A stretch of DNA of 64,000 nucleotides from Pseudomonas beijingensis (lineage in GTDB: Bacteria > Pseudomonadota > Gammaproteobacteria > Pseudomonadales > Pseudomonadaceae). Both the position numbers and the translations under genes were made by a program. Below the pieces are notes generated by a model. It was not told where the DNA came from. It did not search any database and saw nothing but the letters and a program-made list of their open reading frames with translations. The first letter of the stretch is position 1; every line of letters begins with the position of its first letter. The DNA is taken from positions 1,306,001 through 1,370,000 of the forward strand of contig NZ_CP117425.1 in the NCBI RefSeq assembly GCF_030687295.1, in the 5' to 3' direction. Shown here one piece after another: positions 1 to 64,000 of this stretch.

Positions 1-1113
1 ATGGGTGGGCAATCCAATTGCATCGTCGCGACCATCGCTTTCGGCATGGGCATCGACAAGAGCGACATTCGCAACGTCGTGCACTTCGACCTGCCCAAGT
101 CCATCGAAAACTACAGCCAGGAGATCGGCCGTGCCGGACGGGATGGGCAGCCGTCCGATTGCCTGGTGCTGGCCAACCGCGACAGCCTCAATGTGCTGGA
201 AAATTTTGTGTATGGCGATACGCCGGAGCTTGCAGGTATTCGTTGCGTGCTCGATGAACTGAAGGCTGCCGCCGCCGATGGGCAATGGGAGTTCTTGCTG
301 GGCCCGCTGGCGGATCAGAGCAACGTCCGGCAATTGCCGCTCAAGACGTTGTTGGTCCAGTTGGAGTTGCGCCGGTTGATCGCGCCGCGCTATGCCTATT
401 TCGCGGAGTATCGCTTCAAGTACCTGACCGAGCCGCACGAGCTGCTGGAGCGCTTCGAAGGTGAGCGAAGGGACTTTGTCGCGGCCATCATCCAGACCTC
501 CAGTCGCGCCCGGGCCTGGGCCACGGTGGATTTCGATGGGATGTACCAGCAGTATCACGCTGAGCGTAATCGCGTGGTCAAGGCGCTGGATTATTTCCAG
601 GAAAAAGGCTGGATCGAGCTGGAAAGCAAGCAGATGACCGAGGTGTACAGCGTGCTGGAAGCGGACCTGGATGTGCCGGTCTTGAGCGCCGAGCTACATG
701 CTTATTTCTCTCGGCATGAACAGGGTGAAATCGCGCGGATCCACGCCATGCTCGAATTGTTCGCCACCGACCGTTGCCTGGGTCATCGCTTGGCGCAGTA
801 TTTCGGTGACGACAATGCGCCACGCCCGTGTGGCCATTGTTCGGTGTGCCATGGGCATGTCGCTCGCCTGCCGGAGCCGCCTGCGTTGCCGGCGCTTGTG
901 GATAAAAATTTCGAGGCGCTGTGTGGCGACTTTATCCACAAGCATGAGCAGCACAGCGGCAACGTGCCGTCTGCCGAGCGCCTGACTCGCTTCCTGTGCG
1001 GGATCAGCGTGCCGCTGTTTACCCGATTGAAGGCGCGGAAGATCCCTGGGTATGCCGCACTGGAAGCGTATCCATACGCTGAGGTTCGCCAATGGGCCCA
1101 AGCGCACCTGTGA
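1..1113 (+). CDS. RecQ-family ATP-dependent DNA helicase, C-terminal part (cut by window edge)
   Basis: This is the C-terminal 370 residues of a superfamily 2 DNA helicase; the reading frame is open at base 1, so the in-frame ATG there is probably not the true start. Helicase motif VI ([10 protein letters not shown], about residues 40-49) is intact, and a zinc-binding cysteine set follows (C259, then CGHCSVC about 20 residues later), as in RecQ. A winged-helix-like tail comes next, with no obvious HRDC domain. RecQ enzymes unwind 3'-5' at forks and recombination intermediates. The nucleotide-binding lobe lies outside the window, so activity cannot be judged here. Confidence 0.9.
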
Positions 1114-1220
1114 GCTGCATCCATCCGCTGAATGCCCCTCATCACACGAATAAATTTCAAAAACATTCGGCGGCTGACTAAGGTGAAGGCTGTCTTCGGA
1201 TCGCCAATAAGAGAGCCAAC

Positions 1221-2447
1221 ATGAGCCAGACACCTTTCGATATTCAGCGCGCCGCGGTGGTCGGTGCAGGCACCATGGGGCGGGGCATCGTGATGTGCCT
1301 GGCCAACGCCGGCGTGGCGGTGCAGTGGGTCGACAACAATCCGCAGATGCTCGAGCAGGCACTGGTCGCCGTGGCCGAGACCTATGCCCATGGCGTACGC
1401 CAGGGCCGTATCGACCAGGGTGAGGCCGATGCGCGGATCGCCCGGGTGACACGGGCGGATGATTATGCGGCGATCCGTGACGTGGATCTGGTGATCGAAG
1501 CGGTCTACGAAAACCTGGAACTCAAACAGAAAATCTTTCGCGAGCTGGACGGCCTGCTCAAGCCCGAGGCCATCCTGGCGAGCAACACGTCGGCGCTGGA
1601 CATCGATGCCATCGCCGCCGTCACGCGCAGGCCAGCTCAGGTTCTGGGCCTGCATTTCTTCAGCCCGGCGCACATCATGAAGCTGCTGGAGATCGTTCGC
1701 GGCGCACACACCTCCAAAGCGGTGCTGGATGCGGCCCTGGTGCTGGGCAAGCGCATGGGTAAGGTCAGCGTGATATCGGGCAACTGCCATGGCTTCATCG
1801 GCAACCGGATGCTTCATCCTTATGTGTTGGAAGCGCGCAAGATGCTGCTGGAGGGGGCGTTCCCCCATCAGGTGGATGCGGCGTTGCAAGGTTTCGGCTT
1901 CGCCATGGGGCCGTTTCGCATGTACGACGTCGTGGGCATCGACCTGGAGTGGCGCGCCCGTGAGTTGGCGGGCCAGGGCCAGGATGCGCCCGAGGTGCAG
2001 GTGGACAATCGTTTGTGCGAGCTGGGACGGTTCGGCCAGAAAAGCGGCAATGGGTATTATCACTACGAGCCGGGTAGTCGACAGGCCGAGCATGATGTCG
2101 AGGTCGATGCGCTGGTGCTGCGGGTCAGTGAAACGCTGGGTTTCCAGCGGCGCGAGATCGGCCCGGAGGAAATCCTTGAGCGCTGCTTGCTGGCGTTGGT
2201 CAACGAGGGGGCGAAGATCCTGCAGGAAGGCATTGCCGAGTCGGCCCACGATATCGACCTGGTCTACCTCAACGGCTACGGCTTCCCTGCGGACAAGGGC
2301 GGGCCGATGGCCTGGGCTGACGGGCAGGGGTTGGAAGCCATCCACGCACGACTGCTGGCGCTCGAAACGAAGCAGGGCGACCAGTGGAAGCCCGCGCGGC
2401 TGATCGGCGAGCTGGCGGCGCGGGGCAAGGGATTCGCGCAGGCCTAA
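1221..2447 (+). CDS. 3-hydroxyacyl-CoA dehydrogenase
   Basis: A 408-residue NAD-dependent L-3-hydroxyacyl-CoA dehydrogenase that oxidises 3-hydroxyacyl-CoA to 3-ketoacyl-CoA. The Rossmann motif GAGTMGRGI is at residues 16-24, followed by the family signature around DLVIEAVYENLELK and the HFFSPAHIMKLLE segment carrying the catalytic histidine. The length matches enzymes with two C-terminal 3HCDH domains. The ATG follows a GAGAG ribosome site. A hotdog thioesterase starts 45 bases downstream on the same strand, so the two probably act together on one acyl-CoA substrate, but the sequence does not say which. Nothing unusual is seen. Confidence 0.92.
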   Translation: MSQTPFDIQRAAVVGAGTMGRGIVMCLANAGVAVQWVDNNPQMLEQALVAVAETYAHGVRQGRIDQGEADARIARVTRADDYAAIRDVDLVIEAVYENLELKQKIFRELDGLLKPEAILASNTSALDIDAIAAVTRRPAQVLGLHFFSPAHIMKLLEIVRGAHTSKAVLDAALVLGKRMGKVSVISGNCHGFIGNRMLHPYVLEARKMLLEGAFPHQVDAALQGFGFAMGPFRMYDVVGIDLEWRARELAGQGQDAPEVQVDNRLCELGRFGQKSGNGYYHYEPGSRQAEHDVEVDALVLRVSETLGFQRREIGPEEILERCLLALVNEGAKILQEGIAESAHDIDLVYLNGYGFPADKGGPMAWADGQGLEAIHARLLALETKQGDQWKPARLIGELAARGKGFAQA

Positions 2448-2492
2448 GGCCTGGCCACGCTAAGATCATTGAACAACCGTAAAGGACACCTG

Positions 2493-2912
2493 ATGCCCCA
2501 ACGCAACGAATACCCACACCTGCAGCCCATCACCACGCGCTGGCACGACAACGATGTGTACGGTCACGTCAACAACGTCACCTACTACAGCTTTTTCGAT
2601 ACCGCTGTGAATACCTACCTGATCGAAGTCGGCGGCCTGGATATCCATGATGGAGACGTGGTGGGGTTCGTGGTGAGTTCGGCCTGCGACTACTTCGCCT
2701 CGATCGCCTTTCCGGACCGGATTGAAATCGGCCTGCGGGTCGGCAAGCTGGGCAGCAGTTCGGTGCAGTATGAGCTGGCGGTGTTCAAGGCGGGCGAGGA
2801 GGAGGCTTGCGCGGCGGGGCGTTTTGTTCACGTATTCGTGGATCGGGCAACGAATCGGCCGGTGGCGATTCCGGATCGGCTGCGCGGGGCATTGGAGCAG
2901 TTGGTGGTCTGA
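2493..2912 (+). CDS. Hotdog-fold acyl-CoA thioesterase (4HBT family)
   Basis: A 139-residue thioesterase of the 4-hydroxybenzoyl-CoA thioesterase family. The signature [17 protein letters not shown] near the N-terminus contains the catalytic aspartate (HDND). These cytoplasmic enzymes hydrolyse acyl-CoA thioesters. I chose the ATG at 2493 because AAAGGA lies just upstream; an in-frame TTG at 2469 would add eight residues and has no better ribosome site. The gene follows the 3-hydroxyacyl-CoA dehydrogenase closely and is probably cotranscribed with it. The substrate is unknown. Confidence 0.88.
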
Positions 2913-2916
2913 AACG

Positions 2917-2973
2917 AAAAATCGCAGCCTTCGGTCAGACTCTGGGAAGAGCTGCCGTAGGCTGCGATCTTTT
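2917..2973. terminator. Inverted repeat ending in a T-run, likely bidirectional terminator
   Basis: AAAAATCGCAGCCT at 2917-2930 pairs with AGGCTGCGATCTTTT at 2959-2973 across a 28-base loop. It lies between the converging thioesterase and glycine-zipper genes and can end transcription from both sides. The GATCGCAGCCT core recurs as a dispersed repeat in fluorescens-group genomes, so it may also be a REP-type element. Confidence 0.6.
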
Positions 2974-2998
2974 ACCGGCGGGTAGTTAAAGCCAGCGG

Positions 2999-3481
2999 TC
3001 AGTCATCGTGATAGCGATGCTTATGCTTGTGCTTGCGATGCCCATAGGCATGGCCGCGACCCGGATGGCCGTCGCGATAGTAGCGACGATCGCCACGACG
3101 ACCTTCATAACGATCGTCGTCATCGTCCTTGCCCATGTAGTTACCCAGGGCACCACCGGCACCACCGCCCGCTGCCGCACCGATCAGGCTGCCGGTGCTG
3201 CCGCCGACGCTACGGCCGACCACGTTACCGCCGGCTGCGCCCAGTGCGCCGCCGATCGCCGCTTCGCCGCGGCTGTGTTTGTCTGCACCGACTGCACTAC
3301 CGCCCGCACCGCCCAGCGCCGCGCCGATAGTGGACCCGGTGTTGCCGCCCAGGGACTGGCCGACGACCGAACCCAAAACCCCGCCCAATGCGCCGCCTAC
3401 ACCTGCTTCGGCAGTACCACCGGCAGAAGCGATGCCACTGGCCAGGCTAAGGGACAACAAGAGAATGGAGGAGAACTTCAT
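2999..3481 (-). CDS. Glycine-zipper outer-membrane-type protein
   Basis: A 160-residue exported protein. The first ~20 residues form a signal peptide (MKFSSILLLSLSLASGIASA). The middle (about 24-115) is a run of glycine-zipper repeats of the GGxxGxxxG type, which form packed membrane helices, as in the glycine zipper 2TM family. The C-terminus is hydrophilic: an aspartate cluster, then a His/Lys/Arg/Tyr-rich tail (HRKHKHKHR) that could bind metal or polyanions. Function is unknown; related small proteins sit in the envelope and are often stress-induced. The gene is monocistronic. Confidence 0.75.
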   Translation of the reverse strand: MKFSSILLLSLSLASGIASAGGTAEAGVGGALGGVLGSVVGQSLGGNTGSTIGAALGGAGGSAVGADKHSRGEAAIGGALGAAGGNVVGRSVGGSTGSLIGAAAGGGAGGALGNYMGKDDDDDRYEGRRGDRRYYRDGHPGRGHAYGHRKHKHKHRYHDD

Positions 3482-3598
3482 AGAGGAGCCTCAAAGGGAT
3501 GACGGCGCGATCCTGAGGCTGGCTTCGCTTGGTTACAATCGAAATCCGACGAGTAACACGACTTGTGCACAATTCTCTAAGTTATTGTTTTTCGGCGG

Positions 3599-3626
3599 GA
3601 ACTTAAGGCAAATCGGCCGGTCTTTA
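3599..3626 (+). promoter_or_regulatory. Possible AlgU/RpoE-type promoter
   Basis: GAACTT at 3599-3604 is followed after 16 bases by TCTTTA at 3621-3626, near the extracytoplasmic sigma consensus GAACTT-N16/17-TCtgA. It points away from the glycine-zipper gene, and the only thing downstream is the terminator at 3640, so any transcript would be very short. Chance is a real possibility. Confidence 0.25.
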
Positions 3627-3639
3627 GTTACTTCAGATG

Positions 3640-3669
3640 GGCCGTTTTCTATGGAAAACGGCCTTTTTT
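3640..3669 (+). terminator. Strong orphan rho-independent terminator
   Basis: A perfect 10-bp stem (GGCCGTTTTC / GAAAACGGCC) with a TATG loop is followed by six Ts on the plus strand. No plus-strand gene lies between it and the thioesterase 700 bases upstream, and the intervening gene is on the other strand. It therefore suggests an unannotated plus-strand small RNA in about 3490-3669. Confidence 0.75.
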
Positions 3670-3705
3670 GTGGGCGTTCGAAAAGTACGATGATGGGAGC
3701 AACAC

Positions 3706-3796
3706 TGTGTGGGAGCAAAGCTTGCTCGCGACACAGGCGACTCTATTTCTGCAAGACCGCATCGCTTTCATCGCGGGCAAGCCTTGCTCCCACACA
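3706..3796. repeat. REP/REPIN-type inverted repeat pair
   Basis: TGTGTGGGAGCAAAGCTTGC is mirrored by GCAAGCCTTGCTCCCACACA about 40 bases later, giving two divergent REP copies of the GTGGGAGC family. The pair lies between the glycine-zipper gene and the molybdoenzyme and contains no coding sequence. Confidence 0.8.
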
Positions 3797-3825
3797 ACCC
3801 AATCTCCTCGCCATGGAACTGTGTG

Positions 3826-6174
3826 TCAGGCCGACTTGGCCAGGATCAGTCCATTCTCGCTTGCCGCTTCCAGGCGGATCGCAACGAATTTCGAGGTCGG
3901 GGTGTGGCTGCCGTCGCCCGTGCTTTCCAGTGGCACCAACGGGTTCACTTCAGGGTAGTAGGCCGCAGCCTGCCCGGCCGGAATGTCAAACGCCAGCAGG
4001 GTAAAGCCCTTGACCCGACGTTCGCGACCGTCATCCCAGAGCGAGACGATGTCGGCTTTCTGCCCCGGCTTGAAGCCCAGGCGAATGATGTCCGCTTCGT
4101 TGGCGAACAACACGTCACGCTGGCCCTTGACGCCGCGATAGCGGTCATCAAGGCCATAGATGGTGGTGTTGTATTGATCGTGGGACCGCATGGATTGCAT
4201 GATCAGATCGGGCAACTGGCCGGTGGCACGGGTGCGTTCATGCACGAGGTCGGTCGGCAGCAGGTTGGGCTTGAAGTTGGCGCGGCCTGACGGGGTGTTC
4301 CAGCGTCGCGAACCGGCGCTGTTGCCCAGATAGAATCCACCGGGGTTCTTCAGCTTTTCGTTGAAGTCCTTGAAGCCGGGTATGGTATCGGCGATCAGGT
4401 CGCGGATGCGACTGTAGTCGGCCACCAGCCAGTTCCAGTCCACCGGGCGGCTACCCAGCGTGGCGGCGGCGATGCCGGCGATGATCCACGGTTCGGAGCG
4501 CATCTGGTTCGACAGCGGCTGCAACTGGCCGTTGGAAGCATGCACCATGCTGAAGGAGTCCTCCACGGTCACTGCTTGCGCACCTTCGGTTTGCAGGTCG
4601 ATGTCGGTGCGGCCCAGGCACGGCAGGATCAGCGCGTCCTTGCCGTGAGCCAGGTGGCTGCGATTGAGCTTGGTGCTGATCTGCACCGTCAGGTCGCAAT
4701 TGGCCAAGGCCTGGAACGTCCGATGGCTGTCCGGCGTGGCTTGGGCGAAGTTGCCGCCCAGGGCAATGAACACCTTCGCCTGGCCGTCGGCCATGGCGTG
4801 GATCGCCTCGACCACGTTGTGGCCGTTTTCCCGCGGTACCTTGAAATGGAAGCGCCGCTCCAGCGCGTCGAGGAATGCCGCTGGTGGACGTTCGTTGATG
4901 CCCATGGTCCGGTCGCCCTGCACGTTGCTGTGGCCGCGAACCGGGCACAGGCCTGCGCCTGGCCGGCCAATGTTGCCGCGCAGCATCATCACGTTGGCGA
5001 TTTCCTGGATGGTCGCCACCGAATGACGGTGCTGGGTGATGCCCATCGCCCAGCACATGATCACGTTCTCGCTTTTGGCGTACATGCGCGCCGCCTGCTC
5101 GATTTCGACCAGGGTCAAGCCCGATTGCTCGACGATCTGTTCCCACGGCGTATCGTCGACCGCCGCCAGGTAATCCAGCACGTTGGTGCTGTGCTCATTG
5201 AGGAACGCGTGGTCGAACACCGCCGCAGCGCCAGTGTTCTGCGCCTCACGTTCCCATTGCAGCAGGAACTTCGCCATGCCGCGCAAGATCGCCATGTCAC
5301 CGCCCAGGGCGGGGCGGAAATACGCGGTGTTGGTCGGCTTATCACCGTTGGTAAGCATTTCAAGCGGATGCTGTGGATGCTGGAAACGCTCCAGGCCACG
5401 CTCCTTGAGCGGGTTGATGCACACCACCTGGGCGCCGCGTTTCACGGCCTCGCGCAGTGGTTCGAGCATCCGCGGATGGTTGGTGCCAGGGTTCTGGCCC
5501 CAGACGAAAATCGCGTCGGCGTGTTCGAAGTCGTCGAACGTCACCGTGCCCTTGCCCACGCCCACGCTCTGGGCCAGTGCTACGCCGCTGGCTTCGTGGC
5601 ACATGTTCGAGCAGTCGGGGAAGTTGTTGGTGCCATAGGCGCGCACGAACAGTTGATACAGGTAGGCCGCTTCGTTGCTGGCCCGGCCCGAGGTGTAGAA
5701 CTCGGCCTGGTTGGGGCTGGACAGCCCTTGCAGGTGCTTGCCGATCAGGGCGAACGCCGCTTCCCAACTGATGGGCTTGTAGCGGTCGGTTTCGGCGTCG
5801 TAGCGCATTGGCTCGGTGAGACGACCCTGGTACTCGAGCCAGTAGTCGCTCTGCTCCAGCAGCGAGGTCACGCTGTGCTTGGCGAAAAATGCACCATCGA
5901 CGCGGCGTTTGGTGGCTTCCCAGTTCACGGCCTTGGCGCCGTTCTCGCAGAACTTGACCATGCCGCTTTCCGGAGAGTCACCCCAAGCGCAGCCGGGGCA
6001 GTCAAAACCGCCATTCTGGTTGGTCTTGAGCATCATGCGGATATTTTTCAGCGCATTGTCACTGGTCAACCAGGCCTGAGCGACACTGATCAGCGCACCC
6101 CAACCACCAGCGGGGCCCTTGTAGGGCTTGTAGCGTGGTACGGGTTTCTGGTCGGCTTGTTGATGATTGCTCAC
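3826..6174 (-). CDS. FdhF/YdeP-family molybdopterin oxidoreductase
   Basis: A 782-residue molybdopterin (bis-MGD) oxidoreductase of the YdeP type, related to formate dehydrogenase H. The N-terminal cysteine segment FDCPGCAWGD...FCENGAK is typical of this subfamily, and the C-terminal part has the molybdopterin dinucleotide-binding fold. I take the GTG at 6174 as start: it overlaps the fdhD stop (GTGA), and everything upstream in frame lies inside fdhD. FdhD supplies sulfur to this class of cofactor, so the pair forms an enzyme-maturase operon. No signal peptide is seen, so it is cytoplasmic. In E. coli YdeP is linked to acid resistance, but the true substrate is not known. Confidence 0.9.
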   Translation of the reverse strand: MSNHQQADQKPVPRYKPYKGPAGGWGALISVAQAWLTSDNALKNIRMMLKTNQNGGFDCPGCAWGDSPESGMVKFCENGAKAVNWEATKRRVDGAFFAKHSVTSLLEQSDYWLEYQGRLTEPMRYDAETDRYKPISWEAAFALIGKHLQGLSSPNQAEFYTSGRASNEAAYLYQLFVRAYGTNNFPDCSNMCHEASGVALAQSVGVGKGTVTFDDFEHADAIFVWGQNPGTNHPRMLEPLREAVKRGAQVVCINPLKERGLERFQHPQHPLEMLTNGDKPTNTAYFRPALGGDMAILRGMAKFLLQWEREAQNTGAAAVFDHAFLNEHSTNVLDYLAAVDDTPWEQIVEQSGLTLVEIEQAARMYAKSENVIMCWAMGITQHRHSVATIQEIANVMMLRGNIGRPGAGLCPVRGHSNVQGDRTMGINERPPAAFLDALERRFHFKVPRENGHNVVEAIHAMADGQAKVFIALGGNFAQATPDSHRTFQALANCDLTVQISTKLNRSHLAHGKDALILPCLGRTDIDLQTEGAQAVTVEDSFSMVHASNGQLQPLSNQMRSEPWIIAGIAAATLGSRPVDWNWLVADYSRIRDLIADTIPGFKDFNEKLKNPGGFYLGNSAGSRRWNTPSGRANFKPNLLPTDLVHERTRATGQLPDLIMQSMRSHDQYNTTIYGLDDRYRGVKGQRDVLFANEADIIRLGFKPGQKADIVSLWDDGRERRVKGFTLLAFDIPAGQAAAYYPEVNPLVPLESTGDGSHTPTSKFVAIRLEAASENGLILAKSA

Positions 6175-7016
6175 GCTTGTTTCTCCATCGCAGGGCTGTA
6201 GACCCGCGGCGCACTTTTTTGCGGCAGGTGGATGAGGTTGAGGTTGTGTTGGCGGGCCCACTGCACGGCGAGGCCCGTGGGCGACGACAGGCTGACCAGG
6301 GTCTGGATGCCGGCGCGCAGTACTTTCTGGATCAGTTCGAGGCTGCAGCGGCTGGTGACGATCGCCACGCCACCGGCTACCGGGACCTGTTGCCGGATCA
6401 ACGCGCCGATCAGCTTGTCGAGAGCGTTGTGCCGGCCGATGTCTTCGCGGCCCAGCAGTAATTCACCCTGGGCGTTCATGAACAGCGCCGCATGCACTGC
6501 GCCGCAATGTTGGCCCAGGGGCTGGAACTGGCTGATACGGTCACGCAGGCCATCGAGCCATTGCGCCGCAGGCAGTGGTGCGCCGGGTAGCACCTTGAGG
6601 TTTGGCAAGGCCTGTTCCACCGCTTCCACGCCGCACAATCCGCAGCCACTGGTGCCCGCCAACTGTCGGCGTTGCTGCTTGAGGTTCCAGAAGGCGCGGT
6701 TGGCGATGGTCACCTGGGCATAGTGCGCGGCACCCGTGCCGCTCAGTTGCAGGTCATAGATATCCGCTGAATCTTCGATGATGCCACTGCCAAGACTGAA
6801 GCCGACGATGAAGTCTTCAAGGTCGGTGGGGGTGACCAGCATGACCGCCTGGCTGATGCCGTTATAGGCAATCGCCAGCGCCACTTCCTCGGCCAGCGCG
6901 GTGCTGTCCGATTGAGAGTGGTCCAGATTGCAGTAGCGATAGCTCTGGCTGGCGACCGGCGTGGATGTTTCCATCGCGGGCGCTGGACTGACCGGAGGCT
7001 TGTCGTTCATAGGCAT
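6171..7016 (-). CDS. fdhD: Formate dehydrogenase accessory sulfurtransferase FdhD
   Basis: A protein of about 281 residues of the FdhD family, which moves sulfur from a cysteine desulfurase to the molybdenum cofactor of formate-dehydrogenase-like enzymes. The family hallmark CGLCG, carrying the essential cysteines, is present within GTSGCGLCGVEAVEQ, and the C-terminal GREDIGRHNALDKLIG block is intact. The start is uncertain: ATGs at 7016 and 7010 are both possible and neither has a strong ribosome site. The stop overlaps the GTG of the downstream molybdoenzyme, so translation is coupled. Confidence 0.93.
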   Translation of the reverse strand: MPMNDKPPVSPAPAMETSTPVASQSYRYCNLDHSQSDSTALAEEVALAIAYNGISQAVMLVTPTDLEDFIVGFSLGSGIIEDSADIYDLQLSGTGAAHYAQVTIANRAFWNLKQQRRQLAGTSGCGLCGVEAVEQALPNLKVLPGAPLPAAQWLDGLRDRISQFQPLGQHCGAVHAALFMNAQGELLLGREDIGRHNALDKLIGALIRQQVPVAGGVAIVTSRCSLELIQKVLRAGIQTLVSLSSPTGLAVQWARQHNLNLIHLPQKSAPRVYSPAMEKQA

Positions 7017-7103
7017 CACTGAAAGTAGGAATAGTGTTAAGACTAAATGCGGCAATCTGCCACGTCTAATCGCTATTACTGATCTTCCAATAGATGACGT
7101 CGA

Positions 7104-7991
7104 TCAAGAAGCTGTCGGTGATTTCTGATAGAGGGCGAAACAGGCCTCCGCCAACGCCGAGCGGGGGGCGCCGCGGCGCATGATCAGGCCCAGCGGGACA
7201 AGCGTCTGGGCGCTTTCAATAGGCTGGATGCGCAAGTCTTCGGTCAAGACGTCCAGGCCGCTGTCCAGGGGCATCACCGCGCAACACAGCCCGCCGTGCA
7301 CAGCTTGTAACAATTGATGCACCGCGTCGGTTTGCAACAGCGGTTGGGGCGTCAGACCCCGGCTGTGGAAGTTGTGGTCGATGGATTGGCGAAAATGCAT
7401 GCCGCTGGTGAGCATGCCCAGAGGCAGTTCGATCAGGGCTTCCCAGCTCAGCGGTTGTTCACCGAAAAAGAAAAACCGCTGGTCGTAAAGCAGGCCCATG
7501 CGGGTGGGGCTGAAGGGCAGGGCCTCGAAGCGTTCGTTGTCCAGGCGTTCCAGGTAGGAAACCCCCAGGTCGATGCGGTTGTTCGCCAACTGTTCGAGGA
7601 TGCGTTCGGAGCTCAGGGACGACAATTCGAAACGCAGGCTGGGGTGCTCGGCGTGCAAGCGCTGCATCATCGCCAGCGGGTCGAAGTCCGACAACGGCAC
7701 CACGCCCAGGCGCAGCGTACCCACCAGGTTGCCCCGACAGGCTGCCGCTTCGGCCTGCAGCCCGTCATAGGCCGCCAGCACCGTGCGCGCCCAGGCCAGT
7801 ACCCGTTCCCCCGGCGCGGTGAAACCTTCAAAGCGCTGGCCGCGGTTGACCAGCGGCAGGTCGAGTTCTTCTTCAAGACTGCGCAGGCGCATCGACAGGG
7901 TCGGCTGGGTGATATGGCAGCGTGCGGCGGCCTGGCCGAAGTGACGGGTTTCGTCCAGCGCGATGAGAAATTTCAGCTGCTTGATGTCCAT
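7104..7991 (-). CDS. LysR-family transcriptional regulator
   Basis: A 295-residue LysR-type regulator. The N-terminal winged helix reads [20 protein letters not shown] and continues through the recognition segment [20 protein letters not shown]. The substrate-binding domain (about 90-290) starts with LRLGVVPL. I start at 7991 because the HTH begins there; the frame is open upstream but has no homology. It lies upstream of fdhD in the same direction and may control it, or the divergent Kbp-like gene 130 bases away, whose promoter region it shares. The effector is unknown. Confidence 0.9.
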
Positions 7992-8123
7992 CTTCGCTCC
8001 AGGGCGCGGGAAGGTTCGGATTCTAGCGCTTGCGCGTGGCGGGGTCATTGGTCGGCTGGGAACCGGGTTCGTTTCGCCTGGTCTAGTCTTTGCGTCTGGA
8101 CACTTAATCAAGGAGCGTGTGCC

Positions 8124-8564
8124 ATGAGTATCTTTAGCTTTGTGAAGGAAGCCGGTGAAAAGCTGATCGACCTGCTGACCCCCGGTAATGCCAATGCCAG
8201 CGAACAACTGAAAGAGCATATTGAAAAGGTCGGCCTGGGTAATCCGAATGTCCAGGCGACCGTCGAAGGCGACAAAGTCATCGTCACGGGTGAAGTGGCG
8301 AGCCAGGAAGAGAAGGAAAAGATCCTGTTGGCGGTGGGCAACGTCGCCGGTGTCGGCAGTGTCGACGACCAGATCACCGTGACCGGCCCAGTAGCAAAAG
8401 CAGCGCGCTTCGTGACCGTGAAGAAAGGCGACACACTCAGTGCCATCTCCAAGGCCGAGTACGGCGACGCGAACAAGTACAACAAGATCTTCGAGGCCAA
8501 CAAACCGATGCTGTCGCACCCGGACAAGATCTACCCGGGGCAGGTGTTGCGTATCCCTGAGTAA
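8124..8564 (+). CDS. kbp: BON-LysM protein, Kbp/YgaU-like
   Basis: A 146-residue protein with a BON domain (about 25-90) followed by a LysM domain (about 95-145: [19 protein letters not shown]...[10 protein letters not shown]). Length and domain order match E. coli YgaU/Kbp, a cytoplasmic potassium-binding protein needed for growth at high potassium. No signal peptide is seen, which favours Kbp over a secreted peptidoglycan-binding protein. The ATG follows an AAGGAG site at 8110-8115. It is monocistronic and divergent from the LysR gene. Confidence 0.88.
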
Positions 8565-8574
8565 CCGGCCCCCT

Positions 8575-8703
8575 GTGGCGAGGGGATTTATCCCCGCTGG
8601 GCTGCGCAGCAGCCCTAAAGCAGTGAACTCAATCTTCCTTGCATGCCGAGTTGGCTGGTTGGGGGCCGCTTCGCGGCCCAGCGGGGATAAATCCCCTCGC
8701 CAC
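8575..8703. repeat. REP-type inverted repeat (GTGGCGAGGGG family)
   Basis: GTGGCGAGGGGATTTATCCC at the left is mirrored by GGGATAAATCCCCTCGCCAC at the right, with GCTGGGC/GCCCAGC inner arms. It lies between the convergent kbp-like and yrfG genes and may also end transcription. Confidence 0.8.
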
Positions 8704-8714
8704 ATTAGAGCCTG

Positions 8715-9377
8715 TCAAAGCCCTTCGATCAGGACTCGATAATCCCCCAACGCCTCGAACTCCCCCGTGTCCTTCGGCCCCTTGCGACTGTCCGGCTCGC
8801 TCACGGCCAGCAGGTGCGCCACGCCGAAGTCCCTGGCGCTGCGCAACACCGGCAACGTATCGTCGATGAACAGGCTGCGGGCCGGGTCGAAATTCAGGTC
8901 GGCTTGCAGCGCGTCCCAGAATTGCGGGTTTTCCTTGGGGAAGCCGTAGTCGTGGGAACTGATCAAGCGTTCGAAGTAGGGGGCCAGTTCGATGCGTTCC
9001 AGCTTCAAGGACAACGAATCGCGGTGGGCGTTGGTGATCATCACCACCCGTTTGCCGGCCTGTTTGATCGCCGCCAGGAACGTATCGGCGTCCGGGCGCA
9101 AGGCGATCAGGTGCGCGGTTTCCAACTTCAGTTCGCGCACCGGCAGTTTCAGCTCAGTGCTCCAGAAATCCAGGCAATACCATTGCAACTGGCCGGCGTT
9201 GCGCTCGAACAGCGGCTGTAGCTCCATCTCGGCCATCGCCCGGCTCACGCCATGCAGTTCGGCGTAGCGCTGGGGCAGGTGTTCGAGCCAGAAATGGTTG
9301 TCGTAATGCAGGTCCAGCAGGGTGCCGTCCATGTCCAGCAGAACCGTATCGATCTCATGCCAGGGCAGCAAGGCCAT
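8715..9377 (-). CDS. yrfG: HAD-family GMP/IMP nucleotidase YrfG
   Basis: A 220-residue haloacid-dehalogenase phosphatase. Motif I is DMDGTLLDL with the nucleophilic aspartate, motif II is VVMITNAHRDS, and motif IV is the SLFIDDTLPVL acidic pair. Length and sequence match YrfG, which dephosphorylates GMP and IMP. The ATG at 9377 follows GGAG and is preferred over the long upstream extension, which would cross into the nudE promoter. It is divergent from nudE-cysQ, another nucleotide-housekeeping pair, with a shared promoter region of about 90 bases. Confidence 0.9.
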   Translation of the reverse strand: MALLPWHEIDTVLLDMDGTLLDLHYDNHFWLEHLPQRYAELHGVSRAMAEMELQPLFERNAGQLQWYCLDFWSTELKLPVRELKLETAHLIALRPDADTFLAAIKQAGKRVVMITNAHRDSLSLKLERIELAPYFERLISSHDYGFPKENPQFWDALQADLNFDPARSLFIDDTLPVLRSARDFGVAHLLAVSEPDSRKGPKDTGEFEALGDYRVLIEGL

Positions 9378-9465
9378 AAAACTTCTCCAGCGGTAATCGG
9401 ATATCCGACACAAACAATCAGAATAGGCCGGGTATAGTAGCCCGCTATCGCCCAGGGAGCCGTTT

Positions 9466-10032
9466 ATGCGCCAGAAACCCACCATACTCGATCGCCGGAT
9501 CGTCGCTACCAGCCGCCTGTTCTGCGTGGAAGAACTGAAATTGCGGTTTTCCAACGGTGTGGAGCGCACTTATGAGCGTCTGGCGAGCAAGGGTGCAGGC
9601 TACGGCGCGGTGATGATCGTGGCGATGCTCGACGCCGATCACGCAGTGCTGGTGGAAGAATATTGCGGCGGCACCGATGCCTATGAATTGTCCCTGCCCA
9701 AGGGCTTGATCGAGCCGGGGGAAGATGTGCTGGCGGCGGCCGAGCGGGAGCTCAAGGAAGAGGCCGGTTTCGGTGCGCGACAGTTGGAACACCTGACCGA
9801 GTTGTCGCTGTCCCCTGGCTACATGAGCCAGAAGATCCAGGTGGTGCTGGCCACCGATCTGTATGAAGAACGGCTGGAGGGCGACGAGCCCGAGCCGATG
9901 CGCGTGGACAAGGTCAACCTGCGTGAGCTCTCGGCCTTGGCGCAGAACCCGCAGTTCACCGAGGGCCGGGCCTTGGCGGCGCTGTACCTGGCCCGTGACC
10001 TGCTGATCCAGCGTGGAGCGTTCCTGTCATGA
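9466..10032 (+). CDS. nudE: ADP-compounds hydrolase NudE
   Basis: A 188-residue Nudix hydrolase. The Nudix box GLIEPGEDVLAAAERELKEE fits GX5EX7REUXEEXGU completely. NudE cleaves ADP-ribose, NADH, Ap3A and related compounds to AMP plus a phosphate ester. A TATAGT hexamer about 35 bases upstream may be the -10 element. The TGA overlaps the ATG of cysQ by four bases (ATGA), so the two are translationally coupled; both remove toxic nucleotide by-products. Confidence 0.93.
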   Translation: MRQKPTILDRRIVATSRLFCVEELKLRFSNGVERTYERLASKGAGYGAVMIVAMLDADHAVLVEEYCGGTDAYELSLPKGLIEPGEDVLAAAERELKEEAGFGARQLEHLTELSLSPGYMSQKIQVVLATDLYEERLEGDEPEPMRVDKVNLRELSALAQNPQFTEGRALAALYLARDLLIQRGAFLS

Positions 10033-10856
10033 CATTTCCTCATTCGCTGATGGCTCCGGTGGTCGAGCTGGCGCTCAAGGCCGGCGAGGCGATCCTGCCG
10101 TTCTGGCGCGCCAACGTGCAGGTCAACCATAAGGCCGACGAGTCGCCGGTGACTGCCGCAGATATGGCGGCTCATGATGTGATCGTGGCCGGGCTGACGG
10201 CGCTGGCCCCGGATATTCCCATCCTCTCCGAAGAAGACGCCGATATTGCCCAAAGCGTACGCGCCGGCTGGCAACGCTGGTGGTTGGTGGACCCATTGGA
10301 TGGCACCAAGGAATTCATTTCCGGCAGCGAAGAGTTCACTGTCAACATTGCCTTGGTGGAACAGGGGCGCGTGGTGTTCGGCGTGGTGTCGATGCCCACC
10401 AATGGTCGCTTTTACGTGGGCGGCGCAGGGCTGGGTGCCTGGCGTGGTGACAAGGGCGGTGTGCCTTTGCCGATCGCGGTTCGTGATGTATTGGCGCCGG
10501 GCGAGGCGTTCACCGTGGTCGCCAGTCGCCGGCACACCAGCCCTGAGCAGGAGCGCCTGCTGGAGGGCTTGAGTGGGAGTCTGGGCGAACTGCAACTGAC
10601 CAGTATCGGCAGTTCGTTGAAGTTTTGCCTGCTGGCCGAAGGCGCGGCGGATTGTTATCCCCGGCTGGCGCCGACCTCCCAGTGGGACACGGCCGCTGCC
10701 CAGGGCGTATTGGAAGGCGCGGGTGGCGAGGTGTTGGACTTGAGCGGTGAGCCGTTCTGTTATCCACCGCGTGAGTCGCTGTTGAATGCGTCGTTCCTGG
10801 CGTTGCCGGCGAAAGCGGCGTGGCGTGGGAAGTTGTTGGAGCTTGCTCGCTCCTGA
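10029..10856 (+). CDS. cysQ: 3'(2'),5'-bisphosphate nucleotidase CysQ
   Basis: A 275-residue inositol-monophosphatase-fold enzyme that hydrolyses 3'-phosphoadenosine 5'-phosphate to AMP, removing a by-product of sulfate assimilation. The metal-binding motifs are intact: SEEDA for the first metal ligands, DPLDGTKEF, and WDTAAAQGVLEGAGG near the C-terminus. It overlaps nudE by four bases and is followed by a REP pair rather than another gene. Confidence 0.93.
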   Translation: MTFPHSLMAPVVELALKAGEAILPFWRANVQVNHKADESPVTAADMAAHDVIVAGLTALAPDIPILSEEDADIAQSVRAGWQRWWLVDPLDGTKEFISGSEEFTVNIALVEQGRVVFGVVSMPTNGRFYVGGAGLGAWRGDKGGVPLPIAVRDVLAPGEAFTVVASRRHTSPEQERLLEGLSGSLGELQLTSIGSSLKFCLLAEGAADCYPRLAPTSQWDTAAAQGVLEGAGGEVLDLSGEPFCYPPRESLLNASFLALPAKAAWRGKLLELARS

Positions 10857-10887
10857 GCCCGGCTCGATCCCTTGTGGCAGAGAGGAT

Positions 10888-10976
10888 TGTGGGAGTAAAG
10901 CTTGCTCGCGATACAGGCGCCCCGGTTCCTGAAAGTCCGCGGCGCCTGTATCGCGGGCAAGCCTTGCTCCCACACA
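10888..10976. repeat. REP/REPIN-type inverted repeat pair
   Basis: TGTGGGAGTAAAGCTTGCTC and its mirror GCAAGCCTTGCTCCCACACA flank a GC-rich centre (GGCGCCCC...GGCGCC). It is the same family as the copy at 3706-3796 and lies between the convergent cysQ and thioesterase genes. Confidence 0.8.
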
Positions 10977-11007
10977 GAAGTACTTCGCCACGGGGTCATG
11001 CGCTGTT

Positions 11008-11463
11008 TCAGCGGTGCAATACGTACTGCCCCTCAAACTGCACCGCCACGTCCTCGCTCCCGCTATTCAACACCTGCGTTTGCAACGCCAGCCGCGCCCG
11101 TCCATAACGCCGGTAGGTGGCCAGGAAGCGCTTCCAGAGCTTTTCCTCGGGCGCTTGGCAAACCACAGTCGCATCGCGTGTCACTGGCAGCGGATAGCTG
11201 ATCTGCCCTTCCTGAATCACGATATGCCCGTCTTCGATGCCTTCCTCGCGCAGGGCCAGGTGCAGCCAGCCCCAGCCACCGAGTACGGCGCCGCAGTACA
11301 GGCTGCCCCCGAACATGGTGCTCTTGTGGTTGACGTTAGCCGCCAGCGGCAAGGACAGGCGCAGTTGCCGGGCCTGCCAATCGAGCACCTTGAGGCCCAT
11401 GTCCCGGGTCAAGGGGATGTCGTGGTGCAGGATCGATTCCAGGTAACGACTGTCGCGGTTCAT
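11008..11463 (-). CDS. YiiD C-terminal-type thioesterase
   Basis: A 151-residue hotdog-fold protein matching the C-terminal putative thioesterase domain of YiiD (FabY-like). Visible family features are NVNHKSTMFGGSLYCGAVL, which places the active-site helix, and the C-terminal GRARLALQTQV strand. In E. coli the domain is fused to an acetyltransferase; here it stands alone, which is usual in pseudomonads. It probably acts on acyl-CoA or acyl-ACP, with unknown substrate. It lies 36 bases downstream of dctD on the same strand and may be transcribed from it. Confidence 0.75.
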   Translation of the reverse strand: MNRDSRYLESILHHDIPLTRDMGLKVLDWQARQLRLSLPLAANVNHKSTMFGGSLYCGAVLGGWGWLHLALREEGIEDGHIVIQEGQISYPLPVTRDATVVCQAPEEKLWKRFLATYRRYGRARLALQTQVLNSGSEDVAVQFEGQYVLHR

Positions 11464-11499
11464 TGCGGGGCCTCTTGCTTGACGGGAAATGACGATAAT

Positions 11500-12891
11500 T
11501 CAATCAGGCTCATCGGCCGAACCCTGGCCGCTGTCGCCGAAGGTCAGGCCATGCTTGCGCAACTTGTCGTGCAGGGTCTTGCGGGGGATGCCCAGGGCTT
11601 CGGCCAGGCTGCGCACCGAGCTGTGGGGGCGGGCCAGTTCGGCGGCGATGAGGGTTTTCTCGAAGTTTTCCACCTGCTCGCTCAAGCCGCCGCTGACCAC
11701 TTCCACCGGCGCGCCCGGGCTGCCGTCGGTCGCGCTGTTGTCCAGGGCCAATTCCAGGCCCAGGGCAAAGCGTTCGGCGGCGTTCTGCAGTTCCCGGACG
11801 TTGCCTGGCCAGCTGTGACGCAGCAGCAACGCCCGTTGTGCCGGCTGCAATTCGTGAGGCGGCAGGCCATGGCGAGCACTGGCTTCGTTGGCGAAGTGCT
11901 GGAACAGCATCAGCGCATCCTCGCCCCGTTCGCGCAACGGGGGTATGCGCAGCGGCGCTACGTTCAGGCGGTAATAGAGGTCGGCGCGAAAACGCCCCTG
12001 GTCGGCGGCCTGGCGCAGGTCTTCCTTGGTCGCGGCGATGACGCGGATATCCAGCGGGATCTGTTGATTGCCCCCCAACCGTTCCACCATGCGTTCTTGC
12101 AGCAGACGCAGCAGCTTGACTTGGACATCCAGGCTCATGCTTTCGATTTCATCCAGAAACAGCGTGCCGCCGTTGGCGAACTCGAACTTGCCGATGCGGC
12201 GTTTCTGCGCGCCGGTAAAAGCACCGGGTTCGTGGCCGAACAGCTCGCTTTCCACCACCGACTCGGCCAGGGCCCCGGCGTTGATCGCCACGAAGGGGCC
12301 GTTGCGCCGGCTTGAGAGGTCGTGCAAGGCCCTGGCGACCACTTCCTTGCCGGCGCCGGTTTCACCGAGGATCAGCACATCGGCGCGGGTGGCGGCCAGT
12401 GCGCCGATCTGCTCGCGCAAGCGCAGCATTGGGGTCGACTGGCCGACCAGGCGGGCGCTGAGTTCATGACGATCGCTCAGGGCCAGGCGCAGGCTGCGGT
12501 TGTCCAGCACCAGGCGGCGCAAGGCCAGGGCCCGGCGTACGCTGTCGAGCAGATGGTCGCTGGCGAAAGGTTTTTCCAAGAAGTCGTAGGCCCCGGCGCG
12601 CATCGCCTGTACCGCCAGCGGCACGTCGCCGTGGCCGGTGATCAGCAGCACCGGTAGCTCCGGGTCCTGGGCGTGGAGTTCGCCCAGCAGTTCGAGGCCA
12701 TCCATGCCCGGCATGCGAATATCACTGACCACCACACCCGGCCAGTCACGGGGCAGTTGCCCGGCCACACCCTTGGCTTCGGCCAGGGGCAGGATTTTCA
12801 GGCCGGCCAGGTCGAGGGTCTGGCTCAAGGCCTGACGTAGATGGGGATCGTCATCGATCAGCACCACCTCAATCCGGTTATCGATGGTCAT
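11500..12891 (-). CDS. dctD: C4-dicarboxylate response regulator DctD (sigma-54 activator)
   Basis: A 463-residue NtrC-family activator. The receiver domain (about 8-125) has the acidic pair in VLIDDD and the phospho-acceptor Asp in VVVSDIRMPGMDG. The AAA+ domain has Walker A GETGAGKE, the sigma-54 contact loop GAFTGA, and Walker B GTLFLDEIE. A Fis-type HTH closes the protein. The start at 12891 overlaps the dctB stop (ATGA). With DctB it senses C4-dicarboxylates and activates dct transport genes. No dctA or dctPQM is in the window. The neighbourhood next to the rml operon matches P. aeruginosa. Confidence 0.92.
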   Translation of the reverse strand: MTIDNRIEVVLIDDDPHLRQALSQTLDLAGLKILPLAEAKGVAGQLPRDWPGVVVSDIRMPGMDGLELLGELHAQDPELPVLLITGHGDVPLAVQAMRAGAYDFLEKPFASDHLLDSVRRALALRRLVLDNRSLRLALSDRHELSARLVGQSTPMLRLREQIGALAATRADVLILGETGAGKEVVARALHDLSSRRNGPFVAINAGALAESVVESELFGHEPGAFTGAQKRRIGKFEFANGGTLFLDEIESMSLDVQVKLLRLLQERMVERLGGNQQIPLDIRVIAATKEDLRQAADQGRFRADLYYRLNVAPLRIPPLRERGEDALMLFQHFANEASARHGLPPHELQPAQRALLLRHSWPGNVRELQNAAERFALGLELALDNSATDGSPGAPVEVVSGGLSEQVENFEKTLIAAELARPHSSVRSLAEALGIPRKTLHDKLRKHGLTFGDSGQGSADEPD

Positions 12892-14702
12892 ACACTTCGG
12901 TCCTCGGACGGTTGCAGGCTCACCCCGGGCGCGCCGGCGCGCAGCTTCAGGGTGATCAGGGCGCCGCCTTCCTTGTGGTTGGCGAACGACAGTTCGCCGC
13001 CGAAGGCGCGCATCAGGGTGTCGCAGATCGCCAGCCCCAGGCCAAGGCCCTGGGTGCGCGTCTTGGTGGTGTAGAAGGGCTCGCCGGCGCGGCCCAGGGC
13101 TTCCATGCAAAACCCTGGGCCGTTATCGCGGATGTACAGGTTGACGCCGGTTTCGGTGGCCTGGGCACTGAGCCAGAGCTTGCGCGGCGGGCCTTTTTCG
13201 GTGAGCGCATCGAGAGCATTGGCCAGCAGGTTGCCGAGTACTTGGCGCAGGCGGGTTTCGCCGGCCTCGACCCACAGCGTGGCGGCCGGTAGGTCGCGGA
13301 TCAGTTCCACTTCCATGCTTCGCCGACGTTTGGCGAGCAGCGCCAGGGCATCGTCCAGCGCCGGCTGCAGGGCGACGCTTTCCGGGGCGTGGCGGTCGCG
13401 GCGGGCGAAGGCGCGCAGGTGGGCGATGATCGACGCCATGCGCCCGGTCAGTTCGCTGATCAGCTTGAGGTTGCCGCGGGCATCCTCGGTGCGTTGGTGA
13501 TCGAGCAATATCTCGGCGTTTTCCGCGTAGCTGCGAATCGCCGCCAGCGGCTGGTTGAGCTCGTGGCTGATGCTCGCCGACATGGTGCCCAGAGCCGACA
13601 GCTTGCCGGCCTGCACCAGATCATCCTGGGCACGGACCAATTCCTGCTGGGCCTGCTCGCGCTCCAGCACTTCCTGCTTCAAACGTCGGTTCAATCCTTC
13701 CAGGTCACTGGTCCGTTCGGCCACCCGGCCCTCCAGTTCCTGACGGGCCTTGGCTTCGAAGGCGATCCGGTCCAGGTAATGGCGCCTGCGTTGCATCATC
13801 AACCCGAGCAACAGCATCAAGACCAGCAACGCCGCGCCACCGATGGCGACCACGGTGCGCACCGGACGGTCGATCAGCGTGCGCGGGGCGAGAATGCTCA
13901 CGCTCCAGCCGGTTTCTTCGATGGATTGGGTCTGGGTCAGCCAGGCGTTGGCATCCAGGTTCAGTGGCTTGGGATCGCGGGTTGGATAAGGTTGTACCGC
14001 GCTGATGGCCTTGCGCTCATCGTCACCCAACGGCCGGGTCGCACGAAATCGCCATTCCTGGCGTGATGTGAGAATGACCACGCCATTATGGTCAGTCACC
14101 AGCAACTGTTCCGGGGTCTTGCCCCACAGGCTTTCGGTGTGGTCGAGGTCGACCTTGACCACCAGCACGCCGATGACTTTTTCGCGGTCGTGCACGGCGG
14201 CGGCGAAGAAATAACCGCGCTTGGCCGACGTGGTGCCCAAGCCGAAGAAGCGACCCAGGCGCCCGGCCATGGCTTCGATGAAGTACGGTCGGAAGGCGAA
14301 ATTACGCCCGACGAAACTGTCGTGTTTGTCCCAGTTCGACGCGGCCAGGGTCTTACCGGAAGGGTCCATCAGGTACATGACTTCGGCGCCGGTCTGGGTG
14401 CTGATGTTTTTCAGCAGCCGGTTGGCGTTGCCTTGGGTCACGCCGTCGTCCGGGGCCGACAGGGCGGCGCGCAGGGCCGGCAGCTCGCCGAGAATCTGTG
14501 GCAGCACCTCATAGCGGTGCAGCGTGCCCAACAGGTTGGCGACGTAAAGGTCCAGGGTCTGGCGGTTCTGCCCAGCCAGTTCACTGCGGTAATAACGCTC
14601 GGCCAGGTGCTCCAACGGCCACAGCAACGGCGCCAGGCACAGCGCGAGCAAGGCCAGGCTGCGCCAACGGGGTCTGCGGGGAAGGGTGGAATTCATGAGC
14701 AT
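12888..14702 (-). CDS. dctB: C4-dicarboxylate sensor histidine kinase DctB
   Basis: A membrane histidine kinase of about 604 residues. One TM helix lies at about 15-33, then a periplasmic double-Cache sensor (about 40-275), a second TM at about 283-305, a coiled coil, and the kinase core. The H-box is SASISHELNQPLAAIRSYAEN, and the ATPase has an N-box (NLLANALDAL), DNGPGF and GLGLGLAICD. Start codons at 14702 and 14696 are both possible; neither has a strong ribosome site. It is the sensor partner of DctD, with which it overlaps by four bases. Confidence 0.92.
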   Translation of the reverse strand: MLMNSTLPRRPRWRSLALLALCLAPLLWPLEHLAERYYRSELAGQNRQTLDLYVANLLGTLHRYEVLPQILGELPALRAALSAPDDGVTQGNANRLLKNISTQTGAEVMYLMDPSGKTLAASNWDKHDSFVGRNFAFRPYFIEAMAGRLGRFFGLGTTSAKRGYFFAAAVHDREKVIGVLVVKVDLDHTESLWGKTPEQLLVTDHNGVVILTSRQEWRFRATRPLGDDERKAISAVQPYPTRDPKPLNLDANAWLTQTQSIEETGWSVSILAPRTLIDRPVRTVVAIGGAALLVLMLLLGLMMQRRRHYLDRIAFEAKARQELEGRVAERTSDLEGLNRRLKQEVLEREQAQQELVRAQDDLVQAGKLSALGTMSASISHELNQPLAAIRSYAENAEILLDHQRTEDARGNLKLISELTGRMASIIAHLRAFARRDRHAPESVALQPALDDALALLAKRRRSMEVELIRDLPAATLWVEAGETRLRQVLGNLLANALDALTEKGPPRKLWLSAQATETGVNLYIRDNGPGFCMEALGRAGEPFYTTKTRTQGLGLGLAICDTLMRAFGGELSFANHKEGGALITLKLRAGAPGVSLQPSEDRSV

Positions 14703-14764
14703 CGGGAGCCTGTGGTGACAGGCGTATTATGCCTAGTTGCTTCGCAAATACTATTTGTAAGGCC

Positions 14765-15649
14765 TTACCAGGCTTGTCCGGCAAGGCACTGTTGCAGCGC
14801 GTTTCGCCAGTCGGGTTGGCTCACCGCCCATTCCTTGAGCAGGCGGCTGCAATCCAGGCGCGAGTTCAACGGCCGAGGGGCCGGCGTCGGATAGTCGCTG
14901 GATGCAATGGGCTCTAGCAGCGCACACGGCTTGTGTCGTTCGAGCAGGTTTTCGCCGATGGCCTGGGCGAAACCGAACCAGGAAGTCTCGCCCCGGGCCG
15001 TCAGGTGATAGGTGCCCCAGGCTCCGGGTTGACCGGCCTGCCAGCGCTCGATCAGTTGGGCGGTGCTGTCGGCAATGGTGCCGGCCCAGGTTGGTGCGCC
15101 AATCTGATCGGCCACCACCCGCAGTTGCGGTTTTTCCTGCAGCAGGCGCTGCATGGTCAACAGGAAGTTGCGGCCCTCGGTGGAGTAGACCCAACTGGTG
15201 CGCAGGATCAGGTGCTGGCCGCCAGCCTGGCGGATGGCATTTTCGCCGGCCAGTTTACTGCGCCCGTAGACACTCAGCGGGTTGGGCGTGTCGTCTTCGG
15301 TGTAGGGAGCGGGCTTGAGCCCATCGAAGACGTAGTCGGTGGAGTAGTGAATCAACGGTATGCCTAGTTCGACCGCGGCCTGGGCCAGGATGCCCGGTGC
15401 CGTGGCGTTGATGGCAAAGGCTTGTTCCGGCTCGCTCTCGGCCTGGTCGACGGCTGTGTGGGCGGCGGCATTGATGATCAGGCCGGGCCTCAGGGCCTCG
15501 ATGGGCGCGCGCAGGGAATCCGCCTGCGCCAGGTCGAGCTGGTCGCTGCCGCGTACGAGCAACTCGCCCATGCCGCTCAGGCGCGATTGAAGCGCCCGGG
15601 AAACCTGGCCATTCTGGCCGATAATCAGGATGCGCAGGGGGGTATTCAT
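14765..15649 (-). CDS. rfbD: dTDP-4-dehydrorhamnose reductase
   Basis: A 294-residue short-chain reductase catalysing the last step of dTDP-L-rhamnose synthesis. The nucleotide-binding start is ILIIGQNGQVSRALQ, and the catalytic YxxxK is YGRSK. The ATG at 15649 overlaps the rfbC stop by four bases. It is the last gene of the rfbB-A-C-D operon, which supplies rhamnose for LPS and, in some pseudomonads, rhamnolipid. The 60-base gap to dctB makes read-through possible. Confidence 0.93.
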   Translation of the reverse strand: MNTPLRILIIGQNGQVSRALQSRLSGMGELLVRGSDQLDLAQADSLRAPIEALRPGLIINAAAHTAVDQAESEPEQAFAINATAPGILAQAAVELGIPLIHYSTDYVFDGLKPAPYTEDDTPNPLSVYGRSKLAGENAIRQAGGQHLILRTSWVYSTEGRNFLLTMQRLLQEKPQLRVVADQIGAPTWAGTIADSTAQLIERWQAGQPGAWGTYHLTARGETSWFGFAQAIGENLLERHKPCALLEPIASSDYPTPAPRPLNSRLDCSRLLKEWAVSQPDWRNALQQCLAGQAW

Positions 15650-16191
15650 GGGAACAGGTCTGCCTCGTGCAAGGCCTTGCCGTTCTGGTCCTTGGCCGAG
15701 AGGATCGGCGCGCCTTCCAGCTCCCAGTCGATGGCCAGTTGCGGGTCGTCCCAGCGAATGCAGCGTTCGGCCGAGGGCGCGTAGTAATCGGTGGTCTTGT
15801 AGAGGAAGTCCGCCGATTCGCTCAGCACGACGAAGCCGTGGGCAAATCCTGGTGGTACCCACAACTGCCGATGGTTCTGCGCCGACAGGCGAACGCCTGC
15901 CCATTGGCCAAAGGTCGGCGAACTGCGGCGAATGTCCACCGCGATATCGAGCACCTCCCCGGCAGTGACGCGCACGAGTTTCCCCTGGGGCTGTTCGATC
16001 TGGTAGTGCAGGCCCCGCAGCACGCCCCGGGTGGAGCGTGAATGGTTGTCCTGGACGAACTGCAGGGTGCAGCCGGTTGCCTCGGCAAACGCCCGGGCAT
16101 TGAAGCTTTCGTAGAAAAACCCCCGATCGTCACCGAAGACTTTCGGTTCGATGATCAGGACGTCCGGCAAACGGGTGGCGATGACGTTCAA
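15646..16191 (-). CDS. rfbC: dTDP-4-dehydrorhamnose 3,5-epimerase
   Basis: A 181-residue cupin-fold epimerase. The catalytic region reads [18 protein letters not shown] and includes the active-site histidine. The start is TTG at 16191: the TTGA overlaps the rfbA stop, a GGAGAA ribosome site lies eight bases upstream, and no in-frame ATG is nearby. Translation is therefore probably coupled to rfbA, and the weak codon may hold epimerase levels below those of its neighbours. Confidence 0.93.
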
Positions 16192-17063
16192 CGTGTTTCT
16201 CCGGCGATCTTGAACAGGTACTGGCCGTAGCCGGTCTTGCCAAAATACTGGGCGCGCTCAAGGATATGTTCGCGGCTGACCCAACCTTGCTGGTAGGCAA
16301 TTTCTTCCAGGCACGCCACTTTCAGGCCTTGGCGATGTTCGATGGTCTGCACGTACTGCGAGGCTTCCAGCAGGCTGTCGTGGGTGCCGGTGTCCAGCCA
16401 GGCAAACCCACGGCCGAAGCGCTCGACGTGCAGGTCGCCGCGTTGCAGATACACATTGTTGACGTCGGTGATTTCCAGTTCGCCACGTTTGGATGGCTTG
16501 ATGGCCTTGGCGATCTCGATCACGTCGTTGTCGTAGAAGTACAGGCCGGTCACCGCGTAGCTGGATTTAGGCGCGGTGGGTTTTTCTTCGATTGACATCG
16601 CCCGCCCTTCTGAGTCGAAGTCGATCACGCCAAATCGCTCAGGGTCCTTGACCCAGTAGCCGAACACTGTCGCGCCACTTGTCCGGTTGATGGCCGTCTG
16701 CAGTTGCTCGCCGAAATACTGGCCGTGGAAAATGTTGTCGCCCAGGATCAGGCACACCGAGTCGCCGCCAATGAACTGCTCGCCAATCAGGAACGCCTGG
16801 GCCAAGCCATCGGGTGATGGCTGCTCGGCGTAGCTGAACTGCACGCCAAACTGCTGGCCGTCGCCCAACAGGTTGCGGTATTGCGGCAGGTCCTGAGGGG
16901 TAGAAATGATCAGGATGTCCTTGATGCCCGCGAGCATCAGCACCGAGATCGGGTAATAAATCATCGGCTTGTCATAAATCGGCAGTAGCTGCTTGGAAAC
17001 CCCGAGAGTAATCGGGTGCAGGCGGGTGCCGGAACCGCCGGCCAGGACAATGCCCTTCATCAT
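16188..17063 (-). CDS. rfbA: Glucose-1-phosphate thymidylyltransferase
   Basis: A 291-residue nucleotidyltransferase making dTDP-glucose, the entry step of dTDP-rhamnose synthesis. The sugar-nucleotide-binding signature [20 protein letters not shown] is at the N-terminus, and ILGDNIFHG carries the metal-binding aspartate. Two adjacent ATGs at 17063 and 17060 overlap the rfbB stop (ATGATGA). A longer upstream frame would run through rfbB and is not used. Confidence 0.94.
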
Positions 17064-18142
17064 GCAATTGCATCCTTGTTGTCGAGCGAGCCCAGGCGCT
17101 CGCCCTGATAACTGCCGTCCTGGACACGTTGGCACCACAGCAGGTTTTCGAGGTACCACTGCACCGTCTTGCGCAGCCCGGTCTCGAAGGTTTCCTGAGG
17201 TGTCCAGCCCAGTTCCCGTTCGATCTTGCTGGCGTCGATGGCGTAGCGCAGGTCATGGCCGGGGCGATCCTGGACGAAGCTGATCAGGTCGGCATAGTGC
17301 TCCACCCCTTCGGGTTTACGTGGCGCCAGTTCTTCGAGCAGCGCGCAGATGCTGCGCACCACGTCGATGTTTTTCTGCTCGTTGTGCCCGCCAATGTTGT
17401 ACGTCTCGCCGATCGCGCCCTGGGTGACGACCTTGAGCAGCGCACGGGCATGGTCTTCGACGAACAGCCAGTCGCGCACTTGCTGGCCGTTGCCGTAGAC
17501 CGGCAGCGGTTTACCAGCCAGCGCGTTGAGAATCACCAGGGGAATCAATTTTTCGGGGAAATGAAACGGCCCGTAGTTGTTCGAGCAGTTGGTCAGCAGC
17601 ACGGGCAAGCCGTAAGTGCGTTGCCAGGCGCGGACCAAGTGGTCGGACGCCGCCTTGCTCGCCGAATACGGTGAGCTTGGGGCATAGGCAGTGGTTTCGG
17701 TGAACAGATCATCCACGCCGTGCAAGTCGCCATACACTTCGTCGGTGGAGATGTGGTGGAAGCGAAACGCGCGTTGCTGCGGTTCGGCCAGGGCCTGCCA
17801 GTAGGCGCGGGTGGCTTCCAGGAGGCTGTAGGTGCCCACAATGTTGGTCTGGATGAAGTCCGCCGGGCCATCGATGGAGCGGTCCACATGGGACTCGGCC
17901 GCCAGGTGCATGATGGCCTCAGGCTGGAATCGCGCCAGCACCGCACTGACGGTCGCTTGATCGACAATATCGGCCTGGACGAATTCGTAGCGGCTGTCGT
18001 GATCGATGCTGCTCAGCGATTCGAGATTGCCAGCGTAGGTCAACTTGTCGAGGTTCAGGACCTGGTGCTCGGTATCGAGAATCAAGTGCCGTATGAGCGC
18101 CGAGCCGATGAAGCCCGCACCGCCAGTGATGAGAATGCGCAT
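17060..18142 (-). CDS. rfbB: dTDP-glucose 4,6-dehydratase
   Basis: A 360-residue extended short-chain dehydratase and first gene of the operon. The NAD-binding GGAGFIGS is at residues 7-14, the catalytic TDEVYGD follows, and [10 protein letters not shown] supplies the YxxxK pair. The ATG at 18142 begins exactly where the Rossmann fold starts. The promoter must lie in the 209-base gap that it shares with the divergent fusion gene at 18352. Confidence 0.94.
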
Positions 18143-18351
18143 CCGGTTAAAGCCTTTTTCCGTGGGACCACAAAGCATAGGCGCATAGCTTGTCGGCAAG
18201 GCGGGAGCGGTGCAAGCGAATATCCCACGGATGCACCCTCCCCACACAGCGTCTCGAGGGGACTGTGCATATTTTTGAACAGAGGGGTTGCTTATCCTCC
18301 GACTCAGTGGCGAGATAGGCATCCGAACAAAACCACCTCAGGGGTCCTTGT

Positions 18352-21264
18352 ATGCCATTCGCTACGTTGGTTCACCGTGCCAGTTTGCCAAGCCCACAGA
18401 TCAGCGCCGAGCAAGCGCTGGTGCTGCTGCGCTCGAATTACGGACTCAGCGGTGACCTGCGACCCCTTGGCAGCAACCAGGACCTCAACTACCGCGTCGA
18501 CAGCGAGCGCGGGCGCTTTGTGTTGAAAATTTGCCACGGTGACTACGCTGTCCCGGAAATAGAGGCCCAACACGCCGCCCTCAAGCAGTTGGCCGGACAC
18601 GACGCGGTGAAAGTGCCGCGGGTCATTGCGGCCGCCAACGGCCAGGACCTGCTGACATTGGACGTCGACGGCCAAGCGGTTCACATGCGACTGCTGGAGT
18701 ACATCGACGGCCAGTCCCTCACGCAGCTCAAGCACCTGACGCCCGAGCTGGTGACCGGCCTGGGCCGCCTGTGCGCGGAAATGGACCTGGCCCTGGCGAC
18801 ATTCGATCACCCGGGCCTGGAGCGCACCTTGCAATGGGACGCACGCCACGCCCCGGCCCTGGTCGAGTACCTATTGCCTGTCATCGAGGATGAACAGCGG
18901 CGCCATCTGGTTGCCGAGGTCGCGCAACAGGCCGAGCGGCGCTTGCAGCCGCTCAAGGCCAGCCTGCCGGTGCAGGCGATCCACATGGACATCACCGATG
19001 ACAACGTGGTCTGGCAGCGCGATGCCCAGCGCCAGTGGCACTTGCAGGGCGTCATCGATTTCGGCGACCTGGTCCGTACGTGGCGCATCACTGACTTGTC
19101 GGTGACGTGCGCGGCCCTGCTGCATCACGCCGACGGCGACCCGTTCTTCATCTTGCCGGCGATCAAGGCCTACCACGCGGTCAACCCCTTGCAGCGCCAG
19201 GAGCTGTTGGCCCTGTGGCCGCTGATCGTGGCGCGCGCCGCGGTGCTGGTGCTCAGTGGTGAACAGCAGGTTTCCATCGACCCGGATAATCAATACAGCC
19301 GCGACAACCTGGCCCATGAGTGGGAAATTTTCCGCGTCGCCCACTCGGTGCCCTTAGAACTGATGGAAGCGGCGATTCTCACCGCCGTCGGCCACAGCCT
19401 TCCGGCCATTGCCAGCGAGGGCTTTGCGCCGCTTTTGCCGACCCTGGTAGGGCGTGAGTTCGCCTTGATTGACCTGGGTGTGCTGAGCCCGCATTTCGAG
19501 GCTGGCAATTGGGAGCAGCCGGGGATCGACCAGCGCCTGCTGGATGAAGCCGCCGGGCTTCACGGCCTGGCCGCCAGCCGCTACGGGCAGTACCGTTTGT
19601 CTCGCACCCGTCCGGACAGCGCCGTCGAGCCCGACACTTATCCGTTGCACGTGGCGTTGAGTGTTCCCCAGGGCACGCCGCTCGAATCACCGTTCGCCGG
19701 GGTTGTGCACAAGACCGCCGACGGCATGTTGCAACTGGACAGCGCGCAACTGAGCGTGCGCTTGTGGGGCGTGACATCGCCGCTGCATTCCGGCGCGGCG
19801 CTGGTCAAGGGGCAGGTGCTGGGTGAAGTGACGGGGCCGTTGCAGGTCCAGTTGTGCCGGGGCGCCCAGGTGAATCCGCCGCTGTTCTGCACGCCCTCCA
19901 GGGCCCTGGCCTGGCAGGCGCTTTGCCCTTCGCCGGCGGTGCTGCTGGGGCTGGCGTGCGATGCCGAGCCAGACGTCGATCCCGAGGCACTGCTGGCCCG
20001 CCGCGATGCGAGCTTCGCCCGTTCGCAGAAACACTACTACGTCGATCCGCCGCGCATCGAGCGTGGCTGGCGCAACCACCTGATCGACATGCAGGGCCGC
20101 TCGTACCTGGACATGCTCAACAACGTCGCCGTGCTGGGCCACGGCCATCCACGCATGGCGGCGGTGGCTGCCCGGCAATGGTCGCTGCTCAATACCAACT
20201 CGCGTTTCCACTATGCGGCGATCGCCGAGTTTTCCGAGCGCCTGCTGGCGCTGTCGCCGTCCAACATGGACCGGGTATTCCTGGTCAACAGCGGCACCGA
20301 GGCCAACGACTTGGCGATCCGCCTGGCCTGGGCCTACAGCGGCGGACGGGACATGCTCAGTGTGCTGGAGGCATATCACGGCTGGTCGGTGGCCGCCGAT
20401 GCGGTGTCGACGTCCATTGCCGATAACCCCCAGGCCCTGAGCAGTCGCCCGGAGTGGGTGCACCCTGTGACCGCCCCGAACACCTATCGCGGCGAGTTCC
20501 GTGGCCCCGACAGTGCGCCGGACTACGTGCGTAGCGTCGAGCACAATCTGGCGAAAATTGCCGAGAGCAAGCGCCAGCTCGCCGGTTTCATCTGCGAACC
20601 GGTGTACGGCAATGCTGGTGGGATCGCACTGCCGCCTGGCTACCTGAAGCAGGTCTACGCGATGGTGCGCGAGCGCGGTGGGGTCTGCATCGCCGATGAG
20701 GTGCAGGTCGGTTACGGGCGCATGGGCGAGTTTTTCTGGGGCTTCGAAGAGCAAGGCGTGGTGCCGGACATCATCACCATGGCCAAGGGCATGGGCAACG
20801 GCCAGCCGCTGGGAGCCGTCATCACTCGCCGGGAAATCGCCGAAGCGCTGGAAGCCGAGGGGTATTTCTTCTCGTCGGCCGGTGGTAGCCCGGTCAGTTG
20901 CCAGATCGGCATGGCCGTGCTGGATGTCATGGAAGAAGACAACCTCTGGGAAAATGCCCGGGAGGTTGGCGGGCATTTCAAGGCTCGACTGGAGGCCTTG
21001 ATCGACCAGTATCCATTGGTCGGTGCGGTGCATGGCTCCGGGTTCTACCTGGGCGTGGAGCTGATCCGTGATCGCGAGACCTTGGAGCCGGCCACTGAAG
21101 AAACCATGGCGCTGTGCGATCGCCTGCGAGAATTGGGAATCTTCATGCAACCGACGGGCGATTATCTGAACATCCTCAAGATCAAACCACCGATGGTGAC
21201 CACGCGTCAGAGTGTGGATTTCTTTGTCGATATGCTGGCGAAGGTATTGGACGAGGGGCTGTAA
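18352..21264 (+). CDS. Three-domain fusion: APH-type kinase, M23-like domain, class III aminotransferase/phospholyase
   Basis: A 970-residue fusion. Residues about 1-360 are an aminoglycoside-phosphotransferase-type kinase with the Brenner motif IHMDITDDNVVW (H, D and N conserved). Residues about 420-530 resemble the M23/lipoyl-like beta domain (PQGTPLESPFAGVV), but the zinc ligands appear lost. Residues about 560-970 are a PLP-dependent class III aminotransferase with IADEVQVGYGRMG and the PLP lysine in MAKGMGNG. Hydroxylysine kinase and the AGXT2L phospholyases of animals are the separate equivalents, so a kinase-then-phospholyase route for an amino alcohol is plausible; the substrate is inferred. 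Agmatine deiminase follows after a REP pair. Confidence 0.85.
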   Translation: MPFATLVHRASLPSPQISAEQALVLLRSNYGLSGDLRPLGSNQDLNYRVDSERGRFVLKICHGDYAVPEIEAQHAALKQLAGHDAVKVPRVIAAANGQDLLTLDVDGQAVHMRLLEYIDGQSLTQLKHLTPELVTGLGRLCAEMDLALATFDHPGLERTLQWDARHAPALVEYLLPVIEDEQRRHLVAEVAQQAERRLQPLKASLPVQAIHMDITDDNVVWQRDAQRQWHLQGVIDFGDLVRTWRITDLSVTCAALLHHADGDPFFILPAIKAYHAVNPLQRQELLALWPLIVARAAVLVLSGEQQVSIDPDNQYSRDNLAHEWEIFRVAHSVPLELMEAAILTAVGHSLPAIASEGFAPLLPTLVGREFALIDLGVLSPHFEAGNWEQPGIDQRLLDEAAGLHGLAASRYGQYRLSRTRPDSAVEPDTYPLHVALSVPQGTPLESPFAGVVHKTADGMLQLDSAQLSVRLWGVTSPLHSGAALVKGQVLGEVTGPLQVQLCRGAQVNPPLFCTPSRALAWQALCPSPAVLLGLACDAEPDVDPEALLARRDASFARSQKHYYVDPPRIERGWRNHLIDMQGRSYLDMLNNVAVLGHGHPRMAAVAARQWSLLNTNSRFHYAAIAEFSERLLALSPSNMDRVFLVNSGTEANDLAIRLAWAYSGGRDMLSVLEAYHGWSVAADAVSTSIADNPQALSSRPEWVHPVTAPNTYRGEFRGPDSAPDYVRSVEHNLAKIAESKRQLAGFICEPVYGNAGGIALPPGYLKQVYAMVRERGGVCIADEVQVGYGRMGEFFWGFEEQGVVPDIITMAKGMGNGQPLGAVITRREIAEALEAEGYFFSSAGGSPVSCQIGMAVLDVMEEDNLWENAREVGGHFKARLEALIDQYPLVGAVHGSGFYLGVELIRDRETLEPATEETMALCDRLRELGIFMQPTGDYLNILKIKPPMVTTRQSVDFFVDMLAKVLDEGL

Positions 21265-21300
21265 CCGATCGGGAACGTCAAGCTGTGAAGCTGTTTCCCC

Positions 21301-21390
21301 TGTGGGAGCGAGCTTGCTCGCGATGACGGTGTCCAAGCCACTATTAATATGGCTGACCCACCGCTATCGCGAGCAAGCTCGCTCCCACAG
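21301..21390. repeat. REP/REPIN-type inverted repeat pair
   Basis: TGTGGGAGCGAGCTTGCTCG and its mirror CGAGCAAGCTCGCTCCCACA end this element, separated by about 50 bases. It lies just after the fusion gene. The 130 bases from here to aguA are AT-rich and probably hold the aguA promoter. Confidence 0.85.
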
Positions 21391-21524
21391 GGGCTTAGCG
21401 TGTTTAAATCGATTTTTGTCGATGTTTTTACCTTCCTTCTGGTGGTTGTTAGGTTTTTAGACTTTATTAGTCGATATTTATCGTCTATAAAGGTGTCATT
21501 GCCCATCGCCCCAGGAGATGACCC

Positions 21525-22631
21525 ATGACAACATTGCACAGCACTCCGCGCGCGGATGGTTTCCACATGCCAGCCGAATGGGCGCCCCAGACCCAGGTCT
21601 GGATGATCTGGCCCGAGCGCCCGGATAACTGGCGCCTGGGCGGCAAGCCCGCGCAGGCTGCCCATGTCGCGGTTGCCAAGGCCATCGCCCGTTTTGAACC
21701 GGTGACCGTGGCGGTCTCCGCGGCCCAATACGAAAATGCCCGGGCGCGCCTCGACGTGCCTAATATCCGCCTGGTGGAAATGTCCAGCGACGATGCCTGG
21801 GTCCGCGATACCGGTCCTACATTCGTGATCAATGACCGCGGTGAAGTGCGCGGTGTCGACTGGGATTTCAACGCCTGGGGCGGTTTTGACGGCGGCCTGT
21901 ATGCGCCGTGGAACCGCGATTCGCAAGTGGCCAGCAAGATCCTCGAGATCGAGCGCAGCCCGCGTTATCGCACCGAAGGTTTTGTGCTCGAGGGCGGGTC
22001 GATCCATGTGGACGGCGAAGGCACCGTGATCACCACCAAGGAATGCCTGCTCAACCGCAATCGCAACCCGCACATGAGCCGTGAAGAAATCGAGGCGGTA
22101 CTCAGCGCACAATTGGCCGTGGACAAGGTCATCTGGCTGCCGGACGGTCTGTTCAATGACGAAACCGACGGTCATGTGGATAACTTCTGCTGCTACGTGC
22201 GTCCTGGCGAGGTGCTGCTTGCCTGGACCGACGACCCGCAAAACCCGAACTACACCCGCTGCCATGCGGCGATGGACGTGCTGGAAAACAGCACTGATGC
22301 CAAGGGTCGCCCGTTCACAGTGCACAAAATGCCGATTCCGGGGCCGATGTATGCCACCGAAGAGGAATGTGCGGGGGTGGATGCGGTGGAGGGATCCCAG
22401 GAACGCAACCCGAGCGTGCGACTGGCCGGTTCCTATGTGAACTTCCTGATCGTCAACGGCGGCATCATTGCGCCCAGCTTTGACGATCCGCTGGACGGCC
22501 CGGCCCAGGCGCTTCTGCAGAGCCTGTTCCCGGAGCACGAAGTGGTCATGGTGCCAGGGCGCGAACTGTTACTGGGCGGCGGGAATATCCATTGCCTTAC
22601 CCAACAGCAACCCGCGCCATACGTAAAATGA
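21525..22631 (+). CDS. aguA: Agmatine deiminase
   Basis: A 368-residue guanidine-modifying enzyme converting agmatine to N-carbamoylputrescine and ammonia, a step of arginine decarboxylase-derived polyamine catabolism. The catalytic cysteine is in [13 protein letters not shown] at C357, the position known for AguA, and the acidic and histidine residues lie in the conserved DTGPTF and DGHVDNF blocks. The ATG follows an AGGAG site. No aguB is adjacent in the window, so the next enzyme must be elsewhere. A strong terminator follows. Confidence 0.95.
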
Positions 22632-22702
22632 GTGGCGATGTAACAGCCTGCTGATAGCGCCTGCGCCGGCTCTAACTCGGCGATTTTGGATCCATCCCGG
22701 CA

Positions 22703-22735
22703 AGCCCGCGGCCCGATTGGGCCGTGGGTTTTTTT
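22703..22735 (+). terminator. Rho-independent terminator after aguA
   Basis: AGCCCGCGGCCC pairs with GGGCCGTGGGTT around a GATT loop and is followed by a T-run. It lies about 70 bases after the aguA stop. Confidence 0.85.
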
Positions 22736-22763
22736 GTGTCTGTTAATGGGGGGCGCGGTTACA

Positions 22764-22780
22764 TTGGCATAGCTCTTGTA
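22764..22780 (+). promoter_or_regulatory. Possible sigma-54 promoter
   Basis: The 17-mer TTGGCATAGCTCTTGTA fits the -24/-12 consensus YTGGCACGRNNNTTGCW at most positions, but has GT instead of GC in the -12 element. It lies 95 bases before the small gene at 22875. Confidence 0.3.
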
Positions 22781-22874
22781 TCGGATCAGTGGCAGTTCCG
22801 GGGAGTGGAGCTGAGTTGTTTTGTCATAAACCTTGGATAAATTAGCCGCTCATCAACCAGGAGAGGGCGCTGGA

Positions 22875-23075
22875 ATGAATATGACAAGCGAGCGCACATG
22901 CCATCCCTTGGCCGTTAATGGTGAGTCGCTTCAAGCCTTGGCGCAGTGGTTGAAGTCCAACGGAACGCGTCAGATCAGAGAACCTGATCCGCGCCGGATG
23001 ATCGTTGAGCGTTATCCCGTTGGCCTGTTTAGCGAGGCAGAGCTGGAAGCGTTGTGGGATGTAATGCAAGGATAG
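22875..23075 (+). CDS. Conserved small protein of unknown function
   Basis: A 66-residue protein that I cannot assign to a family. It is hydrophilic, with no membrane segment or signal peptide. The central part (ESLQALAQWLKSNGTRQIR) looks helical and the C-terminus (LFSEAELEALWDVMQG) is acidic. The ATG at 22875 lies 11-15 bases after AGGAGAGG, the ORF is closely followed by a strong terminator, and a sigma-54-like site lies upstream, so it is a monocistronic unit. Codon use resembles the core genes. Confidence 0.6.
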   Translation: MNMTSERTCHPLAVNGESLQALAQWLKSNGTRQIREPDPRRMIVERYPVGLFSEAELEALWDVMQG

Positions 23076-23091
23076 AATTCGACGGATTGAT

Positions 23092-23125
23092 AAAAAGCGC
23101 TGGCCGGGATGGCAGCGCTTTTTTT
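23092..23125 (+). terminator. Rho-independent terminator
   Basis: AAAAAGCGCTG pairs with CAGCGCTTTTT around a GC-rich 11-base loop, followed by further Ts. It ends the small gene at 22875. Confidence 0.85.
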
Positions 23126-23291
23126 GTGCCCGCTGGATGTCGAATTCACTTAAATCCCTGTGGGAGGGTGTTCAATTCAAGTGGGCATTCGCCCGATCCA
23201 CGAAACACACTGAAAACCGTTCCAGCGTTTTTCCAAAGCACTCCAGAGACTAACCTGCTGCCATCGAACCCTCATGGCTAGCGGAGTTTCC

Positions 23292-23964
23292 ATGACCACT
23301 CTTCATTACATCTACGACCCGCTGTGCGGCTGGTGCTATGGCGCCAAGCCGCTGGTGCAGGCGGCCCGGAGCGTATTGCCGGTGACCCTGCATGGCGGCG
23401 GCATGATGACCGGCACCAATCGCCAGCAGGTCTCACCGCAGTTGCGCAATTATGTGATGCCCCATGACCGGCGCATCGCCGAATATTCCGGGCAGCCATT
23501 TGGCGAGGACTATTTCGAAGGCTTGCTGCGAGACCACAGCGCGGTGTTCGATTCGACGCCGCCGACCGCCGCCGTCCTGGCGGCCGAACAGCTCGGCGGC
23601 CACGGCCTGGAACTGCTGGGGCGCTTGCAAACCGCGCACTACGTCGAAGGCCGGCGCATCTCGGACGACGCCGTCCTGCTGGAACTCGCTCACTCCGTCG
23701 GCCTGCCGGCCGAGGCATTCCTGGCGGCGTTCCGTGCGGCTGATGTGCAAGGGCACATCAAAGGCCAGCCGCACCTTGCTGGCCCAGGTCGGCGGCCAGG
23801 GCTTCCCAACCCTGGCCCTGGAGCAGGACGGCCGGTTCACGCTGATCGACATCGGCCCCTGGCTGGGCAAGCCCGAGGCCGTCGCCCAATGGCTGAAGCA
23901 AACCCTGCCGGAGCAGGCCGCTGCGCCATCAGCGACTTGCGGTTTGGATGGTTGTTCGTTTTGA
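23292..23964 (+). pseudogene. DsbA/FrnE-family thioredoxin-fold protein, single +1 frameshift
   Basis: The N-terminal frame carries the thioredoxin active site DPLCGWCYGAKPL and the helical insert. After GHIK the homology moves to another frame, which reads LLAQVGGQGFPTLALEQ and continues to a normal-looking end (CGLDGCSF). Removing one A from the AAA at 23760-23762 restores one continuous protein of about 223 residues. As written, the first frame runs on to 23975 with an unrelated tail and lacks the cis-proline loop (GFPT). The start follows GGAG. It is either a recent pseudogene or a sequencing error. There is no signal peptide, so the protein would be a cytoplasmic DsbA-like oxidoreductase. 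Confidence 0.85.
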
Positions 23965-24082
23965 TCGGTTCTTAGACATTTTTCGCCTAATTACAGACAA
24001 TTCACGAAATTGACACACCGTTGAGGGCGCGACTAGGATTCGCCCTACGCCTGTGGCTGACAGCCATGACTCTTAAATAATA

Positions 24083-24119
24083 AAAAGGCCCGACACGATC
24101 AGACGTGGGCGGGCCTTTT
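24083..24119 (+). terminator. Rho-independent terminator after the DsbA-like gene
   Basis: AAAAGGCCCG pairs with CGGGCCTTTT over a loop of about 17 bases. It lies between the DsbA-like gene and the porin. Confidence 0.75.
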
Positions 24120-24213
24120 CATTATTTTCAGGAGCAAGAGTCCGAAAAAGAGCGCAAAGCGCCATTTCGGCTGCTCGCCGCGGTGCGTATCAACCCGTAC
24201 AAGGAAAATAATC

Positions 24214-25502
24214 ATGTTGAACAAGCGCATTAGTTTGATCGCACTGGGGGATCTTGAGCACGACACACGCCATGGCCAACGACCAGGCGGAATCAAAGGG
24301 GTTCGTTGAAGACAGCAGCCTGAAAGTGCTGCTGCGCAACGCTTATATCAACCGCGACTACAAAGACGGCAACAAGGACAAGGCCGAATGGGGCCAGGCG
24401 GCCATCGGTACGTTCTCGTCCGGTTTCACCCAAGGCACGGTGGGCGTGGGTGTCGATGCCTTCGGCCTGTACGCGTTGCGTCTGGACGGCGGCAAGGGGC
24501 GTAGCGGTGCGCAAGGCATCGATTTCTTCAAGAAAGGTGACAGCGGCAACGCGGCCGATGACTTGTCCAAGTTCGGTGCGGCGGTCAAGTTCCGTGTCTC
24601 CAATACTGTATTGGCCTACGGTGACCAGATGCCGGCCCTGCCGGTGCTGAGCTATGACAACTCGCGCTTGCTGCCGGAAAGCTACACCGGCACGCTGATC
24701 ACCTCCAAGGAGATCAAGGGCCTGGAACTGAATGCCGGCCGTTTCACCGCCGAATCGCGCAAGAGCGCCGAGGGCCGTGACAGCGGTGGCCTGAAGTCGA
24801 TCAACGTCTTGGGCGGCAGCTATCAGTTCACCGAGCAGTTCAAGGCTTCGCTCTACGCCTCGGATGTCGAGGACGTACTGAAGAAGCAATACGTGAACGC
24901 CAACTACGTGTTTCCGCTGGCCAAGGATCAATCCCTGACCCTGGACTTCAACGGTTATCGCACCAAGCTGGACAACAGCTACGTTCGCGAAAACAACGTC
25001 ACTGGCGACGACAACAAGATCTGGAGCCTGGCCGCCACCTTCGCCACCGGCCCGCACAGCTTCACACTTGCTCACCAGCGCAGCACCGGCGACAGCAACC
25101 TGGGCTACGCCTACGGTGGCTATCAGCGCGGGCAGAATCGGGTAGGTGATGGCGGCAACACCATCTACCTGGCCAACTCCTACTGGTCCGACTTCAACGC
25201 TGAGGATGAGCGCAGCTGGCAGTTGGGCTACGGTCTGGGACTTCACCACCTTCGGCGTACCGGGCCTGACCTACAACGTCGCTTATGTGCGTGGCGATAA
25301 CATCACCACCTCCACCAGCGAAGGCGGTACCGAGCGCGAGATCTTCAACCAGTTCAAGTACGTGGTCCAGAACGGCCCGGCCAAGGACTTGAGCGTCAGG
25401 TTGCGCAGCTCTGTGTTGCGGGTGTCGCAAAAGTCCAGCGAGTACAACGTCAGCGGCAATGAGCTGCGGGTGTTCGTGGATTACCCGATCAGCGTCTTCT
25501 GA
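24214..25502 (+). pseudogene. OprD-family outer-membrane porin with two +1 frameshifts
   Basis: The intact protein would be about 428 residues: a signal peptide MLNKRISLIALG then ILSTTHAMA, followed by the OprD-type beta-barrel with SKGFVEDSSLKVLLRNAY, SRLLPESYTGTLI and a terminal strand ending in FVDYPISVF. Two breaks are visible: a fifth G in GGGGG at 24246-24250 inside the signal peptide, and an extra G in GGG at 25237-25239 near residue 341. Correcting both gives one uninterrupted frame. OprD porins take up basic amino acids and small organic acids. The ATG follows AAGGAA. As written it cannot make a porin. Confidence 0.88.
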
Positions 25503-25532
25503 TGCCTGATCAGGTTACGAGCGTATAAAACC

Positions 25533-25622
25533 GTGGCGAGGGAGCTTGCTCCCGCTGGGCTGCGCAGCAGCCCTTCTTGGGTGAGCGCTGCGCACTCAAG
25601 CGGGAGCAAGCTCCCTCGCCAC
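25533..25622. repeat. REP-type inverted repeat (GTGGCGAGGGAGC family)
   Basis: GTGGCGAGGGAGCTTGCTCC and its mirror GGAGCAAGCTCCCTCGCCAC enclose GCTGGGCTGCGCAGCAGCCC. It lies after the porin. The further 235 bases to the dioxygenase hold the dyad at 25759 and no visible gene. Confidence 0.85.
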
Positions 25623-25758
25623 AATTGATTCATACCTGCCTGAAGTGAATAGGGTTGTGTCGCCAAACTCGGGTTTTTTTGGCCTTTAGCGCCAGAAAAG
25701 CCACTGAAACCACCTGTTTTCCCGAGAAAAAGTCGTACTAATGCAACGCTGCCCACCG

Positions 25759-25777
25759 TTTCAAGCGTCGCTTGAAA
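25759..25777. promoter_or_regulatory. Perfect dyad, candidate operator for the dioxygenase operon
   Basis: TTTCAAGCG-T-CGCTTGAAA is a perfect 9-bp inverted repeat around one base, 80 bases upstream of the dioxygenase start. Its position suits a repressor or activator site. The cognate regulator is not identified; the LysR gene at 27977-28903 is a candidate. Confidence 0.5.
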
Positions 25778-25856
25778 TGCCTCAAATACTTTCTCATGGA
25801 CGTAAATCCTGCACCTACTAGATTAGGCCGCTCAATGCAGTGGAGACCTATGAAAA

Positions 25857-26603
25857 ATGATCGTTCTGAACAGGGAAGTGGGCGAAGCGCTGAGACGTGA
25901 CAAATTCGTCAACGTTCGCGGTGGGGACTTCAACCTCTACGGTCATTTCGGCGATTTTGTCCGGCTGACCAAAAGCTGGGAAAACATGGAGCCCGACAGT
26001 TACTACGGCCAGGCCGAGTCAGGCATGCGTTTTCGCCGCTACAGCGACTTCGAATACAACCCTACGACCCGTGAGCTCAAGCAGCTCGAACACCGGGCCT
26101 ACGTTCAGTCCAAGGCCAACAACAGCTATGTCGGCGGACTGGAGCGGCACTTCCAGGATTTCTCCAACGAAGTGATCAATTCGCCGGTGATGCGCAGCCT
26201 GATCGACACGGACTTCGAGGTGTACAAGAACGTTCTGCCGCAGGAGCTGCACGATGAAATCTGGCAGTGCCAGATCCATCAGATCCGCATCGAGATCAAG
26301 CCGGGTAAACAACTGGAAATCACCCCCGAAGGGATTCACTGCGACGGCTATCCGTTCAGCGGCGTGCACTTCTGGGGCCGCCAGAATGTGGCGGGTGCGG
26401 AAAGCCGCTTGTACACCGCCCAGGAAGAACAGCTGGCGGCGACGACCTACGAGGACATCCTCGACACCACGTTTTTCCTGGATCGCGACATGCGTCATTA
26501 CGTGACCCCGGCACGCAACACCCATAGCCATGACATGGCGTACCGGCAGATCCTGGCCATTTCCTTCTCGCGGCCCGGGACCGCTTTCGACATTGTTCGC
26601 TGA
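25857..26603 (+). CDS. 2-oxoglutarate/Fe(II) dioxygenase (PF10014, free amino-acid hydroxylase type)
   Basis: A 248-residue protein of the 2OG-Fe dioxygenase family that includes bacterial L-isoleucine and related amino-acid hydroxylases. The iron triad is visible: H161 and D163 in IHCDGYPFSG, and the distal H214 in MRHYV. R239 in SFSRP probably binds 2-oxoglutarate. The start is unclear: ATG at 25857 is in frame, but the ATG at 25850 is better placed after TGGAG, and one base removed from the A-run at 25853-25857 would join it in frame. The next genes encode an acetyltransferase and AzlCD, so modification followed by export of an amino acid is a good guess. Confidence 0.85.
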   Translation: MIVLNREVGEALRRDKFVNVRGGDFNLYGHFGDFVRLTKSWENMEPDSYYGQAESGMRFRRYSDFEYNPTTRELKQLEHRAYVQSKANNSYVGGLERHFQDFSNEVINSPVMRSLIDTDFEVYKNVLPQELHDEIWQCQIHQIRIEIKPGKQLEITPEGIHCDGYPFSGVHFWGRQNVAGAESRLYTAQEEQLAATTYEDILDTTFFLDRDMRHYVTPARNTHSHDMAYRQILAISFSRPGTAFDIVR

Positions 26604-26616
26604 ACGGCTCGAACCC

Positions 26617-27054
26617 ATGGACGAGCCGACGCAGCAAGTCCTGCTGCGCCGGGCGATGATCCGGGACGCCGAGCGACTGGAGCGGTTCTTTCGCGGTTTC
26701 GACGAAGTGTCTTTCTGCGAGTGGCAGGACGCCCGATTCTTGCGTGGTGTGTTATTACAGGAAACCACCACCGCCTACCTGGCCATCGATGCGAGCGGCG
26801 AAGTAGTGGGCGCGGTGATCGGCGGCATGCTCGGTACCCGTGGCACGATCAATCACTTGGCGGTCAGCCCGCGGCATCGCACCAGAGGCCTGGGCCAGCG
26901 CCTGGTCGAGGCCGCATCGGCGGACATGAAGCGGGTCGGCGTGCTGCGCATGTTCCTTTTCGTCGACGATGCTAATCTGGCCGGCAAGCGTTTCTGGGCC
27001 GCCCAGGGGTTCTGTGAGCCCCGGGGTGAAATCACCTTCGAGAGGGATTTATGA
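26617..27054 (+). CDS. GNAT-family N-acetyltransferase
   Basis: A 145-residue GNAT enzyme. The acetyl-CoA-binding motif A is visible as HLAVSPRHRTRGLGQRLVEA (R/QxxGxG/A type), with motif B near LFVDDANLAGKRFWAAQGF. It begins 13 bases after the dioxygenase stop and overlaps azlC by four bases (ATGA), so it belongs to a tight four-gene operon. The likely substrate is an amino acid, perhaps the dioxygenase product; this is inferred from context only. Confidence 0.85.
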   Translation: MDEPTQQVLLRRAMIRDAERLERFFRGFDEVSFCEWQDARFLRGVLLQETTTAYLAIDASGEVVGAVIGGMLGTRGTINHLAVSPRHRTRGLGQRLVEAASADMKRVGVLRMFLFVDDANLAGKRFWAAQGFCEPRGEITFERDL

Positions 27055-27764
27055 ACAAGACTTCCAGCCAGCCGCTGGCGGTCGAACCACAAGCCTCGCG
27101 TACCTTTGCTGAAGCCAGTCCGGTGGTAGCGGGTTATTTCACGGTTTCGTTTGTGTTCGGTCTGATGGCGGTCAACGCCGGGCTGCCCCTGTGGTTGCCA
27201 GTGGCGATGTGCCTGTTCGTCTACGCGGGCGCTTCGCAATTCGCAGCGCTGGCGTTGATTTCCAGCGGTGCGTCACTGACCACCATCGTACTCACTACGT
27301 TCCTGATCAATGCTCGGCACATGCTGATGTCGGTCTACATGGCCAAGGCCCTGCGTGCGCTGGGGCTCAGTCGTTTCGAGCGCTGGTGCTACGCGGCAGG
27401 GCTGACCGACGAGTCATTCGCTTTCCACAGCGTCAAGCTTGGCAGCGGGGCGCCGGTGAGCGTGCGCTACCTGGTCGGCTTCAACCTGTTCTGCCATACG
27501 TCCTGGGTGCTTGGTGGCTTGCTGGGCGCGGTGTGCGCGCAATACGCGGCGCACCTCATCAAATACCAGCTCGACTATGCGCTGACGGCGATGATGCTCT
27601 ATGTGCTGGTTTCGTTGTGCGACACCCGTAACAAACTGATCGCAGCCCTGGCGGCTGTCGTCTGCATGGGCGGGCTGAGCCTGCTGGGCAGCTCGCCGTT
27701 CAATGTCTTCATTGCCACGTTCGTTGGCTGCGGGGTGGGCGTATGCCTGACCAAACGTTCCTGA
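27051..27764 (+). CDS. azlC: AzlC-family amino-acid exporter, large subunit
   Basis: A 237-residue integral membrane protein with about six to seven TM segments, of the AzlC (LIV-E, branched-chain amino-acid exporter) family. Typical signatures are ASQFAALALIS and NARHMLMSVYMAK. AzlC with the small AzlD partner exports branched-chain amino acids and 4-azaleucine. It overlaps both neighbours. Its place after a dioxygenase and an acetyltransferase suggests export of a modified amino acid. Confidence 0.92.
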   Translation: MNKTSSQPLAVEPQASRTFAEASPVVAGYFTVSFVFGLMAVNAGLPLWLPVAMCLFVYAGASQFAALALISSGASLTTIVLTTFLINARHMLMSVYMAKALRALGLSRFERWCYAAGLTDESFAFHSVKLGSGAPVSVRYLVGFNLFCHTSWVLGGLLGAVCAQYAAHLIKYQLDYALTAMMLYVLVSLCDTRNKLIAALAAVVCMGGLSLLGSSPFNVFIATFVGCGVGVCLTKRS

Positions 27765-28060
27765 TTCTGGTCGTGGTCCTGATGATGGCGGTGACCTTCC
27801 TGCCGCGGGCCCTGCCGCTGCAGATCAATACCGACCACTGGCCGCCCTTCGTCGCCCGTGCCCTGGAATACCTGCCAGTGGCGATCGTCGCTGCCATCAG
27901 CCTGACCCCGTTGTTGATCAAGGACCAGCAGATACAGCTCGATCGCCCTGAGTTTTATGCCGCGATTCCGACGCTGTTATGTGCGTATTTCAGCCGCAAC
28001 CTGTTTCTCAGTGTGGCGCTGGGCACGGCGGCGTACATCGCGCTCGGTTCGTTGCTGTAG
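27743..28060 (+). CDS. azlD: AzlD-family amino-acid exporter, small subunit
   Basis: A 105-residue membrane protein with three to four TM helices, matching AzlD, the small partner of AzlC. The motif MAVTFLPRALPL is typical of the family. Its ATG lies 22 bases inside azlC. Its last 84 bases overlap the 3' end of the convergent LysR gene, which is unusual for this compact pair. Confidence 0.9.
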   Translation: MPDQTFLILVVVLMMAVTFLPRALPLQINTDHWPPFVARALEYLPVAIVAAISLTPLLIKDQQIQLDRPEFYAAIPTLLCAYFSRNLFLSVALGTAAYIALGSLL

Positions 28061-28903
28061 CGTCAGGTCCACCACATCATGCAGCGCCTGGCCAGACAGC
28101 TCCGGATTATTCACGGCCAGGCGGACCTCAAGGAAATCCTCGAAGTCCGGGAAAATCGCCAGGCCGTTGCGCAACGCTGCCTCCCGGGACACCAGTCCCA
28201 AGCCATCGAGCTGGGTGATCAGCGACAACGTCAGCGTTTCACTGCAGGAATACACCATCCGCTGGCTCGACCCGTATTCGCCCAGGCCAGCGTCGAGAAA
28301 GCGCAGGAAACTGTGGGAATACGGACATTCTTCTGCCGGACGCACCTGAAACTTGCCACCCAGCAGGCCAAGGGAATCGTCTTCGTCGCCACAATGGGCG
28401 CCAACCACCTGCACCTGCACATCCGGCATAGTGATGCTGGTAAAGCCACCCGGTTGCTGCCCGATAAGGATCGCCAGGTCAAAATCTTCGTTCCTGAGCT
28501 TGCTCAGGTTCTCCATCGACTCGGCGTAGCTGAATTCCAATTGATATTGGGGGAACACGGCGATCAACCGATCAATCATCCGCCGGTTGAACTCCGCCGG
28601 CAGGGTGGTATTGAGCGCCACTCTGAGCGTGCGCTGTCGCGGCGTCTTGAGCGCCGCGACTTTTTCTTCCAATTGCCGGGTGGCAACCAGCACCTGATCC
28701 ATGAAGGGGGTCAGTTCCGTGCCCTGGCTCGTCAACGTCAGGCCCTTGTTCGAACGCCGGAACAACCGGAAACCGAACTGCTCCTCGACCTTGTTCAACT
28801 GCGCCGCCAACGCCTGCACCGTGAGGCACGAATGCTCGGCCGCTGCCGACAACGAGCCGGTCTGCACGATACGCATAAGGTTGCGTAGGGTTCTGCTATC
28901 CAT
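27977..28903 (-). CDS. LysR-family transcriptional regulator
   Basis: A 308-residue LysR regulator. The N-terminal HTH reads LRNLMRIVQTGSLSAAAEHS and LTVQALAAQLNKVEEQFG, and the effector domain (about 92-290) begins LRVALNTTLP. Its 3' end overlaps azlD on the opposite strand, so convergent transcription could affect both. It is the nearest regulator to the dioxygenase-azlCD operon and may control it, but it is not divergent from it, the usual LysR arrangement, so the link is weak. Confidence 0.88.
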   Translation of the reverse strand: MDSRTLRNLMRIVQTGSLSAAAEHSCLTVQALAAQLNKVEEQFGFRLFRRSNKGLTLTSQGTELTPFMDQVLVATRQLEEKVAALKTPRQRTLRVALNTTLPAEFNRRMIDRLIAVFPQYQLEFSYAESMENLSKLRNEDFDLAILIGQQPGGFTSITMPDVQVQVVGAHCGDEDDSLGLLGGKFQVRPAEECPYSHSFLRFLDAGLGEYGSSQRMVYSCSETLTLSLITQLDGLGLVSREAALRNGLAIFPDFEDFLEVRLAVNNPELSGQALHDVVDLTLQQRTERDVRRRAQRHTEKQVAAEIRT

Positions 28904-29296
28904 GAGGTAATGCCCTCTGCTTAAGTGGGCTCGCTATTGTTGTGCACCTGGGCCGGGCCAGGTGGTCATGCTGGCTATCATCATGCACCTTGCCACGCTT
29001 GTCGCGATTTTGTGCCGAAAAGCGCTGGCTGGCGATGGTTGGAGCTTATGCGGGATTTGGGGATTTTGCCGGTTTGGCGTGAATTGGCTTGTATCGTTCG
29101 CCTGGTTAACGCTTTGCCTGCAACCTTGTCAGAAACTTCCCAGGAAAGAAAAGGCTCTGGCTGATATCCCGCGTGTTGTTCGAACGGTTGAAATGTGGCG
29201 CTTACATTAGAGAAGCATCGCCACGTCTGGATCGTTTGGATAAAGGTAATTACCGGCGTCTACGAAACATGCAAGTGGTTGCTGAAGGTCACATGC
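28904..29296. other. Gap with no recognisable gene
   Basis: About 390 bases between the LysR start and the PBECR-like gene. Short open frames occur on the plus strand, but none has a ribosome site with recognisable protein sequence. It must hold the LysR promoter. It marks the left edge of the accessory region. Confidence 0.5.
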
Positions 29297-29848
29297 ATGA
29301 ATCTTCCTGGGACGAAGGAGGTGTCTGGGCAAACAAGCTGGAAAAATCTTGGCTTGCCCGATATTCGAGATATTTCGGTCGCACCAACGGCCTCCCCAGT
29401 GCGGGAGTTACCCGGTGCAGTTGACTTCGACAGTGCCCTGAAACAGGTAGCCTTGGGTTTTGGGTTGCAGGAAGATATGGATACCGTCTGGGTAGACACA
29501 CCGTATGTGCCGGTGATTGTCAGGCGGCGCTACCTTTTACATATCGTTGAGAAAAGACCCAACGCTCGAGAGCGCTTCACGGAATTTGCAGTGGATACGG
29601 TGCGCAACCCTTTGGAGATTTGGCGGGTTCTTTATTCTGATGGGTCGTATCGTCTCGCGTTCATCGGCGCTTACGCGGCGAAATACCAGATGCTTGTGGT
29701 GATCAATGTCGATCATGGACAGGTACTCTGGAATTTCATGAATTGCGATAAAAAACACTCAACAAGCACAGACATGGCCATTTGGTTTATCAGCGATGCC
29801 TGGCCCCCCAAGAATGAAAAAAGCAGCCCAAGGGCTGCTTTTTTTTGA
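29297..29848 (+). CDS. PBECR-like nuclease-fold protein, probably a toxin-domain remnant
   Basis: About 183 residues from the ATG at 29297; the frame is open further upstream without clear homology. The core (about 75-165) has VIVRRRYLLHIVEKR, NPLEIWRVLYSDGSYRLAF and VVINVDHGQVLW, which resembles the phage-Barnase-EndoU-ColicinE5/D-RelE-like (PBECR) nuclease fold found at the C-terminus of phage MuF-type and polymorphic toxins. No N-terminal head or delivery domain is present. The last dozen codons run through a terminator hairpin. It may be an orphan toxin cassette or a truncated remnant; no immunity gene is evident. Confidence 0.45.
   Translation: MNLPGTKEVSGQTSWKNLGLPDIRDISVAPTASPVRELPGAVDFDSALKQVALGFGLQEDMDTVWVDTPYVPVIVRRRYLLHIVEKRPNARERFTEFAVDTVRNPLEIWRVLYSDGSYRLAFIGAYAAKYQMLVVINVDHGQVLWNFMNCDKKHSTSTDMAIWFISDAWPPKNEKSSPRAAFF
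29817..29846 (+). terminator. Strong rho-independent terminator overlapping the 3' end of the PBECR-like gene
   Basis: AAAAAAGCAGCCC pairs with GGGCTGCTTTTTTTT around a two-base loop. The stem lies inside the last codons of the upstream reading frame, whose TGA is immediately after the T-run. Confidence 0.9.
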
Positions 29849-30083
29849 AGAGGCGCTTGATATTGTGCTCCCTCAAGCAGGGGAGAAGAGGTCTCACCCG
29901 AGCGCTGATGTTCAGGTTATCAACGGGGTTCCTAACGCCGACTATCGCCACCTGAAGGCAGTCGGTTTCGCGCTCTTGAGGCCGATTTTCTGACATGGCT
30001 AAGGTTTATGTCAATCCGCCCCCCTGTTCTTCTTCAAGTCAGAAATGTAACAAGAGGAAGCGTGGAAAATTATCTACTCAGGC

Positions 30084-30109
30084 TTTTTTATTCGTATACG
30101 AATAAAAAA
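30084..30109. promoter_or_regulatory. Perfect 26-bp palindrome, candidate operator of the MbcA/RES operon
   Basis: TTTTTTATTCGTA is followed directly by its reverse complement TACGAATAAAAAA. The centre is about 78 bases before the antitoxin ATG, in an AT-rich promoter region. Xre-type antitoxins normally repress their own operon through such a dyad. The rest of the 325-base gap shows no gene. Confidence 0.6.
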
Positions 30110-30173
30110 TTAAAAATAATCCATATATGTACTATCCTCTAAGCACCACCCCGCTAAAAAGGAGCCCAAACCC

Positions 30174-30584
30174 ATGGCGACTTCCTCCATCACCCTCAAC
30201 GCACAGCAACAATTGGACTCCCCGGACGCGGGTCGAGTCGCGTTGAAGTTTTTCTTCAATCTCATGGCGCTCTGGGGCTGCAGCGTCGAGCAGCAACGCA
30301 CATTGCTGGGCAAGGTGGGAAATACGACTTTCTACAAATACAAACAATTGCCGGAAAACGTGAAGCTGCCTCGCGATACGCTGGAGCGCATTTCATACCT
30401 CATGGGTATTCACAAGGCCCTGAGCATCATCTTCAGCAACAGCCGTGACCGTGCCTATCAGTGGGTCAGCAGCCCGAACACTGCGGCACCGTTCAACGGC
30501 CAGTCGGCGCTGTCCTACATGTTGACCGGGCGGGTAGTGGACATCGCCGATGTGCGGCGATACCTCGATGGAGTGCGCGGCTGA
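30174..30584 (+). CDS. MbcA/ParS-type antitoxin with Xre-like domain
   Basis: A 136-residue antitoxin. The N-terminal half (about 20-75) is a helical Xre-like domain (VEQQRTLLGKVGNTTFYKYK); the C-terminal half (about 78-136) is the MbcA/ParS/Xre toxin-binding domain (DUF2384) with NSRDRAYQWVSSPN and GQSALSYMLTG. An AAGGAG site precedes the ATG. Its stop shares one base with the start of the RES toxin (TGATG), so the two are coupled. It should neutralise the RES toxin and repress the promoter through the upstream palindrome. Confidence 0.88.
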   Translation: MATSSITLNAQQQLDSPDAGRVALKFFFNLMALWGCSVEQQRTLLGKVGNTTFYKYKQLPENVKLPRDTLERISYLMGIHKALSIIFSNSRDRAYQWVSSPNTAAPFNGQSALSYMLTGRVVDIADVRRYLDGVRG

Positions 30585-31261
30585 TGGTGCCACCACTGAC
30601 GGACCCGCAATGGAAACGGGCCTATCGGATCGTCAACAGCAGCTTCCCCCCGATTTCGCTGTTTGAAGACGTACTCGACCCTGAAGACCTGCCCACGGCT
30701 TACGCCCTGGAGGCGCTGACCAATGACCGGCTGATGGAACAAGCCGGCGTGCTGTCCCGGGTCCGCCCCGAGGACCGCGTTTCCGGGCCCGGCTCCTCGC
30801 CGGTGATGGCGGCGTTTACCCACATCGGCAAAAGCAGCCGCTTCAGCGACGGCACCTTCGGCGTCTACTACGCCGCCAGCAGCCAGGAAGCCGCCATTGC
30901 CGAAACTTGCTACCACCAGGCACGATTTCTCGGGGCGACGAACGAGCCAGACCTGGAATTGACCATGCGCACCTACGTCAACAAGGTCGTCAAACCCCTG
31001 CACGACATCCGCCACGACTACCCCCACCTCCACAATCCGGACCCTACGGCCTACGGCCCATCCCAGGTGTTCGCCCGACAGCTGCGGGAAACCTTGTCTT
31101 GGGGGCTGCTGTACAACAGCGTCCGCCTGCCCGGCCATGAATGCGTGGCCGCGTTTCGCCCCCCGGCGGTGTCGATTCCGGTGCAGGGCAAGCATATTCG
31201 ATACGTCTGGAGCGCCCAGAAGCGGGAGATTTCGTTTGTGTTTGAGGTGAGTCAGGTGTGA
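30584..31261 (+). CDS. RES-domain toxin (MbcT/RES family NAD-degrading)
   Basis: A 225-residue RES-domain protein. The name-giving residues are visible: Arg in RAYRIVNSSF, Glu in AAIAETCYHQ, and Ser in LLYNSVRLPGHEC. Characterised RES toxins deplete cellular NAD+, arresting or killing the cell. Start and length fit the family. It is the downstream partner of the MbcA-type antitoxin. Two palindromes follow the stop. The module appears intact. Confidence 0.88.
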   Translation: MVPPLTDPQWKRAYRIVNSSFPPISLFEDVLDPEDLPTAYALEALTNDRLMEQAGVLSRVRPEDRVSGPGSSPVMAAFTHIGKSSRFSDGTFGVYYAASSQEAAIAETCYHQARFLGATNEPDLELTMRTYVNKVVKPLHDIRHDYPHLHNPDPTAYGPSQVFARQLRETLSWGLLYNSVRLPGHECVAAFRPPAVSIPVQGKHIRYVWSAQKREISFVFEVSQV

Positions 31262-31288
31262 GCCAGGGCTTTTTATCGCGTTTTATGA

Positions 31289-31342
31289 CTGGGCAATAAT
31301 TATTGCCCAGCCATAATTTTCAATAATTGACGATTATTGAAA
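31289..31342. terminator. Tandem palindromes after the RES toxin
   Basis: CTGGGCAATAATTATTGCCCAG at 31289-31310 is close to a perfect 22-bp palindrome, and TTTCAATAAT-TGACG-ATTATTGAAA follows at 31318-31342. Both are AT-rich in the middle and could form cruciforms or act as terminators for the convergent toxin and chemoreceptor genes. Confidence 0.5.
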
Positions 31343-31345
31343 CTG

Positions 31346-31387
31346 GCGGCTGCTGTGCAGCCCAGCGGGAGCCAGCTCCCTGGCCAC
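31346..31387. repeat. Single REP copy (GTGGCGAGGGAGC family)
   Basis: GGCTGCTGTGCAGCCCAGCG followed by GGAGCCAGCTCCCTGGCCAC is one half of the inverted pair seen elsewhere, slightly diverged. It lies at the 3' end of the chemoreceptor gene. Confidence 0.65.
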
Positions 31388-31402
31388 AAAAGTGTCGACT
31401 GA

Positions 31403-33010
31403 TCAAATCTTGAACTGCTGCACCGAAGCCTGCATCGATCCCGCCGCATCGTTCAATTGATCCGCCGTTTGCGTCAGGTTGTGAATCGAGCGGGTGTTCT
31501 CACGGGATTGCTCGGCAATCGACTCCACTCGCTGGGCCATCTCGTCACTGGCTTTGGATTGCTCGGCAATCGTCTGGGAAATCTCCTCCACCACTTCGGC
31601 CGCATGCCGGGCACCAGTGCGGATTTCGCTGATGGAGACCCCGGCCTGCTGGGCCAGGTTGACGCCTTCGTCCACGCGGCTGACGCACGCCTGCATGTTC
31701 GCCACCGCGTCCCGTGCGCTGGACTGGATGCGCTCGATCATCGCGGTGATTTCCTGGGTGGACTGCGTCGTGCGAGCCGCCAGGTTGCGCACTTCGTCGG
31801 CCACTACCGCAAAACCGCGTCCCGCCTCACCGGCGCGGGCCGCTTCGATGGCGGCGTTGAGGGCCAGCAAGTTGGTCTGTTCGGCGATGCTCTTGATCAC
31901 CTGGATGATGGAGTGAATGTCTTCAGACGAGGCGTCCAGCGCCGTGATCTTGCTGGACGACTGGTTGACCACCTCGGCGATCCGGTTCATGCCTTCTACC
32001 ACCCCGAGAATCACTTGGCCGCCGCTGCTCGCCAAATGTTCGGACTGCGCCGAAATCGTCCGGGCGCTGTCGGCGTGCTGATGGATCTGGCTGATGTTCG
32101 CCATCATCTGCTCCATGCTCGCCGCCATGCTGGTCGCGCTTTGGGCCTGCTGATCGGCGCTGGACACAATCTGCCGCGCCGTATCGCCCAAATTCTGGGA
32201 CGTGCCGTGTAATTCATCGCTCTGGTTGCGGATGGTGGCGATCATCTGCCGCAGATTGGTCTGCATTTGCTCGATCACGCCTTGCAACTGACCCAGTTCA
32301 TCCTTGCTCTGAGCCCCCATCGAGCGCTGCAAATCCCCTTGGGAAATCGCCTGGGTATTGAGGATGATCTTGTTCAGCGGCGTCAGCACCGCCTTGAGCA
32401 GGCTCCACGACAACAGCGCCAGCGCCACGCAGGTGGCCAACAACGTCGCGATCAGCCAGCGCTCCGAGGTGTGAATGCTGTGGTCCTGATGCTCGCGCGA
32501 TGACTGCGCCTGGTTTTCGATCAGCTCGCTCACCGCCTCGTTGCGCTCCTCCAACGCCGAAAACGCCCCGTCGAACTCCGCCCGCAACGCCTGGCCATCC
32601 TGGGCGCCATTCAGCGCCTTGCCGATCACTTGCTTGGCTTTATCGATGTAGGTTTCGACCTGTGGCTTGAGCTCGCCAATCGCCTTGGCGACATCCCCCG
32701 GCAACTTCGCCTCGGCGTTTTCGGCGATGACCTTGCGCATCCGCTGCGTATGCTCATCGAACGCCTCCAGCACCTCTTTGGGCCCCTGGGCATCCCCCGG
32801 CTTCACCAGCAGCGCGGCCAGCACATCGGCACGAATGGCGTCATGCATCATGTCCGCCTCCATGTGCTTGCGCATGGCCGAAATACTGGTCTCGTTCTGC
32901 ACCAGGGCCTCGGTCATGGAGTGATAACCCCACAGCCCGATACCGCCGAGCAAAAGCGCAAAAGAAAGACTGACCAACCCCGAGCCTATGACCTTGGTGC
33001 GGATCTTCAT
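31403..33010 (-). CDS. Methyl-accepting chemotaxis protein
   Basis: A 535-residue transmembrane chemoreceptor. TM1 is at about 10-30, a four-helix-bundle-type periplasmic sensor runs to about 185, TM2 is at about 190-210, a HAMP linker follows, and the signalling domain carries the conserved tip [20 protein letters not shown] and [12 protein letters not shown]. It should relay ligand binding to CheA/CheW. No pentapeptide tether for CheR is seen at the C-terminus (QQFKI). The ligand is unknown. It is monocistronic, between two toxin-antitoxin operons. Confidence 0.93.
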
Positions 33011-33140
33011 TGCCTACTGCTCCTGGAGCGGGGGAATTCTGGGAAAGTGTAGTCGAGTGCCGGCCGAGCCTTGGGGCAGGCGATGCTCTTATCCGAAGCT
33101 ATCGGCGGGGGAATTGATTAGATGAATACGCCGCAAACCC

Positions 33141-33263
33141 GTGGCGAGGGAGCTTGCTCCCGCTGGGCTGCGATACAGGTAGCTCGTTCGTTCTATCAGC
33201 TCTACCGCACGCACCGGTTTTACGGCGGCTTCGCCTCCGAGCGGGAGCAGGCGCCCTCGCCAC
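33141..33263. repeat. REP-type inverted repeat (GTGGCGAGGGAGC family)
   Basis: GTGGCGAGGGAGCTTGCTCC on the left and GAGCGGGAGCAGGCGCCCTC...GCCAC on the right, enclosing about 75 bases. The element lies between the divergently arranged chemoreceptor start and the hipA 3' end. Confidence 0.75.
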
Positions 33264-33305
33264 GGGGGCCGGCAGGCTCAAGGTCCTTGCGAACATAAGT
33301 CGAGT

Positions 33306-34574
33306 TCATTTTTGCGCCAATGGATTCCCCCTGAACCGCAACGGTGCCGAGTCATAAAGTGCGGCAAACCGACCCGCGTCCCACTCTCCTCGCATACCCT
33401 CCAGCAACCCTCCATCAACTCGATACCCGCTGCTCGCCAGCGCCTGGCTCATCGCATCGGCGATTCGTTCGATGATCAAAGCGGGTTTATCAACTTTGCA
33501 ATGCTTACGACCGAACTCGATCAATTGCTTGCGATCAGGATAATTTTTTACCTTGTTCATCTTGATCGCCAATGTGCGATCTACCAGCGAGCGGCCAGAC
33601 TTGGGGTTGTAGTGTTCATAAACCGTGGTGGTGGTGACATCAAAAACCGGCGCCAACCGCACGCTTTCCGGCGCGTCCGGATGCGTATAGATAACACCAA
33701 AGTTTTTTAGATGGGCGTCGCCGTTGCGCACCATGACCGAGAGGCACACCGAGGAAAAAAAGCGCTCCAACTCGCGAACCGGTTCAGCATGACGGCATAC
33801 CTGTTCCACTACTGCGGCAAGGATTTCGTAGCTTTGGGAGTATTTGTAATTGTCGTGGGGGTCTTTGTGCAGGCCGAGCAACGCCGCCATGTCTTCGAAC
33901 CCCAGCCGTCCGGAAGGGGTCAGGTCGAACCTTTCCATAACAAACAACTCGCCGTTTTCCGAGAGCCAGAATGGCGGCGTTTCAAGACCTGCCAGGCGAG
34001 CCGCCTCCAGGCAAAGGAATTCGTTTTGCGCCAAATGGGCATACTCATCGGCACCGGATTTAACGATCAGATCGGAGCTGAGCATAGTTTTTCGATCACC
34101 CGTCAGCTTGTCCAAGTCAGGTACGAGTACCTTGGGCTGCACACCCGAAATACCTGACTCGAAATACGTATCGACCAGAAAATCAAAAACGCTTTGTGAA
34201 ATGTCCGCCGACAGAATGTCCTGCAGTCCGACCTGAGCACGAACAGGCACCGAAGCCTCGACAGGATTTATATAGCTGAGTCGCCCGATTTGATTGCCGC
34301 CTATTACCGACAACAGGCGCATATCGTCGACCTGCATATGCCTAGCCATCCGACGCTTGATCTGGTCCGCCAGAAAACCCTCAGGCACATTCATGTCAAA
34401 TATCGGATGAAGGACATTGCTGACTGAAGGCGTAGGGTCATAGGGCATGACCAGCGAAACCTCCCGAGGCGCCTCGGCACTGGCGTAAGCAAACGAGAAT
34501 TGCGAACCTTTGGACAAATCGCCGCTATAGCCTTGTGGTGTCATGACATTGAGCAGCTTGACCCTACTCATCAT
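33306..34574 (-). CDS. hipA: HipA-family serine/threonine kinase toxin
   Basis: A 422-residue HipA toxin. Visible elements are the N-terminal subdomain with FDMNVPEGFL, the glycine-rich phosphate loop ISGVQPKVLV, the catalytic loop RNGDAHLKNFG and the metal-binding APVFDVTTT. E. coli HipA phosphorylates glutamyl-tRNA synthetase, causing growth arrest and persistence. The start overlaps the end of hipB by 11 bases. All kinase motifs look intact, so the toxin is probably active. Confidence 0.92.
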   Translation of the reverse strand: MMSRVKLLNVMTPQGYSGDLSKGSQFSFAYASAEAPREVSLVMPYDPTPSVSNVLHPIFDMNVPEGFLADQIKRRMARHMQVDDMRLLSVIGGNQIGRLSYINPVEASVPVRAQVGLQDILSADISQSVFDFLVDTYFESGISGVQPKVLVPDLDKLTGDRKTMLSSDLIVKSGADEYAHLAQNEFLCLEAARLAGLETPPFWLSENGELFVMERFDLTPSGRLGFEDMAALLGLHKDPHDNYKYSQSYEILAAVVEQVCRHAEPVRELERFFSSVCLSVMVRNGDAHLKNFGVIYTHPDAPESVRLAPVFDVTTTTVYEHYNPKSGRSLVDRTLAIKMNKVKNYPDRKQLIEFGRKHCKVDKPALIIERIADAMSQALASSGYRVDGGLLEGMRGEWDAGRFAALYDSAPLRFRGNPLAQK

Positions 34575-34827
34575 GTTCCACCAGATCCGCTAGGGATTTG
34601 AGATCGATGCGTTTATCGACGACTTCCAGTGCCATCCCCAATGCCGACACGACCCGAAACAGGGTGTATATGGCCACGTTTTCACCGGCTTCAAGGTCGA
34701 TGATTGTCTTGCGATTGCAGTGGGCTTTTTCAGCGAGACGCTGTTGGCTGTAGCCTTTTGCACGGCGTAGCGAACGCATTCTTTCGCCGAGAGCTGAGGG
34801 ATTGAGAATAAGCACGATGTCCACCAT
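34564..34827 (-). CDS. hipB: HipB-type Xre antitoxin
   Basis: An 87-residue Xre-family antitoxin. The HTH reads LGERMRSLRRAKGYSQQRLAEKA and continues with the recognition helix NRKTIIDLEAG. I start at the ATG at 34827; a longer frame to 34899 has no recognisable sequence. No clear ribosome site precedes it, so a leaderless or weakly translated mRNA is possible. It should neutralise HipA and repress the operon. Two TGTCC-N8-GGAC sites overlap and precede the start codon. Confidence 0.88.
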   Translation of the reverse strand: MVDIVLILNPSALGERMRSLRRAKGYSQQRLAEKAHCNRKTIIDLEAGENVAIYTLFRVVSALGMALEVVDKRIDLKSLADLVEHDE

Positions 34828-34835
34828 AACGGACT
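34818..34835. promoter_or_regulatory. HipB operator-like site 1
   Basis: TGTCC-ACCATAAC-GGACT has the architecture of E. coli hip operators (TATCC-N8-GGATA). It overlaps the hipB start codon and would block initiation directly. Confidence 0.6.
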
Positions 34836-34857
34836 TTTTTCGAGTGAGCCCAAAGTA

Positions 34858-34875
34858 TGTCCTTAACGGCGGACA
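34858..34875. promoter_or_regulatory. HipB operator-like site 2
   Basis: TGTCC-TTAACGGC-GGACA is a perfect 5-8-5 dyad, centred 40 bp upstream of site 1, about four helical turns. It probably overlaps the hipBA promoter. Confidence 0.65.
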
Positions 34876-34972
34876 TTTCAAGCATCTTATTACGGGCATC
34901 CCAGAGTGGGAAAGGGACTGATCACACTACCTGAAACTCTGCTTCTGAAAATCTCGTAGGAATTTGCTTCCT

Positions 34973-35016
34973 GTGGCGAGGGAACTTGCTCCCGCTGGGC
35001 TGAAGCAGCCCTTCTT
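34973..35016. repeat. Single REP copy (GTGGCGAGGGAGC family)
   Basis: GTGGCGAGGGAACTTGCTCC followed by GCTGGGCTGAAGCAGCCC. It is a half element between hipBA and the DUF3077-type gene. Confidence 0.7.
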
Positions 35017-35081
35017 TAATCCGCTCCTGTAAATAAAAAATTCAATGCTGCCCGTTCGGAGCAGCATTGCAGCGGCGGCCC

Positions 35082-35360
35082 TTAAGCCGGATTGCTCCCT
35101 GGCGCCTCCAGCACCTTCACCACGTCATCGATGACGGCCTTGCTCATATCCTGCAAATAACACGACGCCCAGGCATACCGGTCCGTACTGCGGATCATCG
35201 CCGCGTCCTCGGCCAGGACCTTGGCAACGTGGAGCAGGTCAGAGGCGTGGGACAGGGCTTCGCCGATGGGGATGCCGCTGTTGACACGGAATAGCGGGCG
35301 GTCGGAGTGGTAGCAGAAGGGGGTTAGGCCTGGGGTTTTGAGGTCTTGCGGGTTTGGCAT
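35082..35360 (-). CDS. DUF3077/DUF6124-type small protein
   Basis: A 92-residue protein of a family common and often multicopy in fluorescens-group genomes. The start is MPNPQDLKTPGLTPF, and the middle (GEALSHASDLLHVAKVLAED) is helical. Function is unknown. I start at the ATG at 35360 because the family begins with such a short N-terminus. It stands alone, with no operon partner. Confidence 0.75.
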   Translation of the reverse strand: MPNPQDLKTPGLTPFCYHSDRPLFRVNSGIPIGEALSHASDLLHVAKVLAEDAAMIRSTDRYAWASCYLQDMSKAVIDDVVKVLEAPGSNPA

Positions 35361-35886
35361 TGTCTGGCTCCTTGACTGTGAGAGCCGCAACCGTCCTTTC
35401 CTACGGGATTGGGTGGCGGCCATGCACGGGGTAGGAAAACCGGGAATCAAGGCACCCGGCACACCCGAAGGTGTCCCGCGCACAGCCGCCATAACGCCTA
35501 TCGCAGACACAAAAAAAGCGCCTGCAATAGTAAGCGAGGCGCAGATGCGCCTTGATTTACTTCGGGTTTCCTACGCCCGGTCGCTGAATTGGCAGCGACG
35601 GTCAGAGAGTAGCGGGCGATTGGGTAGGGTGCAATCGTGGCGCGATGCTGGCGGGGGAGGGCCTCGTTTTGCATGTGTGGATCTGCCGAAAACATCCCAT
35701 AGTTTTAGCGCATAAAAAACCCGCACGATTTGAGCATGCTGACCGGGTCAACCTAGGCTTGGCGGGTATTTGGCAGCCATTTTTGGTTGCTGGAAAAGGT
35801 CGTCAACGTCCTGATGAAAGCATTTGTAACTCTGGATTGGAGGTGGGGGAGGTCTGGGGCTTGCCGGATTCAAGCTTTTCCTTCAA
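35361..35886. other. Intergenic region with dispersed-repeat character
   Basis: About 530 bases without a convincing gene. It contains AAAAAAAGCGCCTGC with GAGGCGCAGATGCGCC (35509-35553) and short inverted repeats such as GTCGCTGAATTGGCAGCGAC (35580-35599). A 65-codon minus-strand frame at 35498-35695 resembles reading frames over-annotated in repeat regions of related genomes, and I do not call it. Confidence 0.45.
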
Positions 35887-35908
35887 TGTAAAGACTAATG
35901 TCATTACA
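35887..35908. promoter_or_regulatory. Imperfect inverted repeat before relBE, candidate operator
   Basis: TGTAAAGAC-TAAT-GTCATTACA, with one mismatch, is centred about 25 bases before the relB ATG. Ribbon-helix-helix antitoxins usually bind such sites. Confidence 0.5.
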
Positions 35909-35922
35909 GTGAGGGCCATCTC

Positions 35923-36162
35923 ATGGCTTCCATCAACGTCCGTATCGACGACGACCTCAAGGCGCGTGCATACCGCGAGCTGGAAAAGCTCGGCGTTACC
36001 CCTTCTGAGCTGATGCGCCAAGCCTTGCAGTACGTAGCGGAGCGCGGCCAGTTACCGTTCAAGCCCGTCCTGATGACCGAGGACGATGAAGCCTTGATCG
36101 CAACGGTGCGCGAGCGACTCGCAGCCCCGCAGCGGGTTAAGGTTTCGCTAGATGACCTATAG
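35923..36162 (+). CDS. relB: RelB/DinJ-family antitoxin
   Basis: A 79-residue RelB/DinJ-type antitoxin. The N-terminal ribbon-helix-helix reads ASINVRIDDDLKARAYRELE then KLGVTPSELMRQAL, which dimerises and binds the operator. The C-terminal tail (about 50-79) wraps the toxin. It overlaps relE by 11 bases. Confidence 0.9.
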   Translation: MASINVRIDDDLKARAYRELEKLGVTPSELMRQALQYVAERGQLPFKPVLMTEDDEALIATVRERLAAPQRVKVSLDDL

Positions 36163-36442
36163 CCTCGAATTCGATGCACGGGCACTAAAGGAATGGCAAA
36201 AGCTAGGGAATACCGTCCGTGAGCAGCTCAAAAAGAAGCTCACTACGATCCTGGCCAATCCACGCGTCGAAGCAAACCGACTGCATGCCTTTCCTGATTG
36301 CTACAAGATTAAGCTGCGCAGCAGCGGTTATCGGTTGGTTTATCAGGTGATTGATCAGGAGGTCGTGGTGTTTGTCGTGGCCGTCGACAAACGTGAACGA
36401 GATCAGGTTTATCGGAAAGCGGCTGAGCGACTAGGTGGTTGA
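36152..36442 (+). CDS. relE: RelE-family mRNA interferase toxin
   Basis: A 96-residue RelE toxin that cleaves mRNA in the ribosomal A site. The family pattern LEFDARALKEWQKLG at the N-terminus and YKIKLRSSGYRLVYQV in the centre are present, with basic residues for RNA contact and the C-terminal KRERDQVYRKA helix. The module looks complete and functional. Confidence 0.92.
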   Translation: MTYSLEFDARALKEWQKLGNTVREQLKKKLTTILANPRVEANRLHAFPDCYKIKLRSSGYRLVYQVIDQEVVVFVVAVDKRERDQVYRKAAERLGG

Positions 36443-37151
36443 ATTCGACGGGCGGTGCGACCATCGAAAAAGGGGACTAAATTAATCCATTTTTTTGCGC
36501 CCTCCTATAAATACTCTTAGTTAGGAACAACCTCGCCATTTTCGGCTGAGGTCCATTCCTCCTGGCTGGAGTTCAACTCATGAAAACCATGATCGTTTTT
36601 TGATAACGAAAGGACTCTCTCCGGACGAAAATTGAACACCCTAGAAACAACAAAGCCCCCGCATTTCTGCGAGGGCTTTGTTTTGTATGGTGGCACCAGA
36701 CGAACGGTAGATTGCAGCGAGGCTAGGTTTTCTGCGGATCTGGAATTCGGTGGAAAATTTGGCGTACCCCAACTAGTAACTATAAATAAGTCAGCTATTT
36801 ATGGCGTTCGGTGGAGTCGAATCCGGGATCTACGAGGTGTCGGCGCGTTGTCGATCTGCACGTAGTTCACCCCAGAGCAGCGCTCCGCATGGTAAACCTC
36901 ATGAGCTCGAACGCTGCCGACGACGTGCCGGCTTAGGTAATTGGCAGGGTTCGGCTGCGGTTGAACTCGCAGCCCGAGGAGATTGCGTGGTGTGACGGGG
37001 ATATGATGCATCGATGGAAGGCAGTGGATATGTGGTGAAACTGGCATTGGAAACCAAAGACTCATAGACTCGCGGTCGCCCGCTTGAGCAGTCGGGCTCA
37101 GCGTTAATTTGGATCAGGCAGATTTTAAAAAGATGAAGGGAATCCTCCTAC
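36443..37151. other. Gene-poor stretch with terminator and tRNA-like fragments
   Basis: About 700 bases with no convincing gene. It holds the terminator at 36650-36684 and two tRNA-like pieces: GTATGGTGGCACCAG at 36685-36699, like a tRNA 3' end with CCA on the minus strand, and GGAGTCGAATCCGGGATCTAC at 36813-36833, matching the T-arm of tRNA-Thr at 41738 in all but two bases. Confidence 0.45.
36650..36684. terminator. Rho-independent terminator, possibly bidirectional
   Basis: ACAAAGCCCCCGC and GCGAGGGCTTTGT form a long stem with an ATTTCT loop and T/A flanks on both sides. It may end relBE on the plus strand. On the minus strand it follows a tRNA-like 3' end, the usual tRNA arrangement. Confidence 0.75.
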
Positions 37152-38210
37152 ATGCAAGCTGAAATTTTGTGGTCTGCTATTTTGGTGCCGCCCCTATTTG
37201 TTGTCGCCATTATCATGCTGACGATCGTCATAAAGGCAGATAAAGCCCCATCGCTTCTAGCGATGGTTACATTGAACTCGAAAAAGAGCCTTGCCCATCA
37301 GCCGCTGCTCTGGTTTAGTCTTTGCTTACCCTTGACCTATTTTTTTTCCTTTGGCGCTATCGTTTGGGGGCAGTCCAGTTTGGATCTTAGTGATAAGGGC
37401 TTTGAAAATTTTATAAGAATAAGTACCTTACCATTGCTTCTACTATCTCTGGCGCTACCGTTTTCCCTGTTGATATGGCGGTTCCACGCAACTTTACAGA
37501 CGGCGGAACAAATCGAGCTTGCCTCATATAAAAACAATATTGATACTTACTACGCGCACAAGAAGGCGCTGATTGATCATTTCGGCGGGATTCCTGCGCG
37601 TACGTATGAGGGTGGCATTAAAGCGGTGTTTGCATTGCATCCTAGGCTACATTTGAAGTTCTTCAAAAATACACCTCCGAATGAAGGCATTCCGGATATC
37701 AATGCTGCGTGTTTTGAAGAGGCAATCAATTTTCTTAGGACTGCTCGGCATGCCATATATGTAACGCTGACCACTGCGGATGATGTCGAGCGCGTTCAGA
37801 ATTACATAGTTGCCTGCGATGAAGTCTATCAATTAGGCAGTCTTTTGGTGCTTGAGCCTATTTTTGGGCAGCTATATGAGAAGAGTTTAAAGCGAAAGTA
37901 TCCGGACTGTATAAAAACATCCGAAGATGGACGTAGGGCATTTACGCCGTTGGGTGATAATAGCGATGAGTTGATAGGCGCTTACCGCTATTGCCGGTCA
38001 TTCATGAGGCTTTTGTGTGAGTTCGCAGGCTATGACATTAAGTTTTTCGAACGCGACGGACGGTACGACTTTGTCGACAAAGGTCGGCACTACCTCCCTA
38101 AATCGAAAGAACGTAGAGTTGAAGCCATCCTATCCGTACTGGAGCTATACATTTATAACAGCGATGCCTTTGTTGAGACCCCATCAGTGGAACAACCGAC
38201 TAAAGCCTGA
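37152..38210 (+). CDS. Membrane protein of unknown function, three TM segments
   Basis: A 352-residue protein that I do not recognise. Three hydrophobic helices lie at about 6-27, 50-72 and 88-110, followed by a soluble C-terminal domain of about 240 residues (KALIDHFGGIPARTYEGG, FLRTARHAIYVTLTTADDVE, LCEFAGYDIKFFERDGRYDF). AAGGGA precedes the ATG. The gene is clearly more AT-rich than its core neighbours, so it was probably acquired. It is single, between relBE and an IS3 remnant. TM plus cytoplasmic domain would suit a defence effector, but no motif supports that. Confidence 0.7.
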   Translation: MQAEILWSAILVPPLFVVAIIMLTIVIKADKAPSLLAMVTLNSKKSLAHQPLLWFSLCLPLTYFFSFGAIVWGQSSLDLSDKGFENFIRISTLPLLLLSLALPFSLLIWRFHATLQTAEQIELASYKNNIDTYYAHKKALIDHFGGIPARTYEGGIKAVFALHPRLHLKFFKNTPPNEGIPDINAACFEEAINFLRTARHAIYVTLTTADDVERVQNYIVACDEVYQLGSLLVLEPIFGQLYEKSLKRKYPDCIKTSEDGRRAFTPLGDNSDELIGAYRYCRSFMRLLCEFAGYDIKFFERDGRYDFVDKGRHYLPKSKERRVEAILSVLELYIYNSDAFVETPSVEQPTKA

Positions 38211-38258
38211 TGCCATGTCCAGGATATTAGGCCTGGCCATGTAGTGGTCAGTTAGTGG

Positions 38259-38416
38259 TCAACTAATTCCGTTCACGACGTTAGGTTTTTTCTGGCCTGA
38301 ACTGGCACCAATACACCGTTGAATTGATGGGGTCGAATCCAGTTGTACCGATGTGTCAGATAATAGCTGATGTTTAGGTACTCTTCTTTGGCTGTCTCAT
38401 TGTACAAGTTGAACAG
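38259..38416 (-). pseudogene. IS3-family transposase (OrfB) C-terminal remnant
   Basis: On the minus strand the frame ending at 38259 reads NETAKEEYLNISYYLTHRYN and then WIRPHQFNGVL, closing with NVVNGIS-stop. This is the C-terminus of IS3/IS51-type transposases (YxRPHQFNGGL). An in-frame stop lies just before it and the rest is missing. The IS end may be the repeated TAGTGGTCAGTTAGTGGTCA near 38242-38261. The following 200 bases to the nuclease show nothing recognisable. Confidence 0.8.
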
Positions 38417-38613
38417 CAGCTAAAGAACTGGTAACCGTGTCATCAGTTCCGTTGGGTAACGTGACCGACCGACTTTGCCCCGGCTGAGTCAGGGAACCCG
38501 GCGGTCGATTCAGGCAGAGATGGCAGCAAGTCCACATGCTTGTTAAGCAGAGCCAAGGGATCCCTCAAACTATCCAGTTTCGCTTCACGTTCTTGGTCGG
38601 CAAATTAGCAATC

Positions 38614-39597
38614 TCATTGTTGCAGACCTTTATAAGCTTTTCCTATTCGTAGCAGGAGTGCTTGGACATCGTTACCAAATAAAACTGTGATGCCGTCTTG
38701 GTTTTCGGCGAGGTGTCGGTTCTGCTCCGCATGAGCTTTGGTCACGATCAGGATCTTGTCGATTAAACGAACTTTCGGATCGTCACTCCAGTAAGCATCG
38801 GGCTTGTTTAGTTGTTTAAGCGGTGCTTCTGAGACTTTGCCGATGTAGTCCTTTACTTGAATAGCGATGAGGTAACTGTAATCGGTCAGTCCTGGGATCG
38901 TGATGGAGATATCGGTACCGTGATGCACTTCTTCAGGGCCACCGCGACGTGTCACTTTGCAAGGGGTAGGGTACAGGCGCTTGAGTCCTTCAACCAAGGC
39001 AAACTCCCATTCCGCGTTGGAGAAGCCGTTGGCTATCTTTTCGTATAGCGAGGTGGTGAATTTTTGCTCATCAAAGGCGGCTGCAAAGCTATCTTGGACC
39101 GTATCGGCAAAGCGATCGGTAAAGCTTTGGCTGCTGCGCATGGCGTTGTCATCTAAAGCAATTAGCACTTCAATTTCTTTGGCGCAGGAGTCTAGGCTCC
39201 AGAACCTTGATCTAGAACCCAGTGCAGCACGGATCTTGCCAGGCACATTGGCATTCTTGCGGGTGAACTGTTTGAGTTGTTTGACCGGGAAGCTGTGGCC
39301 ATAGTCCTTGAACATCGGATCAGGCGCATAGGAATAGCCAAGGTTGAAGTCTTCCGTTGCTTCCACGAGGGCCACCTCATGGTGGTTGGGCAGCCTTGGG
39401 ACCAGAAGGATGTCGCCCTTTTTCACCTTGTTGTAGATTGGCAGGTTGCGTTTAGCGCCACCGCTGAGGTCTGGGTGAGTCAGCTCCTGATCTGGTGTTT
39501 CCCCCCAGCCTTGGTGTAGCCGTCCTTTTTCTAATTTTTGCCGGAAAAACGCAATATTGCGTTTGTCGATGCGGTAACCCCAGTAATTCCTTGACAT
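38614..39597 (-). CDS. PUA/EVE-like domain fused to a PD-(D/E)XK (Mrr-type) endonuclease
   Basis: A 327-residue protein. The N-terminal ~115 residues (WGYRIDKRNIAFFRQKLEKG, then KKGDILLVPRLP and HHEVALVEA) resemble PUA/EVE-type domains that read modified bases. The C-terminal half has a PD-(D/E)XK core of the Mrr QxK type: D229 in HHGTDISITIP and Q247-x-K249 in AIQVKDY, after the helix AEWEFALVEGLKRLYP. That layout is typical of modification-dependent (type IV) restriction enzymes. It stands alone, without a methyltransferase, downstream of the ImmA/toxin cassette on the same strand. Cleavage specificity is unknown. Confidence 0.7.
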   Translation of the reverse strand: MSRNYWGYRIDKRNIAFFRQKLEKGRLHQGWGETPDQELTHPDLSGGAKRNLPIYNKVKKGDILLVPRLPNHHEVALVEATEDFNLGYSYAPDPMFKDYGHSFPVKQLKQFTRKNANVPGKIRAALGSRSRFWSLDSCAKEIEVLIALDDNAMRSSQSFTDRFADTVQDSFAAAFDEQKFTTSLYEKIANGFSNAEWEFALVEGLKRLYPTPCKVTRRGGPEEVHHGTDISITIPGLTDYSYLIAIQVKDYIGKVSEAPLKQLNKPDAYWSDDPKVRLIDKILIVTKAHAEQNRHLAENQDGITVLFGNDVQALLLRIGKAYKGLQQ

Positions 39598-40027
39598 CTA
39601 TTTCTTCCAAGTTAATCAGTAGCTGACCATGATTTTCGGCAACAACATCGCTGTTGCCGGTGACTTCGGTGTTTGTCACGCCGATTGTCACAAGGGGAAA
39701 TGCCGCAAAGCCTTGTACGAGGTGGGCTGCAGCAAGGGTAGGAGCGCCCGTCTCTTTCCGGAAGAAAGAGACGGGCGCAGGTTGGCGCAAGGAAATGGCC
39801 AAGCGGATAGGTTGCTGCAGGGCAGCTATGAAAGGGGATGAGTTGCCGCAATGGGCACACCGGTAAAAGTAGGCATCCATCACATCGCTGTGACCGTGCG
39901 AGCCGCCGGACGCTAATCGCACTTTGGGTGAACCACCACGGTGTGGCGGAACCACAAAGGATCTGGCTACTGGGTTTGCTTTCAGCGGCAGCGCTTTGCC
40001 CGATCTTCTCTACGCTTGTTTGATCAC
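39598..40027. other. Gap between ImmA-like and nuclease genes, no assignable gene
   Basis: About 430 bases. A minus-strand frame from 39955 reads protein-like (DVMDAYFYRCAHCGN...QPAPVSFFRKETGAPTL) but runs out of frame into the nuclease gene, and a plus-strand frame is also open (VGCSKGRSARLFPEERDGRR). I suspect a dispersed non-coding element rather than a gene. It contains the perfect hairpin at 39744. Confidence 0.4.
39744..39778. repeat. Perfect 15-bp stem hairpin
   Basis: GCGCCCGTCTCTTTC, a CGGAA loop, and GAAAGAGACGGGCGC. There is no T-run, so it is not a standard terminator. It lies in the leader of the nuclease gene and could process or attenuate a transcript coming from the upstream cassette. 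Confidence 0.75.
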
Positions 40028-40981
40028 TCAACCCCGCCGTTTCAATTCCCTCACCCGCTTGATCACAAACTGTTCAAATAGCTCATGTTTGGTCACCACA
40101 TCGAACATTTCATATCGTGTAAATGCACGGATGACGGCACCGCATATTTCTGCTTCGTCGAGCGCCTTATTTTTGCCGTAAGCAGCAGCCAGGATGCCAT
40201 TCATGTTCTGCAAGTATTCCTGCATGCCGGTGTCACCCAGGATTTGGGCATAGACTTCCCGCCACGGTCTTTTGTCTACTTCCTGTATGTCGCGTCCGAC
40301 AAATGTCCAGCTCATGTAAAGCTGGCCGTCTATTTCGAAGCTTTCAAAACGACTGTCCGTCTGGAAGGTATCGCTGCTGACTAAGGTGTTTCGTTCTGGT
40401 GGGTAGGGTGCGGTTTGGGATTTTCGTCTGCTAAGGACTCTGGATGCGCCGTCTACCTGTACGCAAATCACTGGTTGAGGGAGCGGGCGTAATATTTTAT
40501 TGAATGTTGCTTCTTTGGATGCCCCTGCCAAGGTAAGGACCGAGCGGAAATATTGCTCCACACAGGATGAGGCTTTGAACGCTTCACGCAACCAATCGGA
40601 GGGCATCAACAGCTCTGCGGCAAATCGATTGGCTTCGGTTTCCATCTGGCTGTAGGCGGCATCAACTTCCCCGTTTTCCAAGTGGGATACGATTGTGCCG
40701 GTATGCCATGGGATGACAACATGCCCAATCTCGTGGGCTAACGTGAATTTTCGACGGGTACCGGGAGCGCTTGAGTTGATCAGGATACGAGGCTTAGTAG
40801 TAGCGCCGATACCAATTGTGATTCCGTCCACGCCGAACGGCAGTTCAAGGTATTCAAGCTCCCCATAGGCAGAGGCGAGCTGTTCTAGATCGTAAGGCGG
40901 TGTCAGTTTGCGGATGGCCAGGACGCGACTGGCCATTTTTTCTTCTGGGGTCACTAGATCTTGCCCACGCTGCGTAGCCAC
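40028..40981 (-). CDS. ImmA/IrrE-family zinc metalloprotease
   Basis: A 317-residue ImmA/IrrE (COG2856) protein. The zinc motif LAHEIGHVV places H83, E84 and H87, and the third ligand lies in METEANRFAAELLMP (about 114-116). Such proteases cleave Xre-type repressors or antitoxins and so switch phage, conjugative-element or stress genes. The remaining ~170 residues have no recognisable domain. Its start lies 28 bases inside the preceding 103-residue gene, so the three genes from 41511 form one operon. Here it may control the stability of the cassette's antitoxin. Confidence 0.9.
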   Translation of the reverse strand: MATQRGQDLVTPEEKMASRVLAIRKLTPPYDLEQLASAYGELEYLELPFGVDGITIGIGATTKPRILINSSAPGTRRKFTLAHEIGHVVIPWHTGTIVSHLENGEVDAAYSQMETEANRFAAELLMPSDWLREAFKASSCVEQYFRSVLTLAGASKEATFNKILRPLPQPVICVQVDGASRVLSRRKSQTAPYPPERNTLVSSDTFQTDSRFESFEIDGQLYMSWTFVGRDIQEVDKRPWREVYAQILGDTGMQEYLQNMNGILAAAYGKNKALDEAEICGAVIRAFTRYEMFDVVTKHELFEQFVIKRVRELKRRG

Positions 40982-41265
40982 GCTTCGACTTTGGTCGCTT
41001 CAGCGACCGATCGTGCTCGCGCAGCAATCGCAAATTTATCTTGATCGAGTTGCTCCTTAAGAGAGGTGCCGTATTTGTGGGCAGTCAATACAAAAGGTAA
41101 GACAGAAGGGGTTGTTGACCACAGCTGGTACTCTTCCCACTTCATGCCCAGGTACTCATGCAACTGCATGTCGGCACCTTGACGGCCTTCGTGCCAGTCC
41201 TCGACGAATCGGTCGATCTCTTCTTCCAACACATCGCCTTTAAGGCAAAGCTCTACAAAATTCAT
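40954..41265 (-). CDS. Small acidic protein, putative antitoxin/immunity partner
   Basis: A 103-residue protein. The N-terminal half is acidic (GDVLEEEIDRFVEDWHEG) and contains LHEYLGMKWEEYQLWSTTP, a pattern seen in small proteins beside ImmA/IrrE genes. The C-terminal half is basic and helical. It has no similarity I can see to colicin E3 immunity protein, and no HTH is obvious. GAGAGG precedes its ATG. It lies between a colicin-E3-like toxin (9-base gap) and the ImmA protease (28-base overlap). By position it should be the toxin's antidote. Confidence 0.65.
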   Translation of the reverse strand: MNFVELCLKGDVLEEEIDRFVEDWHEGRQGADMQLHEYLGMKWEEYQLWSTTPSVLPFVLTAHKYGTSLKEQLDQDKFAIAARARSVAEATKVEAWLRSVGKI

Positions 41266-41274
41266 ATGAACCTC

Positions 41275-41511
41275 TCAGTTCGGTTTGATCCTTCGTCCAC
41301 GGACGGCAGGTTTCAAAGCAAGCCCGGTTTCAGGGCAGACCGAACCCAGGTGAAAGCCACGTCGGTCGAAGACTTCAAACTCGCCATGAAGCGAATCCCA
41401 TGAGTAGTATCGTTGCTCTACGGCATCAAAGTAGTACTTACGGCCACCCTCTACATACGCGACTCTGAAACCGCTGACAATAGAAGGATCAGGTCTTGGT
41501 TTGCCACCCAT
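41275..41511 (-). CDS. Stand-alone colicin-E3/cloacin-type 16S rRNase toxin domain
   Basis: A 78-residue protein that is almost entirely a colicin E3 C-terminal cytotoxic domain. SWDSLHGEFEVF aligns with the E3 active site: D39, H42, E44 and E46 correspond to D510, H513, E515 and E517, followed by HLGSVCPETG (E3 has HLGSFDPKTG) and a basic tail RGRRIKP supplying the arginine equivalent to R545. Colicin E3 cuts 16S rRNA in the decoding centre and stops translation. No translocation or receptor domain exists here, so it should act inside the producing cell. It is the first gene of the operon, preceded by AAGGGA. Confidence 0.82.
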   Translation of the reverse strand: MGGKPRPDPSIVSGFRVAYVEGGRKYYFDAVEQRYYSWDSLHGEFEVFDRRGFHLGSVCPETGLALKPAVRGRRIKPN

Positions 41512-41668
41512 CCAACGTTCCCTTAATCCCGAAAACTGGTTTTGGCATCGTTGCCAAGGAGGGGTCGGACTATACCGCAGCTGGATTGGGGTGGGCGGCA
41601 GCCTGAAGCGTGGATCGTTTCAAGAAATCGCAAGCGCCATATGAGAGGCGTAAGAGCCTCTAAAACGA

Positions 41669-41694
41669 AAAAACCCGCCAGAAGGCGGGTTTTT
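41669..41694 (-). terminator. Rho-independent terminator of tRNA-Thr
   Basis: AAAAACCCGCC, AGAA, GGCGGGTTTTT. The symmetrical A/T flanks let it serve both strands. It lies about 45 bases beyond the tRNA 3' end. The 160 bases between it and the toxin start should hold the cassette promoter. Confidence 0.85.
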
Positions 41695-41737
41695 CGGGGA
41701 TTCCAGAGATTTTGAAAGCCTTCTATGGAACCTTGTA

Positions 41738-41813
<76 letters not shown>

Positions 41814-41888
41814 GTGTGGGCGACGATTATAGCGATTGGGTGCGTTCTGTAAACCCCTGAATTCTGACTATTTTTGCGCAGGTCCGGC

Positions 41889-42569
41889 TTAGGCGCGGTG
41901 CAGCAGGTTGCGCAGTTTGTTCAGGGCTCGCCAGGTGCGGCTGTTTTGCATGGCGTGGAGTTGGGCTTCGGCTTGTTCAGCCCGTTGCAGGGCGGCACTG
42001 AGTTGTTGGTTCGTGTCGTCGACGGGGTGGCTGAATTTGTGGCCTTTGCAGAGTTGGAAGCCGTCGAGGTTGCACGGGGGGATGTCGAAGGCGGGTTTGA
42101 GGGCCAGGTGTTCTTCGGCGAGGTAGTAGGTGTTGATGCCGTCGAACAGGATGGACTGGTAGCCGGTGTCGGTCACCAGGGTTTCCCAGACCTGGTCGCG
42201 GGCCCATGGGGTTTCGATGAGGATGATCCAGGGGCGCCAGCGGCTGAAGTCCATGCCGCGCAGCACGGTTTCTTCGTGGCTCTCGACGTCGATTTTCAGG
42301 AAGTGGATAGGGCGGTCCTGGGCGTATTGCTCGCAGATGGCGGCCAGGGTGCGGGACTGGACGGTCTGGTTGCGCACGTCCATGCCGGCGTCGCGGTGTT
42401 GTTGGCAGAGCGCGTCGTAGTAGGCCGACACTGGCTCGATGTTTGCCGCGCCAGCTGCGGTCTTAAAACGCTCGGGTGCCCGAATCATCTGTCGGATGGT
42501 TGGCGCCGACGTCGAGGTAAAAGCCGTTTTCCACCGAAGGGCGGGCACTGAATTCGGCGGTTATGTCGT
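41889..42569 (-). pseudogene. FkbM-family methyltransferase, decayed
   Basis: The C-terminal part (HFLKIDVESHEETVLRGMDF, then NLDGFQLCKG) is an FkbM-type methyltransferase with a final helical tail. The N-terminal part is broken: SVENGFYLDVGANHPTDDS lies in another frame and meets a TAA at 42463-42465 where the family has tyrosine. An extra A in the AAA at 42442-42444 then shifts into the frame of NIEPVSAYY. About 40 residues usually present between YYDALCQQ and HRDAGMDV are missing, and no start codon remains. It is not functional as written. It lies next to the tRNA-Thr gene. Confidence 0.8.
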
Positions 42570-42780
42570 TTTGCTTAGACGCTTATGCACAACGGGCAGG
42601 ATGAGTCGCGGTACATCTTGCGATTTTGTGACCGCTTTCGCGTTTAGTCGCAAATGCCTGTTTTCATGGTTTTTTATCCATGTGAACAAAAAATGACCAA
42701 TGCTGATTCGGTCAGGAAATCACGGATTTCTGGGATCCGAGTTTATTTCATCAACAGAGTTATCCACAGGCTGTTTCGTC

Positions 42781-44013
42781 TCAGTAACGCTCTGCCAGCA
42801 ACAACAGATTGCGTGGTGTCAGCGGCGTTTCGCAGAAGGTGCCGAGGCGAACGTCGTAGCCTTTTTGCGTGAGGAAAAGCGCCCGGTCCAGCACCAGCCA
42901 AAGCTCCAACGGCCGTCGGAAAAGGCCTCGCAGCAACTCCAGGTTGCGCACCTCGGCCAGGCGCTGGTGGCCCGCTGCTTCCAAGGCGAGCCAATCAGGC
43001 GTGCCGACTGTGGATAAGTCTTTCAGGGCCGCCAGATCGGTGCAGTACTGGGCGAAGGATTTTTCCAGCCAAACGGTGGGCAGTGACGGCGTGGGCAGGT
43101 AGTCGTCGCACCCTCTGATTTGCCGTTGCAGCAAATCGAAGCCCAGGCGCCAGGCCATGGAGTGGTCCCGTTGTCTTCTGACGCGCGCGCCGGCGGTGAC
43201 GGTTTCGGTCAGGGGCAGGCTGAGATCGTCGAGCGACAGCTGTAGGGTAGAGCCCTTGGCGGCGTCGGACAGCGCTTGATAGCGCTCGGTGTTGATGCGG
43301 TTGTAACAGCACGGCGCGATAGCCAGTTGTGCACAACCAGCGGCGCTGGCCAGCTGTATCAAGCGCACATGCAGGTCACCGCAGGCGTGCAGAGCCACGG
43401 GCGTATGTTCGGGGTGGAGCGCCTGGGTGGCGTCTGCCGCTAGCACGTCTTGTTGCAGGTGCGTGGCAGACAGGCGATGGCGCAGGCTCAGTTGTTGGCC
43501 GCTGGCGACCAGTGCGGGGTCGTACTCCAGGCAGGTCAGTTGTTGTTCGTTCTGCAGCAGGCGTCGACCGAGATGGCCTTTGCCGGCGCACCAATCCAGC
43601 CAGTGGGTTGGCCGGGTGGTGAAGCGCAGGCGACTGGCGAAGGCTTCGATCTGCTGCCATTTGCGCCCGGGCACGTCGACGTTCAGGCGGTGGCTTGGCG
43701 CTTCGAGCGTACTGGCAGGCAATTCTGCGACAGCGCTCAATGCGCGGGAGATTGTGGCCAATTCCGGGAAGGGCGCTGGTGCGTCTTCCATCAACCACGG
43801 CTGATGATGGTCGTTTTCCGCAGCTTCCAGCGAACGCTGGCGTAGCCATCGGGCCAATTCTGGGTGAGACGTTTCCCAAGGCAACTGCAGATGGGTGAAC
43901 GGGCGCGGTTTCCACAGTGCCTGGTGCGCCGTGAGAAAAACGTCCAGTGCCGTGAAGCGGGCGAGCAATGCCTCGCCCGTCAGCAGGCCGCTGTCAGCGT
44001 CCTTGGCAGGCAT
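42781..44013 (-). CDS. SAM-dependent methyltransferase (METTL25-like fold)
   Basis: A 410-residue protein with a methyltransferase domain of the PF13679 type. The SAM-binding loop is HWLDWCAGKGHLGRRL (about 135-150), then CLEYDP, and further on VALHACGDLH and IAPCCYN, motifs shared with eukaryotic METTL25/RRNAD1-type proteins. The substrate is unknown. Its first 20 bases lie inside the upstream ABC permease gene, so it is the last gene of the amino-acid transporter operon, though the functional link is unclear. Confidence 0.8.
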   Translation of the reverse strand: MPAKDADSGLLTGEALLARFTALDVFLTAHQALWKPRPFTHLQLPWETSHPELARWLRQRSLEAAENDHHQPWLMEDAPAPFPELATISRALSAVAELPASTLEAPSHRLNVDVPGRKWQQIEAFASRLRFTTRPTHWLDWCAGKGHLGRRLLQNEQQLTCLEYDPALVASGQQLSLRHRLSATHLQQDVLAADATQALHPEHTPVALHACGDLHVRLIQLASAAGCAQLAIAPCCYNRINTERYQALSDAAKGSTLQLSLDDLSLPLTETVTAGARVRRQRDHSMAWRLGFDLLQRQIRGCDDYLPTPSLPTVWLEKSFAQYCTDLAALKDLSTVGTPDWLALEAAGHQRLAEVRNLELLRGLFRRPLELWLVLDRALFLTQKGYDVRLGTFCETPLTPRNLLLLAERY

Positions 44014-44683
44014 CGACGCGCAACCAGCGTTCCAGCTGCTTGAAGCCTTGCACCAACACGAAGGACATCAGCAGGTAGAACATGCCAGCCGCGAAGAAGA
44101 TCTCCACCGGCAGGTAGGTCCGGGCAATGATGGTGCGGGCCATGCCGGTGAGTTCCAGTAGGGTCACGGTGCTCGCCAGGGCGCTGGCCTTGAGCATCAG
44201 GATCACTTCGTTACTGTAGGCCGGCAGGCCGATGCGCGCGGCGCGGGGCAGCATGATGTAGAGAAGCGCCTTGGGTCGCGACATGCCCAGGGCCCGTGCG
44301 GCTTCGATCTCGCCCTTTGGGATGGCCTGGATCGCGCCGCGCAGGATCTCGGCGATGTAGGCAGCGGTGTGCAGGGTCATGGTGACCGTAGCGCACCAGA
44401 ACGGGTCTCGCAGGTACGGCCACAGCGCGCTGCTGCGCACGGCATCGAATTGCGCCAGGCCGTAGTAGACCAAAAACAGCTGGACCAGCAGCGGCGTGCC
44501 ACGGAAAAAGAAGATGTAGGCGTAGGGCAATGCCCGCACCTGCCACAGGCGCGAAGAGCGGGCGATGCCCAGTGGGATCGCCAGCAGCAGCCCGGCGATC
44601 ACGGCGATGGCCACCAGCTCCAGGGTCAGTGTCGCGCCCTGGGCCAGCTTCGGTAGCCACTTGATGATGACGTCCCAGTTCAT
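43994..44683 (-). CDS. Amino-acid ABC transporter permease (HisM-like)
   Basis: A 229-residue inner-membrane permease of the polar amino-acid (HisMQ) family, with about five TM helices and the EAA loop EIEAARALGMSRPKAL that contacts the ATPase. The ATG at 44683 overlaps the stop of the preceding permease (ATGA). A longer upstream frame only re-reads that gene and is not used. It forms a heterodimeric channel with the permease at 44680-45375. Confidence 0.92.
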   Translation of the reverse strand: MNWDVIIKWLPKLAQGATLTLELVAIAVIAGLLLAIPLGIARSSRLWQVRALPYAYIFFFRGTPLLVQLFLVYYGLAQFDAVRSSALWPYLRDPFWCATVTMTLHTAAYIAEILRGAIQAIPKGEIEAARALGMSRPKALLYIMLPRAARIGLPAYSNEVILMLKASALASTVTLLELTGMARTIIARTYLPVEIFFAAGMFYLLMSFVLVQGFKQLERWLRVDACQGR

Positions 44684-45375
44684 TGGGTGCTCCTGGTAAA
44701 TCCACGGGCGGCGCGTCGTTCCAGCAGGTGCATGCCGATCATGGCGAGCACCGTCAGGCCCAGGTACATGAACGCTGCGACCGTATAGAAGGTGAACGGT
44801 TGTTTGGACACGGTCACGCCGATTTGCGCATGGCGCATGATTTCTTCCAGGCCGATCACCGAGACCAACGCGGTGTCCTTCATCAGGATCATGAACAGGT
44901 TGCCCAAGCCAGGCAGGGCGATGCGCCACATTTGCGGCATGATCAACCGGGTAAAGATCCGCCACTTCGACAGGCCCAGGGCAACACCGGCCTCACGGTG
45001 GCCCTTCGGGATCGCCAGGATCGCGCCGCGAAACACTTCGGTGGCGTAGGCGCCAAAGCACAGGCCCAGGGCAATGACCCCGGCGGCGAAGGCGTCAAGG
45101 GCGAGGTCGGGTTTGCCGAAATACTCACCCAGGGCACGCATCAGGTTGACGGTGCCGAAATAGATCAGCAGCACCCAGAGCAATTCCGGGATGCCGCGAA
45201 CCAGCGTCGAATAGGTGCCGCCCAGCCATTGCAGCGGCTTGTAGGGCGAGGTCTTGGCCAAGGCGCCGAGCAGGCCGAGCACCAGCCCCAGGCAGAGGGC
45301 CGTGAGCGCCAACTTGACGGTCATCAGCGCGCCGGCGGCGAGCGCCGGGCCGAATCCGTAGAGATCGATCATCAT
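44680..45375 (-). CDS. Amino-acid ABC transporter permease (HisQ-like)
   Basis: A 231-residue permease of the same family, with about five TM segments and the EAA loop GHREAGVALGLSKWRIF. It pairs with the downstream permease. A gap of 77 bases separates it from the binding-protein gene and may hold an mRNA-processing hairpin, as is common after binding-protein genes. Confidence 0.92.
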   Translation of the reverse strand: MMIDLYGFGPALAAGALMTVKLALTALCLGLVLGLLGALAKTSPYKPLQWLGGTYSTLVRGIPELLWVLLIYFGTVNLMRALGEYFGKPDLALDAFAAGVIALGLCFGAYATEVFRGAILAIPKGHREAGVALGLSKWRIFTRLIMPQMWRIALPGLGNLFMILMKDTALVSVIGLEEIMRHAQIGVTVSKQPFTFYTVAAFMYLGLTVLAMIGMHLLERRAARGFTRSTQ

Positions 45376-45452
45376 GGGTAAGAGTTCATATCGCGGCAGG
45401 CTTTGCTAAGGGCCGGCGCTGCTGGGAGCCGCGCCGGCCAGGCACGCCAGCA

Positions 45453-46202
45453 TCAATAGATGCTGAACGGGAAGTACTTGTCGTTGATCTTTTTATAGGT
45501 GCCGTCGGCAACAATTTCTTTCAAGGCAGCGTTCAGCTTGTCGCGCAGCGGGTCACCCTTGCGCACGGCGATGCCGATCTTGTCGCCCTCTACCACCGGG
45601 TCACCTTTGAATTCGTAAGCACGGCCAGCGTCGGTTTTCAGCCAGTCGTAGTTCACGTATTTGTCTGCCAGGATTCCGTCGAGACGGCCGGAGGTCAGGT
45701 CCAGGTAGGCGTTTTCCTGAGTGTCGTAGAGTTTCAGTTCGACGCCTTCCATGTTGTCTTCCATCCAGGTGCCGGCGAGCGTGGAGCGCTGTGCCCCGAT
45801 GACTTTGCCCTGGAGAGATTCTTTATCGATTTTGAAATCGACGTCTTTCGGTGCAATGAATTGCAGTTTGTTGGAGTAGTACGGGTCGGTGAAGTCCACG
45901 GCCTGCTTGCGTTCTTCGTTGATCGACAGCGAAGAAATCAGGAAGTCGAACTTCTTGGCGTTCAGGGCCGGGATGATGCCGTCCCAGTCGGAGGTGACCA
46001 CTTCGCACTCGACTTCCATCTTGGCGCACAGGGCGTCGCCGATGTCTTTATCGAAACCCACGACCTGGCCGCTGGCGTCCTTGTTGTTGAACGGCGGATA
46101 GGCCGCTTCGATGCCCATCTTCAGCTTTTCGGCCGCCATGGCACTGGCCGAGAAGACCAGGCTGGCCGCTGCGGCCACGAGGAATTTCTTGTAGGTCTGC
46201 AT
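45453..46202 (-). CDS. Periplasmic amino-acid-binding protein of the ABC transporter
   Basis: A 249-residue family 3 solute-binding protein with a signal peptide (residues 1-23, cut after AMA). EAAYPPFNNKDASGQVVGFD and DFLISSLSINEERK match lysine/arginine/ornithine/histidine-binding proteins (ArgT/HisJ type), including the conserved DWDGIIPAL. It delivers basic amino acids to the two permeases. The start at 46202 gives a standard signal peptide; the longer upstream frame overlaps the ATPase gene. Confidence 0.92.
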   Translation of the reverse strand: MQTYKKFLVAAAASLVFSASAMAAEKLKMGIEAAYPPFNNKDASGQVVGFDKDIGDALCAKMEVECEVVTSDWDGIIPALNAKKFDFLISSLSINEERKQAVDFTDPYYSNKLQFIAPKDVDFKIDKESLQGKVIGAQRSTLAGTWMEDNMEGVELKLYDTQENAYLDLTSGRLDGILADKYVNYDWLKTDAGRAYEFKGDPVVEGDKIGIAVRKGDPLRDKLNAALKEIVADGTYKKINDKYFPFSIY

Positions 46203-46215
46203 GTGTACTGCTCCG

Positions 46216-46989
46216 TTAGCGGTTGCTGGACATGAATTGTTTGCAGCGCGCCGAAAGCGGGTTCTCGAAGACCTGCTGTGGCGATCCTTGCTCCTCGACC
46301 AGGCCTTGATGAAGGAACACGACTTCGCTGGAAACCTGACGGGCGAAGCCCATTTCATGGGTGACCAGCAGCATGGTGCGTCCTTCTTCGGCCAGGGCGC
46401 GGATCACACTAAGTACTTCCTGGACCATTTCCGGGTCAAGGGCGGAGGTGGGTTCGTCGAACAGAATCACCTTGGGCTGCATCGCCAGCGTGCGGGCGAT
46501 GGCCGCGCGTTGTTGCTGGCCGCCAGACAGTTCGGCCGGGTAGGCGTGGCGCTTGTCGGCGATACCGACCTTGGCCAGCAGTGCTTCGGCGACTTCGACG
46601 GCTTCAGCCTTGCTCTGGCCAAGCACCCGGCGCGGGGCTTCGATGATGTTATCGAGCACGCTCATGTGCGGCCAGAGGTTGAAGTTCTGGAAAACAAAAC
46701 CGATCTCGCTGCGCAGGCGGTTGATCTGTTTGCCGTCGGCGGCCACCAGCTCACCGTTCTTGGCGGCCTTGAGCTTGAGTTCTTCGCCGGCCACCAGGAT
46801 CTGGCCCTGGTTGGGGTTTTCCAGCAGGTTGATGCAACGCAGAAACGTGGACTTGCCGGACCCGGAGGATCCGAGGATCGAGATCACATCGCCGTCGCGG
46901 GCGGTCAGCGAGACGCCTTTGAGCACCTCCAGCTGTCCGTAGCGTTTGTGCAAATTGCGGATTTCAAGCGCGGGCGTGGCCTGGGCCAT
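46216..46989 (-). CDS. Amino-acid ABC transporter ATP-binding protein (HisP-like)
   Basis: A 257-residue ATPase. Walker A is GSSGSGKST, the ABC signature is LSGGQQQR, Walker B is VILFDEPTSALDPE, and the switch histidine is in LLVTHEM. It powers basic amino-acid import. It is first in the operon, with the binding protein 13 bases downstream, an order different from the hisJQMP arrangement of enteric bacteria. Confidence 0.94.
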   Translation of the reverse strand: MAQATPALEIRNLHKRYGQLEVLKGVSLTARDGDVISILGSSGSGKSTFLRCINLLENPNQGQILVAGEELKLKAAKNGELVAADGKQINRLRSEIGFVFQNFNLWPHMSVLDNIIEAPRRVLGQSKAEAVEVAEALLAKVGIADKRHAYPAELSGGQQQRAAIARTLAMQPKVILFDEPTSALDPEMVQEVLSVIRALAEEGRTMLLVTHEMGFARQVSSEVVFLHQGLVEEQGSPQQVFENPLSARCKQFMSSNR

Positions 46990-47366
46990 GTGCGGTCCTC
47001 ATGGTATGTGCTCCCTTGCTGTTGGCTGCCTTCCTTGGCGAGGCGGCCAAGCTAGCATGCGTCCGAATGGCAGCCAACAGCGCTACGGGCGGTAAACCGG
47101 TGATGTGCGGCAGGTTGTCGCATCGGCACAGCAGACTGTCGCGCCATCAACAACCGAACGGCCGTTTGAACCCTGTTTGCCGGTGAAAAACCCGGGGAGT
47201 CGCGTAAAAAAAGGCGCGATGGTGCCAGCTTTGGGCGGGGGTTGGAAGGGTTAACCGGATGAGCGTACTATTCCGATTGGCATTCGACTCAACTTCCAAT
47301 CGGTCTGAACATCGATGTTCATAAATCGATCAAACGAGGTGGCGTCCAATATCAGGAGTTGTGGTC
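46990..47366. promoter_or_regulatory. Divergent promoter region with dyads
   Basis: About 375 bases between the ABC operon and a secreted-protein gene, with no convincing ORF. CCGATTGG at 47273-47280 is mirrored by CCAATCGG at 47296-47303, and GAACATCGATGTTC at 47307-47320 is a perfect 14-bp palindrome. Both lie closer to the plus-strand gene and are candidate regulator sites for it. Confidence 0.45.
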
Positions 47367-47804
47367 ATGAAGTCGCTATTTTGCCTCATCGTGTTAGGCG
47401 CGCTGCTTTTTCCCGTCATGCTCAACGCCACCAACCTCGCCCCTGTAGACAACACAGGCGTCCAGGTCCACCCCATGCAGCAGAACGGCATCACGTATCT
47501 GTCCGGCGGTATCGGCGAGGACGAAGCTCGGGCCATCGGGCAGGCCCAGGGTTACAACGTGCACATGACCTTTGCGATCGGCCCGGAAAATAAGTACGTC
47601 CCGGATGTGGACGTGACCGTGCAGAACGCATCGGGACAAACAGTGCTGACCCTCAGCGATGCCGGGCCGCTGGTTTATGTGCAACTGCCGCCGGGCAAGT
47701 ACAACGTGGTGGCGACGCGCAACGGTGAGGCGCGGCGCGACACCGCTGAGGTAGGCAGCGGGGCCGCACGCAACCTGGTGTTCCATTGGAACAGTGACGA
47801 ATAG
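47367..47804 (+). CDS. Exported protein with carboxypeptidase-regulatory-like domain
   Basis: A 145-residue exported protein. The signal peptide covers about residues 1-20 (MKSLFCLIVLGALLFPVMLN). The rest is a beta-sandwich: VPDVDVTVQNASGQTVLTLS and PLVYVQLPPGKYNVVA match carboxypeptidase-regulatory-like (transthyretin-fold) domains. The ATG at 47367 lies eight bases after AGGAG and is preferred to the GTG at 47361. Function is unknown; a role in the periplasm is likely. Confidence 0.75.
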   Translation: MKSLFCLIVLGALLFPVMLNATNLAPVDNTGVQVHPMQQNGITYLSGGIGEDEARAIGQAQGYNVHMTFAIGPENKYVPDVDVTVQNASGQTVLTLSDAGPLVYVQLPPGKYNVVATRNGEARRDTAEVGSGAARNLVFHWNSDE

Positions 47805-47813
47805 CCGGTCGGC

Positions 47814-48260
47814 TTATTCGCTGGCGGGTTCTTCCAGGGTCTGGCGATAGCGGTCCAGCGCCTCGCTGAAGTCCTTGATGAACTCCGGTGTGCTGAGCCA
47901 GCGTTGGGCGGTCTCGCGGTCCATGTCATCGACCCACATGCGGTAATCCACCAGCATGTCGGCGGCCAGGTTGGTCGCCGCCATGCTTTCGTTTTCGGCG
48001 TTTTTCAGGTCGAGCAGGCCTGGGCGTTCGATGATCATCACGCTCAGGGACGTGAGCAGCGTATCGAGCATTTCACTGCGGCTGACGGCCTCGGCTTCGC
48101 GCAGCTTGGCGAACAGTTCCAGCACGTAGACCGGTGGCTGAGCTGTGGCGTGGGCCGGGTCACCATACATCGGGATGGATTTGCGCCCGGTCATGCGGAT
48201 CTGCTTGGCTTTGTCTTTGGCGCGCTTGGCGCGTTTTTGCTGTTTGTTCAGTGAGGCCAT
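47814..48260 (-). CDS. Conserved pseudomonad protein, paralogue of 51888-52295
   Basis: A 148-residue protein of unknown function. The N-terminus is strongly basic (NKQQKRAKRAKDKAKQIR) and the rest acidic and helical, with DYRMWVDDMDRETAQRWL near the end. The basic N-terminus matches that of the gene at 51888-52295 (NKQHKRSQRAKAKAKQNR), and both end in a similar acidic helix, so they are paralogues. The basic arm could bind nucleic acid or ribosomes. It lies downstream of bphP on the same strand. Confidence 0.7.
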   Translation of the reverse strand: MASLNKQQKRAKRAKDKAKQIRMTGRKSIPMYGDPAHATAQPPVYVLELFAKLREAEAVSRSEMLDTLLTSLSVMIIERPGLLDLKNAENESMAATNLAADMLVDYRMWVDDMDRETAQRWLSTPEFIKDFSEALDRYRQTLEEPASE

Positions 48261-48300
48261 TGGGCTTCGGTTTCCAATTCGTTAGGGGACGGTGCCCGGC

Positions 48301-50535
48301 TCAGTCGATTTTCGGCACGGTAAAGCGGAATTCGCTGCCCTGGCCTGGCTGGCTTTCGGCGTGCAGTTTACCGCCATGGGCCTGGACAATCCCCTTGGAA
48401 ATGTACAACCCCAGCCCGGTGCCGTTCGGGTTGCCTTCCTTGGTCGTCCAGTAGCGCTCGAAAACATGAGGCAATTGCTCTGGCGCAATCCCTTCACCGG
48501 TGTCGCGGACGCTGAACACGATCTCGTTACCGACGGACATCGCACTGATGCCCACCGAGCCCTGCTGCGGCGTGAACTTGATGGCATTGCCGATCAGGTT
48601 GGACAGCACCTGGAACAGCCGCTCGGGGTCGGCGTTGATCCTCAGGTTGGGTTCGGTATGGAAGGAAATGTCGATCGCCTTGGCAGTGGCCAGCGGCGTC
48701 AGTAGCGAGCAGGCGTCGTCGAAGATCTGGCTGACGTCCATCGGCTGGGGATTGATGGTGTAGCGCCCGGCATCGATGCGTGAAGTGTCTAGCAGGTCTT
48801 CCAGCAGCGTGTTCATGCGGCTGGTGGCCTGTTGCATGGTGTCGATGGCGGAAGAAATTCGCTTGGAACTGTGGGATCCGTCGGAACTGAAGGCCTTCTG
48901 CATCATGCCGCAGAGCATGGAAATGACCGTCATCGGGCTGCGCAGGTCATGGGAAACCACGGCCACCAGTTCATCGCGCGCTTGTACGGCCAGGCGCTCT
49001 TTGTGCACCTGGCGGGCCAGGTCGTTTTCCAAGGCCGAGCGGCGCAGGTCGTTGGCGGCAAACAGATCGCCATGGGTCCATTTGGCACTGATGCCGGCCA
49101 TTTCGACTTTCCAGATCTCGAAAGACGTCCGGGGCCGTAGGCGCAGGCCGGTCTCGCTGTTTTCCAGGTCCAGGGGTTTTTGCGGGTCGCCGCTCCATTG
49201 GAGGGTTTGCTTCACCTCGGGGCGGAACCACAGCACGCCGTTTTCCACAGGCTTGGGCAGGTGGATCGCCAGCACGCCGCTCGCCACGTCCTGATAAGTC
49301 TGGGCAGGTGCGAAGACGCTGCTCAGGTTGTGGTGGGAAAACACGGGCTTGCCGGTTTCCAGGATCCATTTGTGCAGCTCGCGGATCTGCTCCGGTTCCG
49401 GGCACTGGCCATGGCGATGCAGTTTGTTGTTCTCGAAAATCGCCACGCCGCTGGCGCCGGTCAGGTCCATGAGCCGTTGCGGCTCGTGGGACAAGCCGTC
49501 GAATACGTTATCGCTGGATTCGGCCATGACCGCGGCGAGGACCTTGAGGTCTTCCAGCTTGGCGTCCCGTTGCCGGGTCAGTTCCAGGGCCTGCATAGCG
49601 CTGATCTGCAATGACAGCACCTGGCCGATGGTCTGGCAGGCCATGCGCATTTCATGAGGAACCAGCAGCGGCTGGCGATTGCCGCAACTGATCAGTCCCC
49701 ACAAGCGTTCACCTTCCATCAGCGAGATGCTCATGGACGACAGCACGCCCATGTTTTTCATGTACTGGCGGTGGATCGGCGAGACGCTGCGCAGTGTGGC
49801 AAAACTCAGGTCCAGGGGTGCCTGGGTGTCGGGGCGCAGTTCCGGGACCAGCGGCACCGGCGCGTAGTCGGCGTTGGGGATGATCCGCAGCCAGTTGGTG
49901 CGATACAGCTCGCGGGCCTGTTCGGGAATATCCGATGCCGGGAAAAACAGGCCTTTGTAGAGCTCCATCGACGGCGCGCTGGCCTCGGCAATCACCTGGC
50001 CGTGGCCTTCTTCCTCGAAGCGGTAGATCAGCACCCGGTCGTAACCGGTCATGGCCTGGATTTCCCGCACGCTGATTTCGTACAGGGCCTGAAGGGTTTT
50101 CGCACTTTGCAGGCGTTGCAGCATGCGGCCCATGTTGGCCTCGCCGCTGACGCCTTCGGGGCGATAGTCGCTCAGATGCTGTTCCAGTTCGATGATCAGG
50201 GCGCCCTGGTGGCGATGCACCAGGGCATCAAAACGCTGCTGATTCACGACAATGGCCACGGGCGCGTTGTCGCTTTCCGGCGCGGCGCGGCAGGCGATGA
50301 GGATCGCCTCGGCCTGTTCCAGCCCCAACAGTGCATCGAGTGTCTGGCCCAACAACCTGTGGGGATCTTGCGCCATCAATTGCAGCACGTTGGCGCTGAT
50401 CTGACGGATCACGAAATCGGGCTCGGACAGCATCAACAACACGCCGTGAGGTTGGATGGCCCCAGGAAAGCGAATCGGTTCGTCTGCACAATTGGCCAGC
50501 AGTTCTTCGAAGGCTTCCTGGTTTTCCGGGGTCAT
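48301..50535 (-). CDS. bphP: Bacteriophytochrome histidine kinase
   Basis: A 744-residue red/far-red photoreceptor. PAS (about 20-120), GAF (about 140-310) and PHY (about 320-500) domains are followed by a histidine kinase. The biliverdin-binding C16 lies in the short N-terminal segment ANCADEPIRFPGAIQPHG, and the GAF signature PASDIPEQARELY is intact. The kinase has the H-box VSHDLRSPMTV, an N-box and GTGLGLYISKGI. No response-regulator gene is adjacent. The start overlaps the bphO stop, so chromophore synthesis and receptor are coupled. Confidence 0.95.
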   Translation of the reverse strand: MTPENQEAFEELLANCADEPIRFPGAIQPHGVLLMLSEPDFVIRQISANVLQLMAQDPHRLLGQTLDALLGLEQAEAILIACRAAPESDNAPVAIVVNQQRFDALVHRHQGALIIELEQHLSDYRPEGVSGEANMGRMLQRLQSAKTLQALYEISVREIQAMTGYDRVLIYRFEEEGHGQVIAEASAPSMELYKGLFFPASDIPEQARELYRTNWLRIIPNADYAPVPLVPELRPDTQAPLDLSFATLRSVSPIHRQYMKNMGVLSSMSISLMEGERLWGLISCGNRQPLLVPHEMRMACQTIGQVLSLQISAMQALELTRQRDAKLEDLKVLAAVMAESSDNVFDGLSHEPQRLMDLTGASGVAIFENNKLHRHGQCPEPEQIRELHKWILETGKPVFSHHNLSSVFAPAQTYQDVASGVLAIHLPKPVENGVLWFRPEVKQTLQWSGDPQKPLDLENSETGLRLRPRTSFEIWKVEMAGISAKWTHGDLFAANDLRRSALENDLARQVHKERLAVQARDELVAVVSHDLRSPMTVISMLCGMMQKAFSSDGSHSSKRISSAIDTMQQATSRMNTLLEDLLDTSRIDAGRYTINPQPMDVSQIFDDACSLLTPLATAKAIDISFHTEPNLRINADPERLFQVLSNLIGNAIKFTPQQGSVGISAMSVGNEIVFSVRDTGEGIAPEQLPHVFERYWTTKEGNPNGTGLGLYISKGIVQAHGGKLHAESQPGQGSEFRFTVPKID

Positions 50536-51137
50536 AACAGTACCTTTTGGCTGTCCAGCCAGTGTTCAAAATGAGAGAACGTCGCCTTGGCGGCGCGTGT
50601 GACTTCGAACACCTGGGCCTCGCCAAGGTTCCTGTCGTCCAGGTATTGGAGGAAATCCCTCCAGCGTCGGCCGGTGAGTTCGCCATACACATTGAGAAAG
50701 GCCGCGCCGCTGGAAGCATCAAGGCCGAGCTGCTCGGCCACCCTGCGCCGCAGGATCTGCCCGCCGAGGGTCGCGCCTTCCAGTACGTAGGAAACGCCGA
50801 GCGCGGCGGCTCGGGAGTCGATTCGCGGCAGTGCCTGGCAAAGGGGCAATGCCTCGATAGCCGCTTCATCCAGGCCCAGTGCCGCGAGGTCGGCCCGCAA
50901 TACCGGGAGTTTGATGCGCAAGGATTGGTCCAGCCCGGTTGGAATCAACGCCAGCACATGAAGCCGTTGCTCCAGCGGCTGATAAAAACCGTAGTAGGCC
51001 GCCATCAGGCGCCGGTACAGATCCAGGTCCAACTGTTGCGAGAAAAACGGCAAGCGTTTTTCCAGGGCTACGTGCAGTTCAGCGGTTTCGGTCCGCAATG
51101 CCTGGATCAGGGAAGGGTGAGGCGCGGCCGGTGACAT
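50532..51137 (-). CDS. bphO: Heme oxygenase BphO
   Basis: A 201-residue bacterial heme oxygenase that opens heme to biliverdin, the chromophore of the downstream phytochrome. The proximal-histidine segment ELHVALEKRLPF lies near the N-terminus, and the distal helix with the glycines reads SYVLEGATLGGQIL. It overlaps bphP by four bases. Confidence 0.93.
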   Translation of the reverse strand: MSPAAPHPSLIQALRTETAELHVALEKRLPFFSQQLDLDLYRRLMAAYYGFYQPLEQRLHVLALIPTGLDQSLRIKLPVLRADLAALGLDEAAIEALPLCQALPRIDSRAAALGVSYVLEGATLGGQILRRRVAEQLGLDASSGAAFLNVYGELTGRRWRDFLQYLDDRNLGEAQVFEVTRAAKATFSHFEHWLDSQKVLL

Positions 51138-51224
51138 GCAGGATGAAGCTCATTGACTGAAGCATTGCTGGAAAAAAAGCGCATGAATATTACATGGGTT
51201 TTTTGAGTGCGCGGTCATTGGCTT

Positions 51225-51687
51225 TTACTCCTTCAAGTCGCTGCGCCCGATCGCCCCTTCCTCGAGGCGCGCCTGTTCACGGTCCAGCTCGTTGCGCAGT
51301 TCTTCTTCGGTGGGGAGCACCAGCTGATACTTCGACGCGTAGCAGCGTTCGATAGTGAGTCCAGCTCAATTCGTGACGCAGTGCGTCACAGATTGGAAAC
51401 GCCTGATAAAAGAGGCGCATGTAGCGCAAATTTGAAGCATCAAACCCTTTCCCAAACCGCGCCGTCAACACCTTCGCCAACGACGGTAGCAACCTTGCAC
51501 CATAGGCCGCCCGTTCGGCGCCGCCTTGTTCAAATTCGATGATATGCCGGCCGATCTGCCAGCAGATTTGCACTTGGAGCGTATCGACGGCACGTAGAAC
51601 CTTCTGGCGTGCCTGGCGAATCAGCTCGCCGAGTTCGTTGATCAAGGGGGCGAGCTGAGGGTCATCTTGGGGCAGCAGTGGCGTCAT
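51225..51687 (-). pseudogene. DUF1016 (YhcG-type PD-(D/E)XK nuclease), internal deletion
   Basis: The N-terminal domain is intact from the ATG at 51687 (LIRQARQKVLRAVDTLQVQI through LSWTHYRTLLRVE, about 120 residues). The C-terminal end is also present but in another frame (ASKYQLVLPTEEELRNELDR to a stop at 51225). The roughly 200 residues between, which form the nuclease domain of this family, are missing. The junction falls in CGCGTCGAA (51331-51339), a sequence expected on both sides of the break, so a short-homology deletion is likely. The gene cannot make the nuclease. Confidence 0.85.
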
Positions 51688-51887
51688 CGCAGTGTCCAGC
51701 CATTGAGAGGGGCAGACCGCAAGGATGCTCCGGGCGACGTTTCGATGATGCCGGACGAGGCTGATTGCTTGGGAGGAAAAATAGCGGATTGACGCAGGAC
51801 GGATATGACGCCGCCCCATGTTGGTTAACCTTGGATTGTGGGAATTATCCCCGGAGGGCGTCATCCACCGCGGTCCCGGCCAGACAG

Positions 51888-52295
51888 TCAGTCCTGGCCT
51901 TGTGTCAGTGCCTGGGATGCAGCCACATAATCGGCCTGGAACTGCTTGCTTTCCACCCAATCCAGCGCGGTCTGCTCATCCACGCCGGTGGTGAGGCGGC
52001 GGTATTCGATCAATGCGGTAATGATGAAGTCGGTCGCTTCTTCCTCACCTTCCTGCTCCAGTACCAGCGCCAGCAGGGGATGGGCCAGGAACGCTTCGCA
52101 CATCGCCTTCTGGCTGACCTTTTCAGCGGCACTCATGAGTTGGAACAACTCCGTCAGGTCCACGGTTTCCAGATCGATGCGCTCGTCGTTCGGGTCCAGG
52201 AAATCGTTCGGCGCAGCAGCACGCTTAGTACGGTTCTGCTTGGCTTTCGCCTTGGCGCGCTGGCTGCGCTTGTGCTGTTTGTTCGCCGATGACAT
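51888..52295 (-). CDS. Conserved pseudomonad protein, paralogue of 47814-48260
   Basis: A 135-residue protein of unknown function with a basic N-terminal arm (NKQHKRSQRAKAKAKQNRTK) and an acidic helical body (LFQLMSAAEKVSQKAMCEAF, then EEEATDFIITALIEYRRLTT). It shares this layout with the gene at 47814-48260; the two flank the bphOP pair and the DUF1016 remnant. I use the ATG at 52295, which follows CAGGA; an upstream in-frame start would add about nine residues. Confidence 0.7.
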   Translation of the reverse strand: MSSANKQHKRSQRAKAKAKQNRTKRAAAPNDFLDPNDERIDLETVDLTELFQLMSAAEKVSQKAMCEAFLAHPLLALVLEQEGEEEATDFIITALIEYRRLTTGVDEQTALDWVESKQFQADYVAASQALTQGQD

Positions 52296-52356
52296 GGTCG
52301 GATTCCTGATGGATAAGGCCATCTATCCTACAGCTTCAACGCGCACGCTTCGAATC

Positions 52357-52686
52357 TCAATCCACTATGAAAAGCGTAGCCCCCGATGAGGTGGAGGATC
52401 GATGGGGCTCAGCCTGGTCGGCGACCTGATAGCTCATGCCGGGCTTGAGCAAAAATTGCCGACCGTCTTCGAGTTCAGTATTGAGCTCGCCCTTGAGGCA
52501 AAACAGGATGTGGCCCTTGGTGCACCAATGGTCGGCCAGATACCCGGCTGTGTATTCCACCATCCGTACCCGAATGTTCCCGAATTGCCGCGTGCGCCAA
52601 TAGGCGGTTCCGGTGACGCCTTTGTGCTCGGTAGGTTCGATGGTTGACCAATCGGTAGTGCCGAAGGGGATGCCGGTGATGTCCAT
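52357..52686 (-). CDS. DHCW-motif cupin protein
   Basis: A 109-residue single-domain cupin. The family motif appears here as ADHWCTKGHILFCLKGELNT, with LEDGRQFLLKPGMSYQVAD forming the second cupin block. Histidines suitable for metal binding are present. Function is unknown. The ATG at 52686 is preferred to the longer frame. The gene runs in the same direction as tRNA-Phe upstream, from which a terminator separates it. Confidence 0.8.
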   Translation of the reverse strand: MDITGIPFGTTDWSTIEPTEHKGVTGTAYWRTRQFGNIRVRMVEYTAGYLADHWCTKGHILFCLKGELNTELEDGRQFLLKPGMSYQVADQAEPHRSSTSSGATLFIVD

Positions 52687-52763
52687 GTCGACTCGTTTGC
52701 CAGAGGGGAGCGGACGAATGTAGCTGAGTCGACAATGCACAGGAAGAAAATCCCAGGCAATAA

Positions 52764-52795
52764 AAAACCCCGATCAATTGCTTGATCGAGGTTTT
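52764..52795 (-). terminator. Rho-independent terminator of tRNA-Phe
   Basis: AAAACCCCGATCAA and TTGATCGAGGTTTT form a stem with one mismatch and a TTGC loop, directly 3' of the tRNA on the minus strand. Confidence 0.85.
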
Positions 52796-52802
52796 CGGTA
52801 TT

Positions 52803-52878
52803 TGGTGCCCAGAGACGGAATCGAACCGCCGACACGGGGATTTTCAATCCCCTGCTCTACCGACTGAGCTATCTGGGC
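52803..52878 (-). tRNA. tRNA-Phe (anticodon GAA)
   Basis: The 76-base minus-strand gene begins GCCCAGATAGCTCAGTCGG, with anticodon stem-loop GGGGA-TTGAAAA-TCCCC (GAA), T-arm GGCGGTTCGATTCCGTC, a perfect 7-bp acceptor stem and encoded CCA. Confidence 0.97.
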
Positions 52879-52980
52879 AACGGGGCGCATTAAACGGGTT
52901 TTTCAGGGGGGCGTCAAGCAAGTTTTCAAAAAATATTTAACTATTACCGTCGCTTACGATTCGCCCCCGCACTGAACAGC

Positions 52981-53253
52981 TTATTCGGATGGCGGTACGT
53001 AGCCTTCGGCCTTGGCGTAATCTTCGCCGGAAAAGTACTTGTCCATCTCGCCCTGAAGGTATTTGCGATCTTCGGCGTTCATCATGTTCAGGCGTTTTTC
53101 ATTGATCAGCAGGGTCTGGTGTTTCTGCCAGTCGGCCCAGGCCTTGGCAGAGACGTGGTCGAAGATATCTTCGCCCTTGGCGCCCGGGAACGGTGGACGT
53201 TCCAGACCTTCGAGTTCTTCTTTGTACTTGCGGCACATGATGGTGCGGGTCAT
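52981..53253 (-). CDS. yggX: Fe(2+)-trafficking protein YggX
   Basis: A 90-residue YggX protein ([20 protein letters not shown]), implicated in iron handling and protection of iron-sulfur clusters from oxidation. The single cysteine near the N-terminus is conserved. It overlaps mutY, an Fe-S enzyme, by four bases; this pairing is widespread in gammaproteobacteria. Confidence 0.96.
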
Positions 53254-54317
53254 TGCAACTCTCCTGCGTTCATTACGGCGGCCGCGCGTTCGAGCAAGGT
53301 TTTGACCGGGGCGGCAAGGCCCAGGCGCGGCGGGGTGGCGAGGTTATACCAGAGCCAGTCGGCCTCGGCCACGTGATGTCCGGTTTCCCGGACCCGGACC
53401 AGCCAGGGTTCGATCGCCAACTGGAAGTGGCTGAAGGTGTGCACCAGGCCTGGCATTTCGTGTTGGCTGCCCAGTTCCAGCGAGTGCTGCAGGGCCAGGT
53501 GTTGCAGGTCGTCGAGGTCGTCGAGTTCCGGCAGGCTCCACAGCCCGCCCCATAGCCCGGTGGAAGGGCGTCGGTAAAGCAGGATCGCGCCCTCGTGGTT
53601 GGCCAGCATCGGCATCAAGGTGCGCTTTTTGGGCACCTCCTTGCGAGGCTTGGGAATCGGGTAGCGGGTTTCCAGGCCCAGCATGTGGGCCTCGCAGCCT
53701 TGCTTCAGTGGGCAGAGCAGGCAACTGGGCTTGCTGCGGGTGCAGAGCGTGGCGCCCAGGTCCATCATCGCCTGGGTATAGGCGTTGACCCGGTCTTGTG
53801 GCGTGAAGCGCTCGGCGGTGGCCCATAGCTGTTTCGCCACCTTGGGTTCGCCCGGGTAGCCTTCCTGGGCGGTGAAGCGCGCTAGCACCCGCTTGACGTT
53901 GCCATCGAGGATCGGCGCCCGCAGGCCCATGCTGATGCTGGCGATGGCACCGGCGGTGGACAGGCCGATCCCCGGCAACTCGGTGAGTTTTTCCACGTCC
54001 CGGGGAAATTCGCCATCGTACTGCTCGACGACGATTTTCGCGGTTTTCTGCAAGTTGCGCGCACGGGTGTAATAGCCCAGCCCGGTCCACAGGTGCAGCA
54101 CTTCGTCCTCCGGCGCGGCGGCCAGCGCTTCGACGGTGGGCAGTGAGGCCATGAACCGGTCGAAATAGTTGAGCACAGTACTGACCTGGGTCTGCTGCAA
54201 CATGATTTCCGAGACCCACACCCGATAGGGTGAGATGTCCTGCTGCCAGGGCAAGTCGTGGCGCCCGTGGCGATCGAACCAGTCCAGGACGGCGGTGGAA
54301 AATTGCTCGGTTCTCAT
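53250..54317 (-). CDS. mutY: A/G-specific adenine glycosylase MutY
   Basis: A 355-residue base-excision repair glycosylase removing adenine opposite 8-oxoguanine. The helix-hairpin-helix [12 protein letters not shown] and catalytic aspartate region are intact, the [4Fe-4S] ligands are [17 protein letters not shown], and the C-terminal ~120 residues are the 8-oxoG-recognising Nudix-like domain. It overlaps asmA upstream and yggX downstream by four bases each. Confidence 0.96.
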
Positions 54318-56539
54318 CGCTTGAACAGCCCCTTGAGCGCGTCTTTCAGCTCCGGGCTGACCTTATCGCCGAGTTTCTCATCGATCTTGTCGCCGAGCCG
54401 GTCGCCGGCCAGTTTCGCCGCGACCTTGCCCAGCCCGTCGTTGTCCAGGCGGCAGGCCTTCGCCCCCAACTCCAGTGGGCCGCGGCAGCGCAACGGCCAT
54501 TCGACGTCGACGTAGCGTTCGTTGACCTGGCAGGCCGGATCGGGCATGTCGCTCTTGTCACCTTCGACGATGACGCCGACGCGATAATCCATGCCCAGCA
54601 CCCGCAGATCGATATCGCCGTTGCCGTTGACGCTCATGCCGGGGATGCGGACTTTCAGGTCGGGGTTGTGAGCGACGCCATTGGTGAAGGTGAGATTGCC
54701 GTTGAGTTGCTGGAACGGCGTGTCCTTGCCCCGGGGTTCGCCGCTGAGGGACTTGCGATTGAGGGTGGCAATGCCTTTGCACAGTTGCTGTTCGAGGTTG
54801 GCATTGAGCAGCACGCCATCGTTGATGACGAACCCGGCGTTGCCGTTGAGGCTGTCGATCAGAGCCTTCTGGCTATTGCCGGTGGCGGTGATCGCGCTGT
54901 TGAGCGTGACCAGGCCTTTGACCGGCGAATTCTTGCCCTGGCTTTCGATGATCTTCTCGGCAGGGACCCGGTTGATGCGGGTTTGCAGGCTCAACTGTGG
55001 GGTAGGTTGGCGCACATCCAGGGTGCCCTTGGTTTCGAAGTTGCCGCTGTACAGATCGCCCCGCAGATTTTCCAGGGTCAGCAGGCCACCCAGGCCGGTG
55101 GCCTTGAGCGCGGCGTTCTGGATCGGCAGTTTATCCAGGGTCAGTTGCCCGAAGGTCAGGTCGGCATCGAGGTCCAGCTTGCTCAGGCGCTCCACCGGAA
55201 ACAGCCGATCGTTACTCCAGGCACCCTGGGTTGGAGCGCTCGGCAACGGTGTGCTGCCGGCGCCGGCCAGGGCGCTGGCTTCGGTGTTGCTGACTTCGGC
55301 CTCACGGGCCGCCTTGGAACTGTCGGCTTCGGCGGATTTTGGCGGCAGGTAACGGTCGACGTTGAACGTGTCGGCCTTGAGCTGCACGCGCAGGGCCTGT
55401 TTGGCAAAGTCTTCCACGGCGATACGACCGCTGAAGTTGCTGTCGTCGAGCTTCAGGTTGATGTTGTTGAACTCGACACTGGTCGGCGTGCCGGCAATGC
55501 GGCTGGCCAGCTCGACCTTGCTCAGGCTGCCTTCGGCCATGGCCGGGAGTGTCTGGCCGACGCTGTCGACAAACTTCGCCAGATCGAACTGGGCGATCGA
55601 TATTCCACCATTCAATTGCGGGGTCTTGTCGAGGTCGTTGACCTTCAGTTCACCCAGGGCGCGCAGTTGGTTGAGCGACAGCTTGATGCCGGTCCATTCG
55701 GCGACGTTGGCCGCCTTGTCCAGGAACAGTTGGCCTTGGGCGGCGAAATTCAGGGTCTTGCCCTGCAGGGGGTCGCCAGTGGCTTCGCCGGACAGTTTCA
55801 GGTCTTCGAACTTGTAGCGTTGCAGGGCCCGCTCGAAGCGCAGTTCGCCGGTCACTTCGGTGCGTACGCGCACGGCCGGCTGGTTGCTGGACAGGAAGGC
55901 GGTCAGGGTCACCGGAATGTTGGTGGAATCGTGGACCGGGCCGGTGCTCAGTTGGATGCTCTCGGCGGTGTACAGCTTGCCGGTCTGCTCGTCGGTGTAT
56001 TCGACCCGGGCGTTGTTCACGGTCAGGCTGTCGATGTCCAGGCGGGTCGGCTGGGCAGGTTTTTCTGCCGGGGTGCTGGCGGGCGGGGCCGGTTGTTCGG
56101 TTGGCGCTGGGGTGTTCGCCGTCGTCGCGGAGGCTGGCGCCTTGCCGATGTCCTCCCAGTTGCCGTGACCGTTCTTGTCACGGTTGAGCCGCAGGTTCAG
56201 GCCTTCGACGCGCACATCGCTCATCTGCACTTCCCGGCGCAGTAGCGGTATCACCCGGACCGAGAGGCCAAGCATCTGCAGGTCGGCGAAAGGTTGGGTC
56301 GGGTTGGCCAGGGTCGCGACGCTGGCGTCGTGCAACTCCAGGCCCAGCCAAGGGAACAGGCTCCAGCCGATGTCGCCATTGAGGGTCAGCTCGATGTGGG
56401 CCTTGTCGCGGGCTATCTGGCGGATCTCTTCTTTGTAGTCGTTGGGATCGAACAGGTGGGTCAGGGCAAAGCCCAGGGCCACAATGATCAGCAACAGCCC
56501 GAGAAGTACCAGACCCAGGATTTTGCCGAACGCTTTCAT
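54314..56539 (-). CDS. asmA: AsmA-family envelope protein
   Basis: A 741-residue AsmA protein anchored by one N-terminal TM helix (about 6-27), with a long periplasmic part. The N-terminal domain has FDPNDYKEEIRQIARDKAHI and GDIGWSLFPWLGLELHD; the C-terminal AsmA_2 domain contains INDGVLLNANLEQQLCKGIA. AsmA-like proteins affect outer-membrane assembly and lipid transport. The start at 56539 places the TM right at the N-terminus; a longer frame is less likely. It leads the asmA-mutY-yggX operon. Confidence 0.93.
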   Translation of the reverse strand: MKAFGKILGLVLLGLLLIIVALGFALTHLFDPNDYKEEIRQIARDKAHIELTLNGDIGWSLFPWLGLELHDASVATLANPTQPFADLQMLGLSVRVIPLLRREVQMSDVRVEGLNLRLNRDKNGHGNWEDIGKAPASATTANTPAPTEQPAPPASTPAEKPAQPTRLDIDSLTVNNARVEYTDEQTGKLYTAESIQLSTGPVHDSTNIPVTLTAFLSSNQPAVRVRTEVTGELRFERALQRYKFEDLKLSGEATGDPLQGKTLNFAAQGQLFLDKAANVAEWTGIKLSLNQLRALGELKVNDLDKTPQLNGGISIAQFDLAKFVDSVGQTLPAMAEGSLSKVELASRIAGTPTSVEFNNINLKLDDSNFSGRIAVEDFAKQALRVQLKADTFNVDRYLPPKSAEADSSKAAREAEVSNTEASALAGAGSTPLPSAPTQGAWSNDRLFPVERLSKLDLDADLTFGQLTLDKLPIQNAALKATGLGGLLTLENLRGDLYSGNFETKGTLDVRQPTPQLSLQTRINRVPAEKIIESQGKNSPVKGLVTLNSAITATGNSQKALIDSLNGNAGFVINDGVLLNANLEQQLCKGIATLNRKSLSGEPRGKDTPFQQLNGNLTFTNGVAHNPDLKVRIPGMSVNGNGDIDLRVLGMDYRVGVIVEGDKSDMPDPACQVNERYVDVEWPLRCRGPLELGAKACRLDNDGLGKVAAKLAGDRLGDKIDEKLGDKVSPELKDALKGLFKR

Positions 56540-56644
56540 GGGCGAATCCTTGTAGGTTGAGTTCAAAATTTAGCCGGGAGTATAACGCTGTGGATTGGTG
56601 GTGGTGCGTCGGGTGCTCGTTATAAGTCCCGTCCGTAGATCAAT

Positions 56645-56735
56645 GTGGGAGCGAGCTTGCTCGCGATAGCGGTGTGACCGTCAATGAAAATGCTGAGTGG
56701 GCGACAGCCATCGCGAGCAAGCTCGCTCCCACACA
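56645..56735. repeat. REP/REPIN-type inverted repeat pair
   Basis: TGTGGGAGCGAGCTTGCTCG and CGAGCAAGCTCGCTCCCACA, about 50 bases apart. It lies between the divergent asmA and MFS genes. The rest of this 480-base gap shows only the dyad at 56901 and the MFS promoter region. Confidence 0.85.
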
Positions 56736-56900
56736 GTGGTTCTACAACGATGGGCATGAAAGCTCCTGAAAAAATAAATCGTTAGCCCCCTACAGAAAGC
56801 CAGCAAGCGTGCGATAAGACAGATGGCACGAAAAAGGTGATATCACTTTGGTTTCTCTGCCACGATCAAATGGTAACCTTTGCCCGTTCGTCCGTCCTTC

Positions 56901-56917
56901 TGCGACTTGATGTCGCA
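56901..56917. promoter_or_regulatory. Dyad upstream of the MFS transporter
   Basis: TGCGAC-TTGAT-GTCGCA, a 6-5-6 inverted repeat about 100 bases before the MFS start. It is a possible regulator site; no cognate regulator is visible. Confidence 0.35.
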
Positions 56918-57018
56918 CACTATGGAGCTTCACCAGAAAATACAGCCATGCCTGCGTGCAATGAAGGCTGAGGGTGACGCGTGGCTGACGGACCATTCCA
57001 ATAATTGGGGGATACACA

Positions 57019-58681
57019 ATGAGCACGAGCATCACGGCGGGCGGCATCGCCGACCAGCCAGCGTTCCTCTCCAAGGAACGCATCATCGCCAAGCCCGGTT
57101 TCAACCGGTGGTTGGTTCCACCGGCCGCACTGGCCATTCACCTGTGCATCGGCATGGCCTATGGCTTCTCGGTGTTCTGGTTGCCACTGTCCAAGGCCTT
57201 GGGTGTCACCAAGCCTGTGGCCTGTGCACCGGATATGAGCTTCATCTCGCAAGTCTTTTCGTCCCAATGTGACTGGCCGATCTCGATGCTCGGCTGGATC
57301 TACACCCTGTTCTTCATCTTCCTGGGTTGCTCGGCAGCCATCTGGGGTGGCTGGCTGGAACACGCCGGTCCACGCAAGGCTGGCGTTGTATCGGCCTTGT
57401 GCTGGTGCGGTGGCCTGCTGATTTCCGCGCTGGGTATCTATACCCACCAGATCTGGCTGATGTGGGTCGGTTCCGGGGTGATCGGTGGTATTGGCCTGGG
57501 CCTGGGCTACATCTCCCCGGTGTCGACCCTGATCAAGTGGTTCCCGGACAAGCGCGGCATGGCGACTGGCATGGCGATCATGGGCTTCGGCGGTGGTGCG
57601 ATGGTCGGTGCTCCACTGGCCGCGGCGCTGATGAACCATTTCGCTTCGCCGACGGGCGTGGGCGTCTGGCAGAGCTTCCTGGTCATGGCCGCGATCTACT
57701 TCGTGTTCATGATCGGTGGCGCCTTGTCGTATCGCGTTCCGCCGACCGGCTGGAAGCCTGAAGGCTGGACCCCGGCACCGAAGAAAGCCGCGAACGCGAT
57801 GATCACCCATCGCCACGTTCACGTGAACGTAGCCTGGAAGACCCCGCAGTTCCGCCTGGTCTGGCTGGTGCTGTGCCTGAACGTTTCCGCCGGTATCGGC
57901 ATCCTGGGCATGGCTTCGCCACTGTTGCAGGAAGTGTTTGGTGGCAAGCTGCTGGGCAATGACCTGCCGTTCGGTCAACTGGACGCCGTGCAACTGGGCC
58001 AGATCGCGGCCATCGCGGCCGGCTTCACCGGTCTGTTGAGCCTGTTCAACATTGGCGGCCGGTTCTTCTGGGCCTCCTTCTCGGATTACCTGGGTCGTAA
58101 AAACACCTATTTCGTGTTCTTCGCCCTGGGCTTTGCCCTGTACGCGCTGATCCCGAACCTGGGTCACCTGGGCAGCGTCGCGCTGTTCGTGGCGGCGTTC
58201 TGCATCATCCTGTCGATGTACGGCGGCGGCTTCGCCACCGTGCCGGCCTACCTGGCGGACCTGTTCGGTACGCAAATGGTCGGCGCAATCCACGGTCGCT
58301 TGTTGACCGCCTGGGCTGCGGCAGGCGTGCTGGGTCCGGTACTGGTGAACTACCTGCGTGAATATCAATTGAGCATCGGCGTTGAACGTGCCGCGGCCTA
58401 TGACATCACCTTGTACATCCTCGCCGGTCTGCTGGTGCTGGGCTTCCTGTGCAACCTGATGGTCCGTCCGGTCGCCGACAAGTACTTCATGACCGACGCC
58501 GAAACTGGCCGCCGAACAGGCGCTGGGTCATGACAAGGGTGCTGACAGCACCACGTCGCTGGAGTGGAAAGCCGCACCAGGCACCAAGCCCCTGGCGATC
58601 GCCGCCTGGCTGGTGGTGGGCATTCCGTTGGCGTGGGGTGTGTGGGTGACCCTGCAGAAAACGGCGGTGTTGTTCCGCTAA
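57019..58681 (+). pseudogene. OFA-family MFS transporter with a late +1 frameshift
   Basis: A major-facilitator protein of the oxalate/formate antiporter family. Eleven to twelve TM helices are visible, with GFGGGAMVGAPLA and the cytoplasmic SDYLGRKNTYFV motif. The written frame stops at 58533 with an alien tail after FMTDAE. One extra A in the AAA at 58502-58504 causes this; without it the frame continues LAAEQALGHDKGAD and ends at 58681 with a further hydrophobic helix (AIAAWLVVGIPLAWGVWV), giving about 553 residues. The break removes only the last helix, so a sequencing error or a partly functional protein are both possible. Confidence 0.85.
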
Positions 58682-58686
58682 GACTG

Positions 58687-58712
58687 TTGCCCTGACCATC
58701 AGGTCAGGGCAA
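58687..58712. terminator. Hairpin after the MFS gene
   Basis: TTGCCCTGACC and GGTCAGGGCAA form a perfect 11-bp stem with loop ATCA, immediately after the corrected MFS stop. There is no strong T-run. Its position right after 58681 supports the corrected gene end. Confidence 0.7.
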
Positions 58713-58716
58713 CCCT

Positions 58717-58806
58717 TGTGGGGAGCGAGCTTGCTCGCGATGGGGCGTGTCAGTCGACATCATTGTCTGCTGACCCACCGCCATCGCGAGCAAGCTCGCT
58801 CCCACA
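58717..58806. repeat. REP/REPIN-type inverted repeat pair
   Basis: TGTGGGGAGCGAGCTTGCTC and GAGCAAGCTCGCTCCCACA enclose about 50 bases. It lies between the MFS gene and the his operon. Confidence 0.85.
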
Positions 58807-58917
58807 GTCGTTTTAGGTGATGAAAAAGACTTGTATGGACATGTCTATCACCGACAGCCCGGGGTTCAGCCCGTCAGTGATGTCACCTCTTGTGTTTCTG
58901 TTTGCCGCTCGCGCCCC

Positions 58918-58923
58918 TATAAT
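58918..58923 (+). promoter_or_regulatory. -10 element of the hisBH promoter
   Basis: A perfect TATAAT lies 39 bases before the hisB ATG. No good -35 is seen at 17 bases. It is the only consensus -10 in the gap. Confidence 0.45.
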
Positions 58924-58961
58924 GGCTGCCTTTTTCGCCCAATGATTTTGCGGAGCTGGTG

Positions 58962-59555
58962 ATGGCCGAACGTAAGGCGTCTGTCGAGCGCGATACTCTG
59001 GAAACCCAGATCAAAGCCTCGATCAACCTGGATGGCACCGGAAAGGCCCGGTTTGATATCGGTGTACCTTTTCTTGAGCACATGCTGGACCAGATCGCCC
59101 GCCACGGGCTGATCGACCTGGACATCGTCAGCAAGGGCGACCTGCATATCGACGACCACCACACGGTGGAGGACGTCGGTATCACCTTGGGGCAAGCCTT
59201 TACCAAAGCCATCGGCGACAAGAAGGGCATCCGTCGCTACGGCCATGCCTACGTGCCGCTCGATGAAGCGCTGTCGCGGGTGGTCATCGACTTCTCTGGC
59301 CGCCCGGGCCTGCAGATGCATGTGCCGTACACCCGTGCCACTGTCGGCGGCTTCGACGTTGACCTGTTCCAGGAATTCTTCCAGGGCTTCGTCAACCACG
59401 CCAACGTGACCCTGCACATCGACAACCTGCGCGGGCACAACACCCACCACCAGATCGAAACCGTGTTCAAGGCTTTCGGCCGCGCGCTGCGCATGGCCGT
59501 GGAGCTCGATGACCGCATGGCCGGCCAGATGCCTTCCACCAAGGGCGTCCTGTAA
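58962..59555 (+). CDS. hisB: Imidazoleglycerol-phosphate dehydratase
   Basis: A 197-residue monofunctional HisB (no phosphatase domain), the sixth step of histidine synthesis. Manganese-binding motifs [11 protein letters not shown] and [14 protein letters not shown] are intact. GGAG lies six bases before the ATG at 58962; a GTG directly before it is less likely. The stop overlaps the hisH start (TAATG). Confidence 0.96.
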
Positions 59556-60193
59556 TGCAGACGGTCGCGGTTATCGACTACGGCATGGGCAACCTGCACT
59601 CGGTGGCCAAGGCCCTCGAGCACGTGGGCGCCGGCAAAGTGCTGATCACCAGCGATGCCGACGTAATTCGCGAAGCCGACCGGGTGGTGTTCCCCGGCGT
59701 TGGTGCGATTCGTGATTGCATGGCCGAGATTCGTCGCCTGGGCTTCGACAAGCTGGTGCACGAAGTCAGCCAGGACCGTCCGTTCCTTGGCATCTGCGTG
59801 GGCATGCAGGCCTTGCTCGATCGCAGCGAAGAGAACGACGGTGTCGATTGCATTTCGCTGTTCCCAGGCCAAGTGAAGTTCTTTGGCAAGGGCCTGCATG
59901 AAGACGGCGAGCACTTGAAGGTCCCGCACATGGGCTGGAACGAAGTGAAGCAGACGGTGGATCACCCGCTGTGGCACAACATTCCGGACCTGGCGCGCTT
60001 CTACTTCGTGCACAGCTACTACATCGCCGCCGGCAATGCGCGGCAGGTGGTGGGCAGCGGTCACTATGGCGTCGATTTCGCCGCGGCCCTGGCCGATGGT
60101 TCGCGCTTCGCCGTGCAGTTCCACCCGGAGAAGAGCCATACCCATGGCCTGCAACTGTTGCAGAACTTCGCGGCGTGGGACGGGCGCTGGTAA
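59555..60193 (+). CDS. hisH: Imidazole glycerol phosphate synthase, glutaminase subunit
   Basis: A 212-residue class I glutamine amidotransferase. The nucleophile Cys is in FLGICVGMQ, and the catalytic His/Glu pair is in QFHPEKSH. It supplies ammonia to HisF. It overlaps both hisB and the DUF2164 gene by one base. Confidence 0.96.
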
Positions 60194-60447
60194 TGGCCCG
60201 CAAGAAACCGCCGATCCTCACCCTCACGCCCGAACAGGAGAGTGAAGCGAACCGCAAGATCCAGCGGTTCATGGAGGAGCGTTTCGAACTGGAGCTGGGT
60301 TCGTTCGAAGCGGCGGAAATTCTTGACCTGTTTACCCGCGAAATTGCTCCGCACTATTACAACAGGGCGATTTTCGATGTGCAGACGCACCTTAAAGAAA
60401 GGTTCGAAAGCATTGAAAGCGACTTGTGGGCGCTCGAGAAAAACTGA
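60193..60447 (+). CDS. DUF2164 protein inside the his operon
   Basis: An 84-residue DUF2164 protein, helical, with KIQRFMEERFELELGSFEAA and REIAPHYYNRAIFDVQTHL. Function is unknown. The ATG shares one base with the hisH stop, so it is translated with the histidine genes. This placement is common in pseudomonads and suggests, but does not prove, a link to histidine synthesis. Confidence 0.85.
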   Translation: MARKKPPILTLTPEQESEANRKIQRFMEERFELELGSFEAAEILDLFTREIAPHYYNRAIFDVQTHLKERFESIESDLWALEKN

Positions 60448-60489
60448 TTTTCGAGCCAAGCTGAATATTCGTATTTGAAGGTTTGCCAG

Positions 60490-61227
60490 ATGCTGATTAT
60501 CCCCGCTATCGATCTCAAGGACGGCGCTTGCGTACGTCTGCGTCAGGGCCGCATGGAAGACTCCACGGTGTTTTCCGATGACCCGGTGAGCATGGCCGCC
60601 AAGTGGGTGGAGGGCGGCTGCCGTCGCCTGCATCTGGTCGACCTGAACGGCGCTTTCGAAGGGCAGCCGGTCAATGGCGAAGTGGTCACGGCCATTGCCA
60701 AGCGCTACCCGAACCTGCCGATTCAGATCGGCGGTGGCATTCGCTCGCTGGAAACCATCGAGCACTACGTCAAGGCCGGCGTGAGCTACGTGATCATCGG
60801 CACCAAGGCCGTGAAAGACCCGGCTTTCGTCGCCGAAGCCTGCCGCGCGTTCCCGGGCAAGATCATCGTCGGTCTGGATGCCAAGGACGGTTTCGTCGCC
60901 ACCGATGGCTGGGCTGAAATCAGCACCGTGCAGGTCATTGATCTGGCCAAGCAGTTCGAAGCCGACGGCGTATCCTCGATTGTTTATACCGACATCGCCA
61001 AAGACGGCATGATGCAGGGCTGCAACGTACCGTTCACCGCTGCGCTGGCCGCTGCCACCAAAATCCCGGTGATCGCCTCCGGTGGCATCCATAATCTGGG
61101 TGACATCAAGTCGCTGCTCGACGCCAAGGCGCCGGGCATCATCGGTGCAATCACCGGCCGCGCGATCTACGAAGGCACCCTCGACGTCGCTGAAGCGCAA
61201 GCTTTCTGCGATTCGTACAAAGGCTGA
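60490..61227 (+). CDS. hisA: Phosphoribosylformimino-5-aminoimidazole carboxamide ribotide isomerase
   Basis: A 245-residue (beta-alpha)8 barrel. The catalytic aspartates are in the first strand ([15 protein letters not shown]) and in [11 protein letters not shown], and the phosphate-binding glycines in IQIGGGIRS and VIASGGIHN. The ATG at 60490 begins exactly at the first strand. It makes the substrate of HisF. Confidence 0.96.
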
Positions 61228-61236
61228 GGACTGACC

Positions 61237-62007
61237 ATGGCGCTGGCCAAACGCATCATCCCTTGCCTGGACGTGGACAACGGCCGGGTGGTCAAGGGCG
61301 TCAAGTTCGAGAACATCCGTGATGCCGGCGACCCGGTGGAAATCGCCCGTCGCTACGACGAACAGGGTGCGGACGAGATTACCTTCCTCGATATCACGGC
61401 CAGCGTCGATGGCCGCGATACCACGCTGCATACCGTCGAGCGCATGGCCAGCCAGGTGTTCATCCCGCTGACCGTGGGCGGCGGCGTGCGCACCGTGCAG
61501 GACATCCGCAACCTGCTCAATGCCGGGGCGGACAAGGTGTCGATCAACACGGCGGCGGTGTTCAACCCGGAATTCGTCGGTGAAGCGGCCCAGCACTTCG
61601 GCTCGCAGTGCATCGTCGTGGCCATCGATGCGAAGAAGGTCTCTGGCCCGGGCGAGACCCCGCGCTGGGAAATCTTCACCCACGGTGGGCGTAAACCCAC
61701 GGGCCTGGACGCCGTCGAGTGGGCGAAGAAGATGGAAGGCCTGGGTGCCGGGGAAATCCTGCTGACCAGCATGGACCAGGACGGCATGAAAAACGGTTTC
61801 GACCTGGGCGTCACCCGCGCCATCAGCGATGCCCTGGGCATTCCGGTCATCGCCTCTGGCGGCGTCGGCAACCTGCAGCACCTGGCCGATGGCATTCTTG
61901 AAGGCCACGCCAGCGCGGTACTGGCGGCGAGCATTTTCCACTTCGGCGAATACACCGTGCCGGAAGCCAAGGCCTACATGGCGCATCGCGGTATCTGCAT
62001 TCGCTGA
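61237..62007 (+). CDS. hisF: Imidazole glycerol phosphate synthase, cyclase subunit
   Basis: A 256-residue barrel enzyme, paralogue of HisA. The catalytic D11 is in [15 protein letters not shown] and the second aspartate (D130) in VVAIDAKKV. With HisH it forms imidazole glycerol phosphate and AICAR. It starts nine bases after hisA. Confidence 0.97.
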
Positions 62008-62070
62008 TCGCTGGACACCATGGCGGGCCCAAGGCACTCTTGGGCACACCATGGATTGCGGTAGCCCGAC

Positions 62071-62817
62071 ATGCTCAAACGTCTCGTTCTTGCCTTTGCG
62101 GGCGCCACGTTGCTGCTCGCAGGCACCACCCGCGCCGCCGATGCTCCGCTGGTGTTGCTGACGGAAAACTTCCCGCCGTACAACATGGCCAAGAACGGCA
62201 AGAACTTCGCCCAGGACGAGAATATCCATGGCATTGCCGTGGACATCGTCCGCGAAATATTCAAGCGCGCCGATATCTCCTACAGCCTGACGCTACGTTT
62301 CCCCTGGGAACGTATCTATAAACTCGCCCTGGAAAATCCGGGTTACGGTGTGTTTGTCATGGCGCGGTTGCCGGAGCGAGAGAAGCTGTTCAAATGGGTC
62401 GGCCCCATCGGTCCGGACGACTGGATCATGCTCGCCAAGGCCGACAGCAAGATCGCCCTCGACTCGCTGGAGCAGGCGCGCCAATACAAGATCGGTGCGT
62501 ATAAGGGCGACGCGATTGCCGAGACGCTGGCCAAGCAGGGGTTGAAGCCGATTGTCGTATTACGCGACCAGGACAACGCCCGGAAACTGGTCAACGGCCA
62601 GATCGACCTGTGGGCCACCGGGGATCCCGCCGGGCGTTACCTGGCGCGACAGGAAGGGGTGGACGATCTCAAGACCGTGTTGCGATTCAACAGTGCCGAG
62701 TTGTACCTGGCGTTGAACAAAGACGTGTCTGATGAGGTGATCGCCCGGCTTCAAAAGGCCCTGGATGAATTGCGCAAGGAAGGTGCGGTGGACGCGATCA
62801 TGGCGCGGTATCTCTAA
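62071..62817 (+). CDS. Periplasmic substrate-binding protein (family 3)
   Basis: A 248-residue exported protein with a signal peptide (about 1-22, cut after TRAA). LLTENFPPYNMAKNG and PEREKLFKWVGPI match family 3 solute-binding proteins. No ABC permease or ATPase is adjacent, so it may serve an orphan transporter or a signalling system. It follows hisF by 63 bases on the same strand. Confidence 0.88.
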   Translation: MLKRLVLAFAGATLLLAGTTRAADAPLVLLTENFPPYNMAKNGKNFAQDENIHGIAVDIVREIFKRADISYSLTLRFPWERIYKLALENPGYGVFVMARLPEREKLFKWVGPIGPDDWIMLAKADSKIALDSLEQARQYKIGAYKGDAIAETLAKQGLKPIVVLRDQDNARKLVNGQIDLWATGDPAGRYLARQEGVDDLKTVLRFNSAELYLALNKDVSDEVIARLQKALDELRKEGAVDAIMARYL

Positions 62818-62836
62818 GAATTTCACCCATCGCAAC

Positions 62837-62941
62837 GCCGCCATCGCGAGCGAGCTCGCTCCCACAGGGGATCTGCCGTGAACACAACTCTTGTGCCCGG
62901 TGCAGTATCCCTGTGGGAGCGAGCTTGCTCGCGATGGCGGC
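62837..62941. repeat. REP/REPIN-type inverted repeat pair
   Basis: GCCGCCATCGCGAGCGAGCT and AGCTTGCTCGCGATGGCGGC, joined by GCTCCCACAGGG/CCCTGTGGGAGC. It lies between the convergent binding-protein and deacetylase genes. Confidence 0.85.
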
Positions 62942-62968
62942 AGCGCGGTTTGAGATAGCGCTCAGCCG

Positions 62969-63748
62969 CTACCGATAAACCCCATCCTTCCCATGCCCGA
63001 CCATCGCCCGATTGCTGCGCAGGCTGATCATCGACTTGATGTCGATCCATTCGATGCCCTGGGCCTTGAGCTTGGGCAGCTCGCGTTCGAGTACCGCCAG
63101 GGTCTGCGGGTAGGGATGGCCGATCATCACGGCCGAGCCTTGCCGGTGGGCCAGGTCGATGGCGGTTTGCAGCTGCTGGGCGATGGCGGCTTCGGTGCGC
63201 TCGTCGTCGAGGAACACATCCCGCGACACACTGGCGAGGCCAATCTTCTGGGCCTCGGCGGCAGCGACCGTCTGGGCGCTGGTGCGGCTGTCGACGAAAA
63301 ACTTATGGCGCTGCTGCAAGTTCGCCATCAGCCACGCCATGGCCTGGGGCTGGGCGGTCATGCGGCTGCCCATGTGGTTGTTGATCCCGCTGGTGTAGGG
63401 CACGGCCGCGAACGCGGCGTCGAGGCGCTTGCCCAGTTCTTCGATGGACAGTTCCGGATGCCAGGCGAATGGCCCGGTGGCCGGGTCCATGGGCATGTGC
63501 AGCATGACCAGCTTGCCGGCGCGATGGGCTTCGCGGGCGACTTCGGCGGCGTGAGGGGTGTCAGGCATGATCGCGGCGGTGACCGGACCGGGGAGGGCTA
63601 GAACCCGGCGATCCCGGGGCAGATTTTGCCCCAGGTCGTCGATGATCAGGCTCAGGTACGCCTTGTGTGGCGAAGAGGGTGTGGCGGGCGCCGCGTTAAC
63701 GGCCCCTGCCAGCAGGCACAGCAGGACGACGGTGAAACGCAGGCCCAT
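62969..63748 (-). CDS. Divergent polysaccharide deacetylase family protein
   Basis: A 259-residue exported protein (signal peptide about 1-19). LSLIIDDLGQN and LVMLHMPMDPAT are the family signatures of divergent polysaccharide deacetylases (DUF610), with the acidic pair and histidine expected for a metal site. Such genes usually sit next to a ctpA-type protease and murein hydrolase activators, and that is the case here (one-base gap). A cell-envelope role is likely; enzyme activity is unproven. Confidence 0.88.
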   Translation of the reverse strand: MGLRFTVVLLCLLAGAVNAAPATPSSPHKAYLSLIIDDLGQNLPRDRRVLALPGPVTAAIMPDTPHAAEVAREAHRAGKLVMLHMPMDPATGPFAWHPELSIEELGKRLDAAFAAVPYTSGINNHMGSRMTAQPQAMAWLMANLQQRHKFFVDSRTSAQTVAAAEAQKIGLASVSRDVFLDDERTEAAIAQQLQTAIDLAHRQGSAVMIGHPYPQTLAVLERELPKLKAQGIEWIDIKSMISLRSNRAMVGHGKDGVYR

Positions 63749-63749
63749 C

Positions 63750-64000
63750 TCAGCGGCCGGACGTGATGTTCAACCCTTTGAGCAAGCTCAAGGCCTGGGC
63801 CAACTGATAGTCGTCATCCTGCGGCATTGGCTTGGCCTTGGCGCCGGAACCGGTCGGTTTGTCGGCGCCGCCGTTGCCATTGCCCAGGTGACCTTGCAGG
63901 TCGGCTTCCTTGAAGTATTCGCTGTCCTGCTCGTTGGTGATCTTGGCCTTGCGCACCTCGATGTCCGGGACAATGCCCTGGGCCTGGATGGAGCGGCCGT
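63750..64000 (-). CDS. S41 C-terminal processing peptidase, C-terminal end (cut by window edge)
   Basis: The last 83 residues of an S41 (CtpA-type) protease. GRSIQAQGIVPDIEVRKAKI is the conserved end of the peptidase core; a low-complexity Gly/Asn/Asp segment and a final helix (QLAQALSLLKGLN) follow. Catalytic residues lie outside the window. It overlaps nothing but ends one base before the deacetylase start, so the two are one operon. Confidence 0.85.
   Translation of the reverse strand, partial: GRSIQAQGIVPDIEVRKAKITNEQDSEYFKEADLQGHLGNGNGGADKPTGSGAKAKPMPQDDDYQLAQALSLLKGLNITSGR

Follow-up and report, generated by a model that had tools for sequence, protein, structure and literature searches.

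Colicin E3, cloacin DF13, and pyocin S6 carry a cytotoxic rRNase domain at the C-terminus of an exported protein that also has a delivery part, and passages of PMC9990079 list CdiA-CT members possessing the same domain (PF09000). The three-gene cassette described here, from Pseudomonas beijingensis, encodes a toxin that has this domain and its active-site residues in common with colicin E3, cloacin DF13, and pyocin S6. Here, however, the domain makes up nearly the whole protein, and the accompanying antidote matches no Pfam immunity family.

Proteases of the type encoded by the third gene are known from other settings. Specifically, CapP of the CapH–CapP pair, from CBASS, and PprI (IrrE), which acts on DdrO, have the same protease fold and zinc site (for CapP and CapH, as given in passages of PMC10904395). 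The portions of the literature at hand report that PprI is activated by ssDNA (PMC10904395) and that its cut in DdrO falls within a C-terminal loop, between Leu108 and Arg109 (PMC4374696). In both pairs, as described there, the substrates are repressors that silence transcription, and the CapP partner CapH is an HTH repressor. In our cassette, by contrast, the likely substrate is the antidote, whose family matches no Pfam family, HTH profiles included (51 members, E ≤ 0.01). Thus, release of the toxin would be post-translational.

Toxin–antitoxin (TA) systems that include such proteases have been described. Makarova et al. 2009 (passages of PMC2701414) predict three-component TA systems in which a COG2856 protease accompanies Xre repressors together with toxins of the RelE or PIN type. 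There, likewise, an ImmA-type protease was proposed to cut an antitoxin or a repressor, but those passages link the protease to Xre repressors and do not contain the word colicin. The phage-defense TA system RosmerTA also shares the ImmA-type protease: its antitoxin, RmrA, is an ImmA-domain protein, often with an HTH (portions of PMC10440598). As presented there, RosmerTA has two genes, one of them the protease-domain antitoxin, whereas in the cassette the antidote and the protease each have a gene of their own, and the protease contains no HTH profile (Pfam, E ≤ 1). Cleavage of 16S rRNA by a TA toxin has precedent in RelS–RelI of Mycobacterium, whose RelE/BrnT-like toxin cuts the anti-Shine-Dalgarno region (portions of PMC13284704). 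Its antitoxin, as described in those portions, differs from the cassette antidote, and the RelE/BrnT fold rules out RelS–RelI as the same system. Finally, a survey of TA systems in Pseudomonas syringae lists ImmA-IrrE, and the word colicin is absent from it (PMC8790059). Among the matches listed in the open-licence literature, no paper places an E3-type toxin within a TA module, in keeping with the original prediction, for which no description of the arrangement was known. The E3 domain itself is already annotated, as NCBI lists these proteins under the name "colicin E3/pyocin S6 family cytotoxin." It is the system of toxin, antidote, and protease for which those matches contain no description.

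The cassette lies in what we call the window, the whole 64,000-nucleotide stretch of DNA that was analysed. As predicted, it consists of three co-directional, tightly packed minus-strand genes, and these adjoin a minus-strand tRNA-Thr(TGT) gene (41738..41813, identified with ARAGORN). The toxin gene (41275..41511; 78 aa, pI 9.5) is followed directly on its 3' side by the antidote gene (40954..41265) and then by the gene for an M78 (ImmA/IrrE/PprI/CapP-type) protease. An ImmA-type metalloprotease overlapping the second gene had been predicted; the identity and the overlap both stand, and only the extent of the overlap changes. In the list of open reading frames, the protease starts at a GTG at 40981, yielding 317 aa and a 28-nt overlap with the antidote gene. 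In 8 of 11 Pseudomonas/Azotobacter loci (L004-L010, L062), however, the first available protease start coincides with the last base of the antidote gene, while L011, L012, and L025 have an in-frame earlier start, as in the window. The antidote/protease junction in the window reads TAGTG, and in the protease structure model residues 1-7, ahead of the junction start, are disordered (pLDDT below 50). On these three grounds we reset the start to 40954. Most likely, the protease gene spans 40028..40954, encodes 308 aa from a GTG start, and overlaps the antidote stop by 1 nt.

Upstream of the toxin gene, an alignment of nine Pseudomonas upstream regions reveals a TATAGT −10-like box (41569-41574, minus strand), although a promoter consensus scan did not call a promoter at this box. 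Just downstream of the box is an inverted repeat, TTGGC-N6-GCCAA (41542..41557), that we spotted by eye in the alignment and that is imperfect in some of the nine regions; it is a possible operator.

The first gene matches the PF09000 "Cytotoxic" profile with E = 8.8e-12 (45.7 bits against a cut-off of 22), residues 21-76 aligning with positions 24-80 of the 80-position model, and it matches PDB colicin E3 both directly (phmmer, 8.5e-6) and through a family profile (1.3e-10). The proposed correspondence of residues, in order and spacing, is reproduced in the phmmer alignment: D39, H42, E44, E46, and R73 of the toxin pair with D510, H513, E515, E517, and R545 of colicin E3. The roles of these residues are those assigned in the literature. 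H54 likewise pairs with a histidine of colicin E3, which is probably the second histidine stressed in passages of PMC3482391. W38, D39, H42, G43, E44, E46, G52, and H54 are present in 60 of 61 toxin rows (the window plus 60 loci), the remaining row having a gap, and R73 is present in 59 of 61, the remainder being gaps. The conservation of D39, H42, E44, and R73 is partly circular because the scan that collected these loci used the patterns [ST]WDS[LW]HGE and [LI]KP[PA]VRGRR[IV]; E46 and H54 lie outside the patterns. By sequence, then, gene 1 is a stand-alone colicin E3-type rRNase with its active-site residues in place. The PADLOC model NsnC was set aside as an identity for the toxin; its match has E = 4e-4, and no NsnC paper appeared among the matches listed.

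The whole toxin is 78 aa. As foreseen, no receptor-binding, translocation, or secretion part is present in the protein, and the preceding gene is the tRNA-Thr gene. Because it is made without delivery parts, the toxin would act in its own cell, where we infer that it cuts 16S rRNA at the decoding site.

The second gene specifies the acidic, 103-residue protein that had been predicted (pI 5.0, with 18 D+E vs 12 K+R). It belongs to a new family. Searches of NCBIfam, PADLOC, and the PDB gave nothing for the protein, and Pfam gave a single sub-threshold match (E = 0.24). Across the family there is no PADLOC model, although members give two stray PADLOC matches (0.0051 and 0.01) and one member gives an unrelated NCBIfam match at 0.0024. 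At the level of sequence, therefore, the description "unlike known E3 immunity proteins" holds. The AlphaFold model of the antidote is all-helical (mean pLDDT 88), firm over residues 1-70 and loose beyond (59-79), and a fold search with it returned no usable match.

The evidence that gene 2 is the antidote comes from the company it keeps. A toxin-only pattern scan of 84,980 species, one genome per species, yielded 61 loci, and in 60 of these a member of the antidote family comes next on the same strand, within 35 nt in 58. Such adjacent, co-directional small genes are the arrangement of a type II TA system. An intact toxin core together with the antidote occurs in 57 loci, and in three others (L011, L062, L063) the antidote stands beside a broken or incompletely matched toxin. 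An intact toxin core lacking the antidote occurs in none of the 61; in the lone locus with no antidote (L041), the toxin ends ahead of its basic tail. One further genome (G191) contains the antidote and no PF09000 match anywhere. Decay of the toxin with retention of the antidote is as expected for a toxin and its antidote.

Additional support comes from outside the stand-alone loci. We examined 394 genomes of the class to which the Streptomyces locus L049 belongs, and 10 of them possess the toxin domain. All five short E3 frames (86-159 aa) in that class are followed by the antidote; one is L049 itself, so four are new. The antidote also comes next after two of five long E3 frames (814-2316 aa), L290 and L296, and the visible parts of these two contain RHS repeats with PF09000 at the end, identifying them as Rhs proteins. 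The other three long actinobacterial E3 proteins (L291, L293, L294) have no antidote within 1.5-kb flanks. Because it follows the E3 ends of two Rhs proteins, the antidote occupies the position of a polymorphic-toxin immunity gene. Among Pseudomonadaceae, 30 of the 68 listed PF09000 places were checked, mostly of pyocin length, and none of the 30 carries the antidote; two more places (G019, G056) carry all three genes. Since some E3 loci of the Rhs kind carry this antidote and the 30 checked Pseudomonadaceae ones do not, the antidote family, judged from these neighborhoods, is one among several ways of conferring immunity to the E3 domain, common to own-cell modules and to some Rhs weapons. 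Adjacency in 60 of 61 loci, constant presence beside an intact core, and association with Rhs-E3 domains make gene 2 as the antidote of the E3 toxin a well-supported assignment. They likewise uphold the predicted order of toxin first, antidote second, and protease third. Neutralization of the toxin by the antitoxin protein is supported by association, and we regard the toxin–antidote core as very likely. The antidote would bind the toxin directly, with the N-domain of about 66 residues (aa 1-66, 41068..41265, minus strand; pLDDT ~94) as the presumptive neutralizing part.

The Rhs proteins bring up a different reading, that the cassette is a toxin–immunity pair stored as a recombination donor for polymorphic toxins such as Rhs proteins, and not an own-cell module. 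The same toxin–antidote pair does end two actinobacterial Rhs proteins, and stand-alone cassettes serving as donors are described in passages of PMC3482391. The solo toxin genes, however, have a conserved start region of their own, and a dedicated protease is present in 38 of 61 loci, so we consider storage highly improbable. We note that three Rhodopila loci (L055, L059, L060) carry tandem toxin–antidote pairs or remnants of them without a protease, resembling immunity-gene arrays.

The idea of a hyper-promiscuous antitoxin, whose N-domain would partner with other toxins, was also considered and rejected, as no partner toxin is evident by eye beside the plasmid-borne solo copies (L002, L003) or beside those of the listed viral loci. 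Separately, one cellular antidote copy (L300) ends a 176-aa frame, with no E3 gene in its 1.5-kb flanks, and two others (L301, L302) resemble internal deletions.

The product of the third gene is an M78 peptidase (PF06114, E = 5.7e-16) with an HExxH motif. Its zinc site, HEIGH (40721..40735, minus strand), includes H83, E84, and H87, invariant in a 47-row alignment (317-aa numbering, as below). Structure comparison assigns the protein the PprI/CapP fold, and by profile it matches both PprI and CapP. In that numbering, R76 and F79 probably match the PprI ssDNA contacts Arg85 and Phe88, the offset being inferred. The protease is the third gene in 38 of the 61 loci, a few copies being broken or partial and two (L011, L062) accompanying a broken toxin. 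It is missing from the other 23, four of which have less than 1500 nt of downstream sequence.

One could argue that the protease is itself the antitoxin, or degrades the toxin, in the manner of RmrA in RosmerTA. ImmA-domain antitoxins are on record (portions of PMC10440598), and over its protease core gene 3 matches RmrA models (best 4e-11), as well as the NCBIfam spr1629 repressor/antitoxin model (1.2e-10, below that model's cut-off). The best PADLOC match is far better, though, and it is to capP (1.6e-27). Moreover, 22 of the 23 protease-negative loci keep the antidote, and presence of the protease tracks the tail of the antidote. Together these observations leave an antitoxin role for the protease quite unlikely.

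What the protease appears to be coupled to is the C-terminal tail of the antidote (aa 67-103, 40957..41067, minus strand), which we take as the putative protease-responsive part. All 36 protease-positive tree rows have the tail with an [AI]AR motif, as does 1 of the 18 protease-negative rows; the tree omits L011, L014, L041, and L062, and the coupling count also omits L023, L061, and L064, whose downstream sequence is short. The independent events behind the coupling are few: on well-supported branches, five pairs differ in the protease; the tail changes in the same direction in four and in the opposite direction in none (sign test, p = 0.125). Because tail and protease adjoin, the coupling may reflect one deletion removing both. 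One locus (L035) keeps the tail with no protease, and the arrays of Acetobacteraceae combine a long tail with the absence of both AAR and protease. The earlier idea that the protease degrades the small protein fits this coupling. We think it probable that the protease acts on the antidote, and, by analogy with the Leu|Arg cut in DdrO, cleavage would occur in the tail near [A/I]AR; in the window this motif is AAR (aa 81-83, 41017..41025, minus strand), kept in protease-positive loci and a candidate scissile region. That ssDNA is the trigger, suggested by the parallel in fold, is an evenly balanced proposition.

The explanation that we favor, and hold to be reasonably likely as a whole, is that of a chromosomal TA module with an ssDNA-sensing protease. 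Gene 1, made without delivery parts, would cut the decoding site of the cell's own 16S rRNA, and the first ~66 residues of gene 2's product would neutralize it. Gene 3 would be switched on, most likely by ssDNA arising from DNA damage or phage replication. The active protease would then cut the C-terminal tail of the antidote near the [A/I]AR motif, the toxin would be freed, and translation would stop. The steps that have comparative support are the E3 domain and its active site, gene 2 as the E3 partner, the fold and zinc site of gene 3, and the protease–tail link. If this explanation is correct, the classic colicin E3 rRNase has been brought inside the cell as a TA effector, a damage-sensing protease acts directly on an antitoxin, and an antidote family with no Pfam entry, along with four PHROG families of unknown function, acquires a function.

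Those PHROG families are 14299, 10992, 12685, and 12828, which the window antidote matches with E values of 8.2e-11, 1.2e-8, 1.4e-6, and 1.4e-4, respectively. At E ≤ 0.01, the window query detects the antidote N-domain in 62 phage records and a Nitrosomonas query detects it in 114, all below 60% identity, and the phage matches listed mostly cover 40-70% of the query. The window toxin as query finds four phage records. We searched 28 viral records whole with PF09000, ten of them from the 62 and 114 phage records: 23 solo-antidote carriers (15 IMG/VR contigs and eight named phages) and five cassette carriers. The toxin was detected in all five cassette carriers and in none of the 23 solo-antidote records, and the family profile gave the same outcome. 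The solo carriers (L110, L113-L126; L207-L212, L214, L215) include phages of Mycobacterium, Gordonia, Streptomyces, and Pseudomonas. Four of the solo contigs are 270-350 kb, two (L119, L121) share the same antidote protein, and the contigs may be fragments. What the solo copies keep is the N-domain: in the 15 IMG/VR copies, the match lies mostly within positions 1-70 of the antidote model, one reaching 81, and the [AI]AR motif is present in 0 of the 14 contig copies that are readable past the N-domain or end there, the frame of L118 being broken.

A Pseudomonas prophage (L068 4107-6558; L110 3833-5418; phage UFJF_PfPro, L209 1833-3418) provides a suggestive case. It carries an integrase gene, next to it a lone antidote of 74-88 aa, and then, as a border, 40 bp from the 3' end of tRNA-Thr, the rest of the tRNA being missing; in L068 an E3 cassette lies directly beyond the border. 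The simplest reading is that a phage landing beside the toxin brings its own antidote as counter-defense. Alternatively, the antidote N-domain may have some other function in phages. We put phage defense as the main role of the cassette at slightly under an even chance. The complete abortive-infection scenario, in which the ssDNA-sensing PprI/CapP-type protease clips the AAR tail and turns the E3 rRNase loose on the decoding sites of the cell that made it, and phages answer with tail-less lone antidotes that the protease could not clip, is a tentative one that we judge possible but rather doubtful. Under that scenario, the answer would be carried by the four PHROG families above, by very large phages, and by a prophage integrating beside the cassette. 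A sharp prediction of our favored explanation is that solo antidotes from Gordonia and Streptomyces phages neutralize E3 toxins.

Phages can also carry more of the cassette. In Gordonia phage Phabuloso (L206 1364-4030), toxin and antidote genes lie between an immunity repressor and a small annotated metalloprotease that scores 21.1 bits against the M78 cut-off of 22. The Phabuloso toxin has an N-terminal extension ahead of its PF09000 domain, its antidote is a 284-aa fusion, and the pair is annotated as HicA/HicB-like. Toxin and antidote matches sit side by side in Gordonia phages Kamaru and LitninMcQueen, and an unverified record, MT835780, contains all three parts. Viral contigs contain 80 protease loci.

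The genomic setting of the cassette bears on a further possibility, that of an addiction module that stabilizes mobile DNA at the tRNA-Thr site, with the protease merely tuning antidote turnover and with no role in defense. The site is variable. We compared 25 of 30 fetched tRNA-Thr loci of the genus (L257-L286; the other five had no exact match to the tRNA), and, with classes defined by blastn as sharing at least 250 nt, the sequence downstream falls into 18 classes among the 25 loci, our own included, which marks the site as an integration hotspot. One shared class opens with what we take to be a P4-type integrase and another with what is presumably a DUF4065-like gene. A partial tRNA-Thr border adjoins the cassette in L005, L068, L069, and L070; in the stretches searched at the L005, L069, and L070 borders, a second antidote was not found. 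HipA, accompanied by an HTH partner gene, lies together with a pair of the RelB/ParE type at 33306-36442 of the window, making three TA-like modules within ~8 kb. Addiction would suit this hotspot, the presence of the HipA/HTH and RelB/ParE modules in the same island, and the patchy, rare occurrence of the cassette. A dedicated protease of the PprI/CapP fold, however, exceeds what addiction needs, and lone antidotes in phages suggest that the toxin exerts pressure on phages. We thus consider pure addiction unlikely and retain the own-cell module with a protease-cleavable antidote as our preferred explanation.

The three-gene set recurs in other genomes: toxin, whole or remnant, plus antidote in 60 of the 61 loci, and the protease as well in 38. 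The 61 loci are distributed among Pseudomonas, Azotobacter, cyanobacteria, Methylococcaceae, Acetobacteraceae, Streptomyces, and others, in nine phyla by record title, some of which may be mislabeled, as many of the records are MAGs. The antidote is rare, occurring in 4 of 298 Pseudomonadaceae genomes, in 1 of 398 genomes of the phylum (the P. beijingensis genome itself), and in 4 of 194 genomes from the class that includes L015. Among 293 genomes of the order, the protease family gives a match in 52, full-length only in P. beijingensis and partial or weak in the others. Finally, the P. beijingensis genome harbors two further PF09000 domains, at 1303908-1304141, ~2 kb to the left of the window, and at 2121056-2121289. 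Both reside in frames of bacteriocin length (420-429 aa), and they score 107-117 bits vs 44 for the cassette toxin.
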